From: Leisingera sp. SS27
Lineage (GTDB): Bacteria; Pseudomonadota; Alphaproteobacteria; Rhodobacterales; Rhodobacteraceae
NCBI RefSeq assembly: GCF_028368855.1
Contig: NZ_JAQNCY010000007.1
Location: 124,001-188,000, forward strand
DNA length: 64,000 nucleotides
Direction of reading: 5' to 3'
In this document: positions 1 to 64,000 of the stretch, piece by piece
Position numbering within the stretch: position 1 is the stretch's first letter
How the letters are laid out: each line of letters opens with the position of its first letter
Translations under genes and position numbers: made by a program
Notes under the pieces: model-generated
The model's database searches: none
What the model saw: only the letters and a program-made list of their open reading frames with translations
What the model was told of the DNA's origin: nothing

Positions 1-914
1 ACCCCGACGATGACTGAGGGCTGCGGCAATCCTTCGGCCCGCGGCCGGGCGGCAAACTGCGGCGCCGGAGATGTTAGGGCTGCGCCGGTCCCCAGCAGAC
101 CGTTTGCCAGCACAGAAACAGGCTGGACCGCGGCCACCGGACGGGCCGGCACCGGCGCCCGGGCGGGCATCAGCCGGACCGTATCCGCCGCCGGAACCTG
201 CGCGCGCTGTGCCGGGACCGCCTTCGCGCTGCCCAGGCCCGCAAGCACCTCCCCGGAACCGTTTCGCACAAAGGCCTGCAAAACATCTGCGGCGGCAGCG
301 CCCTGCGCCTTGGCTGCCGTCTTCATCGCATCACTCAACCGCCCGCCAGCGGCCGCCGCGGGGCAGGCCTCGCCCGCCCCGGCACTGGCGGCCAGCGTCA
401 GCGTGACCCCCGCCTTTGCAGCTTCGACAGACAGATCCGGCAGCGCCGCAGCCTCCCCTGCGGTGCCTGCGCAATTCTCGACCAGCAGCAGCAGATGCGA
501 CAGCCCCGCGGCCGCCAGCGGCTCAAGCCGGTCGGCCAGCGCCAGACCGCGCCCGTCCGCAAGCAGGCCGCCATCCAGCTGCACCGGACCCGCATAGTAC
601 AGCACCAGCCACCCGGCTCCCTGCAGCCCGTCCAGCGCCTCCGCCGCATCCTTGTGCGCTGCATTGCGCAGCAGAACCGGCGCCGCGCCGCTCCAGCTCC
701 GGATCGCCTCGGCTGCATAATACGCATCGGCAAAGGCCCGTGCCGCACCACCGCCGGTGTCTCCGATCGCCAGCCCGCGCCAGTCCTGCGCCGCGGCTGC
801 ACCGCAACCAAGACCAGCAGCCGCAATCAGGGCCAGTGCGGCCCGGCGGGCCAGGGAATAAGGAACAGGCTGCAATACTTTCAACCTAAACGCGGAGATC
901 AATACCGGCTTCAT
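1..914 (-). CDS. Caspase-like (C14-fold) exported protein, probable pseudo-protease, partial
   Basis: The reading frame stays open from ATG 914 to the left edge, so the C-terminus is missing. The N-terminus has a signal-like hydrophobic segment (LALIAAAGLGCGAAAAQ). The next part follows the caspase p20 pattern: a first strand (LAIGDTGGG), a second strand with YYAGPVQLDGG where active caspases have YYAGHG, and a third strand LLLLVENCAG where they have DACR. The Cys is kept but the catalytic His is replaced, so I infer a caspase fold without peptidase activity. After about residue 200 the chain becomes Ala/Pro-rich and low in complexity. It lies 37 bp downstream of the DUF1036 gene on the same strand and may be cotranscribed with it. 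TTG 884 is an alternative start. The fold call is by eye and moderate. Confidence 0.6.
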   Translation of the reverse strand, partial: MKPVLISAFRLKVLQPVPYSLARRAALALIAAAGLGCGAAAAQDWRGLAIGDTGGGAARAFADAYYAAEAIRSWSGAAPVLLRNAAHKDAAEALDGLQGAGWLVLYYAGPVQLDGGLLADGRGLALADRLEPLAAAGLSHLLLLVENCAGTAGEAAALPDLSVEAAKAGVTLTLAASAGAGEACPAAAAGGRLSDAMKTAAKAQGAAAADVLQAFVRNGSGEVLAGLGSAKAVPAQRAQVPAADTVRLMPARAPVPARPVAAVQPVSVLANGLLGTGAALTSPAPQFAARPRAEGLPQPSVIVG

Positions 915-951
915 ACCCTAAAGGGAGAGCGCTTTGGAGCAGAATATCCGC

Positions 952-1362
952 CTATTGCGCCCCTGAGCGAAGGAAAAATGTCCAGCTGTCCGCCTGCTGC
1001 GTGTCCACTTCATGAAACCGCGCGCCGGTGTAGCCCCGGACCAGGCAATCCGACTCGCCGCGGATCTGGAACCGGCCGACATCCACGCACATCGGCGCCG
1101 CGCCCTCCAGCAGCACCCGCCCGAATACGTCTTTCGCAAAGATATAGACATACCGCGACCGCAACTTATGGCTGATAAGATCTGCGCATTGGCTTGGCCC
1201 GACAACCCACCAGCCCAGGGTTTCAAAAACATCCCCCTCAGAGACGCCAAGCGCCAGATTGGCAACATCCAAGGTCTGGTTGCAGACAGTGAACGCTGCC
1301 CTGGCCGGGCGCACGGCGATCAGGCTGACGGCAAGACAGGTAAGCAGGATAAGGCGCATCAT
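952..1362 (-). CDS. DUF1036 exported protein
   Basis: A 136-aa protein with a cleavable signal peptide (LILLTCLAVSLIAVRPARA) followed by a compact domain. It matches the DUF1036 pattern common in alphaproteobacteria: the FTVCNQTLDVANLALG start, GWWVVGPSQC, RYVYIFAKD and CLVRGYTGARF, with spaced Cys residues that could pair in the periplasm. The function of the family is unknown. The gene is divergent from the proton-channel cluster and sits just upstream of the caspase-like gene on the same strand, so the two may form an operon. ATG 1359 is an alternative start right next to ATG 1362. Confidence 0.85.
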   Translation of the reverse strand: MMRLILLTCLAVSLIAVRPARAAFTVCNQTLDVANLALGVSEGDVFETLGWWVVGPSQCADLISHKLRSRYVYIFAKDVFGRVLLEGAAPMCVDVGRFQIRGESDCLVRGYTGARFHEVDTQQADSWTFFLRSGAQ

Positions 1363-1514
1363 TATAGGATTGCTGGAAATTTTCCGTTTCCCCTACAGTA
1401 ATCCCATCCGCGTGGCAGCGAAAGTGAGATAAACGCAACATTTTTTGGCCCGGACCGGAGGCCAGCGGCAGAATCCGCTGGCGCTGCGCGGCAGCATGCC
1501 TAAAAGTGGCCGCC

Positions 1515-2009
1515 ATGGTACGGTATTTCGCGATAGGCGCAGGCCTTGTTTGTCTTTCAGTTGCCGCAGGGGTTGCATTGGTTCTCAGCCACGATGCCGC
1601 CTCCGGACAGCGGCGCCTGGCCTCTCTGGCGCCAGCGGTGCAGCCTGAACCAGCTGTGCGGCGTCACGCCAAGGCCGCGGCCGCTCTGCCCGGCACCCTG
1701 GCCGAACCGGTTTCCGTGCAGGCGGTGCAGCCCGCCGCCAGCGAACCGGCAGCGCCGTCCAGCTGCTGCGCTGCACCTCTGGAGCGGCAGGCCCCCGGCA
1801 CAGTCCCGCAGCGCCGTCACACGGCGGCACCCGCTCTCCGTCCTGCCGTTCAGGACCCGCAGCTTGTGCACAAGCAATCGCAGGCTGCAAAGCCCGGCAC
1901 CATCACCGTGGCCGGGGCTCAGCCGGCAGCGGTTTCCTTGCCGCCGCAGCTCCAGCGCCGGGACGCGCAGTCCGCACTCCCCGGGTTCTTCATAGGGGTC
2001 TTCCGCTGA
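1515..2009 (+). CDS. Hypothetical membrane-anchored Pro/Ala-rich protein
   Basis: I do not recognise a family. The N-terminus carries one strong hydrophobic segment (about residues 5-24, YFAIGAGLVCLSVAAGVALV). The rest is Ala/Pro/Gln-rich and probably unstructured in the periplasm, as in a short anchored linker protein. ATG 1515 is taken as the start; GTG 1506 is possible in the same frame. The gene faces the same way as the proton-channel cluster beginning at 2113. The opposite strand also has an open frame here, but it lacks a sensible N-terminus. Whether this is a real gene is only moderately supported. Confidence 0.45.
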   Translation: MVRYFAIGAGLVCLSVAAGVALVLSHDAASGQRRLASLAPAVQPEPAVRRHAKAAAALPGTLAEPVSVQAVQPAASEPAAPSSCCAAPLERQAPGTVPQRRHTAAPALRPAVQDPQLVHKQSQAAKPGTITVAGAQPAAVSLPPQLQRRDAQSALPGFFIGVFR

Positions 2010-2112
2010 CTCGGCCATAACGGGTTTTTTCCATCGAATTTTCCCGGTTGACCTGTGCTGCGGTTTAGCGCCCATATAGCCGCGATTTGATGATCAGACC
2101 CGTTGAGGAAAA

Positions 2113-2553
2113 ATGCGCTTTTGTTCTGCTCTAAAACCGGGGGCTCTTGCCGCCGCCGCCCTTCTGGCCCAGGCCGCAGCCCTGACCGCCCAGGACACCG
2201 ATCAGTTCCAGCTTGATCTGAACGCCGTCACCGAGACCGAAGCGGGTGACTGCCGCCTGACCTACGTTGCCGCGAACCAGTCCGGCACCGCCTTGGAGCG
2301 CGCGTCCTACCAGATCGCTCTGTTTGACGGCGAGGGCGTGGTCAGCCGGCTGCTGGTCCTGGAATTCGGCGCCCTGGTGGAAGGCAAAACCAAGGTTCTG
2401 CAGTTTGACCTGACAGGCACGCCCTGCGGCGCGATTTCGCGGATTGTCGTCAACGACGCTCCGGCCTGCACCGCCAGCGACGGCAGCGAAAGCCCGCTGT
2501 GCATGTCCAATCTTGCAGCCAGCTCCCGCACACCGATCCAGTTCGGCATCTGA
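2113..2553 (+). CDS. Exported hypothetical protein of the ExbB/ExbD cluster
   Basis: A 146-aa protein with a signal peptide (about residues 1-26) and a mature domain with paired Cys residues (GDCRLTYVAANQ, GTPCGAISRI, APACTAS, PLCMSN). Its strand pattern suggests a small beta-sandwich in the periplasm. GAGGA lies 5 bases before the ATG. It is the first gene of a co-directional run with the ExbB/ExbD/TonB-like genes (58 bp to the next), so it is probably an accessory part of that envelope machine. No known domain can be assigned by eye. Confidence 0.7.
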   Translation: MRFCSALKPGALAAAALLAQAAALTAQDTDQFQLDLNAVTETEAGDCRLTYVAANQSGTALERASYQIALFDGEGVVSRLLVLEFGALVEGKTKVLQFDLTGTPCGAISRIVVNDAPACTASDGSESPLCMSNLAASSRTPIQFGI

Positions 2554-2610
2554 TACCCGCCGCCTTTCGTTTAACGGCGCGCCGCCTGCGGCCAGCCAAG
2601 GAGTGTTTTC

Positions 2611-3264
2611 ATGACCGGTTTCCGGGGCGATTTGTTTGATCCCTTCACGCTGACAGTCTTTGCCGCACTGTTCCTGATGTCCTTCACGGTGCTGTCGGTC
2701 TTTTTCTTCAAGCTGCTCCAGTTTTCCCGCCTGGGCGTGGGCAAACGCAGCATGGCTGAGAAAATCATCGATACCTGGCTGTCCGGCCAGGCCGAAGCTG
2801 CCATGCAGCAGGCCGCCGCGCGCCAATCGGTTCTGTCCAGGGTTCTGCATGCCGTGTTCACCGGCCTGCAGGCCCGCCCCGGCGAAACGGCCTATGCCGA
2901 GGAATTGGGGCGGCAGACCGCCATTGCCGAACTCGCCACCCTGTCGGATCGGATGCGGGCCCTGGAACTAGCCGTGCAGGCGGCGCCCATGCTGGGTCTG
3001 CTGGGAACAGTGATCGGCATGATCGATGCCTTCTCGGTGCTGGCGCAGTCGCAGGCCACCGCGGATCCGGCGGCGCTGGCCGCTGGCATCTGGACCGCGC
3101 TCACCACCACAGCGGCAGGGCTGGCAATCGCCCTGGTGGCCTATTTCCTGGCCAATTGGCTGGACGCCCGGATCGAGCGGGAGCGCAACCTGATCGAGGT
3201 TCTGGTCTCGGCGGCCCTGCATGGCCGGGTCGGCCAGACTGCAAGCGCGCAGGCCCGGACCTGA
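2611..3264 (+). CDS. MotA/TolQ/ExbB-family proton channel protein
   Basis: A 217-aa inner-membrane protein with three hydrophobic segments (about residues 12-34, 125-150 and 168-190). It has the family signature around the second and third helices: APMLGLLGTVIGMIDAF followed by AAGIWTALTTTAAGLAIALVAY. The family forms a pentameric channel that couples proton flow to an energy-transducing partner. AAGGAG precedes the ATG. The stop overlaps the next ATG (TGATG), so it is translationally coupled to the ExbD-like gene. With two ExbD genes and a TonB-like gene downstream it forms a complete but non-standard Ton/Tol-type unit. It cannot be assigned to ExbB or TolQ specifically. Confidence 0.9.
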   Translation: MTGFRGDLFDPFTLTVFAALFLMSFTVLSVFFFKLLQFSRLGVGKRSMAEKIIDTWLSGQAEAAMQQAAARQSVLSRVLHAVFTGLQARPGETAYAEELGRQTAIAELATLSDRMRALELAVQAAPMLGLLGTVIGMIDAFSVLAQSQATADPAALAAGIWTALTTTAAGLAIALVAYFLANWLDARIERERNLIEVLVSAALHGRVGQTASAQART

Positions 3265-3719
3265 TGCAAATCAGCCGGCTTGGCCTCCCCGCGCCCCGGC
3301 AGCGCAGGGCATTTGCCCTCACACCCTTGGCGGACATCATGTTTCAGCTGCTGATCTTCTTCATGCTGTCCTCCAGCCTGACCCCCTATTCGGTTCTGCC
3401 CCTGCACAGCAGCGGCCCGGTGGCGGACCGCCAGCCCGGCCCGGCGCAATCCGCTGCCGCCGAACAGGCCCCGCAGGCCTCCGTCCCCGGCGGCACAGCC
3501 TTGTGGAACCTGGAGGCCGGCAAACTGCGGGTGCAGGGACAGGACTTCCCCCTTGAGGCCCTGCCCGGCCTTGCCCGCAGCTTGCGCGATGACAACCCTG
3601 AGGCAGCCGTTGTGGTCATCGTGAAGCCCTCGGCCCGGGTGCAGGACCTGACCACCGTGCTTGAGCAGCTGCGCACGTCCGGGATTGCGTCGGTCCAGCT
3701 CAGTGCAGGAGCCGGCTGA
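3264..3719 (+). CDS. ExbD/TolR-family protein (first of pair)
   Basis: A 151-aa protein that starts at ATG 3264, overlapping the stop of the ExbB-like gene. It has the ExbD layout: a short basic cytoplasmic N-terminus, then one membrane helix with the family motif (LTPLADIMFQLLIFFML), where the Asp is the expected proton-relay residue. A Pro/Ala-rich linker and a periplasmic alpha/beta domain follow. It should pair with the neighbouring ExbB-like channel. Confidence 0.88.
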   Translation: MQISRLGLPAPRQRRAFALTPLADIMFQLLIFFMLSSSLTPYSVLPLHSSGPVADRQPGPAQSAAAEQAPQASVPGGTALWNLEAGKLRVQGQDFPLEALPGLARSLRDDNPEAAVVVIVKPSARVQDLTTVLEQLRTSGIASVQLSAGAG

Positions 3720-3721
3720 AG

Positions 3722-4126
3722 ATGCTGTCCCGGCGATCCCTGCTGCCGCCGCATAAGGCCTTGCGCACACCCGGCACTTCGCTTGCCATCGTCAATATCG
3801 TGCTGCTGCTGCTGTTCTTTTTCCTGGTCACCGGGTCTCTGGTGCCCGCGCCGGACACACAGGTTCAGCTGCCTGCAACCCGGGAATTGCCGTCCGGGCA
3901 TCTTCCCAGCCCGCTTCTGGAGGTCGGACCGAACGGCAGCTTGCGTCTCGACGGCAGCGCGGTCACGGCCGCCGCCTTGCAGGACACCCTGCCTGCCGGG
4001 CAGGTTCTGCATGTGCTGACCGACAGCACCGCCCCGGCGCTGGACCTGCTGCAACTGCTAGCACAGCCGCCGTTTCCGGATCTGGACATCCGGCTGGTCA
4101 CCCGCCACAGGCAGGCCGGCGCATGA
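3722..4126 (+). CDS. ExbD/TolR-like protein (second of pair), motif altered
   Basis: A 134-aa protein of ExbD shape: basic N-terminus, one membrane helix (about residues 21-41) and a small periplasmic domain. The helix reads SLAIVNIVLLLLFFFLV, so the usual Asp of the TPMIDVVFLLL motif is replaced by Asn. This copy may therefore be structural rather than proton-conducting; that is inference. It starts 3 bp after the first ExbD gene and overlaps the TonB-like gene by 4 bp (ATGA). Confidence 0.8.
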   Translation: MLSRRSLLPPHKALRTPGTSLAIVNIVLLLLFFFLVTGSLVPAPDTQVQLPATRELPSGHLPSPLLEVGPNGSLRLDGSAVTAAALQDTLPAGQVLHVLTDSTAPALDLLQLLAQPPFPDLDIRLVTRHRQAGA

Positions 4127-5349
4127 GCACCCTTCCCTATGGCAGTCCGGCCAGCAGGGGCTGGCTTGCCGCCGCCTGCAGCTCTCTGGCCGTTCATGCG
4201 GCACTGGGCGCGCTTCTCCTTGGCGGCCTGCAGCCTCTCATCGGCCGCTTCACCCCGCAGACCGCGGCCCCGGAGTACCGTGTCACCCTGCAACGGCTGA
4301 ACTCGGACACTCTGGCCGGCCTTTCTCTGCAGGACGGAATGGCCGGCGCAGAGGCCCAGACGGAAAGCGATCCCCTTTCGCCAGAGCTTATGAACTCAGC
4401 GGAAGATTCCTCTGAGCAAACAAGTCCCGCCAGCGATGAAGCCCCCGGAACCCCGGACGTTGCGACGCAGCCGGTTGGGCAATCACCGGACCCGCAGACC
4501 GCCACCGGACCTGCTGTTGCAGCCGAAGCTGTATCGCCCCTTCTGCCAGCAGAAACCGGACCTCTGGTCCCGGAAATCCTTGCCCCGGTGGCACCCAGCG
4601 GCCTTGCGGTGTCAACGGCCTCTGTGAATGGAAGTTTGGCAACACTTCAACCGCTGGCGGCCCTTCCCAGCGGAAGCTCCGGCACTGCGGTTGAACCCGC
4701 TGCGGCCAAGACCCCGCCACCGCCCCGCGCACAGGACCTTGCGGTTAAAGACCTGATTGCCCGGATCCGCGCAAACGGCGGGCCGGACTGCTTGCTGGCC
4801 TTGCCCCGCAGGGACGGCGCCGACAGCACCGGCCTGGAGATGCTTGCCGCCCGCGATGCCGCCTTCGGCCAGTTTTCCGAGGCTGTACTGGGTGAGAACG
4901 ACAGCGCCCTGCGCCAGACGCGGACGCTGCTGGATCCGCGCCAGTGCCCGGCAGCCGAATACATCCGCCGCAACCGCGATTACCCGGCAACCCGGCTGGG
5001 TCTGCGGCTGGACTCTGGCAGAGTGGCCAGCGGCGGGCGTCTCACCGGTGCGCTGCGCGGCACTGCGGGCAAATACGTCGCGCTCCTGCTTGTAGACAAC
5101 AATGGCGTAGTCCAGGACCTTCAGCGGTTTCTGTCGCAGACAGGCAATGTCACCCGTTTCGACGTGCCCGTGACATTGGCTGGCCCGGTCCGGGACACGG
5201 CGCAGATGCTGATTGCAATTGGCAGCACCAGCCCGCTGCAGCAAATCCGCAACCGCGACGGGCGCCTGGCTCAGGATGTTTTCACCGCCCTGACCGGAGA
5301 TTTGGCCGGGTCTGCATCGCTGGCCGTAGCGGCCTTCGAAATCAGATGA
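4123..5349 (+). CDS. TonB-like anchor with DUF4384-like C-terminal domain
   Basis: A 408-aa protein with a TonB-type N-terminus: one membrane anchor at about residues 12-38 with a His in the helix (SSLAVHAALGALLLGGL). A Pro/Ala/Ser-rich spacer of about 180 residues follows. The C-terminus lacks the TonB fold signature (YP..A...G.V.V...). It has a Cys-containing region (GGPDCLLALPRR, LDPRQCPAAEYIRRN), then a segment like DUF4384 (GKYVALLLVDNNGVVQDL ... MLIAIGSTSPL). DUF4384 often accompanies caspase-like proteins, and one lies at the left edge. The gene is coupled to exbB-exbD-exbD by an ATGA overlap. It may push proton energy toward a target other than a TonB-dependent receptor. Confidence 0.7.
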   Translation: MSTLPYGSPASRGWLAAACSSLAVHAALGALLLGGLQPLIGRFTPQTAAPEYRVTLQRLNSDTLAGLSLQDGMAGAEAQTESDPLSPELMNSAEDSSEQTSPASDEAPGTPDVATQPVGQSPDPQTATGPAVAAEAVSPLLPAETGPLVPEILAPVAPSGLAVSTASVNGSLATLQPLAALPSGSSGTAVEPAAAKTPPPPRAQDLAVKDLIARIRANGGPDCLLALPRRDGADSTGLEMLAARDAAFGQFSEAVLGENDSALRQTRTLLDPRQCPAAEYIRRNRDYPATRLGLRLDSGRVASGGRLTGALRGTAGKYVALLLVDNNGVVQDLQRFLSQTGNVTRFDVPVTLAGPVRDTAQMLIAIGSTSPLQQIRNRDGRLAQDVFTALTGDLAGSASLAVAAFEIR

Positions 5350-5586
5350 ACCAAGCCGGATCCAGCGAAAGCTCCAGCTTTTCTGCGGTTGAAGATCTGC
5401 CCGCCCCTTGTGCCCACCGGCGGGCAAGTGATGCCGAGACACTGGAGCGGACTTGCGCCATGGCGCCTTCAGCGTGTTTGATGCTTCGGAATAGAACAGC
5501 CGCGGCTGCACCCTGCTCAGGAGATTGCACATGAACCAGAAACGGCGCTGCCTGCCGCCTCTGCTCCAGCTGTCAAAGGCCATGCC
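5350..5586. other. Intergenic region with one hairpin
   Basis: Non-coding gap between the TonB-like gene and the sugar pair. It holds an 8-bp perfect inverted repeat at 5398-5405 and 5419-5426 (TGCCCGCC/GGCGGGCA, 13-base loop). There is no T-run, so termination is only possible. No gene is supported in the rest. Confidence 0.4.
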
Positions 5587-6267
5587 ATGAAACGCTCTGC
5601 CGTCAACGGCCTGATCCGCGAAGGCGCCGCCTTCCTGCGCGCCTTCCAAATGCATCTGCCGCCCTTTGCCTATTGGACGCCCGCGGAAATGGCGGCGCGG
5701 GACAACGCGATGATCGCCGCCCGCGGCCTGGGCTGGGATGTCACCGACTACGGCCAGGGCCGTTTCGATGAGCTGGGCCTGTTCCTGTTTACCCTGCGCA
5801 ACGGCCGCAAGGAGGACCTGGCCACCGGTTCCGGCATGCTCTACGCCGAAAAGCTGCTGATCAGCCGCAGGGACCAGCTGTCGCCGATGCACCGCCACAT
5901 CCAAAAGGCTGAGGACATCATCAACCGCGGCGGCGCCACCCTGGTGCTGGAGCTGTTCGCCAGCGCCCCCGATGGCAGCATCTGCCGCCACAGCGAAGTG
6001 TCCGTGCCCTGCGACGGGCAGATCCGCACCCTGCCCCCGGGCGGCCGTCTGGCGCTGGCGCCCGGCGAGAGCGTCACCCTGCTGCCCGGCGTCTGGCATG
6101 CCTTCTGGGGCGAAGGCGGCGACGTGCTGATCGGCGAGGTCTCCACCGTCAACGACGACACCACCGACAATGTCTTTGAAATGGACATCGGACGGTTTTC
6201 CCGGATCGAGGAGGACGAGCCGCCGCTGCATCTGCTGGTCTCGGACTACGGGACCTGGCTCAGATGA
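5587..6267 (+). CDS. D-lyxose isomerase-family sugar isomerase
   Basis: A 226-aa cupin-type protein of the D-lyxose ketol-isomerase family. It shows the metal-site motif MHRHIQKAEDIINRGG (His, His and Glu ligands) and the later GVWHAFWGEGGDV His. The usual family reaction converts D-lyxose to D-xylulose and often D-mannose to D-fructose. It is coupled by a 4-bp overlap to a fructokinase, which fits mannose-to-fructose use better than lyxose use; this is inference from context. CAAAGG precedes the ATG. The gene is unrelated in theme to its neighbours. Confidence 0.85.
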   Translation: MKRSAVNGLIREGAAFLRAFQMHLPPFAYWTPAEMAARDNAMIAARGLGWDVTDYGQGRFDELGLFLFTLRNGRKEDLATGSGMLYAEKLLISRRDQLSPMHRHIQKAEDIINRGGATLVLELFASAPDGSICRHSEVSVPCDGQIRTLPPGGRLALAPGESVTLLPGVWHAFWGEGGDVLIGEVSTVNDDTTDNVFEMDIGRFSRIEEDEPPLHLLVSDYGTWLR

Positions 6268-7211
6268 TCCTCTGCTGCGGCGAAGCATTGATCGACATGC
6301 TGCCTGCAACGGCCGCGGATGGCAGTGCCTGCTTCGCCCCCTGCCCCGGCGGCGCGGTGTTCAATACCGCCATCGCGCTTGGCCGCCTCGGCGTACCCTG
6401 CGGCCTGGCCGCCGGCCTGTCGTCGGACATGTTCGGGCAGCGGCTGCTGGAGGCGCTGGAGGCCAGCCATGTCAGCACCGCGGGCTGCGTCATCAGCGCC
6501 CGCCCCTCGACCCTTGCCTTCGTGACGCTGGAGCATGGCGAGGCGCGCTATGCCTTCTATGACGAAAACACCGCAGGGCGGATGCTGGCACCGAAAGATC
6601 TGCCGCAGCCGGGCGCCAGCGTCACCGCGCTGTTCTTCGGCGGCATCTCCCTGGCCTGCGAACCCGCGGCTGAGGCCTTTGAGGCGCTGGCGCTGCAGTC
6701 CCACGCAGAGCGGCTGGTGATGCTCGACCCCAACATCCGCCCCGCGTTCATTACCGGTGAGACCCGCTACCGCCGCCGCCTGGACCGGATGCTTGCGGTC
6801 AGCGACATCGTCAAACTGTCGGAGGACGACCTGGGCTGGCTGTTGCCGGGGGCGGAACCCGCCACGGACAAGCTGGCCCGGATCCAGGCCATGGGGCCGC
6901 CGTTGGTGCTGTTGACCCGCGGCAGCAAGGGCGCCGCGGCGCTGCTGCCCGGCGGGGACATTGTGCAGGTGCCTGCCCGCCCTGCCCCTGCTGCGGCATC
7001 AGGCGCCGGCGACACCGTGGGCGCCGGCGACACCTTCAACGCGGGCTTCCTGGCGGCACTTGCCCCGGACGGGCAAGCCAGCAAGCGGACGGCCCGGAGC
7101 CTGACGCCAAAGGCCGCAGAGGCCGCGCTGCACCATGGTGCAGCGGTTGCCGCCGTCACCGTTTCGCGCAGCGGCGCCAATCCGCCTTGGCAGCATGAGC
7201 TTGACCTTTGA
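6264..7211 (+). CDS. Fructokinase (PfkB-family carbohydrate kinase)
   Basis: A 315-aa kinase with the PfkB signatures: an N-terminal CCGEALIDMLP, a sugar-binding PGGAVFNTAIALGRLG and the C-terminal ATP-site motif DTVGAGDTFNAGFLA, whose Asp is the catalytic base. It should phosphorylate fructose to fructose 6-phosphate, or a related ketose. The start codon overlaps the isomerase stop (ATGA), so the two work as a pair: isomerise, then phosphorylate. No transporter for the sugar is in the window. Confidence 0.88.
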   Translation: MILCCGEALIDMLPATAADGSACFAPCPGGAVFNTAIALGRLGVPCGLAAGLSSDMFGQRLLEALEASHVSTAGCVISARPSTLAFVTLEHGEARYAFYDENTAGRMLAPKDLPQPGASVTALFFGGISLACEPAAEAFEALALQSHAERLVMLDPNIRPAFITGETRYRRRLDRMLAVSDIVKLSEDDLGWLLPGAEPATDKLARIQAMGPPLVLLTRGSKGAAALLPGGDIVQVPARPAPAAASGAGDTVGAGDTFNAGFLAALAPDGQASKRTARSLTPKAAEAALHHGAAVAAVTVSRSGANPPWQHELDL

Positions 7212-7274
7212 CCCTGAGCGGCAACGCTTCTGCCATCACTGGCCTTTCGGCCCGCTGACCAGCACCTGGCTTGA

Positions 7275-8021
7275 CTATGAACGCGGTGCTGCGGCAATCA
7301 AATGCCTCGGCCAGCCGGCAGCAAATGGTTTGAGATCATAGGTGCCGAACCTCTGCAAAACATGCAGCCCTGCTTCTGCGATCATACCGTCCAGTTCTCC
7401 CGCCGTGAAAATTTGCTGCGTATAACTTGAAGCGGCTGTGGTTTCTCCGCTCTGCATGTCTTCGATCCTCCAATGTACAGACAGGGTTCTGCTTTCCTGT
7501 TCGTACTCCGAACGCTCCCAGGCACGCATACTGCGGCCAGACACCTCATCCAAGAAGGTTCTGATGACGGTTTCCGGAGAAGAAGGCGCAAGGAAACTGT
7601 CGTCAACATTGGCAACGTCAATGACAACCTGCCCATCGTCCGCACAATGGGCTGCAAATGCGGAAAGAGCGGAGAGGGCATCGCTTGGTGTCAGGTGCAT
7701 CAGGGAGTTGAACGGACAGACCACAACGTCAAAGCGCTTCCCAAGATCAAAGGCCCTCATGTCCGCCTGCATAAAACGCCCCTCCGGCTGCCTTTTCCGA
7801 GCCAGATCAAGCATCGGCTCCGAGGCATCAATGCCGGTGACATAAGCAGCGGTTTCCGCCAGCACCTGCGAGAGTGTTCCCGACCCGCAAGCAATTTCCA
7901 GAACGTCCAGCGCAGGCGGCAAAAAACTCCGATAAAACTGGAACTCCTCATCCCGGTTGCTATGCAGAACATCATAATATCCGGCACATGCGTCGTAAAA
8001 TTTCACGTTTCCGTCTGGCAT
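7275..8021 (-). CDS. Class I SAM-dependent methyltransferase
   Basis: A 248-aa methyltransferase that starts with MPDGNVKFYDACAGYYD. Motif I is LEIACGSGTLSQVLAE, followed by an acidic residue after the second strand (VTGIDASEPML). Motif IV is FDVVVCPFNSLMHL. The substrate is not evident. ATG 8021 is chosen because GGAGAG stands about 10 bases upstream and the conserved part begins there; the frame is open further upstream (ATG 8063). It converges with the fructokinase gene. Confidence 0.82.
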   Translation of the reverse strand: MPDGNVKFYDACAGYYDVLHSNRDEEFQFYRSFLPPALDVLEIACGSGTLSQVLAETAAYVTGIDASEPMLDLARKRQPEGRFMQADMRAFDLGKRFDVVVCPFNSLMHLTPSDALSALSAFAAHCADDGQVVIDVANVDDSFLAPSSPETVIRTFLDEVSGRSMRAWERSEYEQESRTLSVHWRIEDMQSGETTAASSYTQQIFTAGELDGMIAEAGLHVLQRFGTYDLKPFAAGWPRHLIAAAPRS

Positions 8022-8146
8022 CTGAAACCCGCTCTCCGATTTGACTATCAGTTTAGCGGACATGGTGCTGATGAGCTTATCGCTTTTGGCTATGACAACC
8101 GGGCCAAAGAAGCCTGCAGGCAGGACGCAGACCCGGCGCATTGATC

Positions 8147-10096
8147 CTAGGCCGCCATCTCCGGTGGCCAGCTCCACAACCGCGCGGGGCGCAGAAACGC
8201 CGGAAATCCGCCAAAAAACCTTGGAATCCGCGGTGCCGCAAGGCCGCCAGCCTGATAGCGCTCTGCCAGCTGCTTGCGTGTCAGAACCGGACGTGCTGGT
8301 GGCCCATAGCAGTTTTCAGGCGGCGTATCTTCAAGGCCCGGAACGCAGGCCTTGAGGCGGCGCCTGTCCTGCGGACTCAATATGCCTGTCGCATAAGGTC
8401 CAGGATAAAAGCTCTCCGACGGAATCCCGTTGGAAATCAGCACCTCGTGCTGCCTGGTCAACAGGTGGAAATACCTTATCTTTTTATGGCCTCTGGCAAA
8501 GGATGCGAGATTTGTCTCTTCAGCAAGATGCTTGGCCCGGGCAAAATAAGTCTCGCCGCTCTTGCGGCATTGCATCAGGATGCAGTGCTGCTGGGAAACC
8601 AGCAATGCACGCTTGTTTCCAAGGCTCCCCGGTTTGATCCGTACCGGAACCAGATTTTGCGGAAGCGTTTCCGTCCCGTCACCGAAGGCCGAGGATGCAA
8701 CCCAGTGCACCTGTTGTATGCCATTCCCGACTGTGGTGACAAAATCTCCCGGCGCGATCTCCTCAACCGGGCGGCTGCCGCCTGGCACCGCAAGCCGTGT
8801 GCCTTCCGCAAAGCAAACGAACCCCATCGCCATCAATTCCGGCCCCTCGTCCACCTGAGATGCCTGTATCCCGTCCAAGGTGACCGTTTCACCGCCAGGA
8901 AAAGACAGTATGGCGTTACCAGTGCCGTCACCGTTGCTGTCGGTCACCGTGATGTCCCAAACCCGCACCGGTGCCCCGCCAGGGGTTGTCAGCTCTGAGA
9001 TGTCAAACTGGTCAACCGTGGTGCCGTCACCGCTGTCACTGAGGTCGAACCCGTAGATCGTGTCGTTGCCGCCATCCACATCCACGACCAGATAGTCACG
9101 GTCGGAGTCGCCTGCGACATCAATTATATCATCTCCGGTCCCGCCGTTGATGGTGTCCGAACCGCCCCCTGCAATGATACTGTCCGCGCCGGCCCCGCCC
9201 AGCAGCAGGTCGCCGCCCGTCCCGCCGGTCAAGGTGTCATCGCCCTCGCCACCGTCCAATGTTGCTGAGCCTGAGGACGGCAATGTGGCGAAGAATTGCG
9301 CCGGATCGGAAATGCCTGAACCGCCATCATTGTAGAACCGGAAGGTCTGCGTGTTCCCGTTCGCATAGGTCACGGTGAAGTCGGAAACGCCAGAGGTTGC
9401 ATAGGTGCTGACGATCAACGCAGGTGTCTCGGAAAGATATACTTGGTCAATACCCGCATCGAATTTCAAGGCGGTCAGATGCGCGCCGTCGCTGGTGCTG
9501 GACACGGTGATCGTGTCGGATGCGTCGTCGCTGCCGGTTGTGCCAGGGCTGCCGCCAAGGTTGATGGTGCTGGTGCCGCCCGAGCCCGGCGCCCACTCGA
9601 AATCATCCTGTCCGTAGCCGCCCGAGCCGGTATCGCCATCGCCCACAAAAGTGGCGCCCGGCGGCGGCGTGGCGCCGCCACTTGCGCTGAGCTGGTCATT
9701 GCCAGCACCGCCCATAAGCGTGTCGCCGCCGGAACCTGCCAGGGTATCGGACCCGTCCCCGCCAAACACCGCCTGGCCGGAACCGTCGCCATCAATGCTG
9801 TCATCACCCGAAGTTCCCTTGACGGTATTTGCCGGGATGGTCTCCGCAACCGCGGTGCCGCTGGTGATATCCCACAAGTCCGGAACGAAATAAACATTGC
9901 CATCCTCGGCTAGGTGATAGGTGCCTGTATCCGTTATGTTTTCGTAGTAAAGCCCGTCATCCTCCATGATGCCGGACCACGTCCACTCACCGGCTCCAAT
10001 TGTCCCGGCCGACGAAAAACTGGCCTGAGATACCGTGATGCTGTCCCCCGCATCCAGAATGCCATCTCCAAGTACGACCAGATAGCCAACCGGCAT
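8147..10096 (-). CDS. Hint-domain protein with RTX (hemolysin-type calcium) repeats
   Basis: A 649-aa secreted-type protein of a kind common in roseobacters. After about 90 residues come two patches of Gly/Asp-rich nonapeptide repeats (GGDGSDTLAGSGGDTLMGG, then GGEGDDTLTGGTGGDLLLGG), which bind calcium in RTX proteins. From about residue 430 a Hedgehog/intein (Hint) module begins at VCFAEGTRLAVPGG and runs through VSQQHCILM. Cys at the Hint start is the expected self-processing residue. GGAGG lies upstream of the ATG. No type I secretion genes are in the window and the substrate role is unknown. Confidence 0.85.
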   Translation of the reverse strand: MPVGYLVVLGDGILDAGDSITVSQASFSSAGTIGAGEWTWSGIMEDDGLYYENITDTGTYHLAEDGNVYFVPDLWDITSGTAVAETIPANTVKGTSGDDSIDGDGSGQAVFGGDGSDTLAGSGGDTLMGGAGNDQLSASGGATPPPGATFVGDGDTGSGGYGQDDFEWAPGSGGTSTINLGGSPGTTGSDDASDTITVSSTSDGAHLTALKFDAGIDQVYLSETPALIVSTYATSGVSDFTVTYANGNTQTFRFYNDGGSGISDPAQFFATLPSSGSATLDGGEGDDTLTGGTGGDLLLGGAGADSIIAGGGSDTINGGTGDDIIDVAGDSDRDYLVVDVDGGNDTIYGFDLSDSGDGTTVDQFDISELTTPGGAPVRVWDITVTDSNGDGTGNAILSFPGGETVTLDGIQASQVDEGPELMAMGFVCFAEGTRLAVPGGSRPVEEIAPGDFVTTVGNGIQQVHWVASSAFGDGTETLPQNLVPVRIKPGSLGNKRALLVSQQHCILMQCRKSGETYFARAKHLAEETNLASFARGHKKIRYFHLLTRQHEVLISNGIPSESFYPGPYATGILSPQDRRRLKACVPGLEDTPPENCYGPPARPVLTRKQLAERYQAGGLAAPRIPRFFGGFPAFLRPARLWSWPPEMAA

Positions 10097-10333
10097 AACG
10101 CGCCTCCGTTTTGCTTGCGCTACGTATTTGGCGGTCCAAGAATTTATGTGGGTTTAACGATCCCAGCCCCTTCCCTTAGGTCACCCTCAGAAAATCCGGA
10201 TCATTTCAGGCTATCCTCTGTTGAGCAGCGCGCGGCTGCAAAGCGCACGCATGTTGAGCAGACTTGGCGCAGGCCGGGCCGGAGGACACAGAGTCCTCAG
10301 GCTTTCCCGCACCCCCCGCTCCTTTGCGTCAGC

Positions 10334-11806
10334 TTATTTGAGGGCCAGTACACCCTGCGCAGCCAGCCAAGGCGCCCAGCGGGAGTGCCAGGCATGGAGC
10401 AGCGAAGAAAGCCCGTCTCTGGATGTGTAGGTCGGATGAGCCAGCATGCTGCGGATACCCGGCAGCTGAAGCAGCACCTCGGCGTAATGGTCAACCGGCA
10501 CGTCAGAACAATGGGTCAGCACCAGCCATGGCAGGTCGTGCAGCGGAGAAATCACTGTCTGGGTACCCGGGCAGATCAGGGTCCGGTTCACCGGCAGGAT
10601 GCTGTCATGGCGCGCAATCTGTTCCCGCACCTCATCCGAGAGAACAAAGGCTCTCTGGCCAGCACCGACAGACGGCTGGAAAGGTTTGTTCGAAAACGCC
10701 ACGAAGCTGCTGTTGTGCAGCATACGGGCCAGCGCATTCTGCGAATAGGCATCTGCTGCACGGCGGCCAATCTCCGACAGCGGAATGCCCGGATGCGGTG
10801 CAGAAGATTTCCCCATCGCGTCAAATACAGGATGGAACCCTTCTCCAACGAGCAAATTTGCCACACTGGGGAGCAGTGTCAGATACCCCGACGGCATCTG
10901 TTTTGCTGGCTGCGGACCGGACTCTCCTGCGTCCATTCGTGAAAACAGCGACAAGGCAAAGGTGTTCTTCTCACGCAGCGCGTTAACGTCCTCCCAGTAC
11001 AGCGGATCTGCAATGGGCAACGCCCGTTCGCCCACCGGAACAAGGCAGGCATCGGACAGATACGGACCGCGGAACATCAGCCCGTCTTCCGCCATTTCCG
11101 AGGCCACCTGCAGATGCGAAAAACAGGTCCAATTCTGACTAAGGTATTCGTGCCGCAGATAGGCGAGCTGGTCGCTCTCACCAGCGCCCAGGAATTGGCC
11201 TGCCGCGCCGCCATGGGCGTACTGCATCATTTCCACGCCTTGCTGCAATGCGGTATCTTCAGGTACGCCGCGCGCGATGGCCTCCACCATCAAGCTGCGG
11301 ACTTGCGGGATGCTCAGGCGTTCGGAGGACCCCAGGTTATAGCTTGCGGCGAACAGGCCGTCCGGCTTCAGGCTGCTGGAAACGATGCGCCGCAACGAGC
11401 GGCGCACTTCCGGCGCCACCCAGCTGAGAATGCCATGCGCCACGGCAAAATCCAGCGGCGGCAAAGCGTGCGCCTGTATCTCATCAAAGGCAGAGGCGAT
11501 GAAGGTGACATTTTTGACCCCCAGCTGGCTGGCATAGGCCTGTGCAGCCTCCATGTGCTCCGGCATCAGATCAATTCCAAAGAACTGGCCATGCGGCAAA
11601 GCTTGCGCAAGCATGATAACCGTCAGCCCGTACCCGCACCCGAAGTCGGCATAGGTGAACGGCTCCATCGGGTCCGGCGCAGCACTCCCGCCTGCCCGCG
11701 CCACCGCGGCCAGCCGACGGGGATCAAACTTCATGTGAATGCTCTTAGTATAAGCAGATTCCGTGTAATATCCGTGGTTATTCGTGACCGGACCAGCAGA
11801 TGCCAT
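10334..11806 (-). CDS. Methyltransferase with C-terminal regulatory domain
   Basis: A 490-aa protein. The N-terminal half is a class I SAM-dependent methyltransferase with motif I YADFGCGYGLTVIMLA and a following acidic site FGIDLMPEHMEAA. The middle (LYWEDVNALREKNTFALSLF) resembles the methyltransferase regulatory domain (PF10119 type) that often follows it. A C-terminal part of about 150 residues completes the usual length. GGAG precedes ATG 11806. The substrate is unknown. The gene lies between the Hint/RTX gene and the T3SS island, all on the minus strand. Confidence 0.75.
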   Translation of the reverse strand: MASAGPVTNNHGYYTESAYTKSIHMKFDPRRLAAVARAGGSAAPDPMEPFTYADFGCGYGLTVIMLAQALPHGQFFGIDLMPEHMEAAQAYASQLGVKNVTFIASAFDEIQAHALPPLDFAVAHGILSWVAPEVRRSLRRIVSSSLKPDGLFAASYNLGSSERLSIPQVRSLMVEAIARGVPEDTALQQGVEMMQYAHGGAAGQFLGAGESDQLAYLRHEYLSQNWTCFSHLQVASEMAEDGLMFRGPYLSDACLVPVGERALPIADPLYWEDVNALREKNTFALSLFSRMDAGESGPQPAKQMPSGYLTLLPSVANLLVGEGFHPVFDAMGKSSAPHPGIPLSEIGRRAADAYSQNALARMLHNSSFVAFSNKPFQPSVGAGQRAFVLSDEVREQIARHDSILPVNRTLICPGTQTVISPLHDLPWLVLTHCSDVPVDHYAEVLLQLPGIRSMLAHPTYTSRDGLSSLLHAWHSRWAPWLAAQGVLALK

Positions 11807-12140
11807 GTGTTTAACTCCATTCTGACGCGCGGCTTAAGCACTTCCCTCTTGAATGACATCCGTGCCGCAGCAGGCATATCTGCCTGCATGGCGGCCCAGC
11901 ACCGCCGCCCGCCCGATCAGCTCGCCTGAGCGCATGAAAAAACGCCGGGTCTGAGCCAGGAAAGCGTGGCCTGCACATCAAGGCAGCAAAAGGAAGAAGC
12001 ACTCAGGGCTGTGCGCTCTCTGAGCCACTGTTCGATAACGGCTGCCTATGGGCAATTCGGCTTTCCCGATACCTTTGCCTGCCGGAACAGGCCGGTGCCC
12101 GTGTTACGGTCCCGAAGCCTGTCCGGCCTGAACCTAAGGG
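11807..12140. other. Non-coding gap upstream of the methyltransferase gene
   Basis: About 330 bp between the methyltransferase start and the stop of the ADP-ribosyltransferase-like gene. It presumably holds the methyltransferase promoter. I see no supported gene, repeat or strong terminator. Confidence 0.4.
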
Positions 12141-13772
12141 TCACCCCAAATCATAGTCGACAAGGCGGCTTACCGGCGCCCGGTCATCTTCCGCTTCGAG
12201 CACGCTTGCGGGAATTTGCTCCAGGATGACTGTCGTGAACTTCTTCTTTGCATCATAGGACACATCTGCAACCCGGAAATGGCTGCCGGGAGCGATGATC
12301 GCCTCGGCATAAGCCGTGCAATGCCCCAATCCGTTGGGCTCAATGCCTTTACGGTTCTCATAACTTGATTCCGGCTCCATCTTGTCCACCAGCGGGATAA
12401 TGGATTGCGGCTGATTGTACAGAACACAGACCTTTGGCGTCCCTCCAGCAACACCAGTTATCAGCCGGTGGCTGGCTGCAGTGAACGACATGGAGGTACT
12501 CACGATCGAGGGATCGGTGATGATGTCCCCGGGTTTGCCGATTTTTTCCAGAACAAACTCCCTGGAATTCTGCGGCTGCCCGTTGGCTGCGGCAGGCGGC
12601 TGAATGTACCGGTAGGCCCCGTTATAGGGCGACATGTCTGAAAACCTCAGCTGGTTGGCGGCCGCGGTTCTGGAATGATGGAGCTTATGGGCCGCGCCGC
12701 GGACCACCTTGGCCAGATCCTGTGCGGGATGGGATTTATCTCCGGCGCGAAGCGCCTCGTTGATCGGCCGCGCAATATAGCCGGCCGCATACATGGCAGC
12801 ACCGGTGCACTCGGCAAAACTCAGCACTTTGTTCATGCGGCTTTTGCAGACCCGTTCCAGCACGCTGATTTTGTCTGTGGGTGTTTTTTCATCCGTCAGC
12901 TTGGAGCGGTATTGAAACTCCTTGCCCTTGACAGTGTAAGTGCTGTTCAGAAAGCGGCCAAGCTGCGGATCGCGTGCGGTCAGCTGCTCGGCGATTTTGT
13001 GAGACGTTTTCCTTGGAATCTCCGTGCTGGCTCCCTTCATGAGTTCGGCCATGACGCGAAATTTCGCAGCATCCGGCAGCTGCGAAAAGTTCACACCCTG
13101 CCTGTCGGCAACTGACCGCGACGTAAACCCCCTTGCGCCCAGGAGCGCCGGGTCCTTTTTCACTTCCGCCAAGAGACCTTGCAGAAAGACCTCGCTCTCC
13201 CGGCCTCCGTCCGCCGCTGCATGTGCGGCCCTGGGACGGGTACCAGCGGAGGTGGCTTGCTGGTTTTGGCCCGCTGGTGACGGCGTTTTGTCATCGGACC
13301 GGGCAGCTGCCGGCCTGGCTGTTGCCGGTTTGTTGCGCTCCGCATGCAACAGGATGAATTCGTCCGTTTCCCCGTCCCGTGTGAAAGTGCGGCCGGTGGG
13401 CTGGCCGTTCAGGCCGATTTCCGCATAGATGCTTTCGCGTCCCAGATGGCGCTGGCCGGTCGGTTTCACATCCGCCTTATGGCTTCGGCCGCTGGCATCA
13501 AGGAAGGAAATACGGGAGATTTCCGCGTCACGCGGCAGGGATCCGTTTTTTCCCGCAGCCGCGGCGGCCCCCGCTTCCTTCCATACCGCGTTGGAGGCAG
13601 CGCCCCGCGGCCCGCCGGCGGTGGTTTTGTCAGCCTTGGCCGCGGCGGAGCGGGCGGCCTTGGCTTCAGACCGCCTCTGCGCATTGTCCGCCGCTGCGCC
13701 ATTGATTGGCTGCTGAACCGGCCTATTAGCTGGTACCGGAGTCCGCATCCCGCCCGCCTCTGTTTGTTGCAT
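12141..13772 (-). CDS. Candidate T3SS effector, ADP-ribosyltransferase-like
   Basis: A 543-aa protein, numbered here from ATG 13772 (TTG 13811 is an upstream alternative). The first 200 residues are polar and rich in Ala/Gln/Ser/Lys, as in many T3SS effectors. The C-terminal 160 residues carry the three landmarks of the R-S-E class of ADP-ribosyltransferases in order: an Arg in GAYRYIQ (R388), a VSTSMSFTAAS segment (S425-T426-S427) and a Glu in YAEAIIAPGSHFRV (E490). The last matches the ExE strand, except that the residue two before the Glu is Tyr, not Glu or Gln. It lies beside the T3SS island and next to a Gly-rich secreted-type gene. The host target is unknown. The family call is by motif only. 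Confidence 0.55.
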   Translation of the reverse strand: MQQTEAGGMRTPVPANRPVQQPINGAAADNAQRRSEAKAARSAAAKADKTTAGGPRGAASNAVWKEAGAAAAAGKNGSLPRDAEISRISFLDASGRSHKADVKPTGQRHLGRESIYAEIGLNGQPTGRTFTRDGETDEFILLHAERNKPATARPAAARSDDKTPSPAGQNQQATSAGTRPRAAHAAADGGRESEVFLQGLLAEVKKDPALLGARGFTSRSVADRQGVNFSQLPDAAKFRVMAELMKGASTEIPRKTSHKIAEQLTARDPQLGRFLNSTYTVKGKEFQYRSKLTDEKTPTDKISVLERVCKSRMNKVLSFAECTGAAMYAAGYIARPINEALRAGDKSHPAQDLAKVVRGAAHKLHHSRTAAANQLRFSDMSPYNGAYRYIQPPAAANGQPQNSREFVLEKIGKPGDIITDPSIVSTSMSFTAASHRLITGVAGGTPKVCVLYNQPQSIIPLVDKMEPESSYENRKGIEPNGLGHCTAYAEAIIAPGSHFRVADVSYDAKKKFTTVILEQIPASVLEAEDDRAPVSRLVDYDLG

Positions 13773-14071
13773 CCCTGGAGCCGTCCGGCTCTCGTTTCCT
13801 GCTCCTAGCAAAACCTGGGGTTATCCTGGCATTTGAATTTCCTATCTGCCGCAGCCAAAGGGGCTGCGAAGGTAGGGGCGCTGGCGCACAATGCCGCTTC
13901 CTCTGAAGCCGCGCTCAGTACGTGCACGCGGGAATATAGCAAATTCTGATGAGGTTATCCGGCCGCCGTGGTGAATCATGGCAATTGTAAGGCGGCCCCT
14001 TTTTTGCAGCCACAATGTACTGCCGTTAGTTCATCCGCCTGCAAACAAATGAATTTATTAGGAGAACCGGT
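13773..14071. promoter_or_regulatory. Divergent intergenic region between two candidate secreted-protein genes
   Basis: This gap separates the minus-strand ADP-ribosyltransferase-like gene from the plus-strand Gly-rich gene, so it should hold both promoters. It contains AACC-TGG-GGTT at 13811-13821 and AGGTTAT at 13952-13958. The second repeats one arm of the dyad in front of the T3SS operon. No -35/-10 pair is assigned. Confidence 0.3.
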
Positions 14072-14467
14072 ATGATAATGCAAATGATGATGTCGCTCAT
14101 GAACATGATGCAACAGAATCAGGCCGCAGACCAGATTGGCGGCCAGGTCGGTGGCGCCAAGGATGATCTGAAAGCCCAGGGCGAAGATTTCACCAAACAG
14201 ATGGATGAGCTCAAGAAGAAGGATGAGGAGCAAGACAAGCAGCTCCAGCAGCTGCTTACTGCCATGAACCAGAACGGTGCGCAGGGTGCAGAACAGCAGT
14301 GCGGCGGCGCCCAGGCCGGCGGCGGCGGTCAAGGCGGGCAGGGTTGCGGCGGCGGCCAAAGCCAGGGACAGGGCATGGGCGGCTGCGGCGGGCCTCAGGC
14401 CGGCGCAATGGCGCACGGCATGGGCGGCGGCCAGGGTCCAAGCTTCGGAGACATGCAGTTCAATTGA
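14072..14467 (+). CDS. Small Gly/Gln-rich, harpin-like candidate secreted protein
   Basis: A 131-aa protein in two parts. A Met/Gln-rich helix and a charged coiled coil (about residues 33-65, KQMDELKKKDEEQDKQ) come first. A tail of about 60 residues made mainly of Gly and Gln with three Cys (QCGG, GCGG, GCGG) follows. AGGAG is well placed before ATG 14072 and a terminator-like hairpin follows the stop, which supports the gene over the opposite-strand frame. Gly-rich small proteins beside T3SS genes include harpins, though harpins normally lack Cys. The role as a secreted helper is inferred from position and composition. No direct family match is recognised. Confidence 0.6.
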   Translation: MIMQMMMSLMNMMQQNQAADQIGGQVGGAKDDLKAQGEDFTKQMDELKKKDEEQDKQLQQLLTAMNQNGAQGAEQQCGGAQAGGGGQGGQGCGGGQSQGQGMGGCGGPQAGAMAHGMGGGQGPSFGDMQFN

Positions 14468-14520
14468 CGCCGCTATCGGTCAGAGCTTAACGTTAACTTC
14501 ATGCGTTTGAAAATGACCCT

Positions 14521-14548
14521 GCCCTGCCGGCAACCGGCAGGGCATTTT
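14521..14548 (+). terminator. Rho-independent-type terminator
   Basis: Perfect 10-bp stem GCCCTGCCGG (14521-14530) and CCGGCAGGGC (14534-14543) with a 3-base loop, followed by ATTTT. It ends the Gly-rich gene 53 bp after its stop. Confidence 0.75.
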
Positions 14549-14658
14549 CCGTTGCTGCTCAGCCAGGACAAACCATAGCGCCAAGGGATCCAGCAAATAG
14601 CCAGACCCTTCACAGAATGCTCTGGCTTTGAGGCGGATCCTATCCGCAGGACAGAACT

Positions 14659-14961
14659 TCAGATTTCCACAACAGAATTGCGCGCAGTGCGAGAGAACTG
14701 CAGAACCTGTTCTTCTTCGTGCAGCAGCTGGAGCAGAAGATCCTTATCCTCATCCGGCAGATCCGAGTCGGCAACAAACCGGGCAGCCTCGCCAATCGCT
14801 GCACCCAAGCTCTCCCCGGTGTTAAGGCGCCTGATGACATCGGCGATTTCCGCGTGCGAGAATTGAAAAACGTTGGAAATCAGCTGCATGTGCTTAGGCA
14901 AGCGCTCTTGGCTTCCCTCCTGCCAGCTGCCGCCCTTTCCAGTTATGCTATCCTGCGGCAT
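14659..14961 (-). CDS. Small hypothetical helical protein downstream of LysR
   Basis: A 100-aa protein, helical and acidic in the second half (ADSDLPDEDKDLLLQLLHEEE). No family is recognised. It starts 6 bp after the LysR stop on the same strand, so it is almost certainly cotranscribed with that regulator. A shorter start at the Met of MQLISNVFQF is possible. Its place beside the T3SS island suggests a T3SS accessory or chaperone-like protein, but the sequence gives no direct proof. Confidence 0.6.
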   Translation of the reverse strand: MPQDSITGKGGSWQEGSQERLPKHMQLISNVFQFSHAEIADVIRRLNTGESLGAAIGEAARFVADSDLPDEDKDLLLQLLHEEEQVLQFSRTARNSVVEI

Positions 14962-14967
14962 AGCTGG

Positions 14968-15906
14968 TTATCCGACACGCTGCACCAGATCGTCCTCCTG
15001 GCCGCCAGTTTGGCCAGACCTCAAGATGCTCTGCAACTCGCGGTTGGAGATCTTCATCGCATTGATATAGCCCTTGGGAGCGATGATCCCCAGCGGAGCC
15101 GAAACCGGGGAATGCGAGAAGGTTAGCACGCGGCCTAAGCCAAGTGCCTCGATTTCCTCTGTCATCGTAGAAGGAATCACAACCGGCCGCCTCAGATCAC
15201 TCAGGAAGCTGCGTGCAAATTCTTTGTTGTTAATGGTAATCATATTGCCTGTGTCCAGGCCGGCGACAGACAGGTTGGCCTGAATTTGCGACAGCAGTTT
15301 GGGGCTGACACCCGAAAAAATCGCCGCGCTGTCGGGCACGTTCCGCCAAGGCAACGCTCGCTGGCTGTCGCTCAGGATGTTCAGTCCTGACGGCACGGCC
15401 AGGGAAATGGACACCACACCAATCTGCTTGAAATCCACGTTCGAGTTGTCGGGAGCATCATCAATCACACCTAGGATCGCCTCCCGTTTGGCAACCGAGT
15501 CTATGACTTCCCGGCGGCTGCGGGTTCCAATCTCGATATTGCTCTCCTGGTAGCGGCGCATAATTCCGGTCAGTCGGCTTACATCAATGCTGGAGGAGTA
15601 CGCATCTTGGATCAGCGAAGACTTCCGCAGCGACCTGTGGAGGCTGGTGATCTTGCCGATTTCCAGCTCATAAGAGCTGACCACGCGCGAGAACACCTTG
15701 AAGACCTCCTCTCCCTCCCGGGTCAGTTTGGCGGTTCGGACTTTTCCGGATCTCAGAAACAACTGGTGCTTTGAGATGCCTTCTATTTCATCGACGATGG
15801 CTGCGGCTGCCGGCTGTGAAATTTTTACTGCCGCCGCGCCCTTAGTAAAACTGCCGGCCTCCACAATGGCCATAAAAACCTTCATCTTCCTAAGACTGAT
15901 TTCCAT
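14968..15906 (-). CDS. LysR-type transcriptional regulator (T3SS-proximal)
   Basis: A 312-aa protein with an N-terminal winged helix-turn-helix of LysR type (RKMKVFMAIVEAGSFTKGAAA ... SQPAAAAIVDEIE). A linker helix and a periplasmic-binding-like effector domain follow, about the usual LysR length. The effector ligand is unknown. It is divergent from the T3SS core operon across a 910-bp gap, a typical position for a regulator of that operon. GGGTGAG lies upstream of ATG 15906. A small helical gene follows within 6 bp. Confidence 0.88.
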   Translation of the reverse strand: MEISLRKMKVFMAIVEAGSFTKGAAAVKISQPAAAAIVDEIEGISKHQLFLRSGKVRTAKLTREGEEVFKVFSRVVSSYELEIGKITSLHRSLRKSSLIQDAYSSSIDVSRLTGIMRRYQESNIEIGTRSRREVIDSVAKREAILGVIDDAPDNSNVDFKQIGVVSISLAVPSGLNILSDSQRALPWRNVPDSAAIFSGVSPKLLSQIQANLSVAGLDTGNMITINNKEFARSFLSDLRRPVVIPSTMTEEIEALGLGRVLTFSHSPVSAPLGIIAPKGYINAMKISNRELQSILRSGQTGGQEDDLVQRVG

Positions 15907-16816
15907 ATAATCTCACCCTCACCCAAGACGGAAAAGGCATGCACGCTAACAGATCAGTTGAGCGGTTAATGACCAACGGATAGCTGGAATCACTATTTGC
16001 CTTCGCAGCAAATACAAGGGCACAATTTTGATAGAAACTTAAGTGTTTTGCCTCGGATTGTATGTTCGCCAGTGTCGAACGAGCAATACATACCCTTACA
16101 ATCAAGGGTGATTATAAATGATATGGTGAGGTAACAAAACAGTGAACTTCTCCATTCATTACGCCTACCTTGAAAAATGAACCCCGATCATACGGAACTA
16201 TGTGTGGTTTTGAGTTTCAGACGGCACACTTCAATGCCCCCTCCGCCAAATTCTACGGTTCAGCTCATACTTTCAGATAGTTAAGTTGAGATCTTAAACT
16301 ACTTGAAAGACAGGAAGCAGTTGCACGGGTGCAGACAGGAGCGCATCCTCATGAGAGGATTTTCTTAGCAGTCACCCGATTCAGGAAATTGAATCAAGAA
16401 TTTTGGAATTCATTCGCCTCCAAAAACTGGCGCGAAACTTGCACAAAACTAAATGAATAGTTTGACCGCAAGTTATAACCCCTAAAATTGCAAAAGCCAT
16501 CCGACCGCATAATCGAGCTTTCAGGATGGATCAAAAAACCAAGATCCCCTTGGAGCTCTTACTAGTTGCGCGTTCGATCGATTGCAACCCATTCCGGCCA
16601 CCTTTCCAGGCAACGCTTCTTTAGCTGCAGGCAAAAGGAAAATGCAAATAAGATATGTGAATGGGCCATAAAATCTTGAAATAAGGTAATGCATACTGAC
16701 CCTTTCTTGACCCCTGCCCGGCATCAGCAAAACCGCAGCGCATCAGAAATAACAAAAACAGATTACGTCATAACCTGAACATAAGGTTATCTAAGATTGA
16801 ATCGGGGGTATTTGTT
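15907..16816. promoter_or_regulatory. Long AT-richer intergenic region upstream of the T3SS operon
   Basis: About 910 bp, visibly less GC-rich than the surroundings. It separates the LysR gene from the T3SS operon and probably carries both promoters. Structures seen: TTAAG-N7-CTTAA at 16281-16297, TGCAC-GG-GTGCA at 16322-16333, and ATCCTC-ATGA-GAGGAT followed by TTTCTT at 16345-16366, which looks like a short terminator. The last two could be the 3' part of a small RNA, but that is speculative. Short open frames on the minus strand (near 15890-16105 and 16521-16730) have no coding features. Confidence 0.45.
16770..16790. promoter_or_regulatory. Candidate operator dyad before the T3SS operon
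   Basis: Perfect inverted repeat ATAACCT-N7-AGGTTAT, ending 26 bp before the first T3SS gene. The spacing fits a dimeric regulator site such as a LysR-type protein. The regulator is not known. Confidence 0.4.
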
Positions 16817-17086
16817 ATGCCTGTTGCCAGCGGCTCGTTTAAATCCTTCAGCGAAGCTGATGTAAGCTTCGACAGCATCCTCCACGACGGGATGCTGGGC
16901 GGGCTGCCTGCAGTGAAGACGTACCTTCAGCTTCGCCGGAAAATGCTGTTGAGGAACATGTCGCAAACGTCATCAGCCGGAGCCGATCCGGCCAAATATG
17001 TCCGGGCAATCAAAGTAATCGACCAATCCGTGGCGCTGCTCGACCTGCTGGGCAGCACAGGTCCGGAGAGCGGTGAGCCAAGCTAA
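16817..17086 (+). CDS. Small protein opening the T3SS operon, family not recognised
   Basis: An 89-aa, mainly helical protein that starts 26 bp after the dyad. Its last base is the first base of the sctD ATG. Size and position recall SctE/YscE-type co-chaperones or a needle-family protein, but I see neither signature. A TPR protein of YscG type lies after sctD, and YscE and YscG act together on the needle subunit in Yersinia, so a co-chaperone role is a reasonable guess. Treat it as an unassigned T3SS protein. Confidence 0.6.
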   Translation: MPVASGSFKSFSEADVSFDSILHDGMLGGLPAVKTYLQLRRKMLLRNMSQTSSAGADPAKYVRAIKVIDQSVALLDLLGSTGPESGEPS

Positions 17087-18195
17087 TGCTGATCATCAAA
17101 ATCATCTCTGAAGAGCTGGAGGATCGGTTTGTCAGCCTCGGCGAAGGTGTGCATGCCGTCGGCTCAAGCATCAGTTCCGATATTGTGCTCCTGGAGGAGC
17201 AGATCGACCCGCTGCATTTTCTGATCAAGGTGTCCCCTCATGGCGTGGAAGTGGAAATGTCGCCGGACTCCAGCGGTTATTTTCAAAGCAGCGGCGAACC
17301 TGCAGGCCGTCCAGCCGCACCGGGATCCGTGCTGCAATGGGGCTGGGGCGACAGCCTGACGATTGGCGGAACGCAGATCAAGATGCAGGGCGAAATGCTG
17401 AGCTCCCCAACAGCTTCCCTGCCGCAACCGGCACCGGCCGGAAAGCCGGCACAGGGCTGGCGGATCAAGCTGGCTGGAAGCGTTGCAATTGGCCTGATGG
17501 CCGGCGTTCTCTTGCTGACTCAGGTTGGCGCAGTTGAAACTGAGCTGCCCGGAACAGGATCAAGGGAAGCGCCTGAAACCGCTAGCCCTGCAAAGGCTAT
17601 GGACCCGACCCTTGCCGCGCAAACTACCATCCCAGACCGGCAGGAAATTCTTGCCGGGCTTGAAGCGCTTGGCCTGCAGGTAACCGGCCTTGCCCGATCA
17701 GGCGATGCCTGGACCGGAGTCCTGCGGGTCACGGACAGGGCTGAGCAAGAGCGGATAGAGGCCGCCCTGTCCGACTCGGCCCCGCATTTTTCTCCGCGCT
17801 TTTTTGCGGACGACCGGTTGGCCGAGGCTGCGGAAGTCGTCGTTGAAAGCTTGGCCCTGGGAGCAACAATCGAGACCGTCGATGAGGGTGTGGTCAGCGT
17901 ATCCGGGCTGACCGCAGACGCCCCCAAGGCGCAGATGCTGCGAACCAGCCTGCTTGCTGATGTCCCGGGCCTGAAAAGTGTCGTCTACGACAGCCGCCTG
18001 CAGGAAACTGCCGCGATGGTCGAAAGCAAAATCGCCGGAACCTGGGCAGGTGATTTCCCTTATGTGCTTCTGGAAGACGGAAAAACAGTCCGCCCGGGCG
18101 AAACGATCGGCAAAGACGCCAAGCTCATACAGGTGCATCAGAAGTCAATTGTTATCGAGATCAGCGGCTCCCGGCAGAAAGTGGAGCTGCAATGA
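17086..18195 (+). CDS. sctD: T3SS inner-membrane ring protein SctD (YscD/PrgH type)
   Basis: A 369-aa protein in SctD order: a cytoplasmic FHA-like domain (about residues 1-105), a Pro-rich linker, one membrane helix (about 126-146) and a periplasmic part with ring-building/BON-like repeats. The outer ring of the inner-membrane platform is its known role, with SctJ. Its ATG overlaps the stop of the preceding small gene and its stop overlaps the next ATG (ATGA), so the operon is tightly coupled. The N-terminal domain is shorter than some YscD proteins. Confidence 0.82.
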   Translation: MLIIKIISEELEDRFVSLGEGVHAVGSSISSDIVLLEEQIDPLHFLIKVSPHGVEVEMSPDSSGYFQSSGEPAGRPAAPGSVLQWGWGDSLTIGGTQIKMQGEMLSSPTASLPQPAPAGKPAQGWRIKLAGSVAIGLMAGVLLLTQVGAVETELPGTGSREAPETASPAKAMDPTLAAQTTIPDRQEILAGLEALGLQVTGLARSGDAWTGVLRVTDRAEQERIEAALSDSAPHFSPRFFADDRLAEAAEVVVESLALGATIETVDEGVVSVSGLTADAPKAQMLRTSLLADVPGLKSVVYDSRLQETAAMVESKIAGTWAGDFPYVLLEDGKTVRPGETIGKDAKLIQVHQKSIVIEISGSRQKVELQ

Positions 18196-18647
18196 ATACC
18201 GCCGGACCTGAATTCAATGCAGACGACATGTTTGTGCTGGGGAACATCGCCGCAACAGCGATCAAAACCGGGTATGGCGATTTGGCCCAACCGCTTTTGA
18301 AGCTCATCCAGGAAGAACGCCCCGCCAACGCCGGCGCATTTGTTCTGGAAGCCATGTACCTGCATTCCATTGGTCAGACAGAAGAGGCCCGGCTTTTTCT
18401 GGAAACATCCGGCGCCTTTCAGACAGAGAACAATCGCGACGAGGCCGTCGCCTTCCATCTCTACCTGCTGCAACAGGCTGGCAGCATTGAGCAGGCTCAT
18501 GAGCTCGGCCAGGCTTACCTGGCAGAAGAACTTGTCACATCGCCGTCAGCAATTGCCGCGGTTTCCACCGTCATCGCCGAATGCGCCGATGAGCTTTTCG
18601 AAACCATCGAAGCTTCAGACGAAATACCCCATTCGGAGGACGCGTAA
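18192..18647 (+). CDS. TPR-like T3SS chaperone (SctG/YscG type)
   Basis: A 151-aa all-helical protein with TPR-like helix pairs (LAQPLLKLIQEERPANAGA, then MYLHSIGQTEEARLFLE). Proteins of this size and place are SctG/YscG chaperones that hold the needle subunit in the cytoplasm, or HrpG/PscG relatives. It overlaps sctD by 4 bp and abuts the next gene directly. The needle subunit it would bind is not clearly present nearby. Assignment is from fold impression and gene order. Confidence 0.6.
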   Translation: MNTAGPEFNADDMFVLGNIAATAIKTGYGDLAQPLLKLIQEERPANAGAFVLEAMYLHSIGQTEEARLFLETSGAFQTENNRDEAVAFHLYLLQQAGSIEQAHELGQAYLAEELVTSPSAIAAVSTVIAECADELFETIEASDEIPHSEDA

Positions 18648-19049
18648 ATGATCTCAGCCACCAGCAACGCAACGGCGGCGCCATCGCTGCCTGCCCAGGA
18701 AGAAGCCGGCGTGCCCGGAATTGCCAAGAACTTCAGCGAGACGCTGAAGGGGTATGAGCGGCACATCTCCGGCGATATTGAAAAATCGCTGGAGCCCGGC
18801 AGCGCGATACTCAAACTTCCCCAGCACGTTCAGGATCAGTTCAAGAAGTGGGATGACCAGTTCACTGATCCCGAAACCCGGGCGCTGATGGAAGCTGTTA
18901 AAAAGAAGATCATCGAGATGCACAACAGCAACACGGACTACATCCGCGACAAGGTGAAATCAAACGCTGACAAGATAAAGATCGAGTTTGCCATCAAGGC
19001 AATCAGCAAGACGACAAATGGCATCCAGCAAATCCTGTCTGCGCAATGA
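18648..19049 (+). CDS. T3SS inner-rod-like protein (SctI; needle-type SctF possible)
   Basis: A 133-aa helical protein with a disordered N-terminus and a C-terminus (FAIKAISKTTNGIQQILSAQ) like those of rod and needle subunits, which polymerise through the C-terminal helix. It lies directly before sctJ, the place of sctI in Yersinia-type loci, so SctI is favoured. Needle subunits are shorter (about 80 aa) but end similarly, so SctF cannot be excluded. It begins right after the TPR gene stop. Confidence 0.6.
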   Translation: MISATSNATAAPSLPAQEEAGVPGIAKNFSETLKGYERHISGDIEKSLEPGSAILKLPQHVQDQFKKWDDQFTDPETRALMEAVKKKIIEMHNSNTDYIRDKVKSNADKIKIEFAIKAISKTTNGIQQILSAQ

Positions 19050-19080
19050 TGCACCTGCGGGCTGCGACAGGTCGCGCGTC

Positions 19081-19854
19081 ATGATCCGGGACTCGCTTGG
19101 CAATCTCCGTTGCTGGTGCAAGCTGGCAGTGTTCGCAGCCGCCGTCTTCCTGGCGGGCTGCCAGGTGGAACTGAACAGCAATCTGGAAGAGCGCGAAGCA
19201 AACGAGATGCTGTCCAAGCTGCTGGGCCACGGTCTTGCCGCCTCTAAGGAAAAACAGGATGGCAGCGTCACGCTTTTTGTTGAGAAATCCCAATTCGGTG
19301 CAGCGGTTGAATTGCTGAACGCATATGGCCTGCCGCGCCGCAAGTTCGTCAACATGGGTGAAGTTTTCAGTACCGACGGGCTTGTCGCCAGCCCGATGCA
19401 AGAGTGGGCCCGCTTCAATTTTGCCCTGAGCCAGGAGCTGTCCAAGTCGATCTCCTCGCTGCCCGGCGTGGTTTCTGCGGAGGTGCACATAGCAAACCCC
19501 CGCAATACCAAACCGTTTGAAGACCCGCCGCCGCCCAGTGCATCCGTTCTGGTGGTCATCGGCGAAGACTACATAACCGAAAACCTGATCCCGCAGATCA
19601 AGCAGCTGGTCTCCTTCAGCATTGAAAACATTGATTACGAACGGGTCGGCGTGGTGTTGTCTCCGGTTCCTCCGCCCAAGGTCGAAACGGGTCAAATGGT
19701 CAGCTTTGCCGGTCTGCTTGTGCATCAGAGCAGCCTGCAAACTGCCAGGTTCCTGGCAGGTGCTGCAGCGTTGCTGGCGGTAATTGGCCTTGCAGGCTCC
19801 TTTGGAATCTTCAAATGGCTGCAAGGCCGCGGCAGCGGGAGGTCGGCACCTTGA
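19081..19854 (+). CDS. sctJ: T3SS inner-membrane ring lipoprotein SctJ (YscJ type)
   Basis: A 257-aa lipoprotein with a signal peptide and lipobox FLAGC (Cys27). The two ring-building motifs of the YscJ family follow (LNSNLEEREANEMLSKLL, then ALSQELSKSISSLPGVVSAEVHI). A C-terminal membrane helix at about residues 219-245 matches the two-anchor SctJ type. It forms the inner ring with SctD. ATG 19081 is chosen because it gives the signal peptide; the frame is open further upstream. The stop overlaps the start region of the next gene. Confidence 0.9.
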   Translation: MIRDSLGNLRCWCKLAVFAAAVFLAGCQVELNSNLEEREANEMLSKLLGHGLAASKEKQDGSVTLFVEKSQFGAAVELLNAYGLPRRKFVNMGEVFSTDGLVASPMQEWARFNFALSQELSKSISSLPGVVSAEVHIANPRNTKPFEDPPPPSASVLVVIGEDYITENLIPQIKQLVSFSIENIDYERVGVVLSPVPPPKVETGQMVSFAGLLVHQSSLQTARFLAGAAALLAVIGLAGSFGIFKWLQGRGSGRSAP

Positions 19855-19865
19855 GTTTTGCCAAG

Positions 19866-20480
19866 ATGTCAGCACGCCCTTCGGAGTATGTGGTGCCCGA
19901 TCAGTTTCAAGCCATGACAGGGCTGAACAACCCGGCTCTGGCTGCATCTCTGTGGCAGACTCCGATGCTGCGGCTCTCTATTGATGACTTCCTGCGCGAC
20001 AGCTTGCTGCCACTGCCGCAGCTGCCCGGCGATACAGCGGGCATGTATGAAAGCATAGTCTTCAGCAGCCGTGACGAATTGCTGCGTCTGGCGCGGATTC
20101 AGTCGGTGCTGATTAACTTTTCAGCCGTGATTTCAACAACACAGAGCCAGCGGCTCAATACAGTGATCGAATGGTGCGGGGATGCCCGTGTTCTGGATGT
20201 CCTGCGCAAAGGGAATCTGCCAGTCTTCGCAGCCTTTCCCGTCCTTTCCAGCCTCTCGATTGACATGCTTGAGCTCTACGCCGGGCATGTTCTCACTCAT
20301 CTGATCGGGGTTCTGCCCAAGGCTTGCCGCCAGCGCCTGTTGCTGCGGTTTCCAGCCGGAACCTTTGCCGGGGAGAAGGTTTTTCCGGCCGAAGATCCCG
20401 ACAGGCAGGTTTTTGAGACTTACGTGCGCCTTGCGGTGCCGATTTGGTCTTCCGGGGAGGCGCAGGATGCGCAGGATTGA
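19866..20480 (+). CDS. sctK: T3SS sorting-platform protein SctK
   Basis: A 204-aa soluble protein between sctJ and sctL, the invariable place of sctK. The internal pattern (YESIVFSSRDELLRLARIQSVLINFSAVIS) is helical and SctK-like, though this family is poorly conserved. SctK is known to link the cytoplasmic sorting platform to the SctD ring. TTG 19851, overlapping the sctJ stop, is an alternative start. The gene overlaps sctL by 14 bp. Confidence 0.65.
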   Translation: MSARPSEYVVPDQFQAMTGLNNPALAASLWQTPMLRLSIDDFLRDSLLPLPQLPGDTAGMYESIVFSSRDELLRLARIQSVLINFSAVISTTQSQRLNTVIEWCGDARVLDVLRKGNLPVFAAFPVLSSLSIDMLELYAGHVLTHLIGVLPKACRQRLLLRFPAGTFAGEKVFPAEDPDRQVFETYVRLAVPIWSSGEAQDAQD

Positions 20481-21081
20481 GCTGCCAGGCCAGGCTCCTA
20501 TGCCGGCCAACGGGATCATCCGCGGGGATCTGCTTGCCGCTGTCAATGAAGCCGATGCCTGTGTCGCTGCGGCCAGGGTTTGGGCGGAACAGGAGCAGCT
20601 CAGGATCACCGAATTGGCCAAGGAAACGGAGGCCAAGGCGCTGCAATCCGGCTACGAGGCTGGCCTGCAGCTGTTTGCCGAGGCCAGCGGGCGCCTGGAT
20701 GCCGCCCGGCAAGATCTGGCCGGCAGGGTTGAAGAGCTGGTTACCCGCAGCCTGCGCCAGGTGCTTGGCGGCATGCCCAAGGCGGATCTTCTGGAAGCGA
20801 CATTTGCTTCGGTCCTGGCTGAACTCAGATCCGAAACCGCCCTCGTTGCACGGGTGCATCCGGATCACGCCAGCGCGTTTGCTCATGCAGTGCAGGCCTT
20901 TCGCGACCGCTTTGGCAGCCAGGTGCAAATCAGTGCTGAATTCGATCAGTCCATGTCAGCAGACGACTGCATGATCTACACCGATACAGAGGTCATCAAC
21001 GCCAGCGTGCCAGTCATGGTCGAACAGCTGATCACCGCATTTGTGAAAACCGCGGAACGGGGTGGCACAGATGCAGTCTGA
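20467..21081 (+). CDS. sctL: T3SS ATPase regulator/stator SctL
   Basis: A 204-aa protein with a long helical, coiled-coil N-terminal half ([22 protein letters not shown] ...) and a compact C-terminal domain ([15 protein letters not shown]). This is the FliH/SctL layout. It holds the ATPase SctN and connects it to the C-ring. ATG 20467 lies within the end of sctK and the stop lies within the start of sctN, as in a coupled operon. Confidence 0.8.
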
Positions 21082-22387
21082 CCCGAAAAACCGCAAGGAA
21101 GGCCTGGACAGCACTGGCCCGGCAATCTTCAAGAAATACGGGCGGGTGCAGAATGTTTCGGGCGCGGTGGTCCGGGCCACCGGCAACTACAGCATCGGCG
21201 AAATTTGCTCCATCACCCGCGCCAGCCAGGACCCGATCCTGGCCGAGGTGGTTGGCTTTGACGGCCCCGAGGCGCTGCTAACCCCTTACGGCTTCTCCAA
21301 TGGCATGTCCTATAACTCTACCATCCGGCCGGTCATGCCCGAGTTTCTGGTTCCCGTGGGCGAAGCGATGACAGGCCGGGTCGTGAACGGCCTGGGCAAG
21401 CCGATTGACGGCGGCCCCGCGATCGAGACAGAACAGTTCTACCCCGGCATGCGCCCTCCCCCCGACCCGATGAGCCGCCCGGTCATTGACAGGCCGTTTT
21501 CGCTCGGCGTACGGGCATTAGACGGGGTTTTGACCTGCGGCGACGGGCAGCGGGTTGGCATTTTTGCCGCCGCGGGCGGCGGCAAGTCCACCCTGATGTC
21601 CATGCTGGTCAAATTTGCGGAATGCGACCGCTGCGTAATTGCACTGATCGGCGAGCGCGGCCGCGAAGTCCGGGAATTCGTCGAACACCAGCTGGGTCCG
21701 GAAGGCATGGCAAAATCCATCGTGATTGTCGCCACGTCAGACAGCCCGGCCATCGAACAGGTCAAGGCTGCCTACAGCGCAACGGCCATTGCCGAGTACC
21801 ACCGCGACCGCGGAGAACGGGTGCTGTTGCTGATGGACAGCCTGACCCGGTTCGCCCGGGCGCAGCGGCAGATCGGTCTCTCCGCCGGCGAACCGCCAAC
21901 GCGCCGCGGGTTTCCCCCCTCGGTCTTTGAACGCCTGCCCTCGCTGCTGGAACGCACGGGCAAGAACGAACACGGCTCGATTACTGCACTTTACACGGTG
22001 CTGGTCGAGGGCGACGACATGAATGAGCCAGTAGCAGACGAGGTGCGTTCGCTGCTGGACGGGCATATTGTGCTGTCCCGCAAACTGGCGGCCTCCGGCC
22101 ATTACCCGGCGATTGACGTGCTCAGCAGCGCCAGCCGGGTTTTGGGAGCCATCACCAGCGAAGACCACCAGGCAGTCATCGGCAAGATGCGGGGCCTGCT
22201 TGCAAAATACCAGGAGATAGAGCTGCTCGTCCGGATCGGCGAGTACATCGAAGGCTCGGACCCCGAAGCAGACGCGGCAATACACTACAAGCCGCTCATT
22301 GACGGCTTCCTCAGGCAGCGGACCAGTGAGTTTTCCTCTTACGAAGACACCCTGTCGCAGCTGTTCGAGATGCTCGGCCATGCGTGA
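21071..22387 (+). CDS. sctN: T3SS ATPase SctN
   Basis: A 438-aa ATPase of the FliI/SctN class. It shows Walker [15 protein letters not shown] (Lys172), the family motif [11 protein letters not shown], Walker [19 protein letters not shown], and [26 protein letters not shown]. It forms the hexamer that unfolds effector-chaperone complexes at the export gate. ATG 21071 is chosen; GTG 21062 is in frame. The stop overlaps sctO by 8 bp. Its presence with sctK and sctO supports a non-flagellar system. Confidence 0.95.
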
Positions 22388-22865
22388 ATTTGCCTCCCTC
22401 GTTTCGGTCCGGAACCGCAAGCTGGACCGGTTCCGCAGTGCTGAACAGGCCGCCAAGCGCGTGCGGGTTGCGGCAGTGAAGGCCGTCGAGGACGCCCGCG
22501 CTGCGGTGGAGGATTACCGCAAGGAAATCATGACACTTGAAATCGACTTGCTGAATGAAGTGCTCAATACCCGAGTGGCGGTCACCGATCTCACCGCCAT
22601 TGAACAGACCCTGAAAGCGGCAGAGGAAAAGGCCGTCGCGCTGATGGATGACGTCCGGCAGGCCGAAGAGGAGCTGCAGGAGGCAGAAGCCGCGCAGCGG
22701 CAGGCAAGCCTGGACAAACGGGCGGCGCAGGCGTCTTTGAACAAGAGCACTGAAATTCTGAACATTCTGAAAGAAGAGCACAAGGCAGCCCTCGCCCACG
22801 CCGAAGACGCCGAAATCGACGCCTTTGTTGAAACCCGCTTTGGACGGGCAAGGGCGTCGAGATGA
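22380..22865 (+). CDS. sctO: T3SS central stalk protein SctO
   Basis: A 161-aa protein that is almost wholly coiled coil ([20 protein letters not shown]). It lies directly after the ATPase gene, the standard place of the YscO/FliJ-type stalk that connects SctN with the SctV ring. It starts 8 bp inside sctN and ends 4 bp inside sctQ. The usual sctP gene does not follow it. Confidence 0.8.
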
Positions 22866-24019
22866 ACAAGTTTGCCGGGTTCCCGAAAATCGCCCCGGAT
22901 GCGGCCGCACTGTGCAATTTGCTTGCAGGACGGCAGTGGTTTTTTGACGGCGAGTTTCGGGTTTTCGGATCGGATACCGAAACCGTGCCTTATTCCATAG
23001 GCATTGTCTTTCAGGGGATGGAGGCGCTTCCGGACCAGCTGATAGGGATATCCGCCGAAACCGGCTTTGGAAGTTTCGACCTCTTTGTTGCCCCCGAACT
23101 GGTCAGCCGCGTCTGCGATCTCTGCCTGCCAGGCTGGGAGCAGGAGCCCGCGGCCGCTGTCCGTACAGACTGGCTGGCCATGTATGCGCTGTCGCAAGTG
23201 CTCGAGACCATCGGCCTGACCCAAGAAATCGAAGCCGCCTGGGCAGAACAGGGCCTGATGCGTCTCGGACCGCAGGACCTTGCCGGTGCCATCGGCGGCA
23301 CGGTTTTTCTGGACGGCGCAGGATATGCCTTTGCCATCCGTACCTGGTCCGTGCAGGCGGATACCGTGACAGCCCTTGCAAATCAGATCGCAGACTCGCG
23401 CGTCAGTCTGGCCGACCCGGGATTTCAATTCGGTGTCCAGACCGCGCCACGGATGGTTGCGCTCGGTGATTTCCGGATCCTGTCGCCGGGCGACATTCTT
23501 CTGCTTCCGTCAGGCGCACAGGGCATTCCAATTCAGGCCCGGCTTGGCCCGGACAGACTTTGGGACGGAACACTGGGGAACGATGGCGTTGCCACGTTTC
23601 AAGGCCAAGGCAATTGGGGAAACAGCATGCAGGAACAAGATTTTTTTTCGTCGGAGCTGTCCGAGTACGACGCACAAGCAGACGGGTATTCAGAGGACGG
23701 CGGCGCGGACTGGCTGGAGGCTGAAAGCACCATTCAGGACGCAGAACCGGATGGCATGCAGCCTCCCGCACAGGGATTTCCGCTGGAAGACCTGCCAGTG
23801 CGGCTGGATTTCAAACTGGCCTCAAAGACCTTGACGCTGGCAGACTTCAGCCGCCTTGCAGGCGGGTCGGTGCTGGAACTGGAATTCGATCTGAGCACCG
23901 CGCTCACCATCGAGGCAAACGGCACCCCGGTTGGCACCGGGCAACTGGTTCAGATCGGTGACAGTATCGGGTTGCAGATCGCTAAATGGCATCCGAAGAG
24001 CACTGCCGCAGATGAGTGA
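22862..24019 (+). CDS. sctQ: T3SS C-ring/sorting-platform protein SctQ
   Basis: A 385-aa protein whose last 75 residues are a SpoA (SctQ/FliN-type) domain: VRLDFKLASKTLTLADFSRL, GGSVLELEFDL and VGTGQLVQIGDSIGLQI. The N-terminal 300 residues are divergent, as usual for SctQ. An acidic linker (DEYDA-like, about residues 265-295) precedes the SpoA domain. It forms cytoplasmic pods of the sorting platform with SctK and SctL. Starts by ATGA overlap with sctO and overlaps sctR by 8 bp. Confidence 0.85.
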   Translation: MNKFAGFPKIAPDAAALCNLLAGRQWFFDGEFRVFGSDTETVPYSIGIVFQGMEALPDQLIGISAETGFGSFDLFVAPELVSRVCDLCLPGWEQEPAAAVRTDWLAMYALSQVLETIGLTQEIEAAWAEQGLMRLGPQDLAGAIGGTVFLDGAGYAFAIRTWSVQADTVTALANQIADSRVSLADPGFQFGVQTAPRMVALGDFRILSPGDILLLPSGAQGIPIQARLGPDRLWDGTLGNDGVATFQGQGNWGNSMQEQDFFSSELSEYDAQADGYSEDGGADWLEAESTIQDAEPDGMQPPAQGFPLEDLPVRLDFKLASKTLTLADFSRLAGGSVLELEFDLSTALTIEANGTPVGTGQLVQIGDSIGLQIAKWHPKSTAADE

Positions 24020-24665
24020 GGACCTGCCAGCCATCATCCCCACGGCAATTGCAATTATGGGGCTGACATTCCTGCCGTTCCTGGTTGTGATGGGCACGGC
24101 ATTTACCAAGATTTCCATTGTTCTCATGCTGCTGCGCAATGCGCTGGGGGTTCAGCAGGCACCATCCGGGATGGTCATCAACTCCATTGCGCTCACCCTG
24201 ACCGCATTCATCATGGTGCCGGTGGGCGATGCCATTCTGCGGGAGCTGCAACAGCAAAACCTGGGTTTGACGGACTGGGACAGCGCACTCCGGGTCTTTG
24301 ATGTGATGACCACCAATATGTCCGGCTATCTGACCCGGTTTTCCAATGAACGCGAGCTGGAATTCTTCATGGATGCGGCGCGGGCGATCTGGCCGGAAAC
24401 GATGCATGGCTACATCAAACCCGACAACATCTTTCTGCTGCTGCCCGCTCATGTCACCTCGGAAATCACACGGGCCTTTGAAATTGCCTTTCTGCTGTTT
24501 CTGCCCTTTGTGGTCGTGGACATGATCGTCTCCAACATCCTGCTGGCAATGGGCGCAATGATGGTTCCGCCGATGCTGGTGTCCCTGCCGATCAAGATCC
24601 TGCTGTTTGTGGCCGCGGACGGATGGGCCCGGCTGCTCCACGGGCTGATCCTGAGCTATGTCTGA
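24012..24665 (+). CDS. sctR: T3SS export gate protein SctR
   Basis: A 217-aa membrane protein with about four hydrophobic segments and the SctR/FliP signatures: PFLVVMGTAFTKISIVL, LRNALGVQQAPSGMVINS, and the C-terminal DMIVSNILLAMGAMMVPP. Five copies form the export gate core with SctS and SctT. It starts inside the end of sctQ and is followed 11 bp later by sctS. Confidence 0.95.
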   Translation: MSEDLPAIIPTAIAIMGLTFLPFLVVMGTAFTKISIVLMLLRNALGVQQAPSGMVINSIALTLTAFIMVPVGDAILRELQQQNLGLTDWDSALRVFDVMTTNMSGYLTRFSNERELEFFMDAARAIWPETMHGYIKPDNIFLLLPAHVTSEITRAFEIAFLLFLPFVVVDMIVSNILLAMGAMMVPPMLVSLPIKILLFVAADGWARLLHGLILSYV

Positions 24666-24676
24666 CAGGAGCATTC

Positions 24677-24940
24677 ATGTCCCCGAATGAAGTCATGCTG
24701 ACCGCAAAGAACGCTGTTCTGATGGTCTTTTACCTGTCCATGCCAATCATCATCGCCGCGACGGTTGTTGGCCTGATCATTGCCCTGCTGCAGACCCTGA
24801 TTCAGCTGCAAGAGCAAACCCTTGCCTTCGCGGCCAAGCTCGCGGCGGTGGTTGCAATGTTCTTCTTTACCGGCAGCTGGATGTCCTATGAACTGCTTAA
24901 GCTGCTGGAGCAGACGCTTGACCGGATCGGCGGCCAGTAG
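24677..24940 (+). CDS. sctS: T3SS export gate protein SctS
   Basis: An 87-aa protein with two membrane hairpins, typical of SctS/FliQ in size and pattern (AKNAVLMVFYLSMPIIIAA; GLIIALLQTLIQLQEQT). Four copies close the helical gate formed by SctR, SctS and SctT. A GACAGGAG-type site stands before ATG 24677. Confidence 0.93.
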   Translation: MSPNEVMLTAKNAVLMVFYLSMPIIIAATVVGLIIALLQTLIQLQEQTLAFAAKLAAVVAMFFFTGSWMSYELLKLLEQTLDRIGGQ

Positions 24941-24950
24941 GCGCGCGGGA

Positions 24951-25742
24951 ATGGAATTCGAACCCTTTGATACAGGTCTCATCGACTTCGCCATTTCCGG
25001 CACGCTTCTGGTGATGGCCAGATTCACCGCATATTTCGCCGTCTCCCCCTTCTTCAGCAAGCGGGCGATGGGACGCTCCGTTCGTCTGGGCTTCATTCTG
25101 GCCGCAGCCTTCATTTGTGCACCGCCGGTTGTCATGCAGCTGCACAGCACACCGGAATTGGGACGGAATCTGCATGTCCTGGTGCTGAAGGAATTTGTTC
25201 TGGGATTTCTTCTGGGCGTGCTGACCTGGCTGCCGGTGCGCGGTCTGGAGTTTGCAGGCGTGGTTCTGGACACACAGCGCGGAAGCACGCAGGCACAGGA
25301 CTACGATGTTATTTTTGCGGCCCAGACAACACCCACCGCCATTTTGCTGGCGCAGACCTTCAGCGCCTATTTCTTTACCAGCGGCGGGCTGCTGATGGTC
25401 CTGACAATGCTGTTTGAGAGCACCCGCATCTGGCCGCCAACCGCCCCCTTCCCGGACGTTTCGGCCAATTCTTCCGCGCTTCTGATCCAATTCGCGGGCA
25501 TTCTGTTTGTCACTGCCCTGGCGGTCGCCATGCCGATTTCCGGCTTTATGGTGATTGCCGACGTTGTGATCGCCTTCCTCGCCCGCAGCGCCCAAAGCCT
25601 GAATGCCCTGACTTTCGGCATGCCGGTAAAATCCGCGATCATGCTGATCCTGCTCTTCTTCTACCTCGAGATAATCTATCCGAAGATCATGATGACCTTC
25701 GGCGAAGCGCTGGCCATGATGTCAAAGGTTCTGGTGCCGTGA
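24951..25742 (+). CDS. sctT: T3SS export gate protein SctT
   Basis: A 263-aa polytopic membrane protein of the SctT/FliR family with several hydrophobic segments and the LVMARFTAYFAVSPFFSKR start and VRGLEFAGVVLDTQRGS motif. It completes the SctRST gate. Starts 10 bp after sctS. Its TGA overlaps the GTG start of sctU. Confidence 0.92.
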   Translation: MEFEPFDTGLIDFAISGTLLVMARFTAYFAVSPFFSKRAMGRSVRLGFILAAAFICAPPVVMQLHSTPELGRNLHVLVLKEFVLGFLLGVLTWLPVRGLEFAGVVLDTQRGSTQAQDYDVIFAAQTTPTAILLAQTFSAYFFTSGGLLMVLTMLFESTRIWPPTAPFPDVSANSSALLIQFAGILFVTALAVAMPISGFMVIADVVIAFLARSAQSLNALTFGMPVKSAIMLILLFFYLEIIYPKIMMTFGEALAMMSKVLVP

Positions 25743-26767
25743 GCGGGGAAAAGACAGAAGAGCCAACGCAGAAAAAGCTGGACGATGCCCGCAAGGAAGG
25801 CCAGCTGCCACAGCGAAAGAACGTGATCGAAGCTGTCTTCCTGACGGTTTCCGTCTTGCTGCTGGCGGGACTGGCCGGCCGGATTTCAGACTCCTTGCAG
25901 GCTGTCCTCAGCAACGTGATCAGCTCCGTTCAGACCGGGTTTGACGAGGGCCTGGGCCTTGTGCTGATCAGCATCAAGGAGCTGGCAGTGGTCTTCTTTA
26001 TCTTTCTGGGGGCCGCATTTGCATTCACCCTGCTGTTCGGGCTGTTTCTGAACAGGTTCAACTTCGCCCCCAAGGCGATGAAGCCGAAATTTGAGAAGCT
26101 GAACCCTGTTAACGGCCTCAAGTCATTGTTTTCAAAGAATACCCTCTACAACTTTGGACGGATCCTGACTTACTTCATAATCCTGTCTCTCCTGTTGTAC
26201 ATCACGATCCGGAACAACTTCACGGATGTCATCAACGCCAGCCATTGCGGCGTCTATTGCCTGGCTCCGCTCTTCATCGGGTATCTGAAAACTCTTCTTG
26301 CAGTCATTCTTGTCGTGCTGCTGCTGCTTGCCGCTGCCGACTACAAGGTTCAAAACGCCTTGTTCCGAAAGCAGAACATGATGTCGAAGGATGATGTGAA
26401 AAATGAGTTCAAGGGGCAGGAAGGCGATCCGCAGGTCAAGGGCGAGCGCAAGTCGATTGCTATGCGGGAAGCGAATTTGCCCAGCCTCAAAGAAGCCACC
26501 CACGTCATCTATGGAGAGCAGTATATGGTCGCGGTAATCTATTACCCGGATTCCCAAACGCCGCCATTCATGGTTGCCAAGGCGCGTGGAGGAAGCATCG
26601 GAAAGACTCTCCGGCGCAGCCAGAGTTATGGTGTGGGTCTTTACAACCTTCCGGGTGTTGCAAAAGAACTCCACAAAATGGCAGCGCCCGGTTCATATTT
26701 GCCTGCAAAGTCGGCCGCGGGTATACATAAGGTCATAAAAATGGAGCAGGCCCGCAATGCATCCTGA
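25739..26767 (+). CDS. sctU: T3SS export switch protein SctU with EATH in place of NPTH
   Basis: A 342-aa protein with the SctU/FlhB N-terminus (GEKTEEPTQKKLDDARKEGQ), four membrane segments, the cytoplasmic linker (SKDDVKNEFKGQEGDPQVKG) and a C-terminal switch domain. In the family this domain cleaves itself between Asn and Pro of NPTH to change substrate class. Here the aligned residues are E252-A253-T254-H255 (26492-26503), so both cleavage residues are missing and self-cleavage is not expected. Starts at GTG overlapping the sctT stop. It is the last clear structural gene of the operon. Confidence 0.92.
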   Translation: MSGEKTEEPTQKKLDDARKEGQLPQRKNVIEAVFLTVSVLLLAGLAGRISDSLQAVLSNVISSVQTGFDEGLGLVLISIKELAVVFFIFLGAAFAFTLLFGLFLNRFNFAPKAMKPKFEKLNPVNGLKSLFSKNTLYNFGRILTYFIILSLLLYITIRNNFTDVINASHCGVYCLAPLFIGYLKTLLAVILVVLLLLAAADYKVQNALFRKQNMMSKDDVKNEFKGQEGDPQVKGERKSIAMREANLPSLKEATHVIYGEQYMVAVIYYPDSQTPPFMVAKARGGSIGKTLRRSQSYGVGLYNLPGVAKELHKMAAPGSYLPAKSAAGIHKVIKMEQARNAS

Positions 26768-26823
26768 AAGGATCAGCGCGGAACTCAAAACAGCTCCGTA
26801 TCGATTGAGGAAAGCGGTGTGCC

Positions 26824-27612
26824 ATGGATAAGGTTGCATCTACACAAACCCTTGCCCGGGCCGGACGCAGCAAGGCAGCATCGCGCTTTGGAATGGCCGC
26901 GCTGGCGGCAGCGCTGAGTCTCGCCGCTTGTGCGACTCCGAACAGTAATTTCACCAGCGTGTCGTCGCAAATCAATGTGGCCGAGCAATTTGTCAGAAAC
27001 GGTGAATACAGCCAAGGCTACGGCATCTACGACCGGGTTGCAGAGCGCAACAGCCAATCCCACAAGGCCTTTCTTGAACTGGGCGATTCCTACTTCCGTA
27101 TCAATGCCTTCCTGAAGGCTGAGACCAGCTACCGGAAAGCTATAGCGCTGGGTGCCCGCGAGGAAGGGCACATCGGGCTGGGCCGTGTTGGACTGGCCCA
27201 GAACAAACCCCGAGATGCGGAACAGGCGTTCCAGTCGGCGCTGCAGAAAAATCCGTCCAATATCGACGCCAGGAACGGGCTGGCCGTTGCCTATGATCTG
27301 CAGCGCCAGCACAGCAAGGCTCAGGCGATCTACCGGGAGATCCTTCTGGTGGAACCCGGCCACACGAAAACGCTTAATAATTTCGCCCTTTCCATGACAC
27401 TGAACGGTTCGCCGAGCCTGTCCAAGCCCCTGTTCGCTGCTCTGACGCAGTCCAATCCGGACAATGCAACCATCCGGCAAAATCTGGCCATCACGCAATA
27501 TTTGTCAGGTGAGCACCAACAAGCTCAGCGCACGGCGTCCGTCGACCTGTCGACAGCGCAGGCCAATGAGAATTTTCGCCTTTTGTCACGGGCTCTTGTC
27601 CTCGCCAGGTGA
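26824..27612 (+). CDS. TPR-repeat lipoprotein downstream of the T3SS operon
   Basis: A 262-aa protein with a signal peptide ending in the lipobox LSLAAC. Several TPR units follow (HKAFLELGDSYFRINAFLKAE; GHIGLGRVGLAQNKPRDAE; ARNGLAVAYDLQRQHSKAQ). It resembles TadD/PilF-type lipoproteins. Coming 56 bp after sctU, it may act as a pilotin for the secretin, which is itself not encoded here; this is inference. Confidence 0.75.
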   Translation: MDKVASTQTLARAGRSKAASRFGMAALAAALSLAACATPNSNFTSVSSQINVAEQFVRNGEYSQGYGIYDRVAERNSQSHKAFLELGDSYFRINAFLKAETSYRKAIALGAREEGHIGLGRVGLAQNKPRDAEQAFQSALQKNPSNIDARNGLAVAYDLQRQHSKAQAIYREILLVEPGHTKTLNNFALSMTLNGSPSLSKPLFAALTQSNPDNATIRQNLAITQYLSGEHQQAQRTASVDLSTAQANENFRLLSRALVLAR

Positions 27613-27698
27613 CATCGCGCCAGCTGCCAAACTTTTGCAGAGCTGAAGCAAGACCGGGTCATCGCAGGGCCAGTATCTGTGCGCCGCGATCCAGCGAG

Positions 27699-27713
27699 AT
27701 AGGATTTTCCTAT
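27699..27713. promoter_or_regulatory. Palindrome upstream of the coiled-coil gene
   Basis: Perfect ATAGGA-TTT-TCCTAT, 49 bp before ATG 27763. It could be an operator; the regulator is unknown. Confidence 0.3.
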
Positions 27714-27762
27714 TTTGACTTCAGCCGCATCCCGGCTTCTGCTCCAGAGGCAGGAGGCCGCG

Positions 27763-28542
27763 ATGAAAATTTCTTTTTCTCCCAAAACTGCCGGTGCTGA
27801 CCTTCAGCAGACAGGACCGTTGCAGACAAAGAAGCAGCAGAAGAAACAGCCTGCGCTGCCGTCTTCTCCAGGAGTCGCTCCGCAACCAAAACCGAAATCC
27901 AGTCTCACGAGCCTGTTCTCGGAAGCAGCGAAGGTTTTCAAGAAAGAGGCCCTTTCACCAGAACAGAAAATGGCGAAACAGGAGGTCAAGTCCGCAAAAT
28001 CCGGCCTGACGCAAGCCCGCGACCGGGTTGCAGAACAAAAGAACCGCCTGCAGCGCACGGAAAACAGCTTTGACAAGAACATCACCCAGTTGCGGGCAGA
28101 CGAAAAGCAAAGCCAAGCCGCCGCAAGGCAGGCCAAGCAGAAATTCGAAATTTTCTCAAAGAACTTCAAGGAACTAAACAAGCCGGTAATTGAGGAGCTG
28201 AAACTGAAAAAGGCGCGGCTGGCACAGCTGAAGCGCAATCCGGGACCAAACGCAAAAGAAATCAAGTCGCTGGAAAAGAACATAGCCGCGGTGACCAATG
28301 CCTTGAAGGGGCAGCTCAGCCTGCAGAAAAAGGCCATGGAAGGCACCATCAAACGCGAGGAACAGCGCCAGAAAACGATCAGCGGCATAATCAGCCGCGA
28401 GAAATCTAACAAGGCTTCGGCGCTGGCGGAACAAGGCCTCCGGCTTGAAGATGCCCGGCATCACAAGGCTCTGGCAAAGGGACAGCTGGCGATTGCCGAA
28501 GCCGAATTCGCGTTAGCCCGGCTGAAGACTGCAAAAAAATGA
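27763..28542 (+). CDS. Lys/Gln-rich coiled-coil protein, candidate T3SS substrate
   Basis: A 259-aa protein with a polar, disordered first 60 residues (Pro/Gln/Ser/Lys) and a long coiled coil from about residue 80 (SGLTQARDRVAEQKNRLQR and on). There is no signal peptide or membrane segment. AGGAGG precedes ATG 27763. No family is recognised. The layout (disordered N-terminus, helical body) and position between the T3SS operon and the 842-aa gene suit a secreted protein or a translocator-like coiled coil; this is inference. Confidence 0.6.
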   Translation: MKISFSPKTAGADLQQTGPLQTKKQQKKQPALPSSPGVAPQPKPKSSLTSLFSEAAKVFKKEALSPEQKMAKQEVKSAKSGLTQARDRVAEQKNRLQRTENSFDKNITQLRADEKQSQAAARQAKQKFEIFSKNFKELNKPVIEELKLKKARLAQLKRNPGPNAKEIKSLEKNIAAVTNALKGQLSLQKKAMEGTIKREEQRQKTISGIISREKSNKASALAEQGLRLEDARHHKALAKGQLAIAEAEFALARLKTAKK

Positions 28543-28554
28543 AGAACGCACCGG

Positions 28555-29463
28555 TTATTCAGCCTTCAGTTCAGCCCGAAACGTGTCAATGAAACGGCGG
28601 ACAGACAGGGGTGCCTTGTCTCCGTAGGGATGAATCGCGGAAATGCGTGTCGGCGGCTGCTCGAGTTGCGGCAGTGCTTTGACCACCTCGCCCGTTTCGA
28701 CGAATTCCTCCATCAGAATATCCGGCAATAGCGCCATTCCGAACCCGTCTTTGACCAGGCCGCGGGCTACAGCCGCCGTATTGCATTGAACGCAGGTCTC
28801 GAACACCAGCTTGGCCTGTTTCCCATCCGGAGTGCGATAGGAATGCTGGATCGGATTGCCCTGCCAGTTCTGCGCAATGTAACGGTAACGGGCAACTTCA
28901 GAGGGATCGCTGACCCCGTCCTGTCTAAACCCGGAATATCCCAGATAATCCCGGCTGACCCACAGCGACGCCGGCATGTAGCCAACTGTTTGGGTACGGT
29001 AATTGCTGTCCGGCAATTCTCCCAGGCGAATGGCGACATCGATTTTATTGCTGATCAGGTCAAGGCGGGAATCATCAATCAACAGGCGCGGCATGACTTC
29101 CGGATAATCTGCACGGATTTTTTTCAAGGCCGGAATCACGGCGGAACATACGGTGGCGAAGGGGGCTGTGATGGTCAGCTCTCCTGCGGGAGTATCAAGC
29201 GCGGAACTGATCTCCTCCTCGGCCTCCCTGGCCATCGACATGATCTTAAGGCAAGCCTGATAGTACATGCCGCCGGTTTCGGTCAGCGATTGCTGCCGTG
29301 TTGTCCGGTTCAGGAGGCGCGTGCCCAGCGAATTTTCAAGGTCCTTCAGGGATTGACTGACACTCGACTTGGCAAGCGCAAGCTTTTCCGCCGCAGCTGT
29401 GATGGATCCGGACTCAACAACGGCCACAAAAATGCGGACATGAGGTGTGATTGTTATGCTCAT
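28555..29463 (-). CDS. LysR-type transcriptional regulator (second)
   Basis: A 302-aa LysR protein of the AaeR/DmlR-like branch. The winged helix-turn-helix reads VRIFVAVVESGSITAAAE ... SSVSQSLKDLE, and the effector domain contains LISNKIDVAIRLGELPDS. ATG 29463 is chosen (GAGG 9 bases upstream). It is divergent from the 842-aa candidate effector across about 250 bp that carry two dyads, so it may control that gene. The convergent coiled-coil gene ends 12 bp from its stop. Confidence 0.9.
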   Translation of the reverse strand: MSITITPHVRIFVAVVESGSITAAAEKLALAKSSVSQSLKDLENSLGTRLLNRTTRQQSLTETGGMYYQACLKIMSMAREAEEEISSALDTPAGELTITAPFATVCSAVIPALKKIRADYPEVMPRLLIDDSRLDLISNKIDVAIRLGELPDSNYRTQTVGYMPASLWVSRDYLGYSGFRQDGVSDPSEVARYRYIAQNWQGNPIQHSYRTPDGKQAKLVFETCVQCNTAAVARGLVKDGFGMALLPDILMEEFVETGEVVKALPQLEQPPTRISAIHPYGDKAPLSVRRFIDTFRAELKAE

Positions 29464-29503
29464 GCAGTCGGACCTCAAAGTACCTTGTCAATGTCAGGCA
29501 ACC

Positions 29504-29521
29504 GCTATCCTCAAGGATAGC
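29504..29521. promoter_or_regulatory. Perfect inverted repeat upstream of second LysR
   Basis: GCTATCCT-CA-AGGATAGC, 41 bp before the LysR start. It may be an autoregulatory operator or a hairpin in the leader. Confidence 0.35.
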
Positions 29522-29604
29522 AGCTGTTGCGCTTGTCCCCGCAAAGGGTGCGAAAGTTGACCAGCGTCACTCAGCACTGAACGGCATAACAATTATCTAT
29601 AACT

Positions 29605-29619
29605 TAATCGGCGCGATTA
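29605..29619. promoter_or_regulatory. Dyad between second LysR and the 842-aa gene
   Basis: TAATCG-GCG-CGATTA, a 15-bp palindrome about 93 bp upstream of GTG 29712. Its place in a divergent LysR intergenic region fits an operator. Confidence 0.4.
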
Positions 29620-29711
29620 GCTGCACACTCTTAAGCTGAAGTTGCAGTAGTCTAGTCAGTCACAAAGGAGCCGGGCACTCAGAACGCTCGGGCCTGAAGA
29701 GGAGATTTGCC

Positions 29712-32240
29712 GTGCCGGATAGGATATCGCCACAGAACGTGCAACCGCAATTGCCACCGTCTCAGCAAGAAACCGCTCCTCAATCACGGCAGCGCCAGGG
29801 CGTGTCCCAGAATACGTCAAATGCCGCACAGAATGCGCAGGCGGCACAAGCCGGAGCAGCAGACCAAGTGCCGGCACGGCAGGTTTTCGCCGCTGCTTCC
29901 AACGCATCTGCCCGCGGCGCAGATGAGACTGAGGCCTCCCCGTTCCAAAGGGGAAGCGAGACACGGGCAGCAACCAAACGCAGAGCAGGCGCCTTCCTTG
30001 GCAAGCAGGCAGACCGCACCCCAGCTCAGACTGCGGCATCTCCCTTTGAACGGGCAAGTCCGGAACGTGCGCAGGTCAAGCGCGGGTCAGCTGCTCCCGG
30101 CAAGGCGGCGGATCAAAAGCCTGCGGCTTCTGAGAACGCTGCCTTCAGGGACCTTCAGAGCAAAAGCAAAGTTGCCCGGGCGTTCATGCATATGAAGCCC
30201 ACACTGATCATGGGCAAAGTCCGCGCGAACACAAAGGTTGTGCATCAGGACGCCGAATCTGTACGCAAGCGTGAAGTTAAGAAAGAACGCTACAAGGGCG
30301 AGGGCCGAAACGAGGCTACACTGGCAAAGAAAGCCGCCATAAAAGAGGGGAAGCAATGGGCCCAGCTTTTCAAAACCGGCGGCAAACTGGCTGCGCTCGC
30401 CGTGCGAAATGACAATAACAGGGAAACCGGAAAATACGGCAACGATCCGGCCTCACAGCTAAACAAAGCCTCGCCAGGGCGGTGGCTGGCAAAATCCAGC
30501 ATGAACAAGGTCTTCAACACCGAAACACGCGACGACCTCAAAAAATCCTTTGCCGCCTACCTGGACAGCACCCGGCCGGGCTCCTCGATCAACATTGACA
30601 TGGCAACCAATGTGAAGTGGGGGCCGCGCATCCCCATTGGCGCTATCGTGGCCCTGCCGGTTGGGCCGACAGTGGGTCTTGATGTCAATCACGACCGCAC
30701 CACAGGGTTCAAGATTGAACGCCAGGACGACGGCAATTTCTCGATCAAACTGAAGTACGACCAGGCTGACGGCGCAGGTTTGCGGGCAAGCGTGGCGCCT
30801 GACTTTGGAACCGTCGGCGGATTGGAAGAGAGTGTCGACAACAGTTTCCTGTTTGCCGCCGCAAATGCCGGCGGCAGCCACAAGGAGGAGCGCAGCCTCA
30901 CCATCAAGGACCAGTCGCTGGAAAGAACAGCCGAGTTCTTCAATCTTTATATGGATCACGATGTTTCCAAGGACCAAGGAGACGACGCTGTTCACGGAAA
31001 GAAATCGACCAACAAGTTTGCAGCCTGGGCCGCGTTTGGCCCCGGCGGCTATGCGGATTCGCTAGGCGAGGCCAATATGGGCGGGTTCGCTACGGTCAGT
31101 GTCGGCAAGGAGTTGGGCGGCAAGGACAAGACCTACAAGCTTCAGGACTCGTCCGCTGGCGACGGAACTAAGGTCAAGGTTGAAGTGAAGACTGAAAAAG
31201 TCAAAGCCGAGCACACGATCTGGAACGGCGATGCGTCAACCGACGCTGGCTTTGGATGGGGACTGTCCCAGATCAGGGACGGTGTGGATTGGGATCCCAG
31301 GGTTGAGCCTTCCCCTGAACCGGCAAATCCCGATGTCGAAACTCCAAAACCGGAGACCGGGCAGCCGACAGGCAGCTACAACATCACAACGCGCCACCAG
31401 AATTTCGCCGGCGAAGGCACTGCTCTGACACGCAATAAAAACGGAAGTGATCCAAAGGACAAAAAAGTCTCAGTGCCGCAGGCGGACTCTCAGCTCCGGG
31501 AGATGAGCGCCAAACGCTCGACCATTCCAACCCGCAAGGAGCGCTGGACCGCAGAAGGCAGTTCCGGCCTCAAGCCGGAATCCCTGTTTGGCGAGAAACG
31601 CGCTGCCAAAATCATGGCAAAAGCCATATCGACGCTGAAAGAGGCGACAGGCGAAGACTACGATGTCCGCAAGCGGAACCTGAAGTTCAACGCTACAATG
31701 ACCGTAAAACCGGAGGCATTTGACAAGGCTAGAACTGAGACAATCCAGGAATTCGGCCACGAAGATGCGGCTGAGCTGAAAAAGAAGCTGAAAACGATCC
31801 TTGAAAACCCAAAAAAGTTTCACGACGACATCGACTTCAGCGTATCGATGACCGAAAGCAAAACCTATGGTCAGGGCGCCAAGTTCGGCATTCCCTTCCT
31901 GGCAAGCGTCATGGAAAAGGCCGATATCACCTTCTCCCGCTCCTTTGAGCTGGGCATCGCCGATGACGACAAGGCCATCCGTTACAGTCAAGCGCAATTT
32001 GAAGAGGCCTACGGCCGGTCTGCCAGCAGAAGCGCACCAGAGGAGCAGGCCGCAGGTGGCGTTGAGGTGCCTGACAGGTACACAATAAGCACCCCGCCAG
32101 GTCTCGAAACAATTCCCGAGGAAGATGAAAGCTTGGAAGGCGATACCGCCGCGGGAACCGCGGAAGCAACGGAATCGGTCGCGGCATTTTCTCAGCAGGA
32201 CATGGATGATATCTTTGCGCCGATGAACAAACGGAATTAA
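29712..32240 (+). CDS. Large candidate T3SS-secreted protein (842 aa)
   Basis: I do not recognise a family. The first 150 residues are polar and rich in Gln, Ala, Ser and Pro with no signal peptide, as in many T3SS effectors. The body has alternating segments that look like beta strands (SINIDMATNVKWGPRIPIGA; GGFATVSVGKELGG) and Lys-rich helices. There is a Pro-rich hinge near residues 535-555 (SPEPANPDVETPKPE) and an acidic, disordered C-terminus. GTG start with GAGGAG 7 bases upstream. It is divergent from a LysR gene. Effector or translocator status is inferred from location and N-terminal composition. Confidence 0.6.
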   Translation: MPDRISPQNVQPQLPPSQQETAPQSRQRQGVSQNTSNAAQNAQAAQAGAADQVPARQVFAAASNASARGADETEASPFQRGSETRAATKRRAGAFLGKQADRTPAQTAASPFERASPERAQVKRGSAAPGKAADQKPAASENAAFRDLQSKSKVARAFMHMKPTLIMGKVRANTKVVHQDAESVRKREVKKERYKGEGRNEATLAKKAAIKEGKQWAQLFKTGGKLAALAVRNDNNRETGKYGNDPASQLNKASPGRWLAKSSMNKVFNTETRDDLKKSFAAYLDSTRPGSSINIDMATNVKWGPRIPIGAIVALPVGPTVGLDVNHDRTTGFKIERQDDGNFSIKLKYDQADGAGLRASVAPDFGTVGGLEESVDNSFLFAAANAGGSHKEERSLTIKDQSLERTAEFFNLYMDHDVSKDQGDDAVHGKKSTNKFAAWAAFGPGGYADSLGEANMGGFATVSVGKELGGKDKTYKLQDSSAGDGTKVKVEVKTEKVKAEHTIWNGDASTDAGFGWGLSQIRDGVDWDPRVEPSPEPANPDVETPKPETGQPTGSYNITTRHQNFAGEGTALTRNKNGSDPKDKKVSVPQADSQLREMSAKRSTIPTRKERWTAEGSSGLKPESLFGEKRAAKIMAKAISTLKEATGEDYDVRKRNLKFNATMTVKPEAFDKARTETIQEFGHEDAAELKKKLKTILENPKKFHDDIDFSVSMTESKTYGQGAKFGIPFLASVMEKADITFSRSFELGIADDDKAIRYSQAQFEEAYGRSASRSAPEEQAAGGVEVPDRYTISTPPGLETIPEEDESLEGDTAAGTAEATESVAAFSQQDMDDIFAPMNKRN

Positions 32241-32272
32241 CCAGTGAAACTTCGGGCTTGATCTGACTGACA

Positions 32273-32300
32273 GCCAAGCTTTCCACCCGGACGGCTTGGC
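32273..32300. terminator. Hairpin between convergent genes
   Basis: Stem GCCAAGC/GCTTGGC (32273-32279, 32294-32300) with a 14-base loop between the 842-aa gene and the importer operon. There is no T-run, so the terminator role is uncertain. Confidence 0.3.
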
Positions 32301-32380
32301 GCTGACCCTCCGTATCAGCGGCCAAGTATCCTGGACCGCGGTATCACGGCAACGGCCAGACACATGCCGGAAGCACAGTT

Positions 32381-33139
32381 CTACCGGTGATACTGCGCAA
32401 ACACCTGGCCCTCCAGCCAAGTGATTGCCACCGGGGTCCCGTACAGCGCAGTCAGGCGCTCGGCAGTCGCGGCCTCTGTCACCGGGCCCTGAAAGGCCAC
32501 CTGCCCGTCCCGCAGCGCCACCACGTGATCGGCCCAGCTGACCGCATAGTTCAGATCATGCACCACGATCACGACGCCCTTGCCCTGCGCCTCTGCCAGC
32601 TCCCGCAGCTGCGCCATCAGGTTGCGGGCATGGTGCAGATCGAGGTTATTCAGCGGCTCATCCAGCAGCAGCCAGTCGGTGTCCTGCGCATAGGCCATGG
32701 CGATAAAGGCCCGCTGCCGCTGCCCGCCTGACAGCTCATCCAGAAACCTTTGCTGCAGATCGCCCAGATCGAACAGTTCCACCGCCCCGGCAATGGCCGC
32801 ATTGTCGGCAGGCCCCAGCCGCCCCGCACTGTGCGGCCAGCGGCCAAAGCCGACCAGGTCGCGCACCCGGACCCGGCTGGCAACGCTCAGATGCTGCGCC
32901 ACCACAGCCATCTTGCGGGCCAGATCTGCCGGGACCGTCTGCGCCAGATCCATCCCGTCCATGCGGATGCTGCCGCTGCCCGCGGTCAACTGCCGCGCGA
33001 TCAGCTTCAGCAGCGTTGACTTTCCCGCGCCATTGGGACCGATCAGCACCGTCACCCGGCCCGCCGGGATTTCAGCACTCACATTTTGCAGGATGGGATT
33101 TCCCGCAGCGCCATAGCCGAGGTTTGAGACTTGGATCAC
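32381..33139 (-). CDS. Ferric-siderophore ABC transporter ATPase
   Basis: A 252-aa ABC ATPase of the iron-siderophore class: Walker A LIGPNGAGKSTLLK, signature LSGGQRQRAFIAMA, Walker B DWLLLDEPLNNLDL, and the switch His in VVHDLNYAV. It is the last gene of a four-gene importer operon and overlaps the permease gene by 4 bp. Relatives include the FatE/YclP-type ATPases that serve petrobactin or anguibactin-like siderophores, which fits the asb genes downstream. The precise ligand is inferred. Confidence 0.9.
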   Translation of the reverse strand: MIQVSNLGYGAAGNPILQNVSAEIPAGRVTVLIGPNGAGKSTLLKLIARQLTAGSGSIRMDGMDLAQTVPADLARKMAVVAQHLSVASRVRVRDLVGFGRWPHSAGRLGPADNAAIAGAVELFDLGDLQQRFLDELSGGQRQRAFIAMAYAQDTDWLLLDEPLNNLDLHHARNLMAQLRELAEAQGKGVVIVVHDLNYAVSWADHVVALRDGQVAFQGPVTEAATAERLTALYGTPVAITWLEGQVFAQYHR

Positions 33140-34080
33140 CGGATTTTTCCTCTCACCAGCAGGACAAGGAACAACAGACCGCCGCAGAACTCGATGACAA
33201 CGGCCAGGGTGGATTGCAGATGCAGCAGCCGCTCGAACACGGTCTGGCCCGCCACCAGGATCAGCGCGCCGATCAGCGCGGCGGCAGGCAAAAGCAGCGC
33301 GTGGCGGTGGCTCTGCATCAGACTGTGGGCAAGGCTGGTCACCAAGAGGCCAAGGAAGGCCAGCGGCCCCACCAGCGCCGTCGCAACCGAAACCAGCGCC
33401 GCAATCAGGCAGAGAACCCGCAGCTGCAGCCCGTCATATGCCACGCCAAGGCTGCGCGCCGTGGTGCGTCCCAGCGCAGCCACATCCAGCACGCGGTGAT
33501 GACGCACCAGCCACAGGGCCGCCAGCGCCATCAGCCCCAACCCCGCTATCAGCGCCGAGCGGTCGATGCCGCTGAACTGGGCAAACATCCGCGCCTCAAC
33601 CATGGTGAATTCCGAGGGCTCCATCAGCCGCTGCAAAAAGGCTGTGAGGGTCCGGAACATCACCCCCAGCACCACGCCCGCCAGCACCATCAGCTGGATA
33701 TCGTGCCGGGTGCGGCTGAGCAGGCTGGTGAACAACAGCAGTGCCGCTCCCAGCATCACCGCGGTCTCCAGCGCAAAGCCCGGCAGGCCGCTGATCCGGC
33801 TGGCGCCCGCAGCCCCCAACCCCACCACCAGCCCGGTCTGCAAAAGCAGGAACAGCGCATCAAACCCCATGATCGAGGGCGTCAGGATACGGTTCTGACT
33901 GATGGTCTGAAACAGCACTGTTGCCACCCCGGCTGAGGCGCCGACTGCCAGCAGGGCCGTCAGCTTGACCAGCCGCAGCTCCAGAATATAGGCGGTCGGG
34001 CCGCGCAAACCCCAGAACAGGAACAGCGCCGCCGCTGCCGCCAGTAAGCAGCCCAGAACAATCAGCCGCCGGTCAGCCAC
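33136..34080 (-). CDS. Ferric-siderophore ABC transporter permease (second)
   Basis: A 314-aa FecCD-type permease with about nine hydrophobic segments and the motif TPSIMGFDALF, typical of the FatC/YclO branch. GTG 34080 is chosen since it overlaps the upstream permease stop by 8 bp and begins right before the first helix. It pairs with the other permease as a heterodimer in the inner membrane. Confidence 0.88.
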   Translation of the reverse strand: MADRRLIVLGCLLAAAAALFLFWGLRGPTAYILELRLVKLTALLAVGASAGVATVLFQTISQNRILTPSIMGFDALFLLLQTGLVVGLGAAGASRISGLPGFALETAVMLGAALLLFTSLLSRTRHDIQLMVLAGVVLGVMFRTLTAFLQRLMEPSEFTMVEARMFAQFSGIDRSALIAGLGLMALAALWLVRHHRVLDVAALGRTTARSLGVAYDGLQLRVLCLIAALVSVATALVGPLAFLGLLVTSLAHSLMQSHRHALLLPAAALIGALILVAGQTVFERLLHLQSTLAVVIEFCGGLLFLVLLVRGKIR

Positions 34081-35059
34081 CCGCCCGCCGCCCCAGCAGA
34101 AGGTACAGGAAAACGGCAGCCCCGAAGATGCCGAACACGGTGCCCGCAGGGATTTCATAGGGGTAGCGCAACACGCGCCCCAGGATATCGCAGATCAGCA
34201 GAAGCCCGGCCCCGGCGGCGGCCACAACCGGCAAGCCTTCGCGCAGGTTGTCACCCATCAGCCGCGATACCAGATTGGGCACCACCAGGCCGATAAACGG
34301 CAGCATCCCCACGGTCACGATCACCAGGGACGACACCAGCGACACGGTGACAATCCCGAACCCCAGCACCTGCCCGTAACGCAGGCCCAGGTTCAGGCTG
34401 ACATCGCGCCCCAGCCCGGCAATGGTGAACTGATCGGCGGCAAAATAGGCCAGAAGCGCCAGCCCGCCCGCCAGCCAAAGCAGCTCATACCGGCCCGCCA
34501 GAATGCCGGAGAACTCACCGCTCATCCACACACCAAGGTACTGCAGCAGCCCGCCCTCGATGGCGATGAAGGTGGCCACCGCCATCAGAAGCCCGCCGTA
34601 GACCAGCCCGGACAGGGGGATCAGCAGCACCTGATGCGGCGGGATGCGGCGTGCCAGCAGCATGAAGACGCCGGTGCCCGCCAGCGCCGCCCCGGCGGCC
34701 GCCAGCATCTTGACCAGAATGGGCGCGCCGGGAGCCAGCAGCGTCACCGCCAGAAGGCCAAGCATCGCTGCCTCGCTTGTGCCGGTGGTGCCCGGCTCGA
34801 CAAACTTGTTGCGCACCAGCAGTTGCATGATCACCCCCGCCACCGCCATCGCCGCACCGGTCAACAGCACCGCAGCGGTGCGGGGGATGCGGCTGACCGC
34901 CAGCACCTGCAGCGCCTGCGGATCGCTCAGCAGCGTGCCCAGCGGCAGCGGCCCGGCCCCCACCAGCAAGCTTACCAGTGCCAGCGGCACCAAGAGCGCC
35001 GCCGCCAGCAGCAGCCAGCGGCGCGGCGCAGCCAAAGCTTGGGCGGCCAAATCAGCCAC
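34073..35059 (-). CDS. Ferric-siderophore ABC transporter permease (first)
   Basis: A 328-aa FecCD-type permease with the family patterns (SRIPRTAAVLLTGAAMAVAG; NKFVEPGTTGTSEAAMLG; PFIGLVVPNLVSRLMGDNLR) and multiple membrane helices. The EPGTTGTSEAA loop is like that of FatD/YclN-type permeases. It overlaps the binding-protein gene by 8 bp and the second permease by 8 bp. Confidence 0.9.
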   Translation of the reverse strand: MADLAAQALAAPRRWLLLAAALLVPLALVSLLVGAGPLPLGTLLSDPQALQVLAVSRIPRTAAVLLTGAAMAVAGVIMQLLVRNKFVEPGTTGTSEAAMLGLLAVTLLAPGAPILVKMLAAAGAALAGTGVFMLLARRIPPHQVLLIPLSGLVYGGLLMAVATFIAIEGGLLQYLGVWMSGEFSGILAGRYELLWLAGGLALLAYFAADQFTIAGLGRDVSLNLGLRYGQVLGFGIVTVSLVSSLVIVTVGMLPFIGLVVPNLVSRLMGDNLREGLPVVAAAGAGLLLICDILGRVLRYPYEIPAGTVFGIFGAAVFLYLLLGRRAGG

Positions 35060-35975
35060 CCGCTTTACCGCCCTGCGAAAACCCGGCTTTGATTTCCTCC
35101 AAAGTGGCGCTCATCGACTGGATGCCGCCGCCCGCCACATAGATATTGGCGGCGTTCAGATAGATCACCTGCCCCGCGGCCCAGGCCTTGGTGCCTGCCA
35201 CCAGCGCGTTGTCCAGCGTCACCTCGGCGGCCTGATTGCCCTGCCCCAGCGCTACCGCCCGGTCCACCACGATCAGCCAGTCGGGATCTGCGGCAGCAAT
35301 GAATTCAAACGAAATGGCCTCGCCATGGGTCTGCGCATCCAGATCCGGAACCGCCTCCGGCAGCTCCAGCGCCTGATGCAGCCAGCCGAACCGCGACCCG
35401 GCGCCATAGGCCGAGACCCGCGGCCCGTTGGTCATCACGATCAGCGCGTCGCCCCGCCCGGCCACCGACGCGCCGGCCTCTGCCAGCTTGACATTGAATG
35501 CCGCCTCCAGCTCCGCCGCTCGGTCTTCGCGCCCTGTCAGCTGGCCATAGCTGCGCAGCCGCGCCAGCGCCTGCTCTGCCAGATCGATGCCCCAGATCGT
35601 CATGTCGATGGCCGGTGCAATCTCCGCCAGCGGCTCCACTTGCATGGAGGACCGCCCGCCCGCCACGATCAGGTCCGGCGCCAGCATGGCAATCGCCTCG
35701 AAATCCGGCTCAAACAGCGTGCCGGCAGAGCCGGCATGCTCCTTCAGATCATCCAGATAGCTGACGAACATCTCGGCAGGCAGGCCCACGGGCTGAACCC
35801 CAAGCGCGCCCAGCGTGTCCGCCGCAGCCACATCCAGAACCACGATTCTTTCAGGAGTTTCAGGCAGCTCGACCCTGCCGCGCGCAGTTTCCACTGCCAG
35901 TTCCTGCGCCGATGCCGCACCCGTCAGGGCGAAAAAAACCGGCGCGGCCAGTTGCAAAAGCTTCCAATGTGCCAT
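35052..35975 (-). CDS. Ferric-siderophore periplasmic binding protein
   Basis: A 307-aa class III binding protein with a signal peptide (LAAPVFFALTGAASAQ) and the family start (ERIVVLDVAAADTLGALGVQ), as in FatB/YclQ/CeuE-type proteins. There is no lipobox, so it is free in the periplasm. AGGA stands before ATG 35975. It is the first gene of the importer operon. Related binding proteins bind petrobactin or other catecholates, matching the biosynthesis genes here. Ligand identity is inferred. Confidence 0.85.
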   Translation of the reverse strand: MAHWKLLQLAAPVFFALTGAASAQELAVETARGRVELPETPERIVVLDVAAADTLGALGVQPVGLPAEMFVSYLDDLKEHAGSAGTLFEPDFEAIAMLAPDLIVAGGRSSMQVEPLAEIAPAIDMTIWGIDLAEQALARLRSYGQLTGREDRAAELEAAFNVKLAEAGASVAGRGDALIVMTNGPRVSAYGAGSRFGWLHQALELPEAVPDLDAQTHGEAISFEFIAAADPDWLIVVDRAVALGQGNQAAEVTLDNALVAGTKAWAAGQVIYLNAANIYVAGGGIQSMSATLEEIKAGFSQGGKAGG

Positions 35976-36342
35976 TTCCTGTCCTCTGATGAGTTGGAAT
36001 TCGGCTGGCTTGGAAGGCTTGCTGAAAATCAAGGGGGGCTTACCGGCACATGCGGCAAAAGTCCAGACGCGCCATTTCGCTGCCCCGGCGGCAGCCTGCG
36101 GATGCGCCCGCCCGGCGAAGGCGCGCAAATCACCGCCCTGCCTGCAGAAAACCTCTTGATGCAGCTGAGCACCGATTGTAAGGAGACGGCCACCGCACGG
36201 TCCTGCACCTGATAAGGCTTCGACCCGAACCTTCAGCTTTGCACCTCCCAGCCCCCTCGAACTCTGGACAGAAAGGCCCCGCGATGCCGCACCGGCTCCC
36301 CCTCTCCGATTTCCCGAAACACCCGGCACAGGCGCAAAACCG
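35976..36342. promoter_or_regulatory. Divergent promoter region, importer versus polyamine genes
   Basis: About 370 bp between the binding-protein gene and speA. It must hold the importer promoter and probably that of speA. I could not find a convincing Fur, RirA or Irr site by eye, and no gene is supported here. Confidence 0.4.
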
Positions 36343-38229
36343 ATGAGCAGCGGCGCAACCTATGAGGGCCTCTATGGCCTCGACGCCTGGGGCAGCGGCA
36401 TGCTGGAGGTCACCCCGGACGGTGCCGTGGCGCTGCGCCTGCCGCAGGACCCGGACGCCAAGCCGACCCCGCTGCCGGAGGTTATCGCGGCGATTGAGGC
36501 GCGCGGCATTTCCGCCCCGGTGGTGCTGCGGGTGCATCAGTTTCTGGAACAGTCCCTGAACCAGCTGCACGACGCCTTCAACGGCGCGATTGAGGCTGCG
36601 GGCTACAAGGGCCAGTACCGCGGCGTGTTCCCGATCAAGGTGAACCAGCAGGCCGAGGTGATAGGCCATCTGATGGCTGCGGGCCAGAAATTCAACTACG
36701 GGCTGGAAGCCGGCTCCAAGCCGGAGCTGATGATTGCCCTGTCGCAGCCCCTGCCCGAAGACGCGCTGCTGATCTGCAACGGATCCAAGGACGAGGCCTT
36801 TATCCGGCTGGCGATCCTGTCGCGCAAGCTGGGCCACAATACCGTCATCGTCATTGAGACGCTGGACGAGTTCGACATCATCCGCCGGGTGGCGGAGGAT
36901 CTGGATATCCGCCCGCTTCTGGGCGTGCGGGTCAAGCTGACCGAGCGCGTCACCGGCAAGTGGCAGGAAAGCTCCGGCGACCGTTCCACCTTCGGGCTTG
37001 GCGCCCATGATCTTGTGACCCTGATGGACCGCCTGCGCGACAGCGGTTTCCTTGATTGCCTGGTACTGCAGCACAGCCACCTCGGCAGCCAGGTCCCCAA
37101 CATCTTCGACATCCGCCGCGCCGCGGATGAGGCCTGCCGCTTCTTTGTCGAACTGACCCGCATGGGTGCGCCGCTGACCCATATGGACCTCGGCGGCGGC
37201 CTGGGCGTCGACTACACCGGCGCCCGCCGTCCGGACGACAACTCGGTCAACTACACCGTCAACGAATACTGCACCAACATTGTTGAAACCATCCGCTATG
37301 CGCTGGATGAGGCGGGCCTGCCCCACCCCGCCATCGTCACCGAAAGCGGCCGCTTCGTGGTCGCGCATTCCTCGATTTTCATCTTCGAGGTGCTGGGCGC
37401 CACGCTCTATGATGCGCCGCAAAAGCCGGAGGTGCAGCCCGACGACCACCATCTGGTTTCCGACCTTATGGCGGTGGAGGCCTACATCGGCGCACCGCGC
37501 TTCCAGGAGGCGCTGAACGACGCGATTTATTACCGCGATGAACTGCGCGCGCTGTTCCGCCGCGGCCAGATCGGGCTGGCGCAGCTGTCGCGCGCCGAAC
37601 AGGCGTTTCTCTATCTGGCCGGCCTGTTCAAAGCCGCCGCCCGCGGCGACGAAAGCCTGACAGAGGCCGCCAGCGCCCTGGGCGCCTTCACCGACCACTA
37701 TCAGGGCAACTTCTCGCTGTTCCAGTCGCTGCCGGACGTCTGGGCGATCGACCAGCTGCACCCGATGATGCCGCTGCAGCGCCTGAACGAGATGCCGTCG
37801 CGCAACGCAATGATCACCGACATCACCTGCGACAGCGACGGCAAGCTGGATCACTTCATCCTCGCTGACGGCACCTCCAACGCGCTGCCGGTCCACGACC
37901 TGCGCGAGGATGAGCACTACCTGATCGGCGTGTTCTTTGTCGGTGCCTATCAGGAAACGCTGGGCGACTTGCACAACCTGTTTGGCGATGCCAACGTGGT
38001 CACCATCTCTCTGGACGGCCAGGGCGGCTTTGATATCGAGCACGAGACCGAAGCCGATACCATTGCCGAAGTGCTGTCCTATGTCGAATACGACCCGCGC
38101 CAGTGCCTGGAAACCTTCCGCAAGCGGGTGGAACGCGCCGTGAAATCCGGCAAAGTCAACGCTGCGGAGCGCCGACAGATGATTGCCGCCTACAAGGACA
38201 GCCTCGCGGGCAGCACTTATTTCGACTGA
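36343..38229 (+). CDS. speA: Biosynthetic arginine decarboxylase
   Basis: A 628-aa PLP enzyme that makes agmatine from arginine. It has the SpeA patterns GVFPIKVNQQAEVI (PLP lysine region), NYGLEAGSKPELM, HSHLGSQ, MDLGGGLGVDYTG and the C-terminal NFSLFQSLPDVWAIDQLHP. Length is normal. It opens a run of four polyamine genes. The context, with siderophore genes on both sides, suggests it feeds spermidine supply for petrobactin assembly rather than general polyamine needs alone; that is inference. Confidence 0.95.
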   Translation: MSSGATYEGLYGLDAWGSGMLEVTPDGAVALRLPQDPDAKPTPLPEVIAAIEARGISAPVVLRVHQFLEQSLNQLHDAFNGAIEAAGYKGQYRGVFPIKVNQQAEVIGHLMAAGQKFNYGLEAGSKPELMIALSQPLPEDALLICNGSKDEAFIRLAILSRKLGHNTVIVIETLDEFDIIRRVAEDLDIRPLLGVRVKLTERVTGKWQESSGDRSTFGLGAHDLVTLMDRLRDSGFLDCLVLQHSHLGSQVPNIFDIRRAADEACRFFVELTRMGAPLTHMDLGGGLGVDYTGARRPDDNSVNYTVNEYCTNIVETIRYALDEAGLPHPAIVTESGRFVVAHSSIFIFEVLGATLYDAPQKPEVQPDDHHLVSDLMAVEAYIGAPRFQEALNDAIYYRDELRALFRRGQIGLAQLSRAEQAFLYLAGLFKAAARGDESLTEAASALGAFTDHYQGNFSLFQSLPDVWAIDQLHPMMPLQRLNEMPSRNAMITDITCDSDGKLDHFILADGTSNALPVHDLREDEHYLIGVFFVGAYQETLGDLHNLFGDANVVTISLDGQGGFDIEHETEADTIAEVLSYVEYDPRQCLETFRKRVERAVKSGKVNAAERRQMIAAYKDSLAGSTYFD

Positions 38230-38305
38230 AGCCGCCCCCCGGCTGACCACCCAGGGGCACATCGGAACACCTGGGCCCCGGCCCCATCTGCAAAGGAAAA
38301 TACAC

Positions 38306-39517
38306 ATGGAAAAGGTTCTGGTTGTTGGCGCCGGCGGCGTCGGATCCGTATCGGTCACCAAGATGGCCATGCACCCGGAGATCTTTAAGGAGATCACTCT
38401 GGCCAGCCGCACGGTCTCCAAATGCGAGGAGATCGCCGCCAACGTCAAGGAACGCACCGGCGTCACCATCCGCACCGCGCAGCTGGACGCGATGAACGTC
38501 GCCGACACCGTGGCGCTGATCAAGGAAACCGGCGCAGAGCTGCTGGTGAACCTCGCCCTGCCTTATCAGGATCTGGTGCTGATGGACGCCTGCCTCGAGG
38601 CCGGCATTCACTATCTCGACACCGCCAACTATGAGCCCGAGGACGAGGCCAAGTTCGAGTACAAATGGCAGTGGGCCTATCAGGAGCGTTTCAAGGAAGC
38701 GGGCCTGACCGCGATCCTGGGCGCCGGTTTCGATCCGGGCGTCACCTCGATCATGGCCACCTGGGTGCGCAAGCACAAGCTGGAGGGCATCCGCCTGATC
38801 GACGTGCTGGACTGCAACGGCGGCGACAACGGCAAGCCGTTCGCCACCAACTTCAACCCGGAAATCAACATCCGCGAAGTCACCGCTCCGGCCCGCCACT
38901 GGGAAAACGGCGCCTGGGTCGAAAGCCCGGCAATGACGCACAAGTACGAGTTCGACTTCCCCGCCGTGGGCAAGAAGAACATGTACCTGATGTACCACGA
39001 GGAGCTGGAGTCGCTGTCGACCCACTTCCCGGAAATCGAGCGTGCCCGTTTCTGGATGACCTTCGGCGATGCCTACATCAACCATGTCACCGTGCTGCAG
39101 AACGTCGGCATGACCGGCATCGAGCCGGTGATGCACAACGGCCAGGAAATCATCCCGCTGCAGTTCCTGAAAACCGTGCTGCCGGATCCGTCGGAACTGG
39201 GTGAGCTGACCAAGGGCAAGACCTGCATCGGCGACATCATCACCGGCCCGGCCAAGGACGGCGGCGCAGAGAAGACTTATTACATCTACAACATCTGCGA
39301 CCATGAGGAATGCTATGCCGAGGTCGGCAGCCAGGCGGTGGCCTACACCACCGGCGTGCCGGCAATGATCGGCGCCGCGATGGTGATGAACGGCACCTGG
39401 CGCGAGCCGGGCGTGTGGAACACCGAACAGCTGGACCCGGATGCCTTCATGGACATGCTGAACACCGACGGCCTGCCCTGGCAGGTGGTCGAACTGGAAG
39501 GCCACCCGGAGTTCTAA
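38306..39517 (+). CDS. Carboxynorspermidine/carboxyspermidine dehydrogenase
   Basis: A 403-aa saccharopine-dehydrogenase-like enzyme with a Rossmann start VLVVGAGGVGSVSVTKMA and the motif GAGFDPGVTSIMATW. In the alternative spermidine route it condenses aspartate semialdehyde with putrescine to carboxyspermidine. It lies 77 bp after speA and before nspC, the standard pairing. AAAGGA precedes the ATG. A weak hairpin (39537-39555) follows the stop. Confidence 0.93.
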   Translation: MEKVLVVGAGGVGSVSVTKMAMHPEIFKEITLASRTVSKCEEIAANVKERTGVTIRTAQLDAMNVADTVALIKETGAELLVNLALPYQDLVLMDACLEAGIHYLDTANYEPEDEAKFEYKWQWAYQERFKEAGLTAILGAGFDPGVTSIMATWVRKHKLEGIRLIDVLDCNGGDNGKPFATNFNPEINIREVTAPARHWENGAWVESPAMTHKYEFDFPAVGKKNMYLMYHEELESLSTHFPEIERARFWMTFGDAYINHVTVLQNVGMTGIEPVMHNGQEIIPLQFLKTVLPDPSELGELTKGKTCIGDIITGPAKDGGAEKTYYIYNICDHEECYAEVGSQAVAYTTGVPAMIGAAMVMNGTWREPGVWNTEQLDPDAFMDMLNTDGLPWQVVELEGHPEF

Positions 39518-39686
39518 GCGCTCCAAGACACCGGCTGCGGGCATCCACTGCCCGCGGCCAGACAAACGGGCTGGTTTCATACAGAGCACGCCGCGCAAAA
39601 GTGGGCACCGGTTTTGCGCTCCCCGGGCGTGTGTCAGCAAACAGAAGCCGGCCCTTTCCGTTCCCGCCGCAACGAAAGACCCCGCC

Positions 39687-40859
39687 ATGGACATCAAAGC
39701 GCTCTCCACCGAAAGCTTTGCCCGCTTCGACCTGCACCGTGTGCCCTCCCCCTGTTTCGTGGTGGATGAGGCCGCGGTCGAGCGCAACCTGACGATCCTG
39801 AAACAGGTCGCGGATGCCTCCGGCGCCAACGTCCTCTTGGCGCTCAAGGCATTCTCGATGTTTGCCGTGGCCCCGCTTGTGCGGCGCTACCTGTCCGGCA
39901 CCTGCGCCTCCGGCCTCTATGAGGCCCGGCTGGCGCGCGAGGAATTCGGCGGCGAGGTCACCACTTATTCGGCCGGCTTCAAGGCCGAAGACCTGCCGGA
40001 GATCATCCGCCTGTCGGATCACCTGATCTTCAACTCCCCCGCCCAGCACCGCCGCTTTGCGCCGCTGATTGCAGAGGCGCGCGCGAAGGGCGAAACCATC
40101 TCCATCGGCCTGCGCGTGAACCCCGAGCATTCCGAAGGCTGGAACGAGAAATACGACCCCACCGCCCCCTGCTCGCGTCTCGGCACGCCGGTGTCGCAGC
40201 TGAGCGATCAGGACTGGGAAGGCGTCGAGGGCCTGCATATGCACACGCTCTGCGAACAGCTGTTCGAACCGCTGCAGCGCACTTTCGCCGCGCTGGAGGA
40301 GAAGATGGGTAACCACCTCAAGCAGCTCAAATGGATCAACCTCGGCGGCGGCCACCACATCACCATGCCGGACTATGACCGCGACGGTCTGATCGCTCTG
40401 ATCCGCCACATCCGCGAAACCTTCGATGTCGAGGTCTTCATCGAACCGGGCGAGGCGGTGGCGCTGCACTCCGGCATTCTGGTGGGTGAGATCCTGGACG
40501 TTGCCGAAAACGCCATGCCGCTGGCGATCACCGATATCTCCGCCACCTGCCACATGCCCGATGTGATCGAGGCTCCCTACCGTCCCGATCTGCTGGGCGA
40601 AGTCTCGGACGTACCGCCGCACCGCCTGGGCGGGCCGTCCTGCCTGGCGGGCGACGTGATCGGTGACTACGGCTTTGCCGCGCCGCCCCAGCCCGGCGAC
40701 CGCATCGCCTTCCTGGACCAGTCGCATTACTCGATGGTCAAGACCAACACCTTCAACGGCGTTCCCCTGCCCGCGATTGCGCTGTGGAACTCCGAGACTG
40801 ACGCGCTGAAACTCCTGCGCACCCCCTCCTATGACGATTTCAAGGACCGCCTGTCATGA
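39687..40859 (+). CDS. nspC: Carboxynorspermidine decarboxylase
   Basis: A 390-aa PLP decarboxylase of alanine-racemase-like fold. It has the PLP lysine in LLALKAFSMFAV, GLHMHTLCEQ, LGGGHHITMPDYDRD and the catalytic Cys region ISATCHMPDVIE. It removes the carboxyl group from carboxyspermidine to give spermidine. It overlaps the agmatinase gene by 4 bp (ATGA). Confidence 0.95.
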   Translation: MDIKALSTESFARFDLHRVPSPCFVVDEAAVERNLTILKQVADASGANVLLALKAFSMFAVAPLVRRYLSGTCASGLYEARLAREEFGGEVTTYSAGFKAEDLPEIIRLSDHLIFNSPAQHRRFAPLIAEARAKGETISIGLRVNPEHSEGWNEKYDPTAPCSRLGTPVSQLSDQDWEGVEGLHMHTLCEQLFEPLQRTFAALEEKMGNHLKQLKWINLGGGHHITMPDYDRDGLIALIRHIRETFDVEVFIEPGEAVALHSGILVGEILDVAENAMPLAITDISATCHMPDVIEAPYRPDLLGEVSDVPPHRLGGPSCLAGDVIGDYGFAAPPQPGDRIAFLDQSHYSMVKTNTFNGVPLPAIALWNSETDALKLLRTPSYDDFKDRLS

Positions 40860-41716
40860 CCTACTTCCTCGAAGGCGAACTGAGCGACGCCGAACGCGAT
40901 CCCGCCACCGCCCGCTTCCGGGTGATCCCGGTGCCGCTGGAGCGCACCGTGTCTTATGGCGGCGGAACCGAAGGCGGGCCTGAGGCCATTCTTGAAGCCA
41001 GCGTCGAGCTGGAACGCCTCTACCGCGACGCGGAACCCTGCGCAGCAGGCATCGTCACCGAAGAAGCCGTCGACTGCACCGGTCCCCTGCCCCAGGTGAT
41101 GGAGCGCATCGCCGCCCGCGCCGAGGCCGCGGTGGCCGCAGGCGCAGTGCCGGTGACGCTGGGCGGCGAGCACGCGCTCAGCTACGGGGCGGTGCGCGGC
41201 GTGGCCCGCGCGCTGGGGCGCCCCGTGGGTATCGTCCAGATCGACGCCCACGCCGACCTGCGCAAGGCCTATCAGGACGAACGCCACTCCCACGCCTCGG
41301 TGATGCAGCTGCTGGCAGAGGAAGACGGGATCCGCATCGCCCAGTACGGCGTCCGCGCCATGAGCCAGGAAGAGGTCGACCGCCGCGCCGCCTGCCACGT
41401 GATCTCCATCGACGCAGAGGAGCTGGTCACCGGCAACATCCACTCCGTCACCCTGCCCGAAGATTTCCCGCAGGACGTCTATGTCTCCTTTGACGTCGAC
41501 GGTCTGGACCCGGCGATCCTGCCTGCCACCGGCACACCTGTGCCCGGCGGCCTCGGCTACTATCAGGCGCTCAACATCGTGCGCTCTGCGCTGGCGGGCC
41601 GCAATCTGGCCGGCTGCGACGTGGTGGAGCTGGCCCCCACTGAGGACAGCCGGGTCTCGGAATTCACCACCGCTCAGATCACCTATGCGCTGATGTCCTT
41701 CGCAGCGGCCAAGTAA
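40856..41716 (+). CDS. speB: Agmatinase
   Basis: A 286-aa ureohydrolase with all metal-binding motifs: LGGEHALSYG, QIDAHADLR, and YVSFDVDGLDPAILPATGTPVPGG (quoted in parts: SFDVDGLDPAI, TGTPVPGGL). It converts agmatine to putrescine and urea. It is coupled to nspC and closes the set from arginine to spermidine. Related guanidinohydrolases can look similar, but the speA partner supports agmatine. Confidence 0.92.
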   Translation: MTYFLEGELSDAERDPATARFRVIPVPLERTVSYGGGTEGGPEAILEASVELERLYRDAEPCAAGIVTEEAVDCTGPLPQVMERIAARAEAAVAAGAVPVTLGGEHALSYGAVRGVARALGRPVGIVQIDAHADLRKAYQDERHSHASVMQLLAEEDGIRIAQYGVRAMSQEEVDRRAACHVISIDAEELVTGNIHSVTLPEDFPQDVYVSFDVDGLDPAILPATGTPVPGGLGYYQALNIVRSALAGRNLAGCDVVELAPTEDSRVSEFTTAQITYALMSFAAAK

Positions 41717-41723
41717 CGTGTCC

Positions 41724-41750
41724 GCGGCCGGGGCATACGTTTCCGGCCGC
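41724..41750 (+). terminator. Hairpin after speB
   Basis: Perfect 8-bp stem GCGGCCGG (41724-41731) and CCGGCCGC (41743-41750). No T-run follows, so it may be a weak terminator. Confidence 0.35.
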
Positions 41751-41810
41751 ATCGCTTGCGCGGCAAAACTGCAACAGCCCATAACAAACTAATTTACTCA
41801 ACAATACCCC

Positions 41811-41827
41811 CTTGCGCCCGGCGCAAG
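41811..41827. promoter_or_regulatory. Palindrome upstream of the receptor gene
   Basis: CTTGCGC-CCG-GCGCAAG, 81 bp before the receptor ATG. It could be an operator or leader hairpin. It does not match a Fur box. Confidence 0.3.
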
Positions 41828-41908
41828 CCCTCCCTATCAGGCCCAAGCCTTTGAAAAGGCAAGCCAGGATTTAACCCAAGCTAACAGCTCCAAGAACACG
41901 GGTTAATC

Positions 41909-43897
41909 ATGGCACGAACTTCCAGCATCCGCCTGTCCGGTCTGCTCTGCAGCACCGCGCTCACTCTCATCACCGCCTCCGCCGCGCTGGCCGAGGAAGA
42001 CGATATCCTGTCGCTCGACCCGATCGTGGTCAAACAGCGCGACCCCATCGGCAACGCCGCAGACCGCGCCACCTCGATCTATGTGGCCGACGCCGAAATC
42101 GAACGCGCCGCAATGGGCGACCTCAAGGATCTGTTTGCGGGCATCGCCTCGGTCTCCGTCGGCGGCGGCATTCCGATTGCGCAAAAGATCTTCGTCAACG
42201 GCGTCGACATGCTGAACCTCGCGGTGCAGGTGGATGGCATCAGCCAGAACAACCGCACCTTCCACCACGTCAGCGCCAACGCCTTCGACCCCGGCCTGAT
42301 GAAATCGGTGCGCGTCGATCCCGGTGTTGCCCCCGCCGACGCCGGCCCGCGCGCGCTGGCCGGCCGGGTGGTGATGGAAACCATCGACGCAGAGGATATT
42401 CTGGAAGACGGCGCAACCTTCGGCGGCCAGTCCCGCCTGTCCTATTCCAGCAACGGCAACACCGCCCAGGGGTCGCTGACCCTGGCGGGCCGCAGCGGCG
42501 GTTTCGAAATCCTCGGCTACGCCAAACGCGCCACCGGCAGCAACTACGAGGACGGCGGCGGCGTCGAAATCTCCGGCTCCGCCGCCAACCTGACCGCGGG
42601 CCTGCTGAAGTTTGCCTATGAAGGCGACCAGGGCGACCGGATCGAGCTGTCCTTCCAGGAGGCGCAGGACAACGAGCTTCGCAACATCCGGCCCAACTTC
42701 GGCCCCAGCAGCGGCGCCGACTTTGCCACCTATAACACCAGACGCCGCATCGCCTCGCTGCGCTATGAAAGCGGCAATGAATCCGGCCTCTGGGATCCCT
42801 CGGCCACCCTCGGCTTCTCCGAAATCAATGTCGACCGCCCGTCTGATCCGTGGGGCGATTCCACCTCCACCAGTTCGAACACCTACTCGCTGACGCTGCA
42901 GAACGATTTCCACCTGTCGGACAGCAACACGATCACCGCCGGGGTGGACTACCAGATCCGCGAAAGCTCGGTGAACGCAACCTGGACCAACGGCAAGACC
43001 GGCGAGGAAAGCAAAAACCTCGGCATCTTCGCTCAGGCCCGGCTGGAACCCACCGACCGGCTCAGCGTCTCAGCCGGTCTGCGCTATGACTGGCAGGACT
43101 TCACCGGCCAGGACTTCGCCCAGTCCGGCACCGCCTTCACTGACGAAGCCTCCGGCGCAAGCGGCAACCTGTCGGTGGTCTATGACGTGACAGACTCCCT
43201 GTCGCTGCGGGCAGGCTATTCAAACGTGTTCGGCGGCTATGACCTTGAAGACAACTTCCTGTTCTTCCGGACCTGGGATTACACGGACATCCGCTCTTCC
43301 CGCGCCGAAAACATCGTGGTCGGCGCCGACTGGCAGCGCGGCAACTGGACCCTGGGCGGCGAACTGTTCAAAACCAATATCGACAATGTCCGCAGCGTGT
43401 CCCGCCGCGGCGTTGTCTCCGGAAACGACTTTGAGAGCGAAGGCTTCAACATCGCCGCCACCTACGGCTGGAACAGCGGCTTTGCCCGCTTCACCATGAA
43501 CAACGCCGACGTCTCCTTCAACGGCGAGGCGGCAGAGAGCTTCTTCCTGGTCGATTCCGGCACCCCGGTCGGCAAGGTGCTGGCGTTCGAGGTGCAGCAG
43601 GAGATCGCAACGATGAACCTGCTGGTCGGCGGCAGCGTCGAGGCGGCGCTCTCAAACGACAACGGCGTCTACGAAAGCTACACCCGGAAACAGCCCGGCT
43701 ATGGCGTGCTGAACCTCTTTGCCGAATACAGCCCGCCGTCGCTGGGCAATCTGACCATCCGGACCGCCATCGACAACGTGTTCGACAAGCAATACGCCGA
43801 CCGCGCCACCTATGGCACCGAGTATATCTCCTCGGAAGTTGCTACCCTCAACGAACCGGGCCGCAACATCTCGGTCGTTGCAACGCTCAAGTTCTAA
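41909..43897 (+). CDS. TonB-dependent siderophore receptor
   Basis: A 662-aa outer-membrane protein with a signal peptide (TALTLITASAALA), a TonB-box-like LDPIVVKQRD at the mature N-terminus, a plug domain (FVNGVDMLNLAVQVDGI; PRALAGRVVMETIDAED) and a beta-barrel ending in the usual aromatic residue (VVATLKF). NVFDKQYADRATYG near the end is typical of the family. It sits between the polyamine and asb genes, so the likely ligand is the petrobactin-type siderophore made here. A strong hairpin follows. Confidence 0.93.
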   Translation: MARTSSIRLSGLLCSTALTLITASAALAEEDDILSLDPIVVKQRDPIGNAADRATSIYVADAEIERAAMGDLKDLFAGIASVSVGGGIPIAQKIFVNGVDMLNLAVQVDGISQNNRTFHHVSANAFDPGLMKSVRVDPGVAPADAGPRALAGRVVMETIDAEDILEDGATFGGQSRLSYSSNGNTAQGSLTLAGRSGGFEILGYAKRATGSNYEDGGGVEISGSAANLTAGLLKFAYEGDQGDRIELSFQEAQDNELRNIRPNFGPSSGADFATYNTRRRIASLRYESGNESGLWDPSATLGFSEINVDRPSDPWGDSTSTSSNTYSLTLQNDFHLSDSNTITAGVDYQIRESSVNATWTNGKTGEESKNLGIFAQARLEPTDRLSVSAGLRYDWQDFTGQDFAQSGTAFTDEASGASGNLSVVYDVTDSLSLRAGYSNVFGGYDLEDNFLFFRTWDYTDIRSSRAENIVVGADWQRGNWTLGGELFKTNIDNVRSVSRRGVVSGNDFESEGFNIAATYGWNSGFARFTMNNADVSFNGEAAESFFLVDSGTPVGKVLAFEVQQEIATMNLLVGGSVEAALSNDNGVYESYTRKQPGYGVLNLFAEYSPPSLGNLTIRTAIDNVFDKQYADRATYGTEYISSEVATLNEPGRNISVVATLKF

Positions 43898-43909
43898 GCC
43901 GCCGCGGGC

Positions 43910-43945
43910 TTGCAGTGCCCGGCGGTTCTCCGCCGGGCACTGCAA
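43910..43945 (+). terminator. Strong hairpin after the receptor gene
   Basis: Perfect 16-bp stem (43910-43925 with 43930-43945) and TTCT loop. There is no clear T-run, but the stem is long enough to end or protect the receptor transcript and separate it from asbA. Confidence 0.6.
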
Positions 43946-44192
43946 AACACAGTAAAATAGTCAGAAATCCCTTTCCCCGCCCCGCCGCACAGGCTAAATA
44001 CGGGGCGTGAAACCCTTTTCACATCCGGCGCCCAGCCTTCTTGCCCGCGCCGCTCCGCAGCCAGCTTCCCGCTAGTATCTGTCAAAAACTGACCCGGCCC
44101 GACGGCCCGGCACTGCCGGGGCCTGTCTGCGCCGCGGCACGGCTACGGGAAGACCCCATGCACCCTGTCCGCCCCATGACCGGAGGCCTGTG

Positions 44193-45953
44193 ATGAGCCT
44201 CCAGCAGAGTATCCCCTGCGCCGCAACAGCAGCGCAGACCGCCTCCCTGCAGGCGCTTCTCAGCACCTATCTGCGCGAAATGGCCCCCGGCAGCGCCGTG
44301 CTTGCCGGCGACCGCAGCGCAGTGGAAATCCCGCTCAGCCACATCCCCGCCCGGCTGCGGGTGCGGATCACCTATTTCTCCGCAACCGGCCCCCACCGCT
44401 TCGGCCCGGCGCAAATCCTGTTTGATGGCTCCAGCACCTGGCACTCCGCGCCGCCGGTTCAGGTCCTCACCCTGATCGCGCAGGAGTGCTTCACGCGGCT
44501 CAACAGCCGCGATGCGGGCCAGCTGCCGGAGTTCCTGCGCGGCCTCTTCAACAGCAATGCCGGGATCGAGCAGAACCTGGTCCGCCACGCAGGGACACCG
44601 GAACCCGACGGCTTCCTCAGCGCCGAGCAGGCGCTGACGTTTGGCCATTGGCTGCACCCGACACCCAAAAGCCGCGACGGGCTGACCAACTGGCAGCAAA
44701 CAGCCTATGCGCCTGAATACGCGGGTGAATTCCGCCTCACCTACTTTACCGCCGACAAAACACTTGTCACAGAAGGCTCCGCCAATCAGACCCCCGCGGA
44801 CATGCTCCGCCAGATCCCCGGCCTCGGCGGCGTCTTCCGTCTGCGCCCTGATGAGGTGCTGATCCCCGCCCACCCGCTGCAGGCGCAGATGCTGCGGCTG
44901 GATCCGCAGGTGCAGGCTCTGATGGCAACAGGCCGCTTGCGCGATCTGGGCGAGGCCGGCTGCACCTTCACCGCCACCTCCTCCCTGCGCACGCTCTACG
45001 CTGCAAACTGCCCCTGGATGCTGAAATTCTCGGTCCCGGTTCGGCTCACCAACTCCCTGCGCGTGACCAAGCAAAACGAGCTGGAAACCGGCGTCTTGAT
45101 GGCGCGGCTGCTGAAACATCTGGACGCCGTCGGCCCCCGTTTCCGCATCCTGAACGACCCGGCCTATCTGACCCTGACCCTGCCGGGCCGCCGCGAAAGC
45201 GGGTTTGAGGTGATCTTCCGCGACAACCCCTTCACGGGCGCAGCAGGCAAGGGCATCTACAACCTCGCCGCCCTCACCGCCGATCCGCTGCCGGGCCGCG
45301 GCCCGCTCCTCGCCAGCCTGATCCAGCAGGCAGCAGCAGAGCGCGGCGAGGCACCTGCTGAGACCGCCCGCCTTTGGTTCGAGGCCTACCTCACCTGCAT
45401 GCTCGACCCGGTGCTGGACCTCTATGACCGCTACGGCATCGCGCTGGAGGCACATCAGCAGAACAGCCTGCTGGACCTCAGCACCGGCCTGCCGTCGCGC
45501 GGCTTTTACCGCGACAACCAGGGCTATTTCATCGCTGAGGACGCCCTGCCCCGCCTCAGCGCGCTTGAACCCTCGCTGGCACAGCAGCCCGCGCTGGTCT
45601 ATCCGCGCGCGCGCATCAATGAACGGATGGCCTATTATCTGGTGATCAACCAGATCTTTGCAGTGATCCGCCGCCTGGGCTGCGACGGGCTGGCGCCGGA
45701 GCCTGATCTGCTGCTGCAACTGCGCCGCCGCCTGACTACGGCCGCCAGCCGCCTCAGCGGCGCAGGCGCTGACTTCGCCCGCTACCTTCTGACCGCCCCT
45801 GCGCTCAGCGCCAAGGCCAACCTGCTGACCCGCGCCCGCAACGTGGATGAGCTGGAAACCCAAGCGCAAGAGGGGCTGTTCCTGCAGATGCCGAACCCCA
45901 TCGCCGCGGTACAGCCGCAGCACGTGCAGGAGCGCAACGATGTCCCTGCATGA
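44193..45953 (+). CDS. asbA: Petrobactin-type NIS synthetase AsbA
   Basis: A 586-aa IucA/IucC-family (NIS) synthetase. Motifs include HPTPKSRDGL, LIPAHPLQAQML, FTATSSLRTLY, MLKFSVPVRLTNSLRVTK and LEAHQQNSLLD, in line with AsbA, which joins spermidine to citrate. It lies directly before a second NIS gene that resembles AsbB. GGAGG is 7 bases before ATG 44193. Substrate assignment comes from resemblance to AsbA as I remember it and from the full asb gene set. Confidence 0.87.
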   Translation: MSLQQSIPCAATAAQTASLQALLSTYLREMAPGSAVLAGDRSAVEIPLSHIPARLRVRITYFSATGPHRFGPAQILFDGSSTWHSAPPVQVLTLIAQECFTRLNSRDAGQLPEFLRGLFNSNAGIEQNLVRHAGTPEPDGFLSAEQALTFGHWLHPTPKSRDGLTNWQQTAYAPEYAGEFRLTYFTADKTLVTEGSANQTPADMLRQIPGLGGVFRLRPDEVLIPAHPLQAQMLRLDPQVQALMATGRLRDLGEAGCTFTATSSLRTLYAANCPWMLKFSVPVRLTNSLRVTKQNELETGVLMARLLKHLDAVGPRFRILNDPAYLTLTLPGRRESGFEVIFRDNPFTGAAGKGIYNLAALTADPLPGRGPLLASLIQQAAAERGEAPAETARLWFEAYLTCMLDPVLDLYDRYGIALEAHQQNSLLDLSTGLPSRGFYRDNQGYFIAEDALPRLSALEPSLAQQPALVYPRARINERMAYYLVINQIFAVIRRLGCDGLAPEPDLLLQLRRRLTTAASRLSGAGADFARYLLTAPALSAKANLLTRARNVDELETQAQEGLFLQMPNPIAAVQPQHVQERNDVPA

Positions 45954-47652
45954 GACCGTGAGCCGCGCCACATCCGCCCCCCGTGTCCTGCGCCAGCTGT
46001 GCGAGGCGCTCCTGTGCGAGGGCTGGGCCGCCGCGTTGCAACTGGATCGCGGCCAGACCCTCAGCTGGTCCTTCCGCCGGACCCAATTCCGCGCCCGCGG
46101 CCGCCGCGGCGCCTTTGGCCGCTACCGGCTGCAGGAAGGCAGCATCGAGATCCGCGACGGCCTCACATGGCGCCCCGCCAGTACCGCGGATGTGCTGGCA
46201 GCAGTTGCGGACCCCTCGCCTGCGCTGGACATCCTGCGCGCCGACCTTCAGCACACCGAACACCTCAGCGATCTGACCGCGCTGCACATCCCCGCCGCAA
46301 CCCGGCGGCACCGTTTGGGTATCTCCGCGCTGGAAACCGCCCTGCACGAGGGCCACCCCTATCACCCCTGCTACAAGGCCCGCAGCGGTTTCACCGACGC
46401 CGACCACCTCGCCTACGGGCCGGAGGGCGGGCAGACCTTCCGCCTGACAGGCGTGCTATTCCACCAGTCTCTGGTGCAGCAAGTGCTGCCTTCACCGGAT
46501 TTCTGGGAGCACGAGCTGGGCCGGAAAGAATGGCAGCGCATCACCGCGCTGGCAGAGCGGAACGGCGCGCCTCTGGATAGCTTCCGCCTGCTGCCCCTGC
46601 ATCCGTGGCAGCACGCCAAGCTGCAATCAGACCCGCTTTTCACCAAATGGCGCAACGCGGGCCGGCTCGCAGAGATTGGCCCCATCGGCACACCCTGCCG
46701 CGCCACCCAGTCAATCCGCACCCTGATGAACGCCGCAGACCCCGCCCGCGCCCATGTGAAGACCGCGATGGCGATGCGCAACACCTCCTCGCTGCGCACC
46801 CTCGCGCCGGAGTCGGTCGCCGTCGCGCCCGCGATCTCCAACTGGCTGGCGCAGGTCCTGGACAGCGACCCGCTGTTCACCAGCCGCTACCCGCTGACCA
46901 TCCTGCCGGAATACGCCGCCATCACCGCCGGCCGCGGCACCGTGCTGGACGGGCATCTGGCCGCGATCTGGCGGCAAAGCCCTCAGGCGCTTGGCCTGCC
47001 CGCGGAACATATGATGCCCGTGAACGGCCTCGCCCTCACCGACCCCGACGGCCGCCCCCTGATTGCCCCCTGGATCGAAACCCACGGCCTCGACGCCTGG
47101 CTCGCCCGGCTGATCGAAGTGGCAGTGCTGCCAGTCTGGCACCTCATGGCAGCCCATGGCATCGGGCTGGAGGCGCACGGCCAGAACCTGATCCTGCACC
47201 ACGAGGACGGCTGGCCCACCGGCCTTATCGCCCGCGACTTCCACGAAAGCCTGGAATACGTGCCGGAGCTGCTGTCGCGCCCGGACCTCTGCCCGGATCT
47301 CGCGCAGATCGACCCGGCCTACAAACACGCACCACCGGACAAATTCCACCGCATGTCCAGCGCCGAAGAACTGCGCTGGCTGGTGATGGACACGCTGTTT
47401 GTCTTCAACCTCGCCGACCTCTCGGACCTTCTGCAGCACCACTACGGGCTGGCAGAGGCGACCTTCTGGCGCCGCGTCCGCACCCGCCTGGACCGCTACG
47501 CGGCTGAGCACGGAATGCAGGGCCGGCAGGCGGCCTTTGCCCCCTTCACCCCGCAAATCCGCGCCGAAAGCCTGATTTCCCGCAAGTTAGACCCTGACAA
47601 GCCGCAGCACGGCCACCTGATCGCCAACGCCCTGGCCACCGGAAAAGGATAA
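45940..47652 (+). CDS. asbB: Petrobactin-type NIS synthetase AsbB
   Basis: A 570-aa NIS synthetase resembling AsbB. Matching blocks are GHPYHPCYKARSGF, LLPLHPWQHAKL, TQSIRTLMNAADPARAHVK, APAISNWLAQVL, GLEAHGQNLILHHEDG and ARDFHESLEYVPE. AsbB acts with AsbA to add the second spermidine arm and build the citrate backbone. It starts 14 bp inside asbA with AGGAG 8 bases upstream, so it is translationally coupled. Confidence 0.88.
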   Translation: MSLHETVSRATSAPRVLRQLCEALLCEGWAAALQLDRGQTLSWSFRRTQFRARGRRGAFGRYRLQEGSIEIRDGLTWRPASTADVLAAVADPSPALDILRADLQHTEHLSDLTALHIPAATRRHRLGISALETALHEGHPYHPCYKARSGFTDADHLAYGPEGGQTFRLTGVLFHQSLVQQVLPSPDFWEHELGRKEWQRITALAERNGAPLDSFRLLPLHPWQHAKLQSDPLFTKWRNAGRLAEIGPIGTPCRATQSIRTLMNAADPARAHVKTAMAMRNTSSLRTLAPESVAVAPAISNWLAQVLDSDPLFTSRYPLTILPEYAAITAGRGTVLDGHLAAIWRQSPQALGLPAEHMMPVNGLALTDPDGRPLIAPWIETHGLDAWLARLIEVAVLPVWHLMAAHGIGLEAHGQNLILHHEDGWPTGLIARDFHESLEYVPELLSRPDLCPDLAQIDPAYKHAPPDKFHRMSSAEELRWLVMDTLFVFNLADLSDLLQHHYGLAEATFWRRVRTRLDRYAAEHGMQGRQAAFAPFTPQIRAESLISRKLDPDKPQHGHLIANALATGKG

Positions 47653-47657
47653 CCGCC

Positions 47658-48890
47658 ATGTTTGTTCTGAACGACACGACCATCGACCCCTCTGACCTCG
47701 CCGCGCGGCTGAACCGCGTGCTGACGGAGCCCGCCACGCACCGCTACGGCCTGCACATGCAAAACGCCGGCGCCGCACTCTCGGCGCTTTTGTACCTGCG
47801 CGCGCAAGGCGCCGGCGTCTTCCCGATCCACGCGGGCATCCCGCCGGAAACTGCCCGCGAAATGGCGCAGGCGGCGGGCTGCGACGTGATGCTCAGCGAC
47901 GGGCTGAAACAGATCAGCCTACCCCAGACGGACACCGCCCCGCGCGGCGGCGTTCTGGTGCAGATGAGCTCCGGCACCACCGGTGCCGCCAAGGTGATCA
48001 CCCGCAGCTGGGCGGAAATCGCGGCAGAGGTCAAAAGCTACGCCGCCTTCTTCACAGCCAGCGCCGCGATGACGCCGGTGATCGCCTGCCCCGTCACCCA
48101 TTCCTACGGGCTGATTGCCGGCGTTTTCGTGGCGCTGCACCGCGGCCATGTGCCGGTGGTGCTCGACAGCCTGAACCCGAAATACATCCTGCGCCGCCTG
48201 CGCGAAACCGATCAGCCGCTGCTTTATACCTCGCCCGCTATGCTGCACACGCTGGCGCGCCTCCTGCCCGATGGCCAGCGCCTCTACGCGGCCAACACCT
48301 CCGGCACCGTGCTGCCAGAGGCCTGGTTCCAAACGATCCGCGCCCGCACCACCCATCTGTTCCAGCAGTACGGCTGTTCGGAGGGTGGCTGCGTCGCCAT
48401 CAACCAGGATTTGCAGAACCCGTATGACGTCGGCCAGCCGCTGCCGCATGTGACCCTGACCGCAGGCCACAACGACACCCCGGACGCGGTCCGCATCACC
48501 ATCGCAGGGCAAACAATCGACACCGGCGACCTCGGCTGCCTCAATGACAGCGGCATGCTGGTCTTCACCGCCCGTGCCGATGACATGATCAACGTTGCTG
48601 GCCTCAACGTCTATCCGCAGGACGTGGAAAAAGCCGTCATGGCCCTGCCCGGCGTCAGTGACGCCGTCGCCTTCCGCCTGCCTGACCTGCATTCCGGCGC
48701 CCGCGCGGGGCTCTTGTATGCCGGCACCGCCAGTGAAGACACCATCCGCCAGGCCTGCCGCACAGCCCTTGCGGATTACCAGCAGCCTGCGCTGATCCGG
48801 CACTTGCCCGCCCTGCCCCGCCAGGCCAACGGCAAGATCAGCCGCCGCGAGATCGCCGCAGAGTTTACACCGGAGAGTGCAGACGCATGA
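47658..48890 (+). CDS. asbC: 3,4-dihydroxybenzoate-AMP ligase AsbC
   Basis: A 410-aa acyl-adenylating enzyme with the AMP-binding motif VQMSSGTTGAAKVITRS, QQYGCSEGG and the late MLVFTARADDMINVAGLNVYP hinge. In petrobactin synthesis AsbC activates 3,4-dihydroxybenzoate and loads it on the AsbD carrier. The protein is short for the ANL family, as AsbC is. It begins 5 bp after asbB and overlaps the carrier gene by 4 bp. Confidence 0.88.
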   Translation: MFVLNDTTIDPSDLAARLNRVLTEPATHRYGLHMQNAGAALSALLYLRAQGAGVFPIHAGIPPETAREMAQAAGCDVMLSDGLKQISLPQTDTAPRGGVLVQMSSGTTGAAKVITRSWAEIAAEVKSYAAFFTASAAMTPVIACPVTHSYGLIAGVFVALHRGHVPVVLDSLNPKYILRRLRETDQPLLYTSPAMLHTLARLLPDGQRLYAANTSGTVLPEAWFQTIRARTTHLFQQYGCSEGGCVAINQDLQNPYDVGQPLPHVTLTAGHNDTPDAVRITIAGQTIDTGDLGCLNDSGMLVFTARADDMINVAGLNVYPQDVEKAVMALPGVSDAVAFRLPDLHSGARAGLLYAGTASEDTIRQACRTALADYQQPALIRHLPALPRQANGKISRREIAAEFTPESADA

Positions 48891-50197
48891 CCTATGACAC
48901 CATCCTCGAGGCTATCCGCCAGACCCTCTCCGGCCCGCTTGCCAACCCGTATATGCAGAACTTCTCCGCCCAGGCGGTGCTGAACGACGACCTGCACATC
49001 GACTCGGTGATCCTGATCAACCTGATGCTGTATCTGGAAACGGACCATGGCATCGAGATGCCGGAACGCGAGCTGTCCAAGAGCGATTTCGCAACCGTCG
49101 ACGGGCTGATCCGGATGCTGCTGGGCGAGGCCCCTGAAGCCGCCGAAGACACCTCCAACGCCCCCGCCCCCAGCGAAATCACCGTGCATTGCTTCGTCAG
49201 CTGCCTCTGCGCCGCGATCCGGCGGCATGAGCATCTGAACTTCCGCCCGTTCTATTTCGGCACCTGGGACAGCAGCTTTGCGGTGACGCCTGCGATGCAA
49301 CTCGCCTACCACAGCGAGGAGATCACCCAGGACCACTTCGCGGCTTGGGTCGAGCGGCTCTACAACATCCCGGTGCGCGAATGGTACGACCACAGCCGGA
49401 CCAAGGAACAGAACCTGATCCGCTTCGAACAGCTCCTCTCAACCAAATCCGATGACGAGCAGCTGGTGGTCTTCCTCGACATGTTCCACCTGCCGGAGCG
49501 CGAGAACAAGTACAACCAGAACCCCTTCCCGCATTACGTCATCATTGAGCAGACCGATGATCCGGACCTCTGGCACCTTTATGATCCGGACTACCGCTGG
49601 CGTGGCGACCTGCCGCGCGAAACCATCCTGAACGCGATGGCGCAGCCCACCGTCGCGGGCGGCTATATCCTGAACAGCGGCGATGCGCAGGCCCCGCAGG
49701 CACAGGATCTGGCGGCCTATTTCACTGAGACTTTCCGCAGCGAGGACAACCTGCTGACCTCCGCCCTGCGGCAGATCTTTGAATACCACTGTGCCCCCGC
49801 CCGCCCGCTGGCGCTGGCCGACCTGGGCCGTGCGGTGCGCGAAATGCCGGTGCTCTCTTTGCGCAAATACGCCTATGAGCACGCCTTTGCCTTCTTCTGG
49901 CAGGAGCTGGACACACCGTTCGAGCCCTTCGACGCCGAATGCGACCGGGTCGAAGCGCTTTGCGAAGGCTTCCGCAGCTTGCACTTTCTGGCCGCCCGCA
50001 TCGCCCATACCGGCGACCGCGCCATGATCCCCGACCTGTTCGCAGCGCTCGATTCGCTGGACCAGCTCGAATTCACCATCAAAGCAGCGCTTCATGCCCA
50101 GTTTGACACTTGGTGCGCCGCCAACCTGCCAGCCCCGCCCAGTTTTCCGGCCAGCTCGCAACTGGAAGACACCCAGCCGCAGGAGGTACCGGCATGA
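48887..50197 (+). CDS. asbDE: Fused carrier protein and condensing enzyme AsbD-AsbE
   Basis: A 436-aa protein in two parts. Residues 1-85 are an acyl/aryl carrier domain with the phosphopantetheine Ser in LHIDSVILINLMLY (Ser40), as in AsbD. From about residue 100 a second domain (ITVHCFVSCLCAAIRR; FRPFYFGTWDSSFAV; HYVIIEQTDDPDLWHLYDPDYRW begins this block) corresponds to AsbE, which transfers dihydroxybenzoate from the carrier to spermidine. In Bacillus these are two genes; here one frame covers both. The linker is Pro/Ala-rich (about 86-100). Confidence 0.83.
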   Translation: MTYDTILEAIRQTLSGPLANPYMQNFSAQAVLNDDLHIDSVILINLMLYLETDHGIEMPERELSKSDFATVDGLIRMLLGEAPEAAEDTSNAPAPSEITVHCFVSCLCAAIRRHEHLNFRPFYFGTWDSSFAVTPAMQLAYHSEEITQDHFAAWVERLYNIPVREWYDHSRTKEQNLIRFEQLLSTKSDDEQLVVFLDMFHLPERENKYNQNPFPHYVIIEQTDDPDLWHLYDPDYRWRGDLPRETILNAMAQPTVAGGYILNSGDAQAPQAQDLAAYFTETFRSEDNLLTSALRQIFEYHCAPARPLALADLGRAVREMPVLSLRKYAYEHAFAFFWQELDTPFEPFDAECDRVEALCEGFRSLHFLAARIAHTGDRAMIPDLFAALDSLDQLEFTIKAALHAQFDTWCAANLPAPPSFPASSQLEDTQPQEVPA

Positions 50198-51033
50198 AAA
50201 TCTCGCTTTGCACCATTTCCTTCCGCCACCAGCTGATCGGGCTCAAAGACATAGCCTTCTGGGCCCGCGACAACGGGTTTCAGGGGATTGAGCTGTGGGG
50301 CGTCCACGCCCGCAACCAATCCCCCTTGGCCATTCACAACGCCCAGTGGATGGCCGCGCAGGGCCTGTCGGTGCCGATGATCAGCGACTACCTGCCGCTG
50401 CATGACCCGGACCTGCTGCGCAGCCGCACCCTGGCGCTCTGCGCCCAGGCCCGGACCTGGGGCGCGGCCAAGATGCGCACCTTTGCGGGCCAGCAGGCCA
50501 GCGCCGATGCCACCCCGGAGGAGCGCCGCCAGATCACCCGCGCCCTGCGCGAAGCCTGCATCATCGCCGCGGATCACGGGCTGCGCCTGCTGGTGGAAAC
50601 CCACCCCGGCACCCTCGCCGACACGCTCTCCGCCACCTGCGATTTGATCGACGCCACGGATCACGACGCGCTCGCCATCAACTTCGACGCGCTGCACGTC
50701 TGGGAAGGCGGCGACGACCCGGTGGAGGCCCGCCGCATCCTGTTGCCCCGCATCGCCCATTACCACCTGAAAAACGTCTCCGCCCGCAACCGGCTGGACG
50801 TCTTTGCCCCCGCCAACGTCTACAGCGCCGCAGGCAGCCGCGACGGCATGGTACCACTGTTCCAGGGCGCCTATGACTACAGCGCGCTGCTGGCAGAAAT
50901 GGCCCAGGACCCGGCCTGCGAGGCCTCCCTGGAATGGTTCGGGGATGCGGTTTTCCAGACTCTGCTAAGCGATATCACCCAGATTCGCACCCGAACCCGG
51001 CGGCCGGAGCCCGAAACCGCGGAAGCGGTCTGA
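50194..51033 (+). CDS. asbF: 3-dehydroshikimate dehydratase AsbF
   Basis: A 279-aa xylose-isomerase-like TIM barrel. It starts MKISLCTISFRHQ, as in AsbF, and shows metal-site positions in LLVETHPGTLADT, NFDALHVWEGGDDP, YHLKNVS and EASLEWFGD. It makes 3,4-dihydroxybenzoate, the unusual catechol of petrobactin, from 3-dehydroshikimate. AGGAGG precedes the ATG, which overlaps the asbDE stop. It ends the asb operon before a bidirectional terminator. Confidence 0.92.
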   Translation: MKISLCTISFRHQLIGLKDIAFWARDNGFQGIELWGVHARNQSPLAIHNAQWMAAQGLSVPMISDYLPLHDPDLLRSRTLALCAQARTWGAAKMRTFAGQQASADATPEERRQITRALREACIIAADHGLRLLVETHPGTLADTLSATCDLIDATDHDALAINFDALHVWEGGDDPVEARRILLPRIAHYHLKNVSARNRLDVFAPANVYSAAGSRDGMVPLFQGAYDYSALLAEMAQDPACEASLEWFGDAVFQTLLSDITQIRTRTRRPEPETAEAV

Positions 51034-51061
51034 AAACGTCGGCCCCCGATCCTGGCACAAG

Positions 51062-51095
51062 AAACCCGGCACGCTGGCAGACGTGCCGGGTTTTC
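51062..51095. terminator. Bidirectional terminator between asbF and the exporter gene
   Basis: Perfect 12-bp stem AAACCCGGCACG (51062-51073) and CGTGCCGGGTTT (51082-51093) with an 8-base loop, T-rich on the plus side and on the complement. It serves both converging genes. Confidence 0.85.
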
Positions 51096-51121
51096 TGCTT
51101 CCGCATCCTGCCTGTATGAAA

Positions 51122-52960
51122 TCACACCGCCTCAGGCACCCGCTCCGCCGCGCCCGCCTGGCGCTGCCACAGCCCTGCATAGACCCCCTGCTGCGCCAGC
51201 AGTTCCGCGTGGCTGCCGTCCTCGGCAACCTCCCCCTCCCGCAGCACCACGATCCGGTCCATCTGGGCAATCGTCGACAGCCGGTGGGCAATCGCAATCA
51301 CCGTCTTGCCCTGCATAACGTCCCAAAGCGTCTTCTGGATCGCTTCCTCCACCGCACTGTCGAGTGCTGAGGTCGCCTCGTCCAGAATCAGGACAGGCGC
51401 GTTCTTCAGCACCACCCGCGCAATTGCGATCCGCTGCCGCTGGCCGCCCGACAGCGCCACGCCGCGTTCCCCCACATGGGCGTCATAGCCGGTCCGCCCC
51501 GCGTGGTCGCGCAACCCCATGATGAAGTCATGCGCCTCGGCGCGTTTGGCGGCGGCAATCATCTCCGCTTCCGTCGCACTCGGGTTGCCGTACATGATAT
51601 TGGCCCGCACCGAGCGGTGGATGAGCGAGGTGTTTTGCGTCACCACCCCGATCCGGCTGCGCAGGCTCTCCTGCGTCACCCCGCGGATGTCCTGCCCGTC
51701 GATCAGGATGCGCCCGCCTTCAGGGTCGCGGAACCGCAAGAGCAGGTTGATCAGGGTCGATTTCCCTGCCCCCGACGGCCCGGCAATACCAACCCGCTGG
51801 CCCGCCGGTATGTGCAGGTCGATCCCGTTCACCCCGCCTGCCGTGTTGCCGTAATGGTGCCGCAGCCCCTCGATCCGCACCTCGGCACGGGCCACCTCCA
51901 AGGGCTTTGCCCCCGGCGCATCCATCACCTCATGCGCTGCCGACAAGGACCGCAGCCCCTCGCGGATCACCCCCATGTTCTCAAACAGCCGGATCGTCAC
52001 CCACAGGATCCAGCCGCTCATCCCGTTGAGCCGGATCGTCAGCGCCGACACCGCCGCCACCTCACCAACGCTGACAGACCCGCGCATCCACAGCCAGATG
52101 GCCGGCGCCACTACGATCAGAATCAGCACACCGTTGATGGCGATGCTGCCAAACGCCAGCCGCGTCATCATCCGCAGAAACCGCTGATAGCGCGTCCGCA
52201 GCCGCCGCAGCGCCGACAAGGCATAGGCCTGCTCCTGCCCGTCGCGGGCAAACAGCTTCACCGTTTCGATATTGCCATAGGCATCGACAATCCGCCCGGT
52301 CGCGGCAGAGCGCGCATCGGACCATTTCTCAGCTGTCGCCGCCACATTCAGCGCGGTATGGCGCACATAAAGCGCATAAAGCCCCACCCAGGCCACCAGC
52401 GGCACCGCCAGCCGCCAGTCGATCTGCGTCAGCACCACCACCGCGCCGATCATGTATGTGACGGCAAACAGCACCGCCTCGAACAGCATATGCACGCTGT
52501 CCTGCACCGCAGGCCCCATCTGCATCACCCGGTTGCTCAGCCGCCCGGCGAAATCGTTCTGAAAGAACCCCGCCGACTGCCCCAAAAGATGCCGGTGCGC
52601 CTGCCAGCGCACCTGCTCCTGCAAGTTCGACGACAGCGTCTGCTCCAAGAGCAGGTGATTGAGCCCCACCAGCGACGGCCGCACGATCAGCACGCAGAAC
52701 AGCGCCAGCAGCATCTCCGTCCCATGCGCAGCCCAGAACGCCCCGGCGCCGGTCTCCGCCATCAGGTCCACCACCCGGCCGGAATAGAAGATCAGCCCGC
52801 TCTCCATCAGCGCGGTCAGAACGCCGGTGGCAAACATCAGCGGCAGCCATTTGCGGTAGGGCGCCAGCTGCTGCGCCAGATAGGCCCGCAAGGCGGGCCG
52901 CGGCGGCGCCTGATGCGCAGGCGCAAAGGGATCGACAAGGTTTTCAAAAGCCCGGAACAT
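51122..52960 (-). CDS. ABC exporter (fused membrane and ATPase domains), likely siderophore export
   Basis: A 612-aa half-transporter: six membrane helices in the first 330 residues, then an ATPase domain with Walker A GPSGAGKSTLINLL, signature LSGGQRQRIAIARV, Walker B PVLILDEATSALDS and the switch His AHRLSTI. It resembles the lipid/multidrug exporter class often tied to siderophore operons. It converges on the asb operon and precedes a DUF2218 gene and a TonB system, so siderophore export is likely. The substrate is inferred from context. Confidence 0.88.
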   Translation of the reverse strand: MFRAFENLVDPFAPAHQAPPRPALRAYLAQQLAPYRKWLPLMFATGVLTALMESGLIFYSGRVVDLMAETGAGAFWAAHGTEMLLALFCVLIVRPSLVGLNHLLLEQTLSSNLQEQVRWQAHRHLLGQSAGFFQNDFAGRLSNRVMQMGPAVQDSVHMLFEAVLFAVTYMIGAVVVLTQIDWRLAVPLVAWVGLYALYVRHTALNVAATAEKWSDARSAATGRIVDAYGNIETVKLFARDGQEQAYALSALRRLRTRYQRFLRMMTRLAFGSIAINGVLILIVVAPAIWLWMRGSVSVGEVAAVSALTIRLNGMSGWILWVTIRLFENMGVIREGLRSLSAAHEVMDAPGAKPLEVARAEVRIEGLRHHYGNTAGGVNGIDLHIPAGQRVGIAGPSGAGKSTLINLLLRFRDPEGGRILIDGQDIRGVTQESLRSRIGVVTQNTSLIHRSVRANIMYGNPSATEAEMIAAAKRAEAHDFIMGLRDHAGRTGYDAHVGERGVALSGGQRQRIAIARVVLKNAPVLILDEATSALDSAVEEAIQKTLWDVMQGKTVIAIAHRLSTIAQMDRIVVLREGEVAEDGSHAELLAQQGVYAGLWQRQAGAAERVPEAV

Positions 52961-53227
52961 TTTGGAGGCCTCTCAAGGATTTTCATGGAACCGCTTGAGA
53001 TGTGGGTCGCCGTATCCGCCCGCCCGAATCCCCGGAACCAGAGACTAACAAGGGCAAGGGCGCGGATCCTGCCTGCACCGCAGCCCGCTCCTTTTAGGGG
53101 CCCCTGCCCCGCTTGTCAGCAGCGAAATTCGCGCCCCGTTGGCAAAATGCGCCCCGGATTTCTGCTTGCGGCAGGCCTGCAGCCCGTTATTGTGCTGCAA
53201 TCTGAGTAAAACACTAAGGATTACATC

Positions 53228-53521
53228 ATGCTCACCGATCAGGGCCGTTTTGAGACCCCGAACGCCTCCAGATACCTGCAGCAGCTTTGCAAGCATTTTG
53301 CGCATAAGGTTGCCGTCGAACACGACGGTACCCGCGGCACCGTCGCGCTGGGAATGGGGCCTGCGACATTGCAGGCCACAGGAAACACCCTGACCGCCGA
53401 GGTCACTGCACCTGACGCCGCAGACCTGGCCGAGGCCCGCGACATTATCGACCGCCACCTCGCCCGCTTCGCCTTCCGCGAGGCGTTTGAGGCGATGGAC
53501 TGGCAATCAGACGCCGCCTGA
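53228..53521 (+). CDS. DUF2218 protein
   Basis: A 97-aa protein of the DUF2218 family (FETPNASRYLQQLCKHFAHKV start; ARDIIDRHLARFAFRE near the end). Family members are small and often lie in iron-uptake clusters. The function is unknown. AAGGA precedes the ATG. It is divergent from the exporter and upstream of exbB, and may be cotranscribed with the TonB genes. Confidence 0.82.
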   Translation: MLTDQGRFETPNASRYLQQLCKHFAHKVAVEHDGTRGTVALGMGPATLQATGNTLTAEVTAPDAADLAEARDIIDRHLARFAFREAFEAMDWQSDAA

Positions 53522-53681
53522 TCCCAGAATCTTGACAAAACGGGTTGGGTTTCCTACCCGTGACCCCGCGTTTCCCCCGGAACGCTTCCAGCAAGGCACT
53601 CCCCGCTCCCTCAGGGGCCGCCCAGCCATTTCCGAAAAACCGGCGCCGCCCCTCGCGGCGCTTCTGGCTGGAGACCGGTCC

Positions 53682-54614
53682 ATGACCCTTCGTTTGCCCG
53701 CAGCCGCGGCTGCCCTTCTGCTCATGGCCCCCTTTGCTGCGGCTCAGGAAAGCACCGCCGCTCCGGTTCCTGCCATCACCGCGAACACACCCGCAGCCGC
53801 CGAAACAGCACCAGCGCCGACGGCTCCTCTTGCGCCGGCCCCTGTGCCTCCGGCCCCGGTCCTTCCATCAGACGCAGACAGCGCGGTAGCGGACCCTGCA
53901 GCCGCTCCAGCCCCGCAGCCCGCGGCTGAACCGCCTGCCGCCCCGCCCGAACTGGCGCAGATGGCCAATGACACCTCCGCCAAGGCGCTGAAGTTCCTGC
54001 GCGACGGCGGACCCTCAATCTGGGCGATTGCGGCCCTGTCCGTGATCACTCTGGCGCTGATCCTGTGGAAGATCTGGCGGCTGGCCCTCATCGGCGCCTG
54101 GTCCCGCGGCAAGGCCGCCGATGCCGTCGCCGCCTATGAACGCGGTGACTGCGCCGCTGCGCTGGCCATCGTGCAAAACCGCATCGGCGTGCGCTCCAAA
54201 GTCGTCACAGCCGCCCTCACCGCCACCGCCAGCCTGCCGGAGGACCGCGCCCGCGAGGAGACCGCACGGGTCGCCAAACTGCATCTGGCCAGTGCCGCCA
54301 CCGGCCTCGGCGCACTGGAGCTGATTGCCACCATCGCCCCCCTTTTGGGCCTCCTCGGCACCGTTCTCGGCATGATCGCCGCCTTCCAGGCGCTGCAGGC
54401 CGCGGGATCCAAGGCCGACCCCGCCCTGCTGGCCGGCGGCATCTGGGAGGCGCTGCTGACCACCGCCGCCGGCATGGCCGTTGCGATCCCCGCCTCCGCT
54501 GCCCTCACCTGGTTCGAAGCAGTAATCTCCCGCATCCGCCGCGACCTGGAGGACAGCGCCACCCGCATCTTCGTCGCCCGCCAGCCCGATCAGCTGGCGC
54601 TGGCCGCCGAGTAG
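53682..54614 (+). CDS. exbB: ExbB biopolymer transport protein
   Basis: A 310-aa protein with a signal peptide and an Ala/Pro-rich periplasmic stretch of about 90 residues before the three membrane helices, as in long ExbB proteins of alphaproteobacteria. The core motif is present: LIATIAPLLGLLGTVLGMIAAF and GGIWEALLTTAAGMAVAIP (quoted around the second and third helices). It powers TonB with two ExbD proteins encoded just downstream. ATG 53682 fits the signal peptide. Confidence 0.9.
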   Translation: MTLRLPAAAAALLLMAPFAAAQESTAAPVPAITANTPAAAETAPAPTAPLAPAPVPPAPVLPSDADSAVADPAAAPAPQPAAEPPAAPPELAQMANDTSAKALKFLRDGGPSIWAIAALSVITLALILWKIWRLALIGAWSRGKAADAVAAYERGDCAAALAIVQNRIGVRSKVVTAALTATASLPEDRAREETARVAKLHLASAATGLGALELIATIAPLLGLLGTVLGMIAAFQALQAAGSKADPALLAGGIWEALLTTAAGMAVAIPASAALTWFEAVISRIRRDLEDSATRIFVARQPDQLALAAE

Positions 54615-54618
54615 CCCC

Positions 54619-54996
54619 ATGCAGCTCGCCCCCGCCCCGCGCCCGCGGCGCAAACCCAGCCTGACGCCGATGATCGACGTGGTGTTCCTGCTCCTGGTGT
54701 TCTTCATGCTGGCCTCCCGCTTCGGCATGGACACGGTGCTGCAGCTGCCGCTGGCCGGACAGGGCGGCACTTACAGCGGCCCGCCGCGCCTCATTGGCGT
54801 CGGACCCGGCAACCTGGATGTGAACGGCGTGCCGGTGGCGGACAGCAATCTGGCCCAGGCATTGGCGCCGCTGATGAAAAGCCCAACCGACATGCTGATC
54901 CTGCGCGGCCGTGACGGCGCCAGCCTGCAGCGCATCACCGACATCACCGCGCTGCTGCAGCAGGCAGGCCTCAGCAACATCGTGCTGGTGGAGTGA
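54619..54996 (+). CDS. exbD: ExbD biopolymer transport protein (first)
   Basis: A 125-aa ExbD with the canonical helix motif LTPMIDVVFLLLVFFML, where the Asp is the proton-relay residue. A periplasmic domain follows. It starts 4 bp after exbB and precedes a second ExbD. Confidence 0.92.
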   Translation: MQLAPAPRPRRKPSLTPMIDVVFLLLVFFMLASRFGMDTVLQLPLAGQGGTYSGPPRLIGVGPGNLDVNGVPVADSNLAQALAPLMKSPTDMLILRGRDGASLQRITDITALLQQAGLSNIVLVE

Positions 54997-55006
54997 GGCA
55001 GCGCCC

Positions 55007-55390
55007 ATGGACCTGAGCGATCCCCCGAAACGTCCCCGCACCGAATCCATCGTGCCGATGATCAACGTGGTGTTCCTGCTGCTGATCTTTTTCCTGATGA
55101 CCTCGCGCCTGGCGCAGCCCGACCCGTTTGACGTGACCCCGCCCGATGCCGCCTCCGAGGCCGCGCCAGAGGCCCAGCCGGTGCTCTACATCGCCGCCGA
55201 CGGCCGGATGTTTTTCGACGGGGCCGAGGGAGACGCTGCACTCGCCCGCCTCGCCACTGCCAGCGCGGACAGCCCGCAAATCCAGCTGCGCGCCGACGCA
55301 CGGCTGGAGGCCAAGACCCTCGCCCGCATCCTGCGTCAGCTGGCGGAAGCCGGCCTCGCCCGCGCCGAACTGGTGGTGCGCCAGCCATGA
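55007..55390 (+). CDS. exbD: ExbD biopolymer transport protein (second)
   Basis: A 127-aa ExbD paralogue with the helix motif IVPMINVVFLLLIFFLM. As in the 3.7 kb cluster, the second copy has Asn where the first has Asp, so the pair may form an asymmetric ExbD dimer. It overlaps tonB by 4 bp (ATGA). Confidence 0.88.
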   Translation: MDLSDPPKRPRTESIVPMINVVFLLLIFFLMTSRLAQPDPFDVTPPDAASEAAPEAQPVLYIAADGRMFFDGAEGDAALARLATASADSPQIQLRADARLEAKTLARILRQLAEAGLARAELVVRQP

Positions 55391-56205
55391 AGCGCGCCAC
55401 TGAGTTCACCGTCTTTGCGGGCCTTGCGGGCCTTATCCACATTGCGCTCTTTGCCAGCGCGCCGGAAACGGGCGCGCACTCCAGCGGTGCAGGCGGCGAT
55501 GCGCTGGTCTCGCTGCAGCCCGCCAGCGCCGAGGTCGCCCGCATGACCGAGGCCTGGCAGAAACCGCCGGAAGTCCCGCAGATCGAAACCCCGAGCCCGG
55601 AAGCTCCGCCGCAGATCCAGCCCCCTGCCCTGCCGCAGATCGACTTGGCCCAGGCGCCGCGCGCCGCGCTGCTGGCCCCGCTTACCCAGCCCGCTGCGGC
55701 CCAGCCGGTGCAGGCCGACACCGCCCCGCCGCCGCCAAAACCGCGCAAACCAGCGCCAAAGCCGGAACCGCAGGCCAAGCCGCAACAAACCCCGCCGCCC
55801 AAGGCCAATTCCAACCGCAACGCAGCCGGCCAAGCGGGCCAGCGCGCCGCAGGTGCGGGCGGCGGCACTGAGGCGGGCCAAACCGGCGGCGCCCGGACGG
55901 CCACCGCAAATCCCGGCCGCGAGGCCAAGCTGCGCACCGTCTGGGGCAACAAGATCCGCGCCCGCATCGAACGGCGCAAGCGCTACCCCTCTGGTGCCAA
56001 AGGCCGGGCCCAGGTGGTACTTCGCCTGACGGTTGCCCGCGACGGCCGGCTGCTGGACCACCGCATCGCCAAATCCTCAGGAATTGCCGCGTTTGATCAG
56101 GCGGCGCTGGACGCCGTCGCCCGCGCCGGAAAATTCCCGCCAGCCCCGAAAAAGCTGCAGGCCAGCCAAATCCGCCTCAGCCTGCCCATCAGCTTCACCC
56201 GGTAG
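55387..56205 (+). CDS. tonB: TonB energy transducer
   Basis: A 272-aa TonB. It has an N-terminal anchor (TVFAGLAGLIHIALFAS, with the helix His), a long Pro-rich spacer (PPPPKPRKPAPKPEPQ), and a standard TonB C-terminal domain (RKRYPSGAKGRAQVVLRLTV, then HRIAKSSGIAAFDQAAL). It carries energy to the receptor at 41.9 kb and other TonB-dependent proteins. Its stop is 5 bp from that of the convergent OsmC gene. Confidence 0.93.
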   Translation: MKRATEFTVFAGLAGLIHIALFASAPETGAHSSGAGGDALVSLQPASAEVARMTEAWQKPPEVPQIETPSPEAPPQIQPPALPQIDLAQAPRAALLAPLTQPAAAQPVQADTAPPPPKPRKPAPKPEPQAKPQQTPPPKANSNRNAAGQAGQRAAGAGGGTEAGQTGGARTATANPGREAKLRTVWGNKIRARIERRKRYPSGAKGRAQVVLRLTVARDGRLLDHRIAKSSGIAAFDQAALDAVARAGKFPPAPKKLQASQIRLSLPISFTR

Positions 56206-56210
56206 CGCTG

Positions 56211-56615
56211 TCAGCCCTCTTCCAGCCTCACCGTCACCACGCTGTTCATCGAGTTGCTGACGGTGCAGGCGGACTTGGCCTGCATCACGATCTGCCCGGC
56301 CAGCGCCGCATCATCCGAAAGCCTGCCAATCACGGTCACCTCTGCCGTTTCCAGGTGCCCCGGCAGTTCCGGCGCACCAACTCCGGCTACCTGCACCTGA
56401 AACGGCGGCAGCTGCAGCTTGTGCCGGCCGGCCGTCCATTCCAGCGACCGCACAATACAGGCGCCAAGCGCGGCCAGCATCGTCTCCACCGGTGAGCCTG
56501 CAGGCGGGTACGGGCTGCTGTCCGCCCCTTCGCCGCTGGCATAGCGCAGCTCTGCGCCGCCATCAAAGATCACGAACACCGGGCCATAGCGCTTGGGTTT
56601 GACTTTCAGGACCAC
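56211..56615 (-). CDS. OsmC-like protein
   Basis: A 134-aa OsmC/Ohr-fold protein. It has the typical layout PPAGSPVETMLAALGACIVRS with one Cys, and a second Cys in MQAKSACTVSNSM at the usual spacing, so the peroxidase Cys pair is present. GTG 56615 is chosen because AGGGAGG stands 5 bases upstream. The substrate, usually an organic or sulfur peroxide, cannot be told. It is not evidently part of the siderophore system. Confidence 0.82.
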   Translation of the reverse strand: MVLKVKPKRYGPVFVIFDGGAELRYASGEGADSSPYPPAGSPVETMLAALGACIVRSLEWTAGRHKLQLPPFQVQVAGVGAPELPGHLETAEVTVIGRLSDDAALAGQIVMQAKSACTVSNSMNSVVTVRLEEG

Positions 56616-56671
56616 GCTTGCCTCCCTTTCCCTTCTGCACGCCACACCCGATCACCCCCGGAAAACAGGCT

Positions 56672-57955
56672 CTAAACAGGCAGATCCTCAAACGCGCCCG
56701 GAACCAGCTCTTCCCAGAAGGCCGCCATTTCCGCCGCCAGCAGCGCCGCCGCCCAGCCGCGGTTGCGGAATTCCTCGCGGTCGATTTCATCCTCCAGACG
56801 GCTCAGGAACAGACGTTTGTCCGCATCCCGCTGGGTGGGCGAACGCCCCGCCGCCAGCTCCCGGATCCGCTCCAGCTTCTGCGCACGCCGGGACCGCTCC
56901 CGCGCCTTGGCCGCATCCTCTGCCGCTGCAACCCGCGCCGCCTCGGCCTCTGCCGCCTTGCGCGCCTGCGCTGCCGCCAGCACCTCCGGCGACACGTCCT
57001 TGGCGGCTTCCGAAGGTCCGGACTTGTAATCATCGCGCAGGGCCGCGCTCAGATAGCGCACCGGACTGTCCACAGCCTTCTGCCCCTTCAGATAGCCGAC
57101 CTTCTCGGCGACATAGTCCTCGCCGTGCTCGGCTATCCACTGCCGCGCCAGCCGGTCGCTCACACCCAGTTCCATCAGCTGCGTATAGACCGCCCCCTGC
57201 CGCACCCCCGCGCCATCGTCGATATCCAGCATCGCCAGCTGCGGGTTCTCCTTGATGCGGAACCGCACCTCCGCCACCTGCCGCCCCATCTTCTTGAACT
57301 CCGGCGTCAGCAGGATGTTGGAGGTCTTGTTCACCTCCGCCACCGCCGGTTTGATGATCTTGGCATTGAGATGCTTGAAGCTCTCGTAATAGGCGCTGCC
57401 ATCCACCCCCATCAGGCGGCGGAACAGCGCAATGTCCCACCAGCCGGTCGAGCCGGTGCGCACAAAGCGATAGCAGTTTTCATACAGCGCCAGCGCATGG
57501 CCGCTGGTGAACCGCCGCTGGATGTTCAGATTGATCAGGGCAAAGACCTTGGGGTCGTGCAGCTTCTCCGCCAGCGCGGGGCTATAGGCATACTCGCAGA
57601 CCCCGCCGGACAGCTTGGCATAAGAGAGCAGCGAGCTGACGCCCCATTCCTGCCGCCCCTGCTCATCCAGCATGTCCCATTCGGCCACCGTCTCCGCCAG
57701 CGAGCGCAGCGACTGCTTCAGCGTTTCCATGTCGTTGGAGTTGTAGCCCACCATCAGGCACAGCGTCTGCGCGTCGATCTGGTGCTTGGGCTTGGTCACC
57801 AGCGCGTCATAGGCATTGAGCAGCAGCACATTCGACAGCTTGCGCTGCAAGAGCGTCAGCTTGCCTGAGACATGAATCGCCGCCACATTCTTCTTCACTG
57901 AGCCCCGGCGCAGGGGACCTGTCAGCTTGCTGTGCGGGATATGTTCTGCGTCCAT
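56672..57955 (-). CDS. Plasmid replication initiator (Rep_3-like)
   Basis: A 427-aa initiator with two winged-helix domains of Rep_3 type (KLTLLQRKLSNVLLLNAYDAL; YSPALAEKLHDPKVFALINL; RFTSGHALALYENCYRF; FRRLMGVDGSAYYESFKHLN). An Ala/Glu/Arg-rich C-terminal coiled region follows. It binds origin repeats and recruits helicase. It is divergent from parA across the iteron region, the usual plasmid layout. The exact roseobacter replicase class is not assigned. Confidence 0.85.
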   Translation of the reverse strand: MDAEHIPHSKLTGPLRRGSVKKNVAAIHVSGKLTLLQRKLSNVLLLNAYDALVTKPKHQIDAQTLCLMVGYNSNDMETLKQSLRSLAETVAEWDMLDEQGRQEWGVSSLLSYAKLSGGVCEYAYSPALAEKLHDPKVFALINLNIQRRFTSGHALALYENCYRFVRTGSTGWWDIALFRRLMGVDGSAYYESFKHLNAKIIKPAVAEVNKTSNILLTPEFKKMGRQVAEVRFRIKENPQLAMLDIDDGAGVRQGAVYTQLMELGVSDRLARQWIAEHGEDYVAEKVGYLKGQKAVDSPVRYLSAALRDDYKSGPSEAAKDVSPEVLAAAQARKAAEAEAARVAAAEDAAKARERSRRAQKLERIRELAAGRSPTQRDADKRLFLSRLEDEIDREEFRNRGWAAALLAAEMAAFWEELVPGAFEDLPV

Positions 57956-58396
57956 CGCCCTGCCCTATTGCCCCGCTTTGGCCTTTGCGACTCTGCGGGA
58001 TCTGCTCTCGGGAATATTATGACGGAAAAGGCACCCGCGCTCAATCCTGCTTTGGGCACCCTTTTACGGGATCAGACCATCCTGCAAACGGGTACCTTTA
58101 CAGGCGGCCTCCGGAATTTCGCGCCAAACGGCTGCTCAAACCCCGTGTTCAAGGCTATTCTGGCCCCCGAAACGGCCCGTTTTGGCTGTCTCGAGTCGCG
58201 GGTCCCCGTCCTCCTGCGAATCGGGACCCTTGTTCCCGCAGACGGGTACCAATGCCCCTGAAAACGGGTACCCTTGGTACTGGAAACAGGTCCCAAAACC
58301 TATCTAACTATCTGATAAACATCAACTTACTGACCCTAAAGATTCTAAACTGAATCAAAGATTCACAACATTTCAACTTGTTTGTGCCATAGTCAT
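57956..58396. other. Probable plasmid replication origin with iterons
   Basis: The gap between rep and parA carries three copies of ACGGGTACC (58088-58096, 58242-58250, 58264-58272) and degenerate relatives (near 58065, 58220 and 58287). These resemble iterons bound by a Rep_3 initiator. They are followed by an AT-rich stretch of about 100 bp (58297-58396), a candidate unwinding region. No gene is supported here. Confidence 0.65.
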
Positions 58397-58546
58397 TATT
58401 GGGGAAAAGAGTCATATATTCCGCGGGATACGGACGGCAGCGGAAAACAGATGCGCTGCCAGATAATGATTCACCTTCTGCCCAGGATGTGCGACAAAAA
58501 CCGGGATAACACGCCGAACAGGCGATATACCCGAGGCATAAGGCAC

Positions 58547-59971
58547 ATGGCAAAGAAACCTGATACCCCCCTGCCCCCCTATTTCAACCTGGATCCGGAG
58601 GCAGCAGCGGCCAAGCTTGGCGAACTGGTGGATACCGCCAGATTTGCCAAGGCCGCCGCCTTTGCGGGCCGCGGACGCGACGATCTGGCCAAGCGCGGCT
58701 ACGCCCCCGACGGCCGCAAGCGGCTGCGCAAATTCTCCACCTGGGAGATTACCCGTTACCTGATCCCAGTGGCCCCCGCTCACCTGCGCCGGGTCCTGAA
58801 CAAGAACCCCGACCTGCCCCAGGGCGAAGGCGCCAGCGGCTCCAAATGGTTCACGCTGGAGGAGGTGCTGAAACTGCGCGACCACTTCGCATCCGAAGGC
58901 ATCAGCACCAAGGAATACCGCCCCTACCGCCCCGAAGGGCTGCCCGCCAAGGTCGTCGCGGTCGCCAACTTCAAGGGCGGCGTCGGCAAGACCTCCACTG
59001 CCGCCCATCTGGCGATGTCCGCCGCACTCGACGGCTACAAGGTGCTGGTGGTCGACCTCGACAGCCAGGGCTCTATGACCTCGATCCTCGGCGGCCAGGT
59101 GGCCGATGAATGGCAGACCGTCTTCCCCCTCCTCGCCCGCGACTATGCCGAGGCGGTGGAGGCTGAAAACAAGGTCCGCGCAGCCTCTGGATTAGACTCT
59201 ATTCCGCTGGATGAGACTCTGACCGAGGCCAAGGAGGTTTCGCTGCGAAACGTGGTCCAGAAAACCCACTGGCCCAACATCGACCTCATCGGCGCCCAGC
59301 TGAACCTCTACTGGGCCGAATTCCAGATCCCGGTCTGGCGCATGGGGCTGCGCAATTGGGCGCTGTGGGATGCGCTGACCAACGCGCTGGAGGCCGGCGG
59401 CGCGCTTGATGAATATGACATCGTGCTGCTGGATACCCCCCCTGCCCTCGGCTACCTCACCATCAACGCGCTGGCCGCCGCCGACATCCTGATGGTGCCG
59501 CTGGGCGCGTCCTTTCTGGAGTTCGACTCGACAGGCCGCTTCTTCGACATGCTCTATTCCACCTTTGCCTCTATCGAGGACGGCGAGAACGCCGGCCGCC
59601 GCCGCGCAGGGCTGCCGGAGATGAAGTTCGAATGGGACGTGGTGCGTGCCCTGATCACCCGCTTTGACGCCAGCCAGCAAAGCGACCTGGCCAATGTGAT
59701 CCAGGCCTATTTCGGCGACATGATGAACGCCTACCGCCAGGACTATACCGCCCTCGTCGGTCAGGCCGGCGAAAGCGTGTCCGGCATCTACGAGGCGGAC
59801 TACCGCAACTTCAACCGCGAGACCTATGTGCGCGGCCGCGAGGTGTTCGACCGCACCTATGCGGAATTCAAGGAGCTTCTGATCGGCAGCTGGTGGCGCG
59901 ATCAGCAGATGGAGCAGGCAGAACAGACCCCAAAAGAGGACAGAGCAGATGGCACGCCGCAGACAGCTTGA
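58547..59971 (+). CDS. parA: Plasmid partition ATPase ParA
   Basis: A 474-aa ParA of the long (type Ia) class. It has an N-terminal helix-turn-helix region (about residues 50-110), then the deviant Walker A VANFKGGVGKTSTAAHLA, VVDLDSQGSMTS, and DIVLLDTPPALGYLTINAL. It segregates the replicon with ParB and may repress its own operon through the N-terminal domain. ATG 58547 is preceded by AAGG. The frame is open upstream but without conserved sequence. It overlaps parB by 23 bp and contains one parS-like palindrome. Confidence 0.93.
   Translation: MAKKPDTPLPPYFNLDPEAAAAKLGELVDTARFAKAAAFAGRGRDDLAKRGYAPDGRKRLRKFSTWEITRYLIPVAPAHLRRVLNKNPDLPQGEGASGSKWFTLEEVLKLRDHFASEGISTKEYRPYRPEGLPAKVVAVANFKGGVGKTSTAAHLAMSAALDGYKVLVVDLDSQGSMTSILGGQVADEWQTVFPLLARDYAEAVEAENKVRAASGLDSIPLDETLTEAKEVSLRNVVQKTHWPNIDLIGAQLNLYWAEFQIPVWRMGLRNWALWDALTNALEAGGALDEYDIVLLDTPPALGYLTINALAAADILMVPLGASFLEFDSTGRFFDMLYSTFASIEDGENAGRRRAGLPEMKFEWDVVRALITRFDASQQSDLANVIQAYFGDMMNAYRQDYTALVGQAGESVSGIYEADYRNFNRETYVRGREVFDRTYAEFKELLIGSWWRDQQMEQAEQTPKEDRADGTPQTA
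59237..59251. other. parS-like palindrome inside parA
   Basis: GTTTCGC-T-GCGAAAC, identical in core to the four sites after parB. It is in frame within parA (around EVSLRN). Confidence 0.6.
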
Positions 59972-61043
59972 AACCCCCTCTCCCGAGGCGCTGAAGGAAA
60001 TCGAGGCCGGCATCGACCGCGACCTCGCCCGCGGGCCCGCGGGCCTGCGCCCGCCGATTGCCGATGTGGTGGCCGACGCCGCCCGCCACGCCAGCCCCCT
60101 GCCCCAGGCCGACCGCGAGGCGGCCGCGCGGGACAAGGCTGACGCCGAACGGCTGCGCGCCGCGGAGGGCAAGGGCCTGGTGGCGGTGGAGCTGCCGCTG
60201 GAGGACATCACCGCCGACGCCCTCAACCGCGACCGCATCGTGCTGGATGAGGACGAGATGCAGGAGCTGATGGCCTCGATCTCCGCCAACGGGCTGCGCC
60301 TGCCGATCGAGGTCTTCGAGCCGCTGAACCCCGAGGATGCGGGCAAATACGCGCTGGTCTCCGGCTACCGCCGCCTGTCCGCCATCCGCCGTCTCAATGC
60401 CATGAGCGGCGGCGAACGGTTCCAGACCATCCCCGCCTTCATCCGCGAGCCCGGCAGCATCGCCAATGCGCTGGTGTCGATGATCGAGGAAAACGAGATC
60501 CGCTCCGGCCTCAGCCAGTATGAGCGCGGCCGCGCGGCGGCCTCGGCGGTGCATGACGGCATCTTTCAGAATGTCGACGACGCGGTGGCGGTGCTGTTCC
60601 AGCACGCCTCCAAGGCCAAGCGCTCCAAGATCCGCTCCTTTGCGCTGATCCACGAGGAGCTGGGCGACATGCTGGCCTATGCCACCGGCCTCAATGAGCG
60701 CCAGTGCCTGCGGCTGGCCGCCGCGCTGCGCACCGGCACCGCTGAGGTGATGCGCGCCGCGCTGGAGGCCGCAGGCGCGCGCTCCGCGGCAGAGGAATGG
60801 GACGCGCTGCTGCAGTTCATTGAACAGGCCGAAGGCGCCCCTCAGGACCCGGCCCGCGGCGGCCGCCCCAAAACCGCGCAGAAGGTTGAGCGCAGCCGCC
60901 GCACCCGGCTGGCCAACGGCATCTCCATCGAACGCGAAAGCGGGCCCAACGGCTATGCGATCCGCTTTCACGGCAGCAATGTCACCTCCGATCTGGTCGA
61001 CGCGGTGATGGAAAATGTCCGCCACCTGCTGGAACAGGGCTGA
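59949..61043 (+). CDS. parB: Plasmid partition protein ParB
   Basis: A 364-aa ParB with the N-terminal ParB/Srx domain (VELPLEDI ... LRLPIEVFEPL; YALVSGYRRLSAI), an Arg-rich signature region (MIEENEIRSGLSQYERGRAA), a helix-turn-helix and a C-terminal dimer part. It binds centromere sites, very likely the GTTTCGCNGCGAAAC palindromes just downstream. It begins inside the end of parA. Confidence 0.93.
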   Translation: MARRRQLETPSPEALKEIEAGIDRDLARGPAGLRPPIADVVADAARHASPLPQADREAAARDKADAERLRAAEGKGLVAVELPLEDITADALNRDRIVLDEDEMQELMASISANGLRLPIEVFEPLNPEDAGKYALVSGYRRLSAIRRLNAMSGGERFQTIPAFIREPGSIANALVSMIEENEIRSGLSQYERGRAAASAVHDGIFQNVDDAVAVLFQHASKAKRSKIRSFALIHEELGDMLAYATGLNERQCLRLAAALRTGTAEVMRAALEAAGARSAAEEWDALLQFIEQAEGAPQDPARGGRPKTAQKVERSRRTRLANGISIERESGPNGYAIRFHGSNVTSDLVDAVMENVRHLLEQG

Positions 61044-61065
61044 GCGGGCAGGGGCCGCATCAGTG

Positions 61066-61080
61066 GTTTCGCAGCGAAAC
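61066..61080. repeat. parS-like site 1
   Basis: GTTTCGC-A-GCGAAAC, 23 bp after the parB stop. It overlaps the start of the terminator stem. Confidence 0.7.
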
Positions 61081-61104
61081 CCCGGCTGAAGGGCCGGGGT
61101 TTTT
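61078..61104 (+). terminator. Rho-independent terminator of parAB
   Basis: Stem AACCCCGGC (61078-61086) and GCCGGGGTT (61093-61101), followed by TTT. It lies 35 bp after the parB stop. Confidence 0.85.
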
Positions 61105-61134
61105 CATTGCCGCTGTGGCCTGAAGGGCAGGGAG

Positions 61135-61149
61135 GTTTCGCTGCGAAAC
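61135..61149. repeat. parS-like site 2
   Basis: GTTTCGC-T-GCGAAAC with matching flanks (AG before, CT after), giving a 19-bp palindrome. Confidence 0.7.
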
Positions 61150-61243
61150 CTCTGAACCGCCCAATCCTCCCTGCGGCGCCCTTTTCGCAGCGGCCCGCTC
61201 AGCAATGGCGTTCTTGCCTGCGGGCTGCATTGCCCCGTGAGAG

Positions 61244-61258
61244 GTTTCGCTGCGAAAC
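61244..61258. repeat. parS-like site 3
   Basis: GTTTCGC-T-GCGAAAC, flanked by GAG and CTC as in site 2. Confidence 0.7.
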
Positions 61259-61356
61259 CTCCAAACCGGACAGGCTTGGAAGACAGGGGGCAGAACCGCC
61301 GTCCATCCAGGTCAGCTGTAAACCAGAGCGCGACAGTGATGCCATGCGCGGCCCAG

Positions 61357-61371
61357 GTTTCGCTGCGAAAC
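61357..61371. repeat. parS-like site 4
   Basis: GTTTCGC-T-GCGAAAC with the AG/CT flanks. Confidence 0.7.
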
Positions 61372-61559
61372 CTCTGCAGCCTCAGACCGGCAGCGGGCAG
61401 TCACGCCCCTGCAGCAGGCGCGCGGCCCGCCGCCTTTGGCAGATTTTGTGGTTTTTTTGGCGCTTAATTTTCCGGCGGCTTGGGCATCACCGGAACAGGG
61501 CAGATGTCCGGCACCCGTGCTGGCCGCGCCCTTTCGGTGGCAACAGACGGAGCACGGAC

Positions 61560-62921
61560 GTGAGTGAAGACAGCCCGCATATCTACCGGTGCATCGGCAT
61601 CGGTTTCGGCCCCTCCAACATCGCGCTGGCAATTGCGCTCGAGGAAGCGGGGGAACTGGACAATGTGCTGTTTCTGGAAAAAGCGGCAGCGCCGGACTGG
61701 CAGGGTGAATTCCTGATCGATGGCAGCGACATCCAGCACAATCCGCTGCGTGACTTTGTAACCCCGCGCAACCCGGCTTCTCCCTATGGGTTTCTCAGTT
61801 ATCTGAAGGCAAAGGGCCGCCTGTTCGAATTTCTCAACCTCGAAGCGCCCTATCCGCCGCGCACCGAATACGCCCGCTATACCGTATGGGCAGCGCGTCA
61901 GTTCGACCGCGCAGTGCGCTACAGCGCCGCGGTGCGCAGCCTGGAATATACCGAGGCCGGGGGGCTTCCTGCGGTGCGGGTCGGGCTGGAAAGCGGGGAG
62001 GTCCTTCTTGCCCGCAGCGTGAGCTTTGCGCCGGGCCGGTCAATCAGCATCCCCCAGCCCTTTGCCGCGCAAATGGGCGGGCGCATGGTGCATGCGGCGC
62101 AATACCGCTCCGCCGTGGCCCGCTGGCAGCAGGAGGGCACTGTCCGGCGCATCGCCGTGATCGGTGCCAGCCAAAGCGCGGTGGAAATGCTGCTGGATCT
62201 GCCGGGCCATTTCCCGCAGGCGCAGATCACCGGCATCTGCCGGTCCTTCGGTTACAAGCAGAAGGACCTCAGCCCGTTCACCGAACGGGTGTATGAGCCG
62301 GAGTTCGTCGACCGTTTCTACGGCGCGCCGGAGGACGTGCAGAACAGCATGCGGCGGGAGCTGTGGCGCAGCAACTATGGCGCCGCTGACCATGACGTGA
62401 TCAATGCGCTGCAGTTCCGCATGTACGAACAGCGGGTCACCGGGCGGGCACAGATCGTGCTGCTGGACAACAAGACCACGCAGGAGATCGCGCCGCAGGG
62501 CGGGGCAGGGGGCTTTGAACTGAGGCTGCTGGACCGGATGGATCGCAGCGAAACCCGGGCGGAATTTGATGCGGTCATTCTGGCGACAGGCTTCCTGAAC
62601 CACGGCAGCGCGCCTGAAGGCGAGCCCTTTCACCCGCTGCTGGCCGGCATTGCCGAAGAGGCCCGGTTCCGTGCGGACGGCGCCATCGCCCAGGCGCGGG
62701 ACTACCGGCTGCTGATCAAGCCGGGCCTGACGCGGGCCCCGGTCTTTCTGAACGGCGTTTCGGAAACCAGCCACGGCTTTGGCGATGCCGGCTCCTTCAG
62801 CCTTCTTTCGGTCCGCTCGGCTGAGCTGGCCCGGTCGATTGCCGCTGTGCCGGTCCGGCCGCAGAACAACTCATCCGGCGCAGGGCAGGACACCCCTGCG
62901 CGGACGGTCCAACCCGCATGA
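61560..62921 (+). CDS. Lysine/ornithine N-hydroxylase of a putative N-N bond pathway
   Basis: A 453-aa flavin-dependent N-monooxygenase of the IucD/PvdA/SidA family. The FAD motif is CIGIGFGPSNIALAIAL, the NADPH motif AVIGASQSAVEMLLDL, and the C-terminal ATGF motif is FDAVILATGFLNH. It hydroxylates the side-chain amine of lysine or ornithine; the substrate cannot be told by eye. It starts at GTG 61560 and overlaps the cupin gene by 4 bp. Petrobactin needs no N-hydroxylation. With the cupin and MetRS-like genes it matches the trio that makes hydrazines from N6-hydroxylysine. Confidence 0.88.
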   Translation: MSEDSPHIYRCIGIGFGPSNIALAIALEEAGELDNVLFLEKAAAPDWQGEFLIDGSDIQHNPLRDFVTPRNPASPYGFLSYLKAKGRLFEFLNLEAPYPPRTEYARYTVWAARQFDRAVRYSAAVRSLEYTEAGGLPAVRVGLESGEVLLARSVSFAPGRSISIPQPFAAQMGGRMVHAAQYRSAVARWQQEGTVRRIAVIGASQSAVEMLLDLPGHFPQAQITGICRSFGYKQKDLSPFTERVYEPEFVDRFYGAPEDVQNSMRRELWRSNYGAADHDVINALQFRMYEQRVTGRAQIVLLDNKTTQEIAPQGGAGGFELRLLDRMDRSETRAEFDAVILATGFLNHGSAPEGEPFHPLLAGIAEEARFRADGAIAQARDYRLLIKPGLTRAPVFLNGVSETSHGFGDAGSFSLLSVRSAELARSIAAVPVRPQNNSSGAGQDTPARTVQPA

Positions 62922-63364
62922 CGAGGCAGATTATGTTTGCACTGAAAGACAGAGAGACATTTGACATTGAAACCCTGGTGCGCCGCGGCGAAAGCGCGGT
63001 GACAACGCGCGAGTACAACGCCGACCTGCGGCGGCTGCTGCCCTGGCCGGGGCGCGTGAACAGCAAGCGCCCGCTGACGGAATTCGGCGCCATCCTGGTG
63101 ACCATCCGGCCGCAGGAGGACGTCGATGCCCACCGCCACGACGAGGAGGAATGCTTTATCGTGACCGCGGGCCGGGCGGATTTGGAGATTGAAGGCCAGA
63201 CAACGCAACTGTTCGCCGGCGACGTCGTCTATATCCCGCGCTTCTGGATGCATCAGCTGCGCAATCCGAACTTTGAACCATTTGTTTTTGTTGATCTTTA
63301 CTGGGATGACAAGGGCCGAAGCTTTGAAGTGTTTTCTGCAGCCGAGCTTGAGGAGGCCCTGTGA
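62918..63364 (+). CDS. Cupin protein of a putative hydrazine synthetase
   Basis: A 148-aa single-domain cupin with a complete metal site: His72, His74 and Glu78 in DAHRHDEEECFIV, and His112 in PRFWMHQLRN. In the known hydrazine synthetase Spb40 a cupin domain is fused to a MetRS-like domain and performs the N-N bond rearrangement. Here the cupin is a separate gene wedged between the N-hydroxylase and the MetRS-like gene with 4-bp and 1-bp overlaps. That arrangement strongly links the three. A stand-alone sugar or regulatory cupin is less likely in this context. Confidence 0.82.
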   Translation: MTRQIMFALKDRETFDIETLVRRGESAVTTREYNADLRRLLPWPGRVNSKRPLTEFGAILVTIRPQEDVDAHRHDEEECFIVTAGRADLEIEGQTTQLFAGDVVYIPRFWMHQLRNPNFEPFVFVDLYWDDKGRSFEVFSAAELEEAL

Positions 63365-64000
63365 TGAAACCCGCGTCTTCCCCTCCCGATTTCATCGTCA
63401 CCCTGCCGCCGCCGACCCCGAACGGAGGGCTGCATGTGGGCCATATGGCGGGGCCGTTTCTGGCCGCTGACATCTTTGCCAAGGCAGCCCAGGCGGGCGG
63501 TCAGAGCGTGCATGTGCTGTCTTTCAGCGACACCAACCAGTCCTATGTGCGGGCGACCGCGGAAAAGCAGGACCGCGATCCGGCGGAGCTGGCATCCGGC
63601 TGGACACGCGACATCCTGGACACGCTGGAGATCTACGGTTGCCAGGTCGACAACTACTTCGAACCGGGCCCGGCCTCGGACGGCTTTGTGCGCGACACGC
63701 TGCTGCGGCTGTATGATCAAGGCATCTTAAAGAAAAAAACTTTTCCGTTCATGTATTTGCCGGATCAGGAACAGTTTCTGGACGAAGCCGGGGCGAGCGG
63801 GTTGTGCCCGCGCTGTCTGGATGACTGCAAGTGCGGCATCTGCGAGGCCTGCGGGTTTCCGACCCGGGCGGACACGCTGCTGAACCCGCGGTGCACCAAT
63901 GATCCCGCAGCCCGGGTTGAGGTCCGCCACGCCGAGGTGCTGGTGCTGGAACTGGAGGCCTGGCGCGATGCTCTGCGGCGCTTCCACAACTTCGGCACCG
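63364..64000 (+). CDS. Methionyl-tRNA-synthetase-like protein, partial at right edge
   Basis: 212 codons are visible, continuing beyond the window. The N-terminus is class I synthetase: DFIVTLPPPTPNGGLHVGH with the HIGH-like HVGH (residues 24-27). A zinc-knuckle insertion of MetRS type follows (CPRC, CKCGICEACG; Cys148-163). KMSKS would lie outside. The protein starts at ATG 63364 overlapping the cupin stop. Its place after an N-hydroxylase and a cupin fits the MetRS-like module that activates an amino acid such as glycine for ligation to N-hydroxylysine. A housekeeping MetRS is unlikely in this operon, but the full gene must be seen. Confidence 0.82.
   Translation, partial: MKPASSPPDFIVTLPPPTPNGGLHVGHMAGPFLAADIFAKAAQAGGQSVHVLSFSDTNQSYVRATAEKQDRDPAELASGWTRDILDTLEIYGCQVDNYFEPGPASDGFVRDTLLRLYDQGILKKKTFPFMYLPDQEQFLDEAGASGLCPRCLDDCKCGICEACGFPTRADTLLNPRCTNDPAARVEVRHAEVLVLELEAWRDALRRFHNFGT

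Follow-up and report, generated by a model that had tools for sequence, protein, structure and literature searches.

The 64,000-nucleotide window analysed here (G000:C28:124001-188000, part of a 229-kb contig of Leisingera sp. SS27) closes on three overlapping forward-strand genes, the last of which runs past its end. The first, NMO1 (61560..62921, GTG start, 453 aa), encodes a flavin N-hydroxylase (PF13434, 265.7 bits); the second, cupin A (62918..63364, 148 aa; PF07883, 55.8 bits), a stand-alone cupin of the N–N-forming type with metal-site residues H72, H74, E78 and H112; and the third (63364..64884, ATG start, 506 aa; PF09334, 165.6 bits) a MetRS-like ligase with HVGH and KFSTS motifs, a Cys4 knuckle and a C-terminal helical bundle. 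NMO1 and cupin A share four bases and cupin A and the MetRS-like gene share one, confirming in coordinates, Pfam families and overlaps the three-gene arrangement proposed in the first-pass annotation. The NMO1 start at 61560 is also that of the annotated, 98% identical gene of Leisingera sp. S132 (G411). Upstream of the triad are parA- and parB-like genes, so named in S132, and on the 3' side of parB stand four exact 17-bp GGTTTCGCNGCGAAACC palindromes (61065..61372), which we label parS-like. These four and a further match with one mismatch at 59236 compare with 0 expected from 100 shuffles; lying as they do between parB and the genes of interest, the four exact copies fit the earlier suggestion that the triad sits beside a plasmid centromere.

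The triad heads a 16-gene cassette of about 15.9 kb, which begins 77 bp beyond the last palindrome at 61449, occupies 61449..64000 of the window on the forward strand and continues to 77354 (right end, G000:C28:201354). The gene set had been expected to go on beyond position 64000, and it does so for 13 kb. After the MetRS-like gene, which ends at 64884, come a DUF3291 gene, a LysE exporter, a Peripla_BP_6-like protein, a second cupin (cupin B), a DAO-type oxidase and a GNAT protein, all on the forward strand. Two reverse-strand genes, one lumazine-binding-like and one MFS, separate these from the last five: a GlxA-type regulator, an EctB-type aminotransferase, a second N-hydroxylase (NMO2), a CGS-like PLP enzyme and a KASIII-like enzyme. 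Cupin B, considered as a possible second N–N-forming cupin, has metal positions read by eye as Q/H/E/H and shows only a general cupin relation to cupin A in profile comparison (18% identity).

These 16 genes are one unit. The whole cassette occurs in three of the 21 genus genomes, namely our own, JC1 (G405) and G400, which represent three Leisingera species and carry it in different settings. A broken copy is found in a fourth Leisingera, S132, and the other 17 genomes have short or paralogous matches only. Homology to both relatives begins at 61449 and stops at 77354, the stop codon of the KASIII-like gene, and the 7–13 kb flanking their cassettes have no match in the 98 kb compared from our genome; in G400 the contig that carries the cassette is 4.14 Mb long, and transposase or integrase genes flank the cassette at both ends. 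All 16 genes are intact and under purifying selection (dN/dS 0.04–0.27). The two relatives match our cassette (90 and 88% identity) almost as well as they match a 1.2-kb stretch of our metG (92 and 90%), and thus there is no sign of very recent transfer. We found no literature on the cassette in open-licence PMC.

The MetRS-like protein has the HVGH motif and zinc knuckle noted at first pass, at residues 24–27 and C148/C151/C160/C163, respectively, and KFSTS at 326–330. These positions are invariant across 33 sequences save V25 and K326, the latter conserved in at least 90%; in the alignment K326 falls on residue 350 of the PyrN chain, which is K458 when numbered by hand, and the ATP motifs of the hydrazine synthetases are thus in place. 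The structural comparison proposed earlier returned the MetRS-like domain of PyrN as the closest solved structure (28% identity), identity to the MetRS part of the Rhodococcus jostii enzyme is 29.5%, and the protein resembles characterised hydrazine synthetases more than it does MetRS. The gene might instead be a duplicated or resistance methionyl-tRNA synthetase, since the MetRS fold spans nearly its full length and includes a helical bundle where MetRS has its anticodon-binding domain. We give this reading almost no credence: a separate, full housekeeping MetRS is encoded elsewhere in the genome (G000:C23) and scores 475.9 bits against about 166 bits for the MetRS-like gene, the best NCBIfam MetRS score of the latter (212.1 bits) falls far below the cut-offs of the six models matched (336–633 bits), and cupin and N-hydroxylase genes accompany it in one operon, which is also the arrangement of PyrN-type sets. 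The first-pass annotation had named a sole, full housekeeping MetRS as a finding that would refute it, and the genome holds the opposite, the helical bundle notwithstanding. In the wider family such genes are rare, with matches at E<=1e-40 in four of 394 sampled genomes, our own included.

Cupin A likewise bears out the full His/His/Glu/His metal site described for it. The intervals between H72, H74, E78 and H112 (+2, +4, +34) are those of PyrN (H50/H52/E56/H90) and RHS1, and the four residues include the essential Glu; H72, E78 and H112 are invariant in 42 of 42 aligned sequences, and H74 is kept in at least 90%. Two observations count against assigning it to the N–N-forming cupins: it is nearer to plu4264 and 4rd7, both structures without an assigned function, than to RHS1, and RHS1 scores no better with the cupin A profile than do oxalate decarboxylases.

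The flavin N-hydroxylase that accompanies MetRS/cupin hydrazine synthetases is present here as NMO1, which overlaps the cupin gene. It is 48–54% identical to the N-hydroxylases adjoining the MetRS-like genes of four loci of its own clade (L041, L042, L044, L045) and 42–54% identical to the compared hydrazine-linked proteobacterial N-hydroxylases in general, except for a Rhizobacter MAG pair (32 and 33%) and a Xenorhabdus enzyme (40%); to the N-hydroxylase of the Agrobacterium vitis gene set discussed below, it is only 36% identical. NMO1 and NMO2 are the only strong Lys/Orn N-hydroxylase matches in the whole genome, where three further matches are weak (20–29 bits).

We propose that cupin A and the MetRS-like protein together form a hydrazine synthetase made of two proteins, that NMO1 is the N-hydroxylase serving it and that the three head a self-contained cassette that runs on L-2,4-diaminobutyrate (DABA), a reading to which we assign a probability of roughly 70%. 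The triad itself is real and probably a working N–N bond-forming enzyme set, because the nearest structure is PyrN, the catalytic residues are kept and the housekeeping MetRS is separate; with the residues tested in PyrN present, the N–N bond reading made at first pass stands. What does not survive is the presentation of the split didomain as a novelty. Stand-alone MetRS and cupin proteins have been published, as shown for R. jostii RHS1 (PMC8664883, in the portion available), further such pairs are given in Table 2 of the available text of PMC11705231, where albofungin Afn8 and Afn9 are also separate, and among the best 80 of 507 MetRS-like loci a cupin A-like ORF is separate in 71, fused to the MetRS-like gene in one (Frankia, L076) and without a match in eight. 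Only 63 of these 80 stretches span at least 20 kb, so that absences counted in them give lower bounds on occurrence.

Two SidA/IucD-type N-hydroxylases, a GNAT protein and exporters would also suit a cluster for a hydroxamate siderophore or another N-hydroxylated metabolite, in which the MetRS-like protein and cupin would form no N–N bond; for JC1, which has the same cassette, the available part of the published account gives three siderophore clusters by antiSMASH 3.0, one of which may be this cassette. We consider such a product highly improbable, given that by Pfam none of the 16 cassette genes encodes an NRPS, an NIS synthetase or a receptor, that the MetRS-like protein is nearest PyrN and that cupin A retains the N–N catalytic residues.

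The hydrazine synthetase raises the question of which N-hydroxy amino acid it uses. The N-hydroxylases of the s56-p1, triacsin, pyrazomycin and dob pathways serve lysine, according to the portions available of PMC11705231 and PMC13061610, whereas Apy11/Apy9 use N4-hydroxy-DABA (PMC11705231, likewise in part). By analogy the partner here is probably N4-hydroxy-DABA and not hydroxylysine, because an EctB-type gene lies in the cassette, EctB-type genes occur near related loci and Apy provides a precedent. NMO1 thus belongs to the Lys/Orn-type family (PF13434) as first annotated, though it probably acts on diaminobutyrate and not on lysine or ornithine, and the coupling of lysine with glycine carried over from s56-p1 is probably wrong in detail. 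The EctB-type aminotransferase would give the cassette its own DABA source, which we take, as a criterion of our own, for a mark of an Apy-like pathway: it scores 573.6 bits, above the cut-off for ectoine EctB (TIGR02407, 552.2 bits), its best PDB matches are DABA transaminases (E ~1e-133), and neither ectA nor ectC has a match among the cassette genes.

The neighbourhoods of related loci point both ways. Seven of the 80 nearest loci (L041, L042, L043, L044, L049, L062, L071) have an EctB-type gene no more than 5 kb from the MetRS-like gene, and in JC1 the distance is 7.4 kb, making eight in all; against DABA, the other 72 have no match within their flanks. The Leisingera MetRS-like protein falls in a fully supported eight-row proteobacterial clade, in which EctB is nearby in six rows (our own and JC1 included), while the members from Litchfieldella and a Rhizobacter MAG have none within their flanks, which again counts against DABA. 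As the tree was made by a quick method, with long branches flagged and an uncertain placement of the R. jostii and housekeeping rows, we draw on this clade only. On a Xenorhabdus plasmid, too, ectB accompanies a MetRS-like gene and an N-hydroxylase gene.

The alternative is that NMO1 makes N6-hydroxylysine, which would be coupled with glycine or some other amino acid in the manner of s56-p1, triacsin, azaserine and pyrazomycin, and that EctB serves only the second gene set of the cassette (EctB, NMO2, CGS-like and KASIII-like; hereafter module 2). Lysine is the substrate of the s56-p1, triacsin and dob N-hydroxylases in the sources as available, and the single EctB lies physically within module 2; being equally close (57.6% identity) to the EctB of an Agrobacterium module 2 and to the nearest hydrazine-linked EctB, it need not feed NMO1. 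The Agrobacterium module, moreover, has an EctB of its own, and the 29 kb examined there contain no annotated hydrazine set. Yet the seven loci listed above have EctB beside a hydrazine set and no CGS-like match within their flanks, and NMO1 shares 42–54% identity with the N-hydroxylases at six of these loci and 53% with that of L043. We therefore regard lysine as unlikely and retain DABA as the preferred substrate.

Relatives of module 2 occur in the same order on Agrobacterium vitis VAR03-1 plasmid pRvVAR031a (EctB 58%, N-hydroxylase 55%, CGS-like 50% and KASIII-like 47% identity). There a GlxA-type gene (36%) precedes them, pointing the opposite way from that in Leisingera, the cluster there has in addition a Haem_oxygenas_2 protein, a carbamoyltransferase and a GDSL hydrolase, and neither MetRS nor cupin is annotated in the 29 kb seen. 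FVG/gvg-like clusters (PMC8064604) were considered as possible counterparts of the Agrobacterium module, given its carbamoyltransferase and LysE. Because module 2 stands alone on the Agrobacterium plasmid and NMO1 is nearer to hydrazine-linked N-hydroxylases, the gene comparisons indicate that the Leisingera cassette is a combination of two modules found apart elsewhere, with a single EctB.

Module 2 is rare in the samples searched. The KASIII-like gene was found in one of 385 genomes of the class (E<=1e-20) and the CGS-like gene in one of 398 of the phylum (E<=1e-95), our own in each case, in samples sparse enough that two known Leisingera carriers are not among the matches; the CGS-like gene has one match, that of Agrobacterium, in 72,556 plasmid records (E<=1e-60) and none in the 80 hydrazine loci, one of which, that of JC1, ends before its CGS-like gene. 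KASIII matches in four of the 80 loci were weak (25–41 bits) and were discounted. In alignments, the CGS-like enzyme keeps its PLP lysine, and the KASIII-like enzyme keeps its Cys and has Asn in place of the FabH His and His in place of the FabH Asn (with own_FabH and own_C30 as controls), a pattern that suggests acyl transfer rather than decarboxylative condensation.

Characterised relatives are the source for every chemical step in the following scheme, for DABA as its substrate and for the part given to module 2. The EctB-type aminotransferase would convert aspartate semialdehyde to DABA, and NMO1 would convert this to N4-hydroxy-DABA. The MetRS-like protein would activate a second amino acid with ATP, alanine and glycine being the precedents, and esterify it onto the N-OH, whereupon the zinc cupin would turn the O-ester into an N–N bond by rearrangement. 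The DAO-type oxidase could then cut one C–N bond to leave a smaller hydrazine: an Apy10-type cut would yield 2-amino-4-hydrazinobutyrate, and a Spb39-type cut an alpha-hydrazino acid and aspartate semialdehyde, which EctB could aminate again. In 58 of the 80 loci the best match to a DAO profile is no more than 5 kb from the MetRS-like gene (at least 250 bits in 42 of these, the remaining ones possibly being other flavoenzymes); it is 5–10 kb away in 12 and absent in 10, and nine of the 12 training rows of this profile came from the 80 loci. The GNAT protein, 55% identical to that of Litchfieldella, may acylate the hydrazine, with the LysE and MFS proteins exporting the product, and module 2 (NMO2, CGS-like and KASIII-like), probably also fed with DABA, would tailor the hydrazine or add a second N–O unit.

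The product is likely new. More tentatively, it is possible that it is a small N–N/N–O amino-acid metabolite built from two joined DABA-derived units, one a module 1 hydrazine from N4-hydroxy-DABA (with aspartate semialdehyde perhaps recycled by EctB as a nitrogen carrier), the other an N-hydroxylated DABA used by the CGS-like enzyme in gamma-replacement or gamma-elimination and acylated by the KASIII-like enzyme. If so, this compound could account for some of the anti-Vibrio activity that JC1, an isolate from squid eggs, shows apart from that of indigoidine. More generally, the cassette places a compact N–N bond pathway in marine roseobacters, including an isolate whose antibacterial activity is only partly explained, and offers, as a useful subject for enzymology, a hydrazine synthetase that is naturally split into two proteins and is likely to prefer DABA, from a proteobacterial clade in which we found no characterised member. 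Short and with exact borders, the cassette makes its product testable by deletion or expression.

Among known systems, PyrN (pyrazomycin) and the RHS1/MetRS pair of R. jostii RHA1 resemble the Leisingera enzymes in MetRS-like fold, ATP motifs, zinc-cupin residue spacing and the presence of an N-hydroxylase in the cluster. R. jostii has the two-protein form found here, whereas PyrN is fused; both differ from Leisingera in the low identity of the MetRS-like part given above and in the EctB-type gene of the Leisingera cassette, and the amino-acid partner at the R. jostii locus is Glu. Nearer relatives, from the same MetRS-like clade, are the clusters of Photorhabdus luminescens DSM 3368, Azospirillum soli, Agrobacterium sp. 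a22-2 and Litchfieldella anticariensis. All four have NMO1, cupin A and the MetRS-like gene, with DUF3291, Peripla_BP_6-like, cupin B, GNAT and EctB genes in subsets, and none has a CGS-like match within its flanks; the Photorhabdus and Litchfieldella clusters have an ATP-grasp gene, which the Leisingera cassette lacks.

The first steps of the triacsin, azaserine, dob and s56-p1 pathways, as far as the sources available describe them, employ the same N-hydroxylase, MetRS and cupin combination, joining lysine and glycine, unlike the substrate proposed here. A DAO-type oxidase is described for s56-p1 and triacsin (PMC11705231) and a GNAT for dob (PMC13061610), again in the available text, and the cassette has both types. 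For dob the accessible part of PMC13061610, which mines 129 clusters with Proteobacteria included, gives a succinyl-transferring GNAT followed by an adenylase, a carrier protein, a flavoenzyme and a C45 peptidase, then a PKS and FDO; triacsin and azaserine, as described, likewise have the adenylase, carrier protein, further flavoenzyme and peptidase. Pfam detects none of these four among the 16 cassette genes. Because the cassette thus has the DAO oxidase and GNAT and none of the remaining dob-type genes, a diazo product made by the known route from the cassette alone is, by this analogy, unlikely. The earlier proposal that a cluster past 64 kb makes an N–N-bonded product (hydrazine, diazo or related) accordingly stands for the N–N bond and the continuing cassette, while the four enzymes and proteins that its diazo option would call for by the known route are missing from the cassette.

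A further parallel, compared by description, is the Apy9/Apy10/Apy11 set of actinopyridazinone, in which an N4-hydroxy-DABA partner is reported and a DAO-family oxidase follows, as proposed for the cassette. A pathway of this type would call for a DABA-specific N-hydroxylase and a DAO that cleaves the C-alpha–N bond, for which NMO1 and the DAO-type oxidase are the candidates here; the second N-hydroxylase, CGS-like and KASIII-like enzymes of the cassette are without mention in the account of Apy available. Module 2 thus points to chemistry beyond that described, in the sources as available, for the hydrazine pathways compared. The enzyme class is already known; the combination, and probably the product, are new.

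Among the genes shared by the cassette and four related loci built around a MetRS-like gene (L042, L043, L044 and L045), the most highly conserved is one encoding a DUF3291 protein (4877–5437 of the cassette's own locus, L004, which would be 64877–65437 in window numbering), at 63–68% identity, compared with 46–53% for the MetRS-like protein itself. In open-licence PMC literature a single paper came up for DUF3291, and it describes a general DUF database. A Peripla_BP_6 gene, resembling those for solute-binding proteins (L004, 6160–7227), is likewise retained across distant hydrazine clusters (L042, L044, L045, Deinococcus and Pantoea), though no ABC transporter gene occurs among the cassette genes; its product is perhaps a ligand sensor or an enzyme.

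Leisingera sp. S132 carries a disrupted copy of the cassette locus (L018, NZ_CP083557.1, 8869–11872), in which the MetRS-like gene is split over two frames. Its reading is interrupted at residue 272 by a gap that holds PAAR and phage baseplate genes; of the CGS-like gene there are remnants, and the KASIII-like gene is intact. Outside the cassette, a giant RTX-type ORF of 3668 aa is followed by genes for a LysR regulator, two type I secretion ATPases and an HlyD-type adaptor (contig C28, 201968–219922; would be window 77968–95922). This region is also present on the S132 plasmid, where the ORF's counterpart is annotated with an NPCBM/NEW2 domain. Around parAB lie palindromic parS-like 17-mers, four exact (window 61065–61372) and one near (59236). 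In Leisingera sp. JC1 the normal metG is accompanied by a second metG-like match, which is partial and 80% identical at the DNA level (G405:C154, 6419–7216).

The Agrobacterium vitis pRvVAR031a cluster (L121, 8843–21981), a module-2 cluster from whose annotation the hydrazine set is absent, also encodes a Haem_oxygenas_2 protein, a carbamoyltransferase, LysE and a GDSL hydrolase. On Mycetohabitans rhizoxinica pBRH01 (L124, 8562–11404), a DABA transaminase and an N-hydroxylase are paired with no MetRS/cupin set annotated nearby; thus this pairing recurs in other pathways too.
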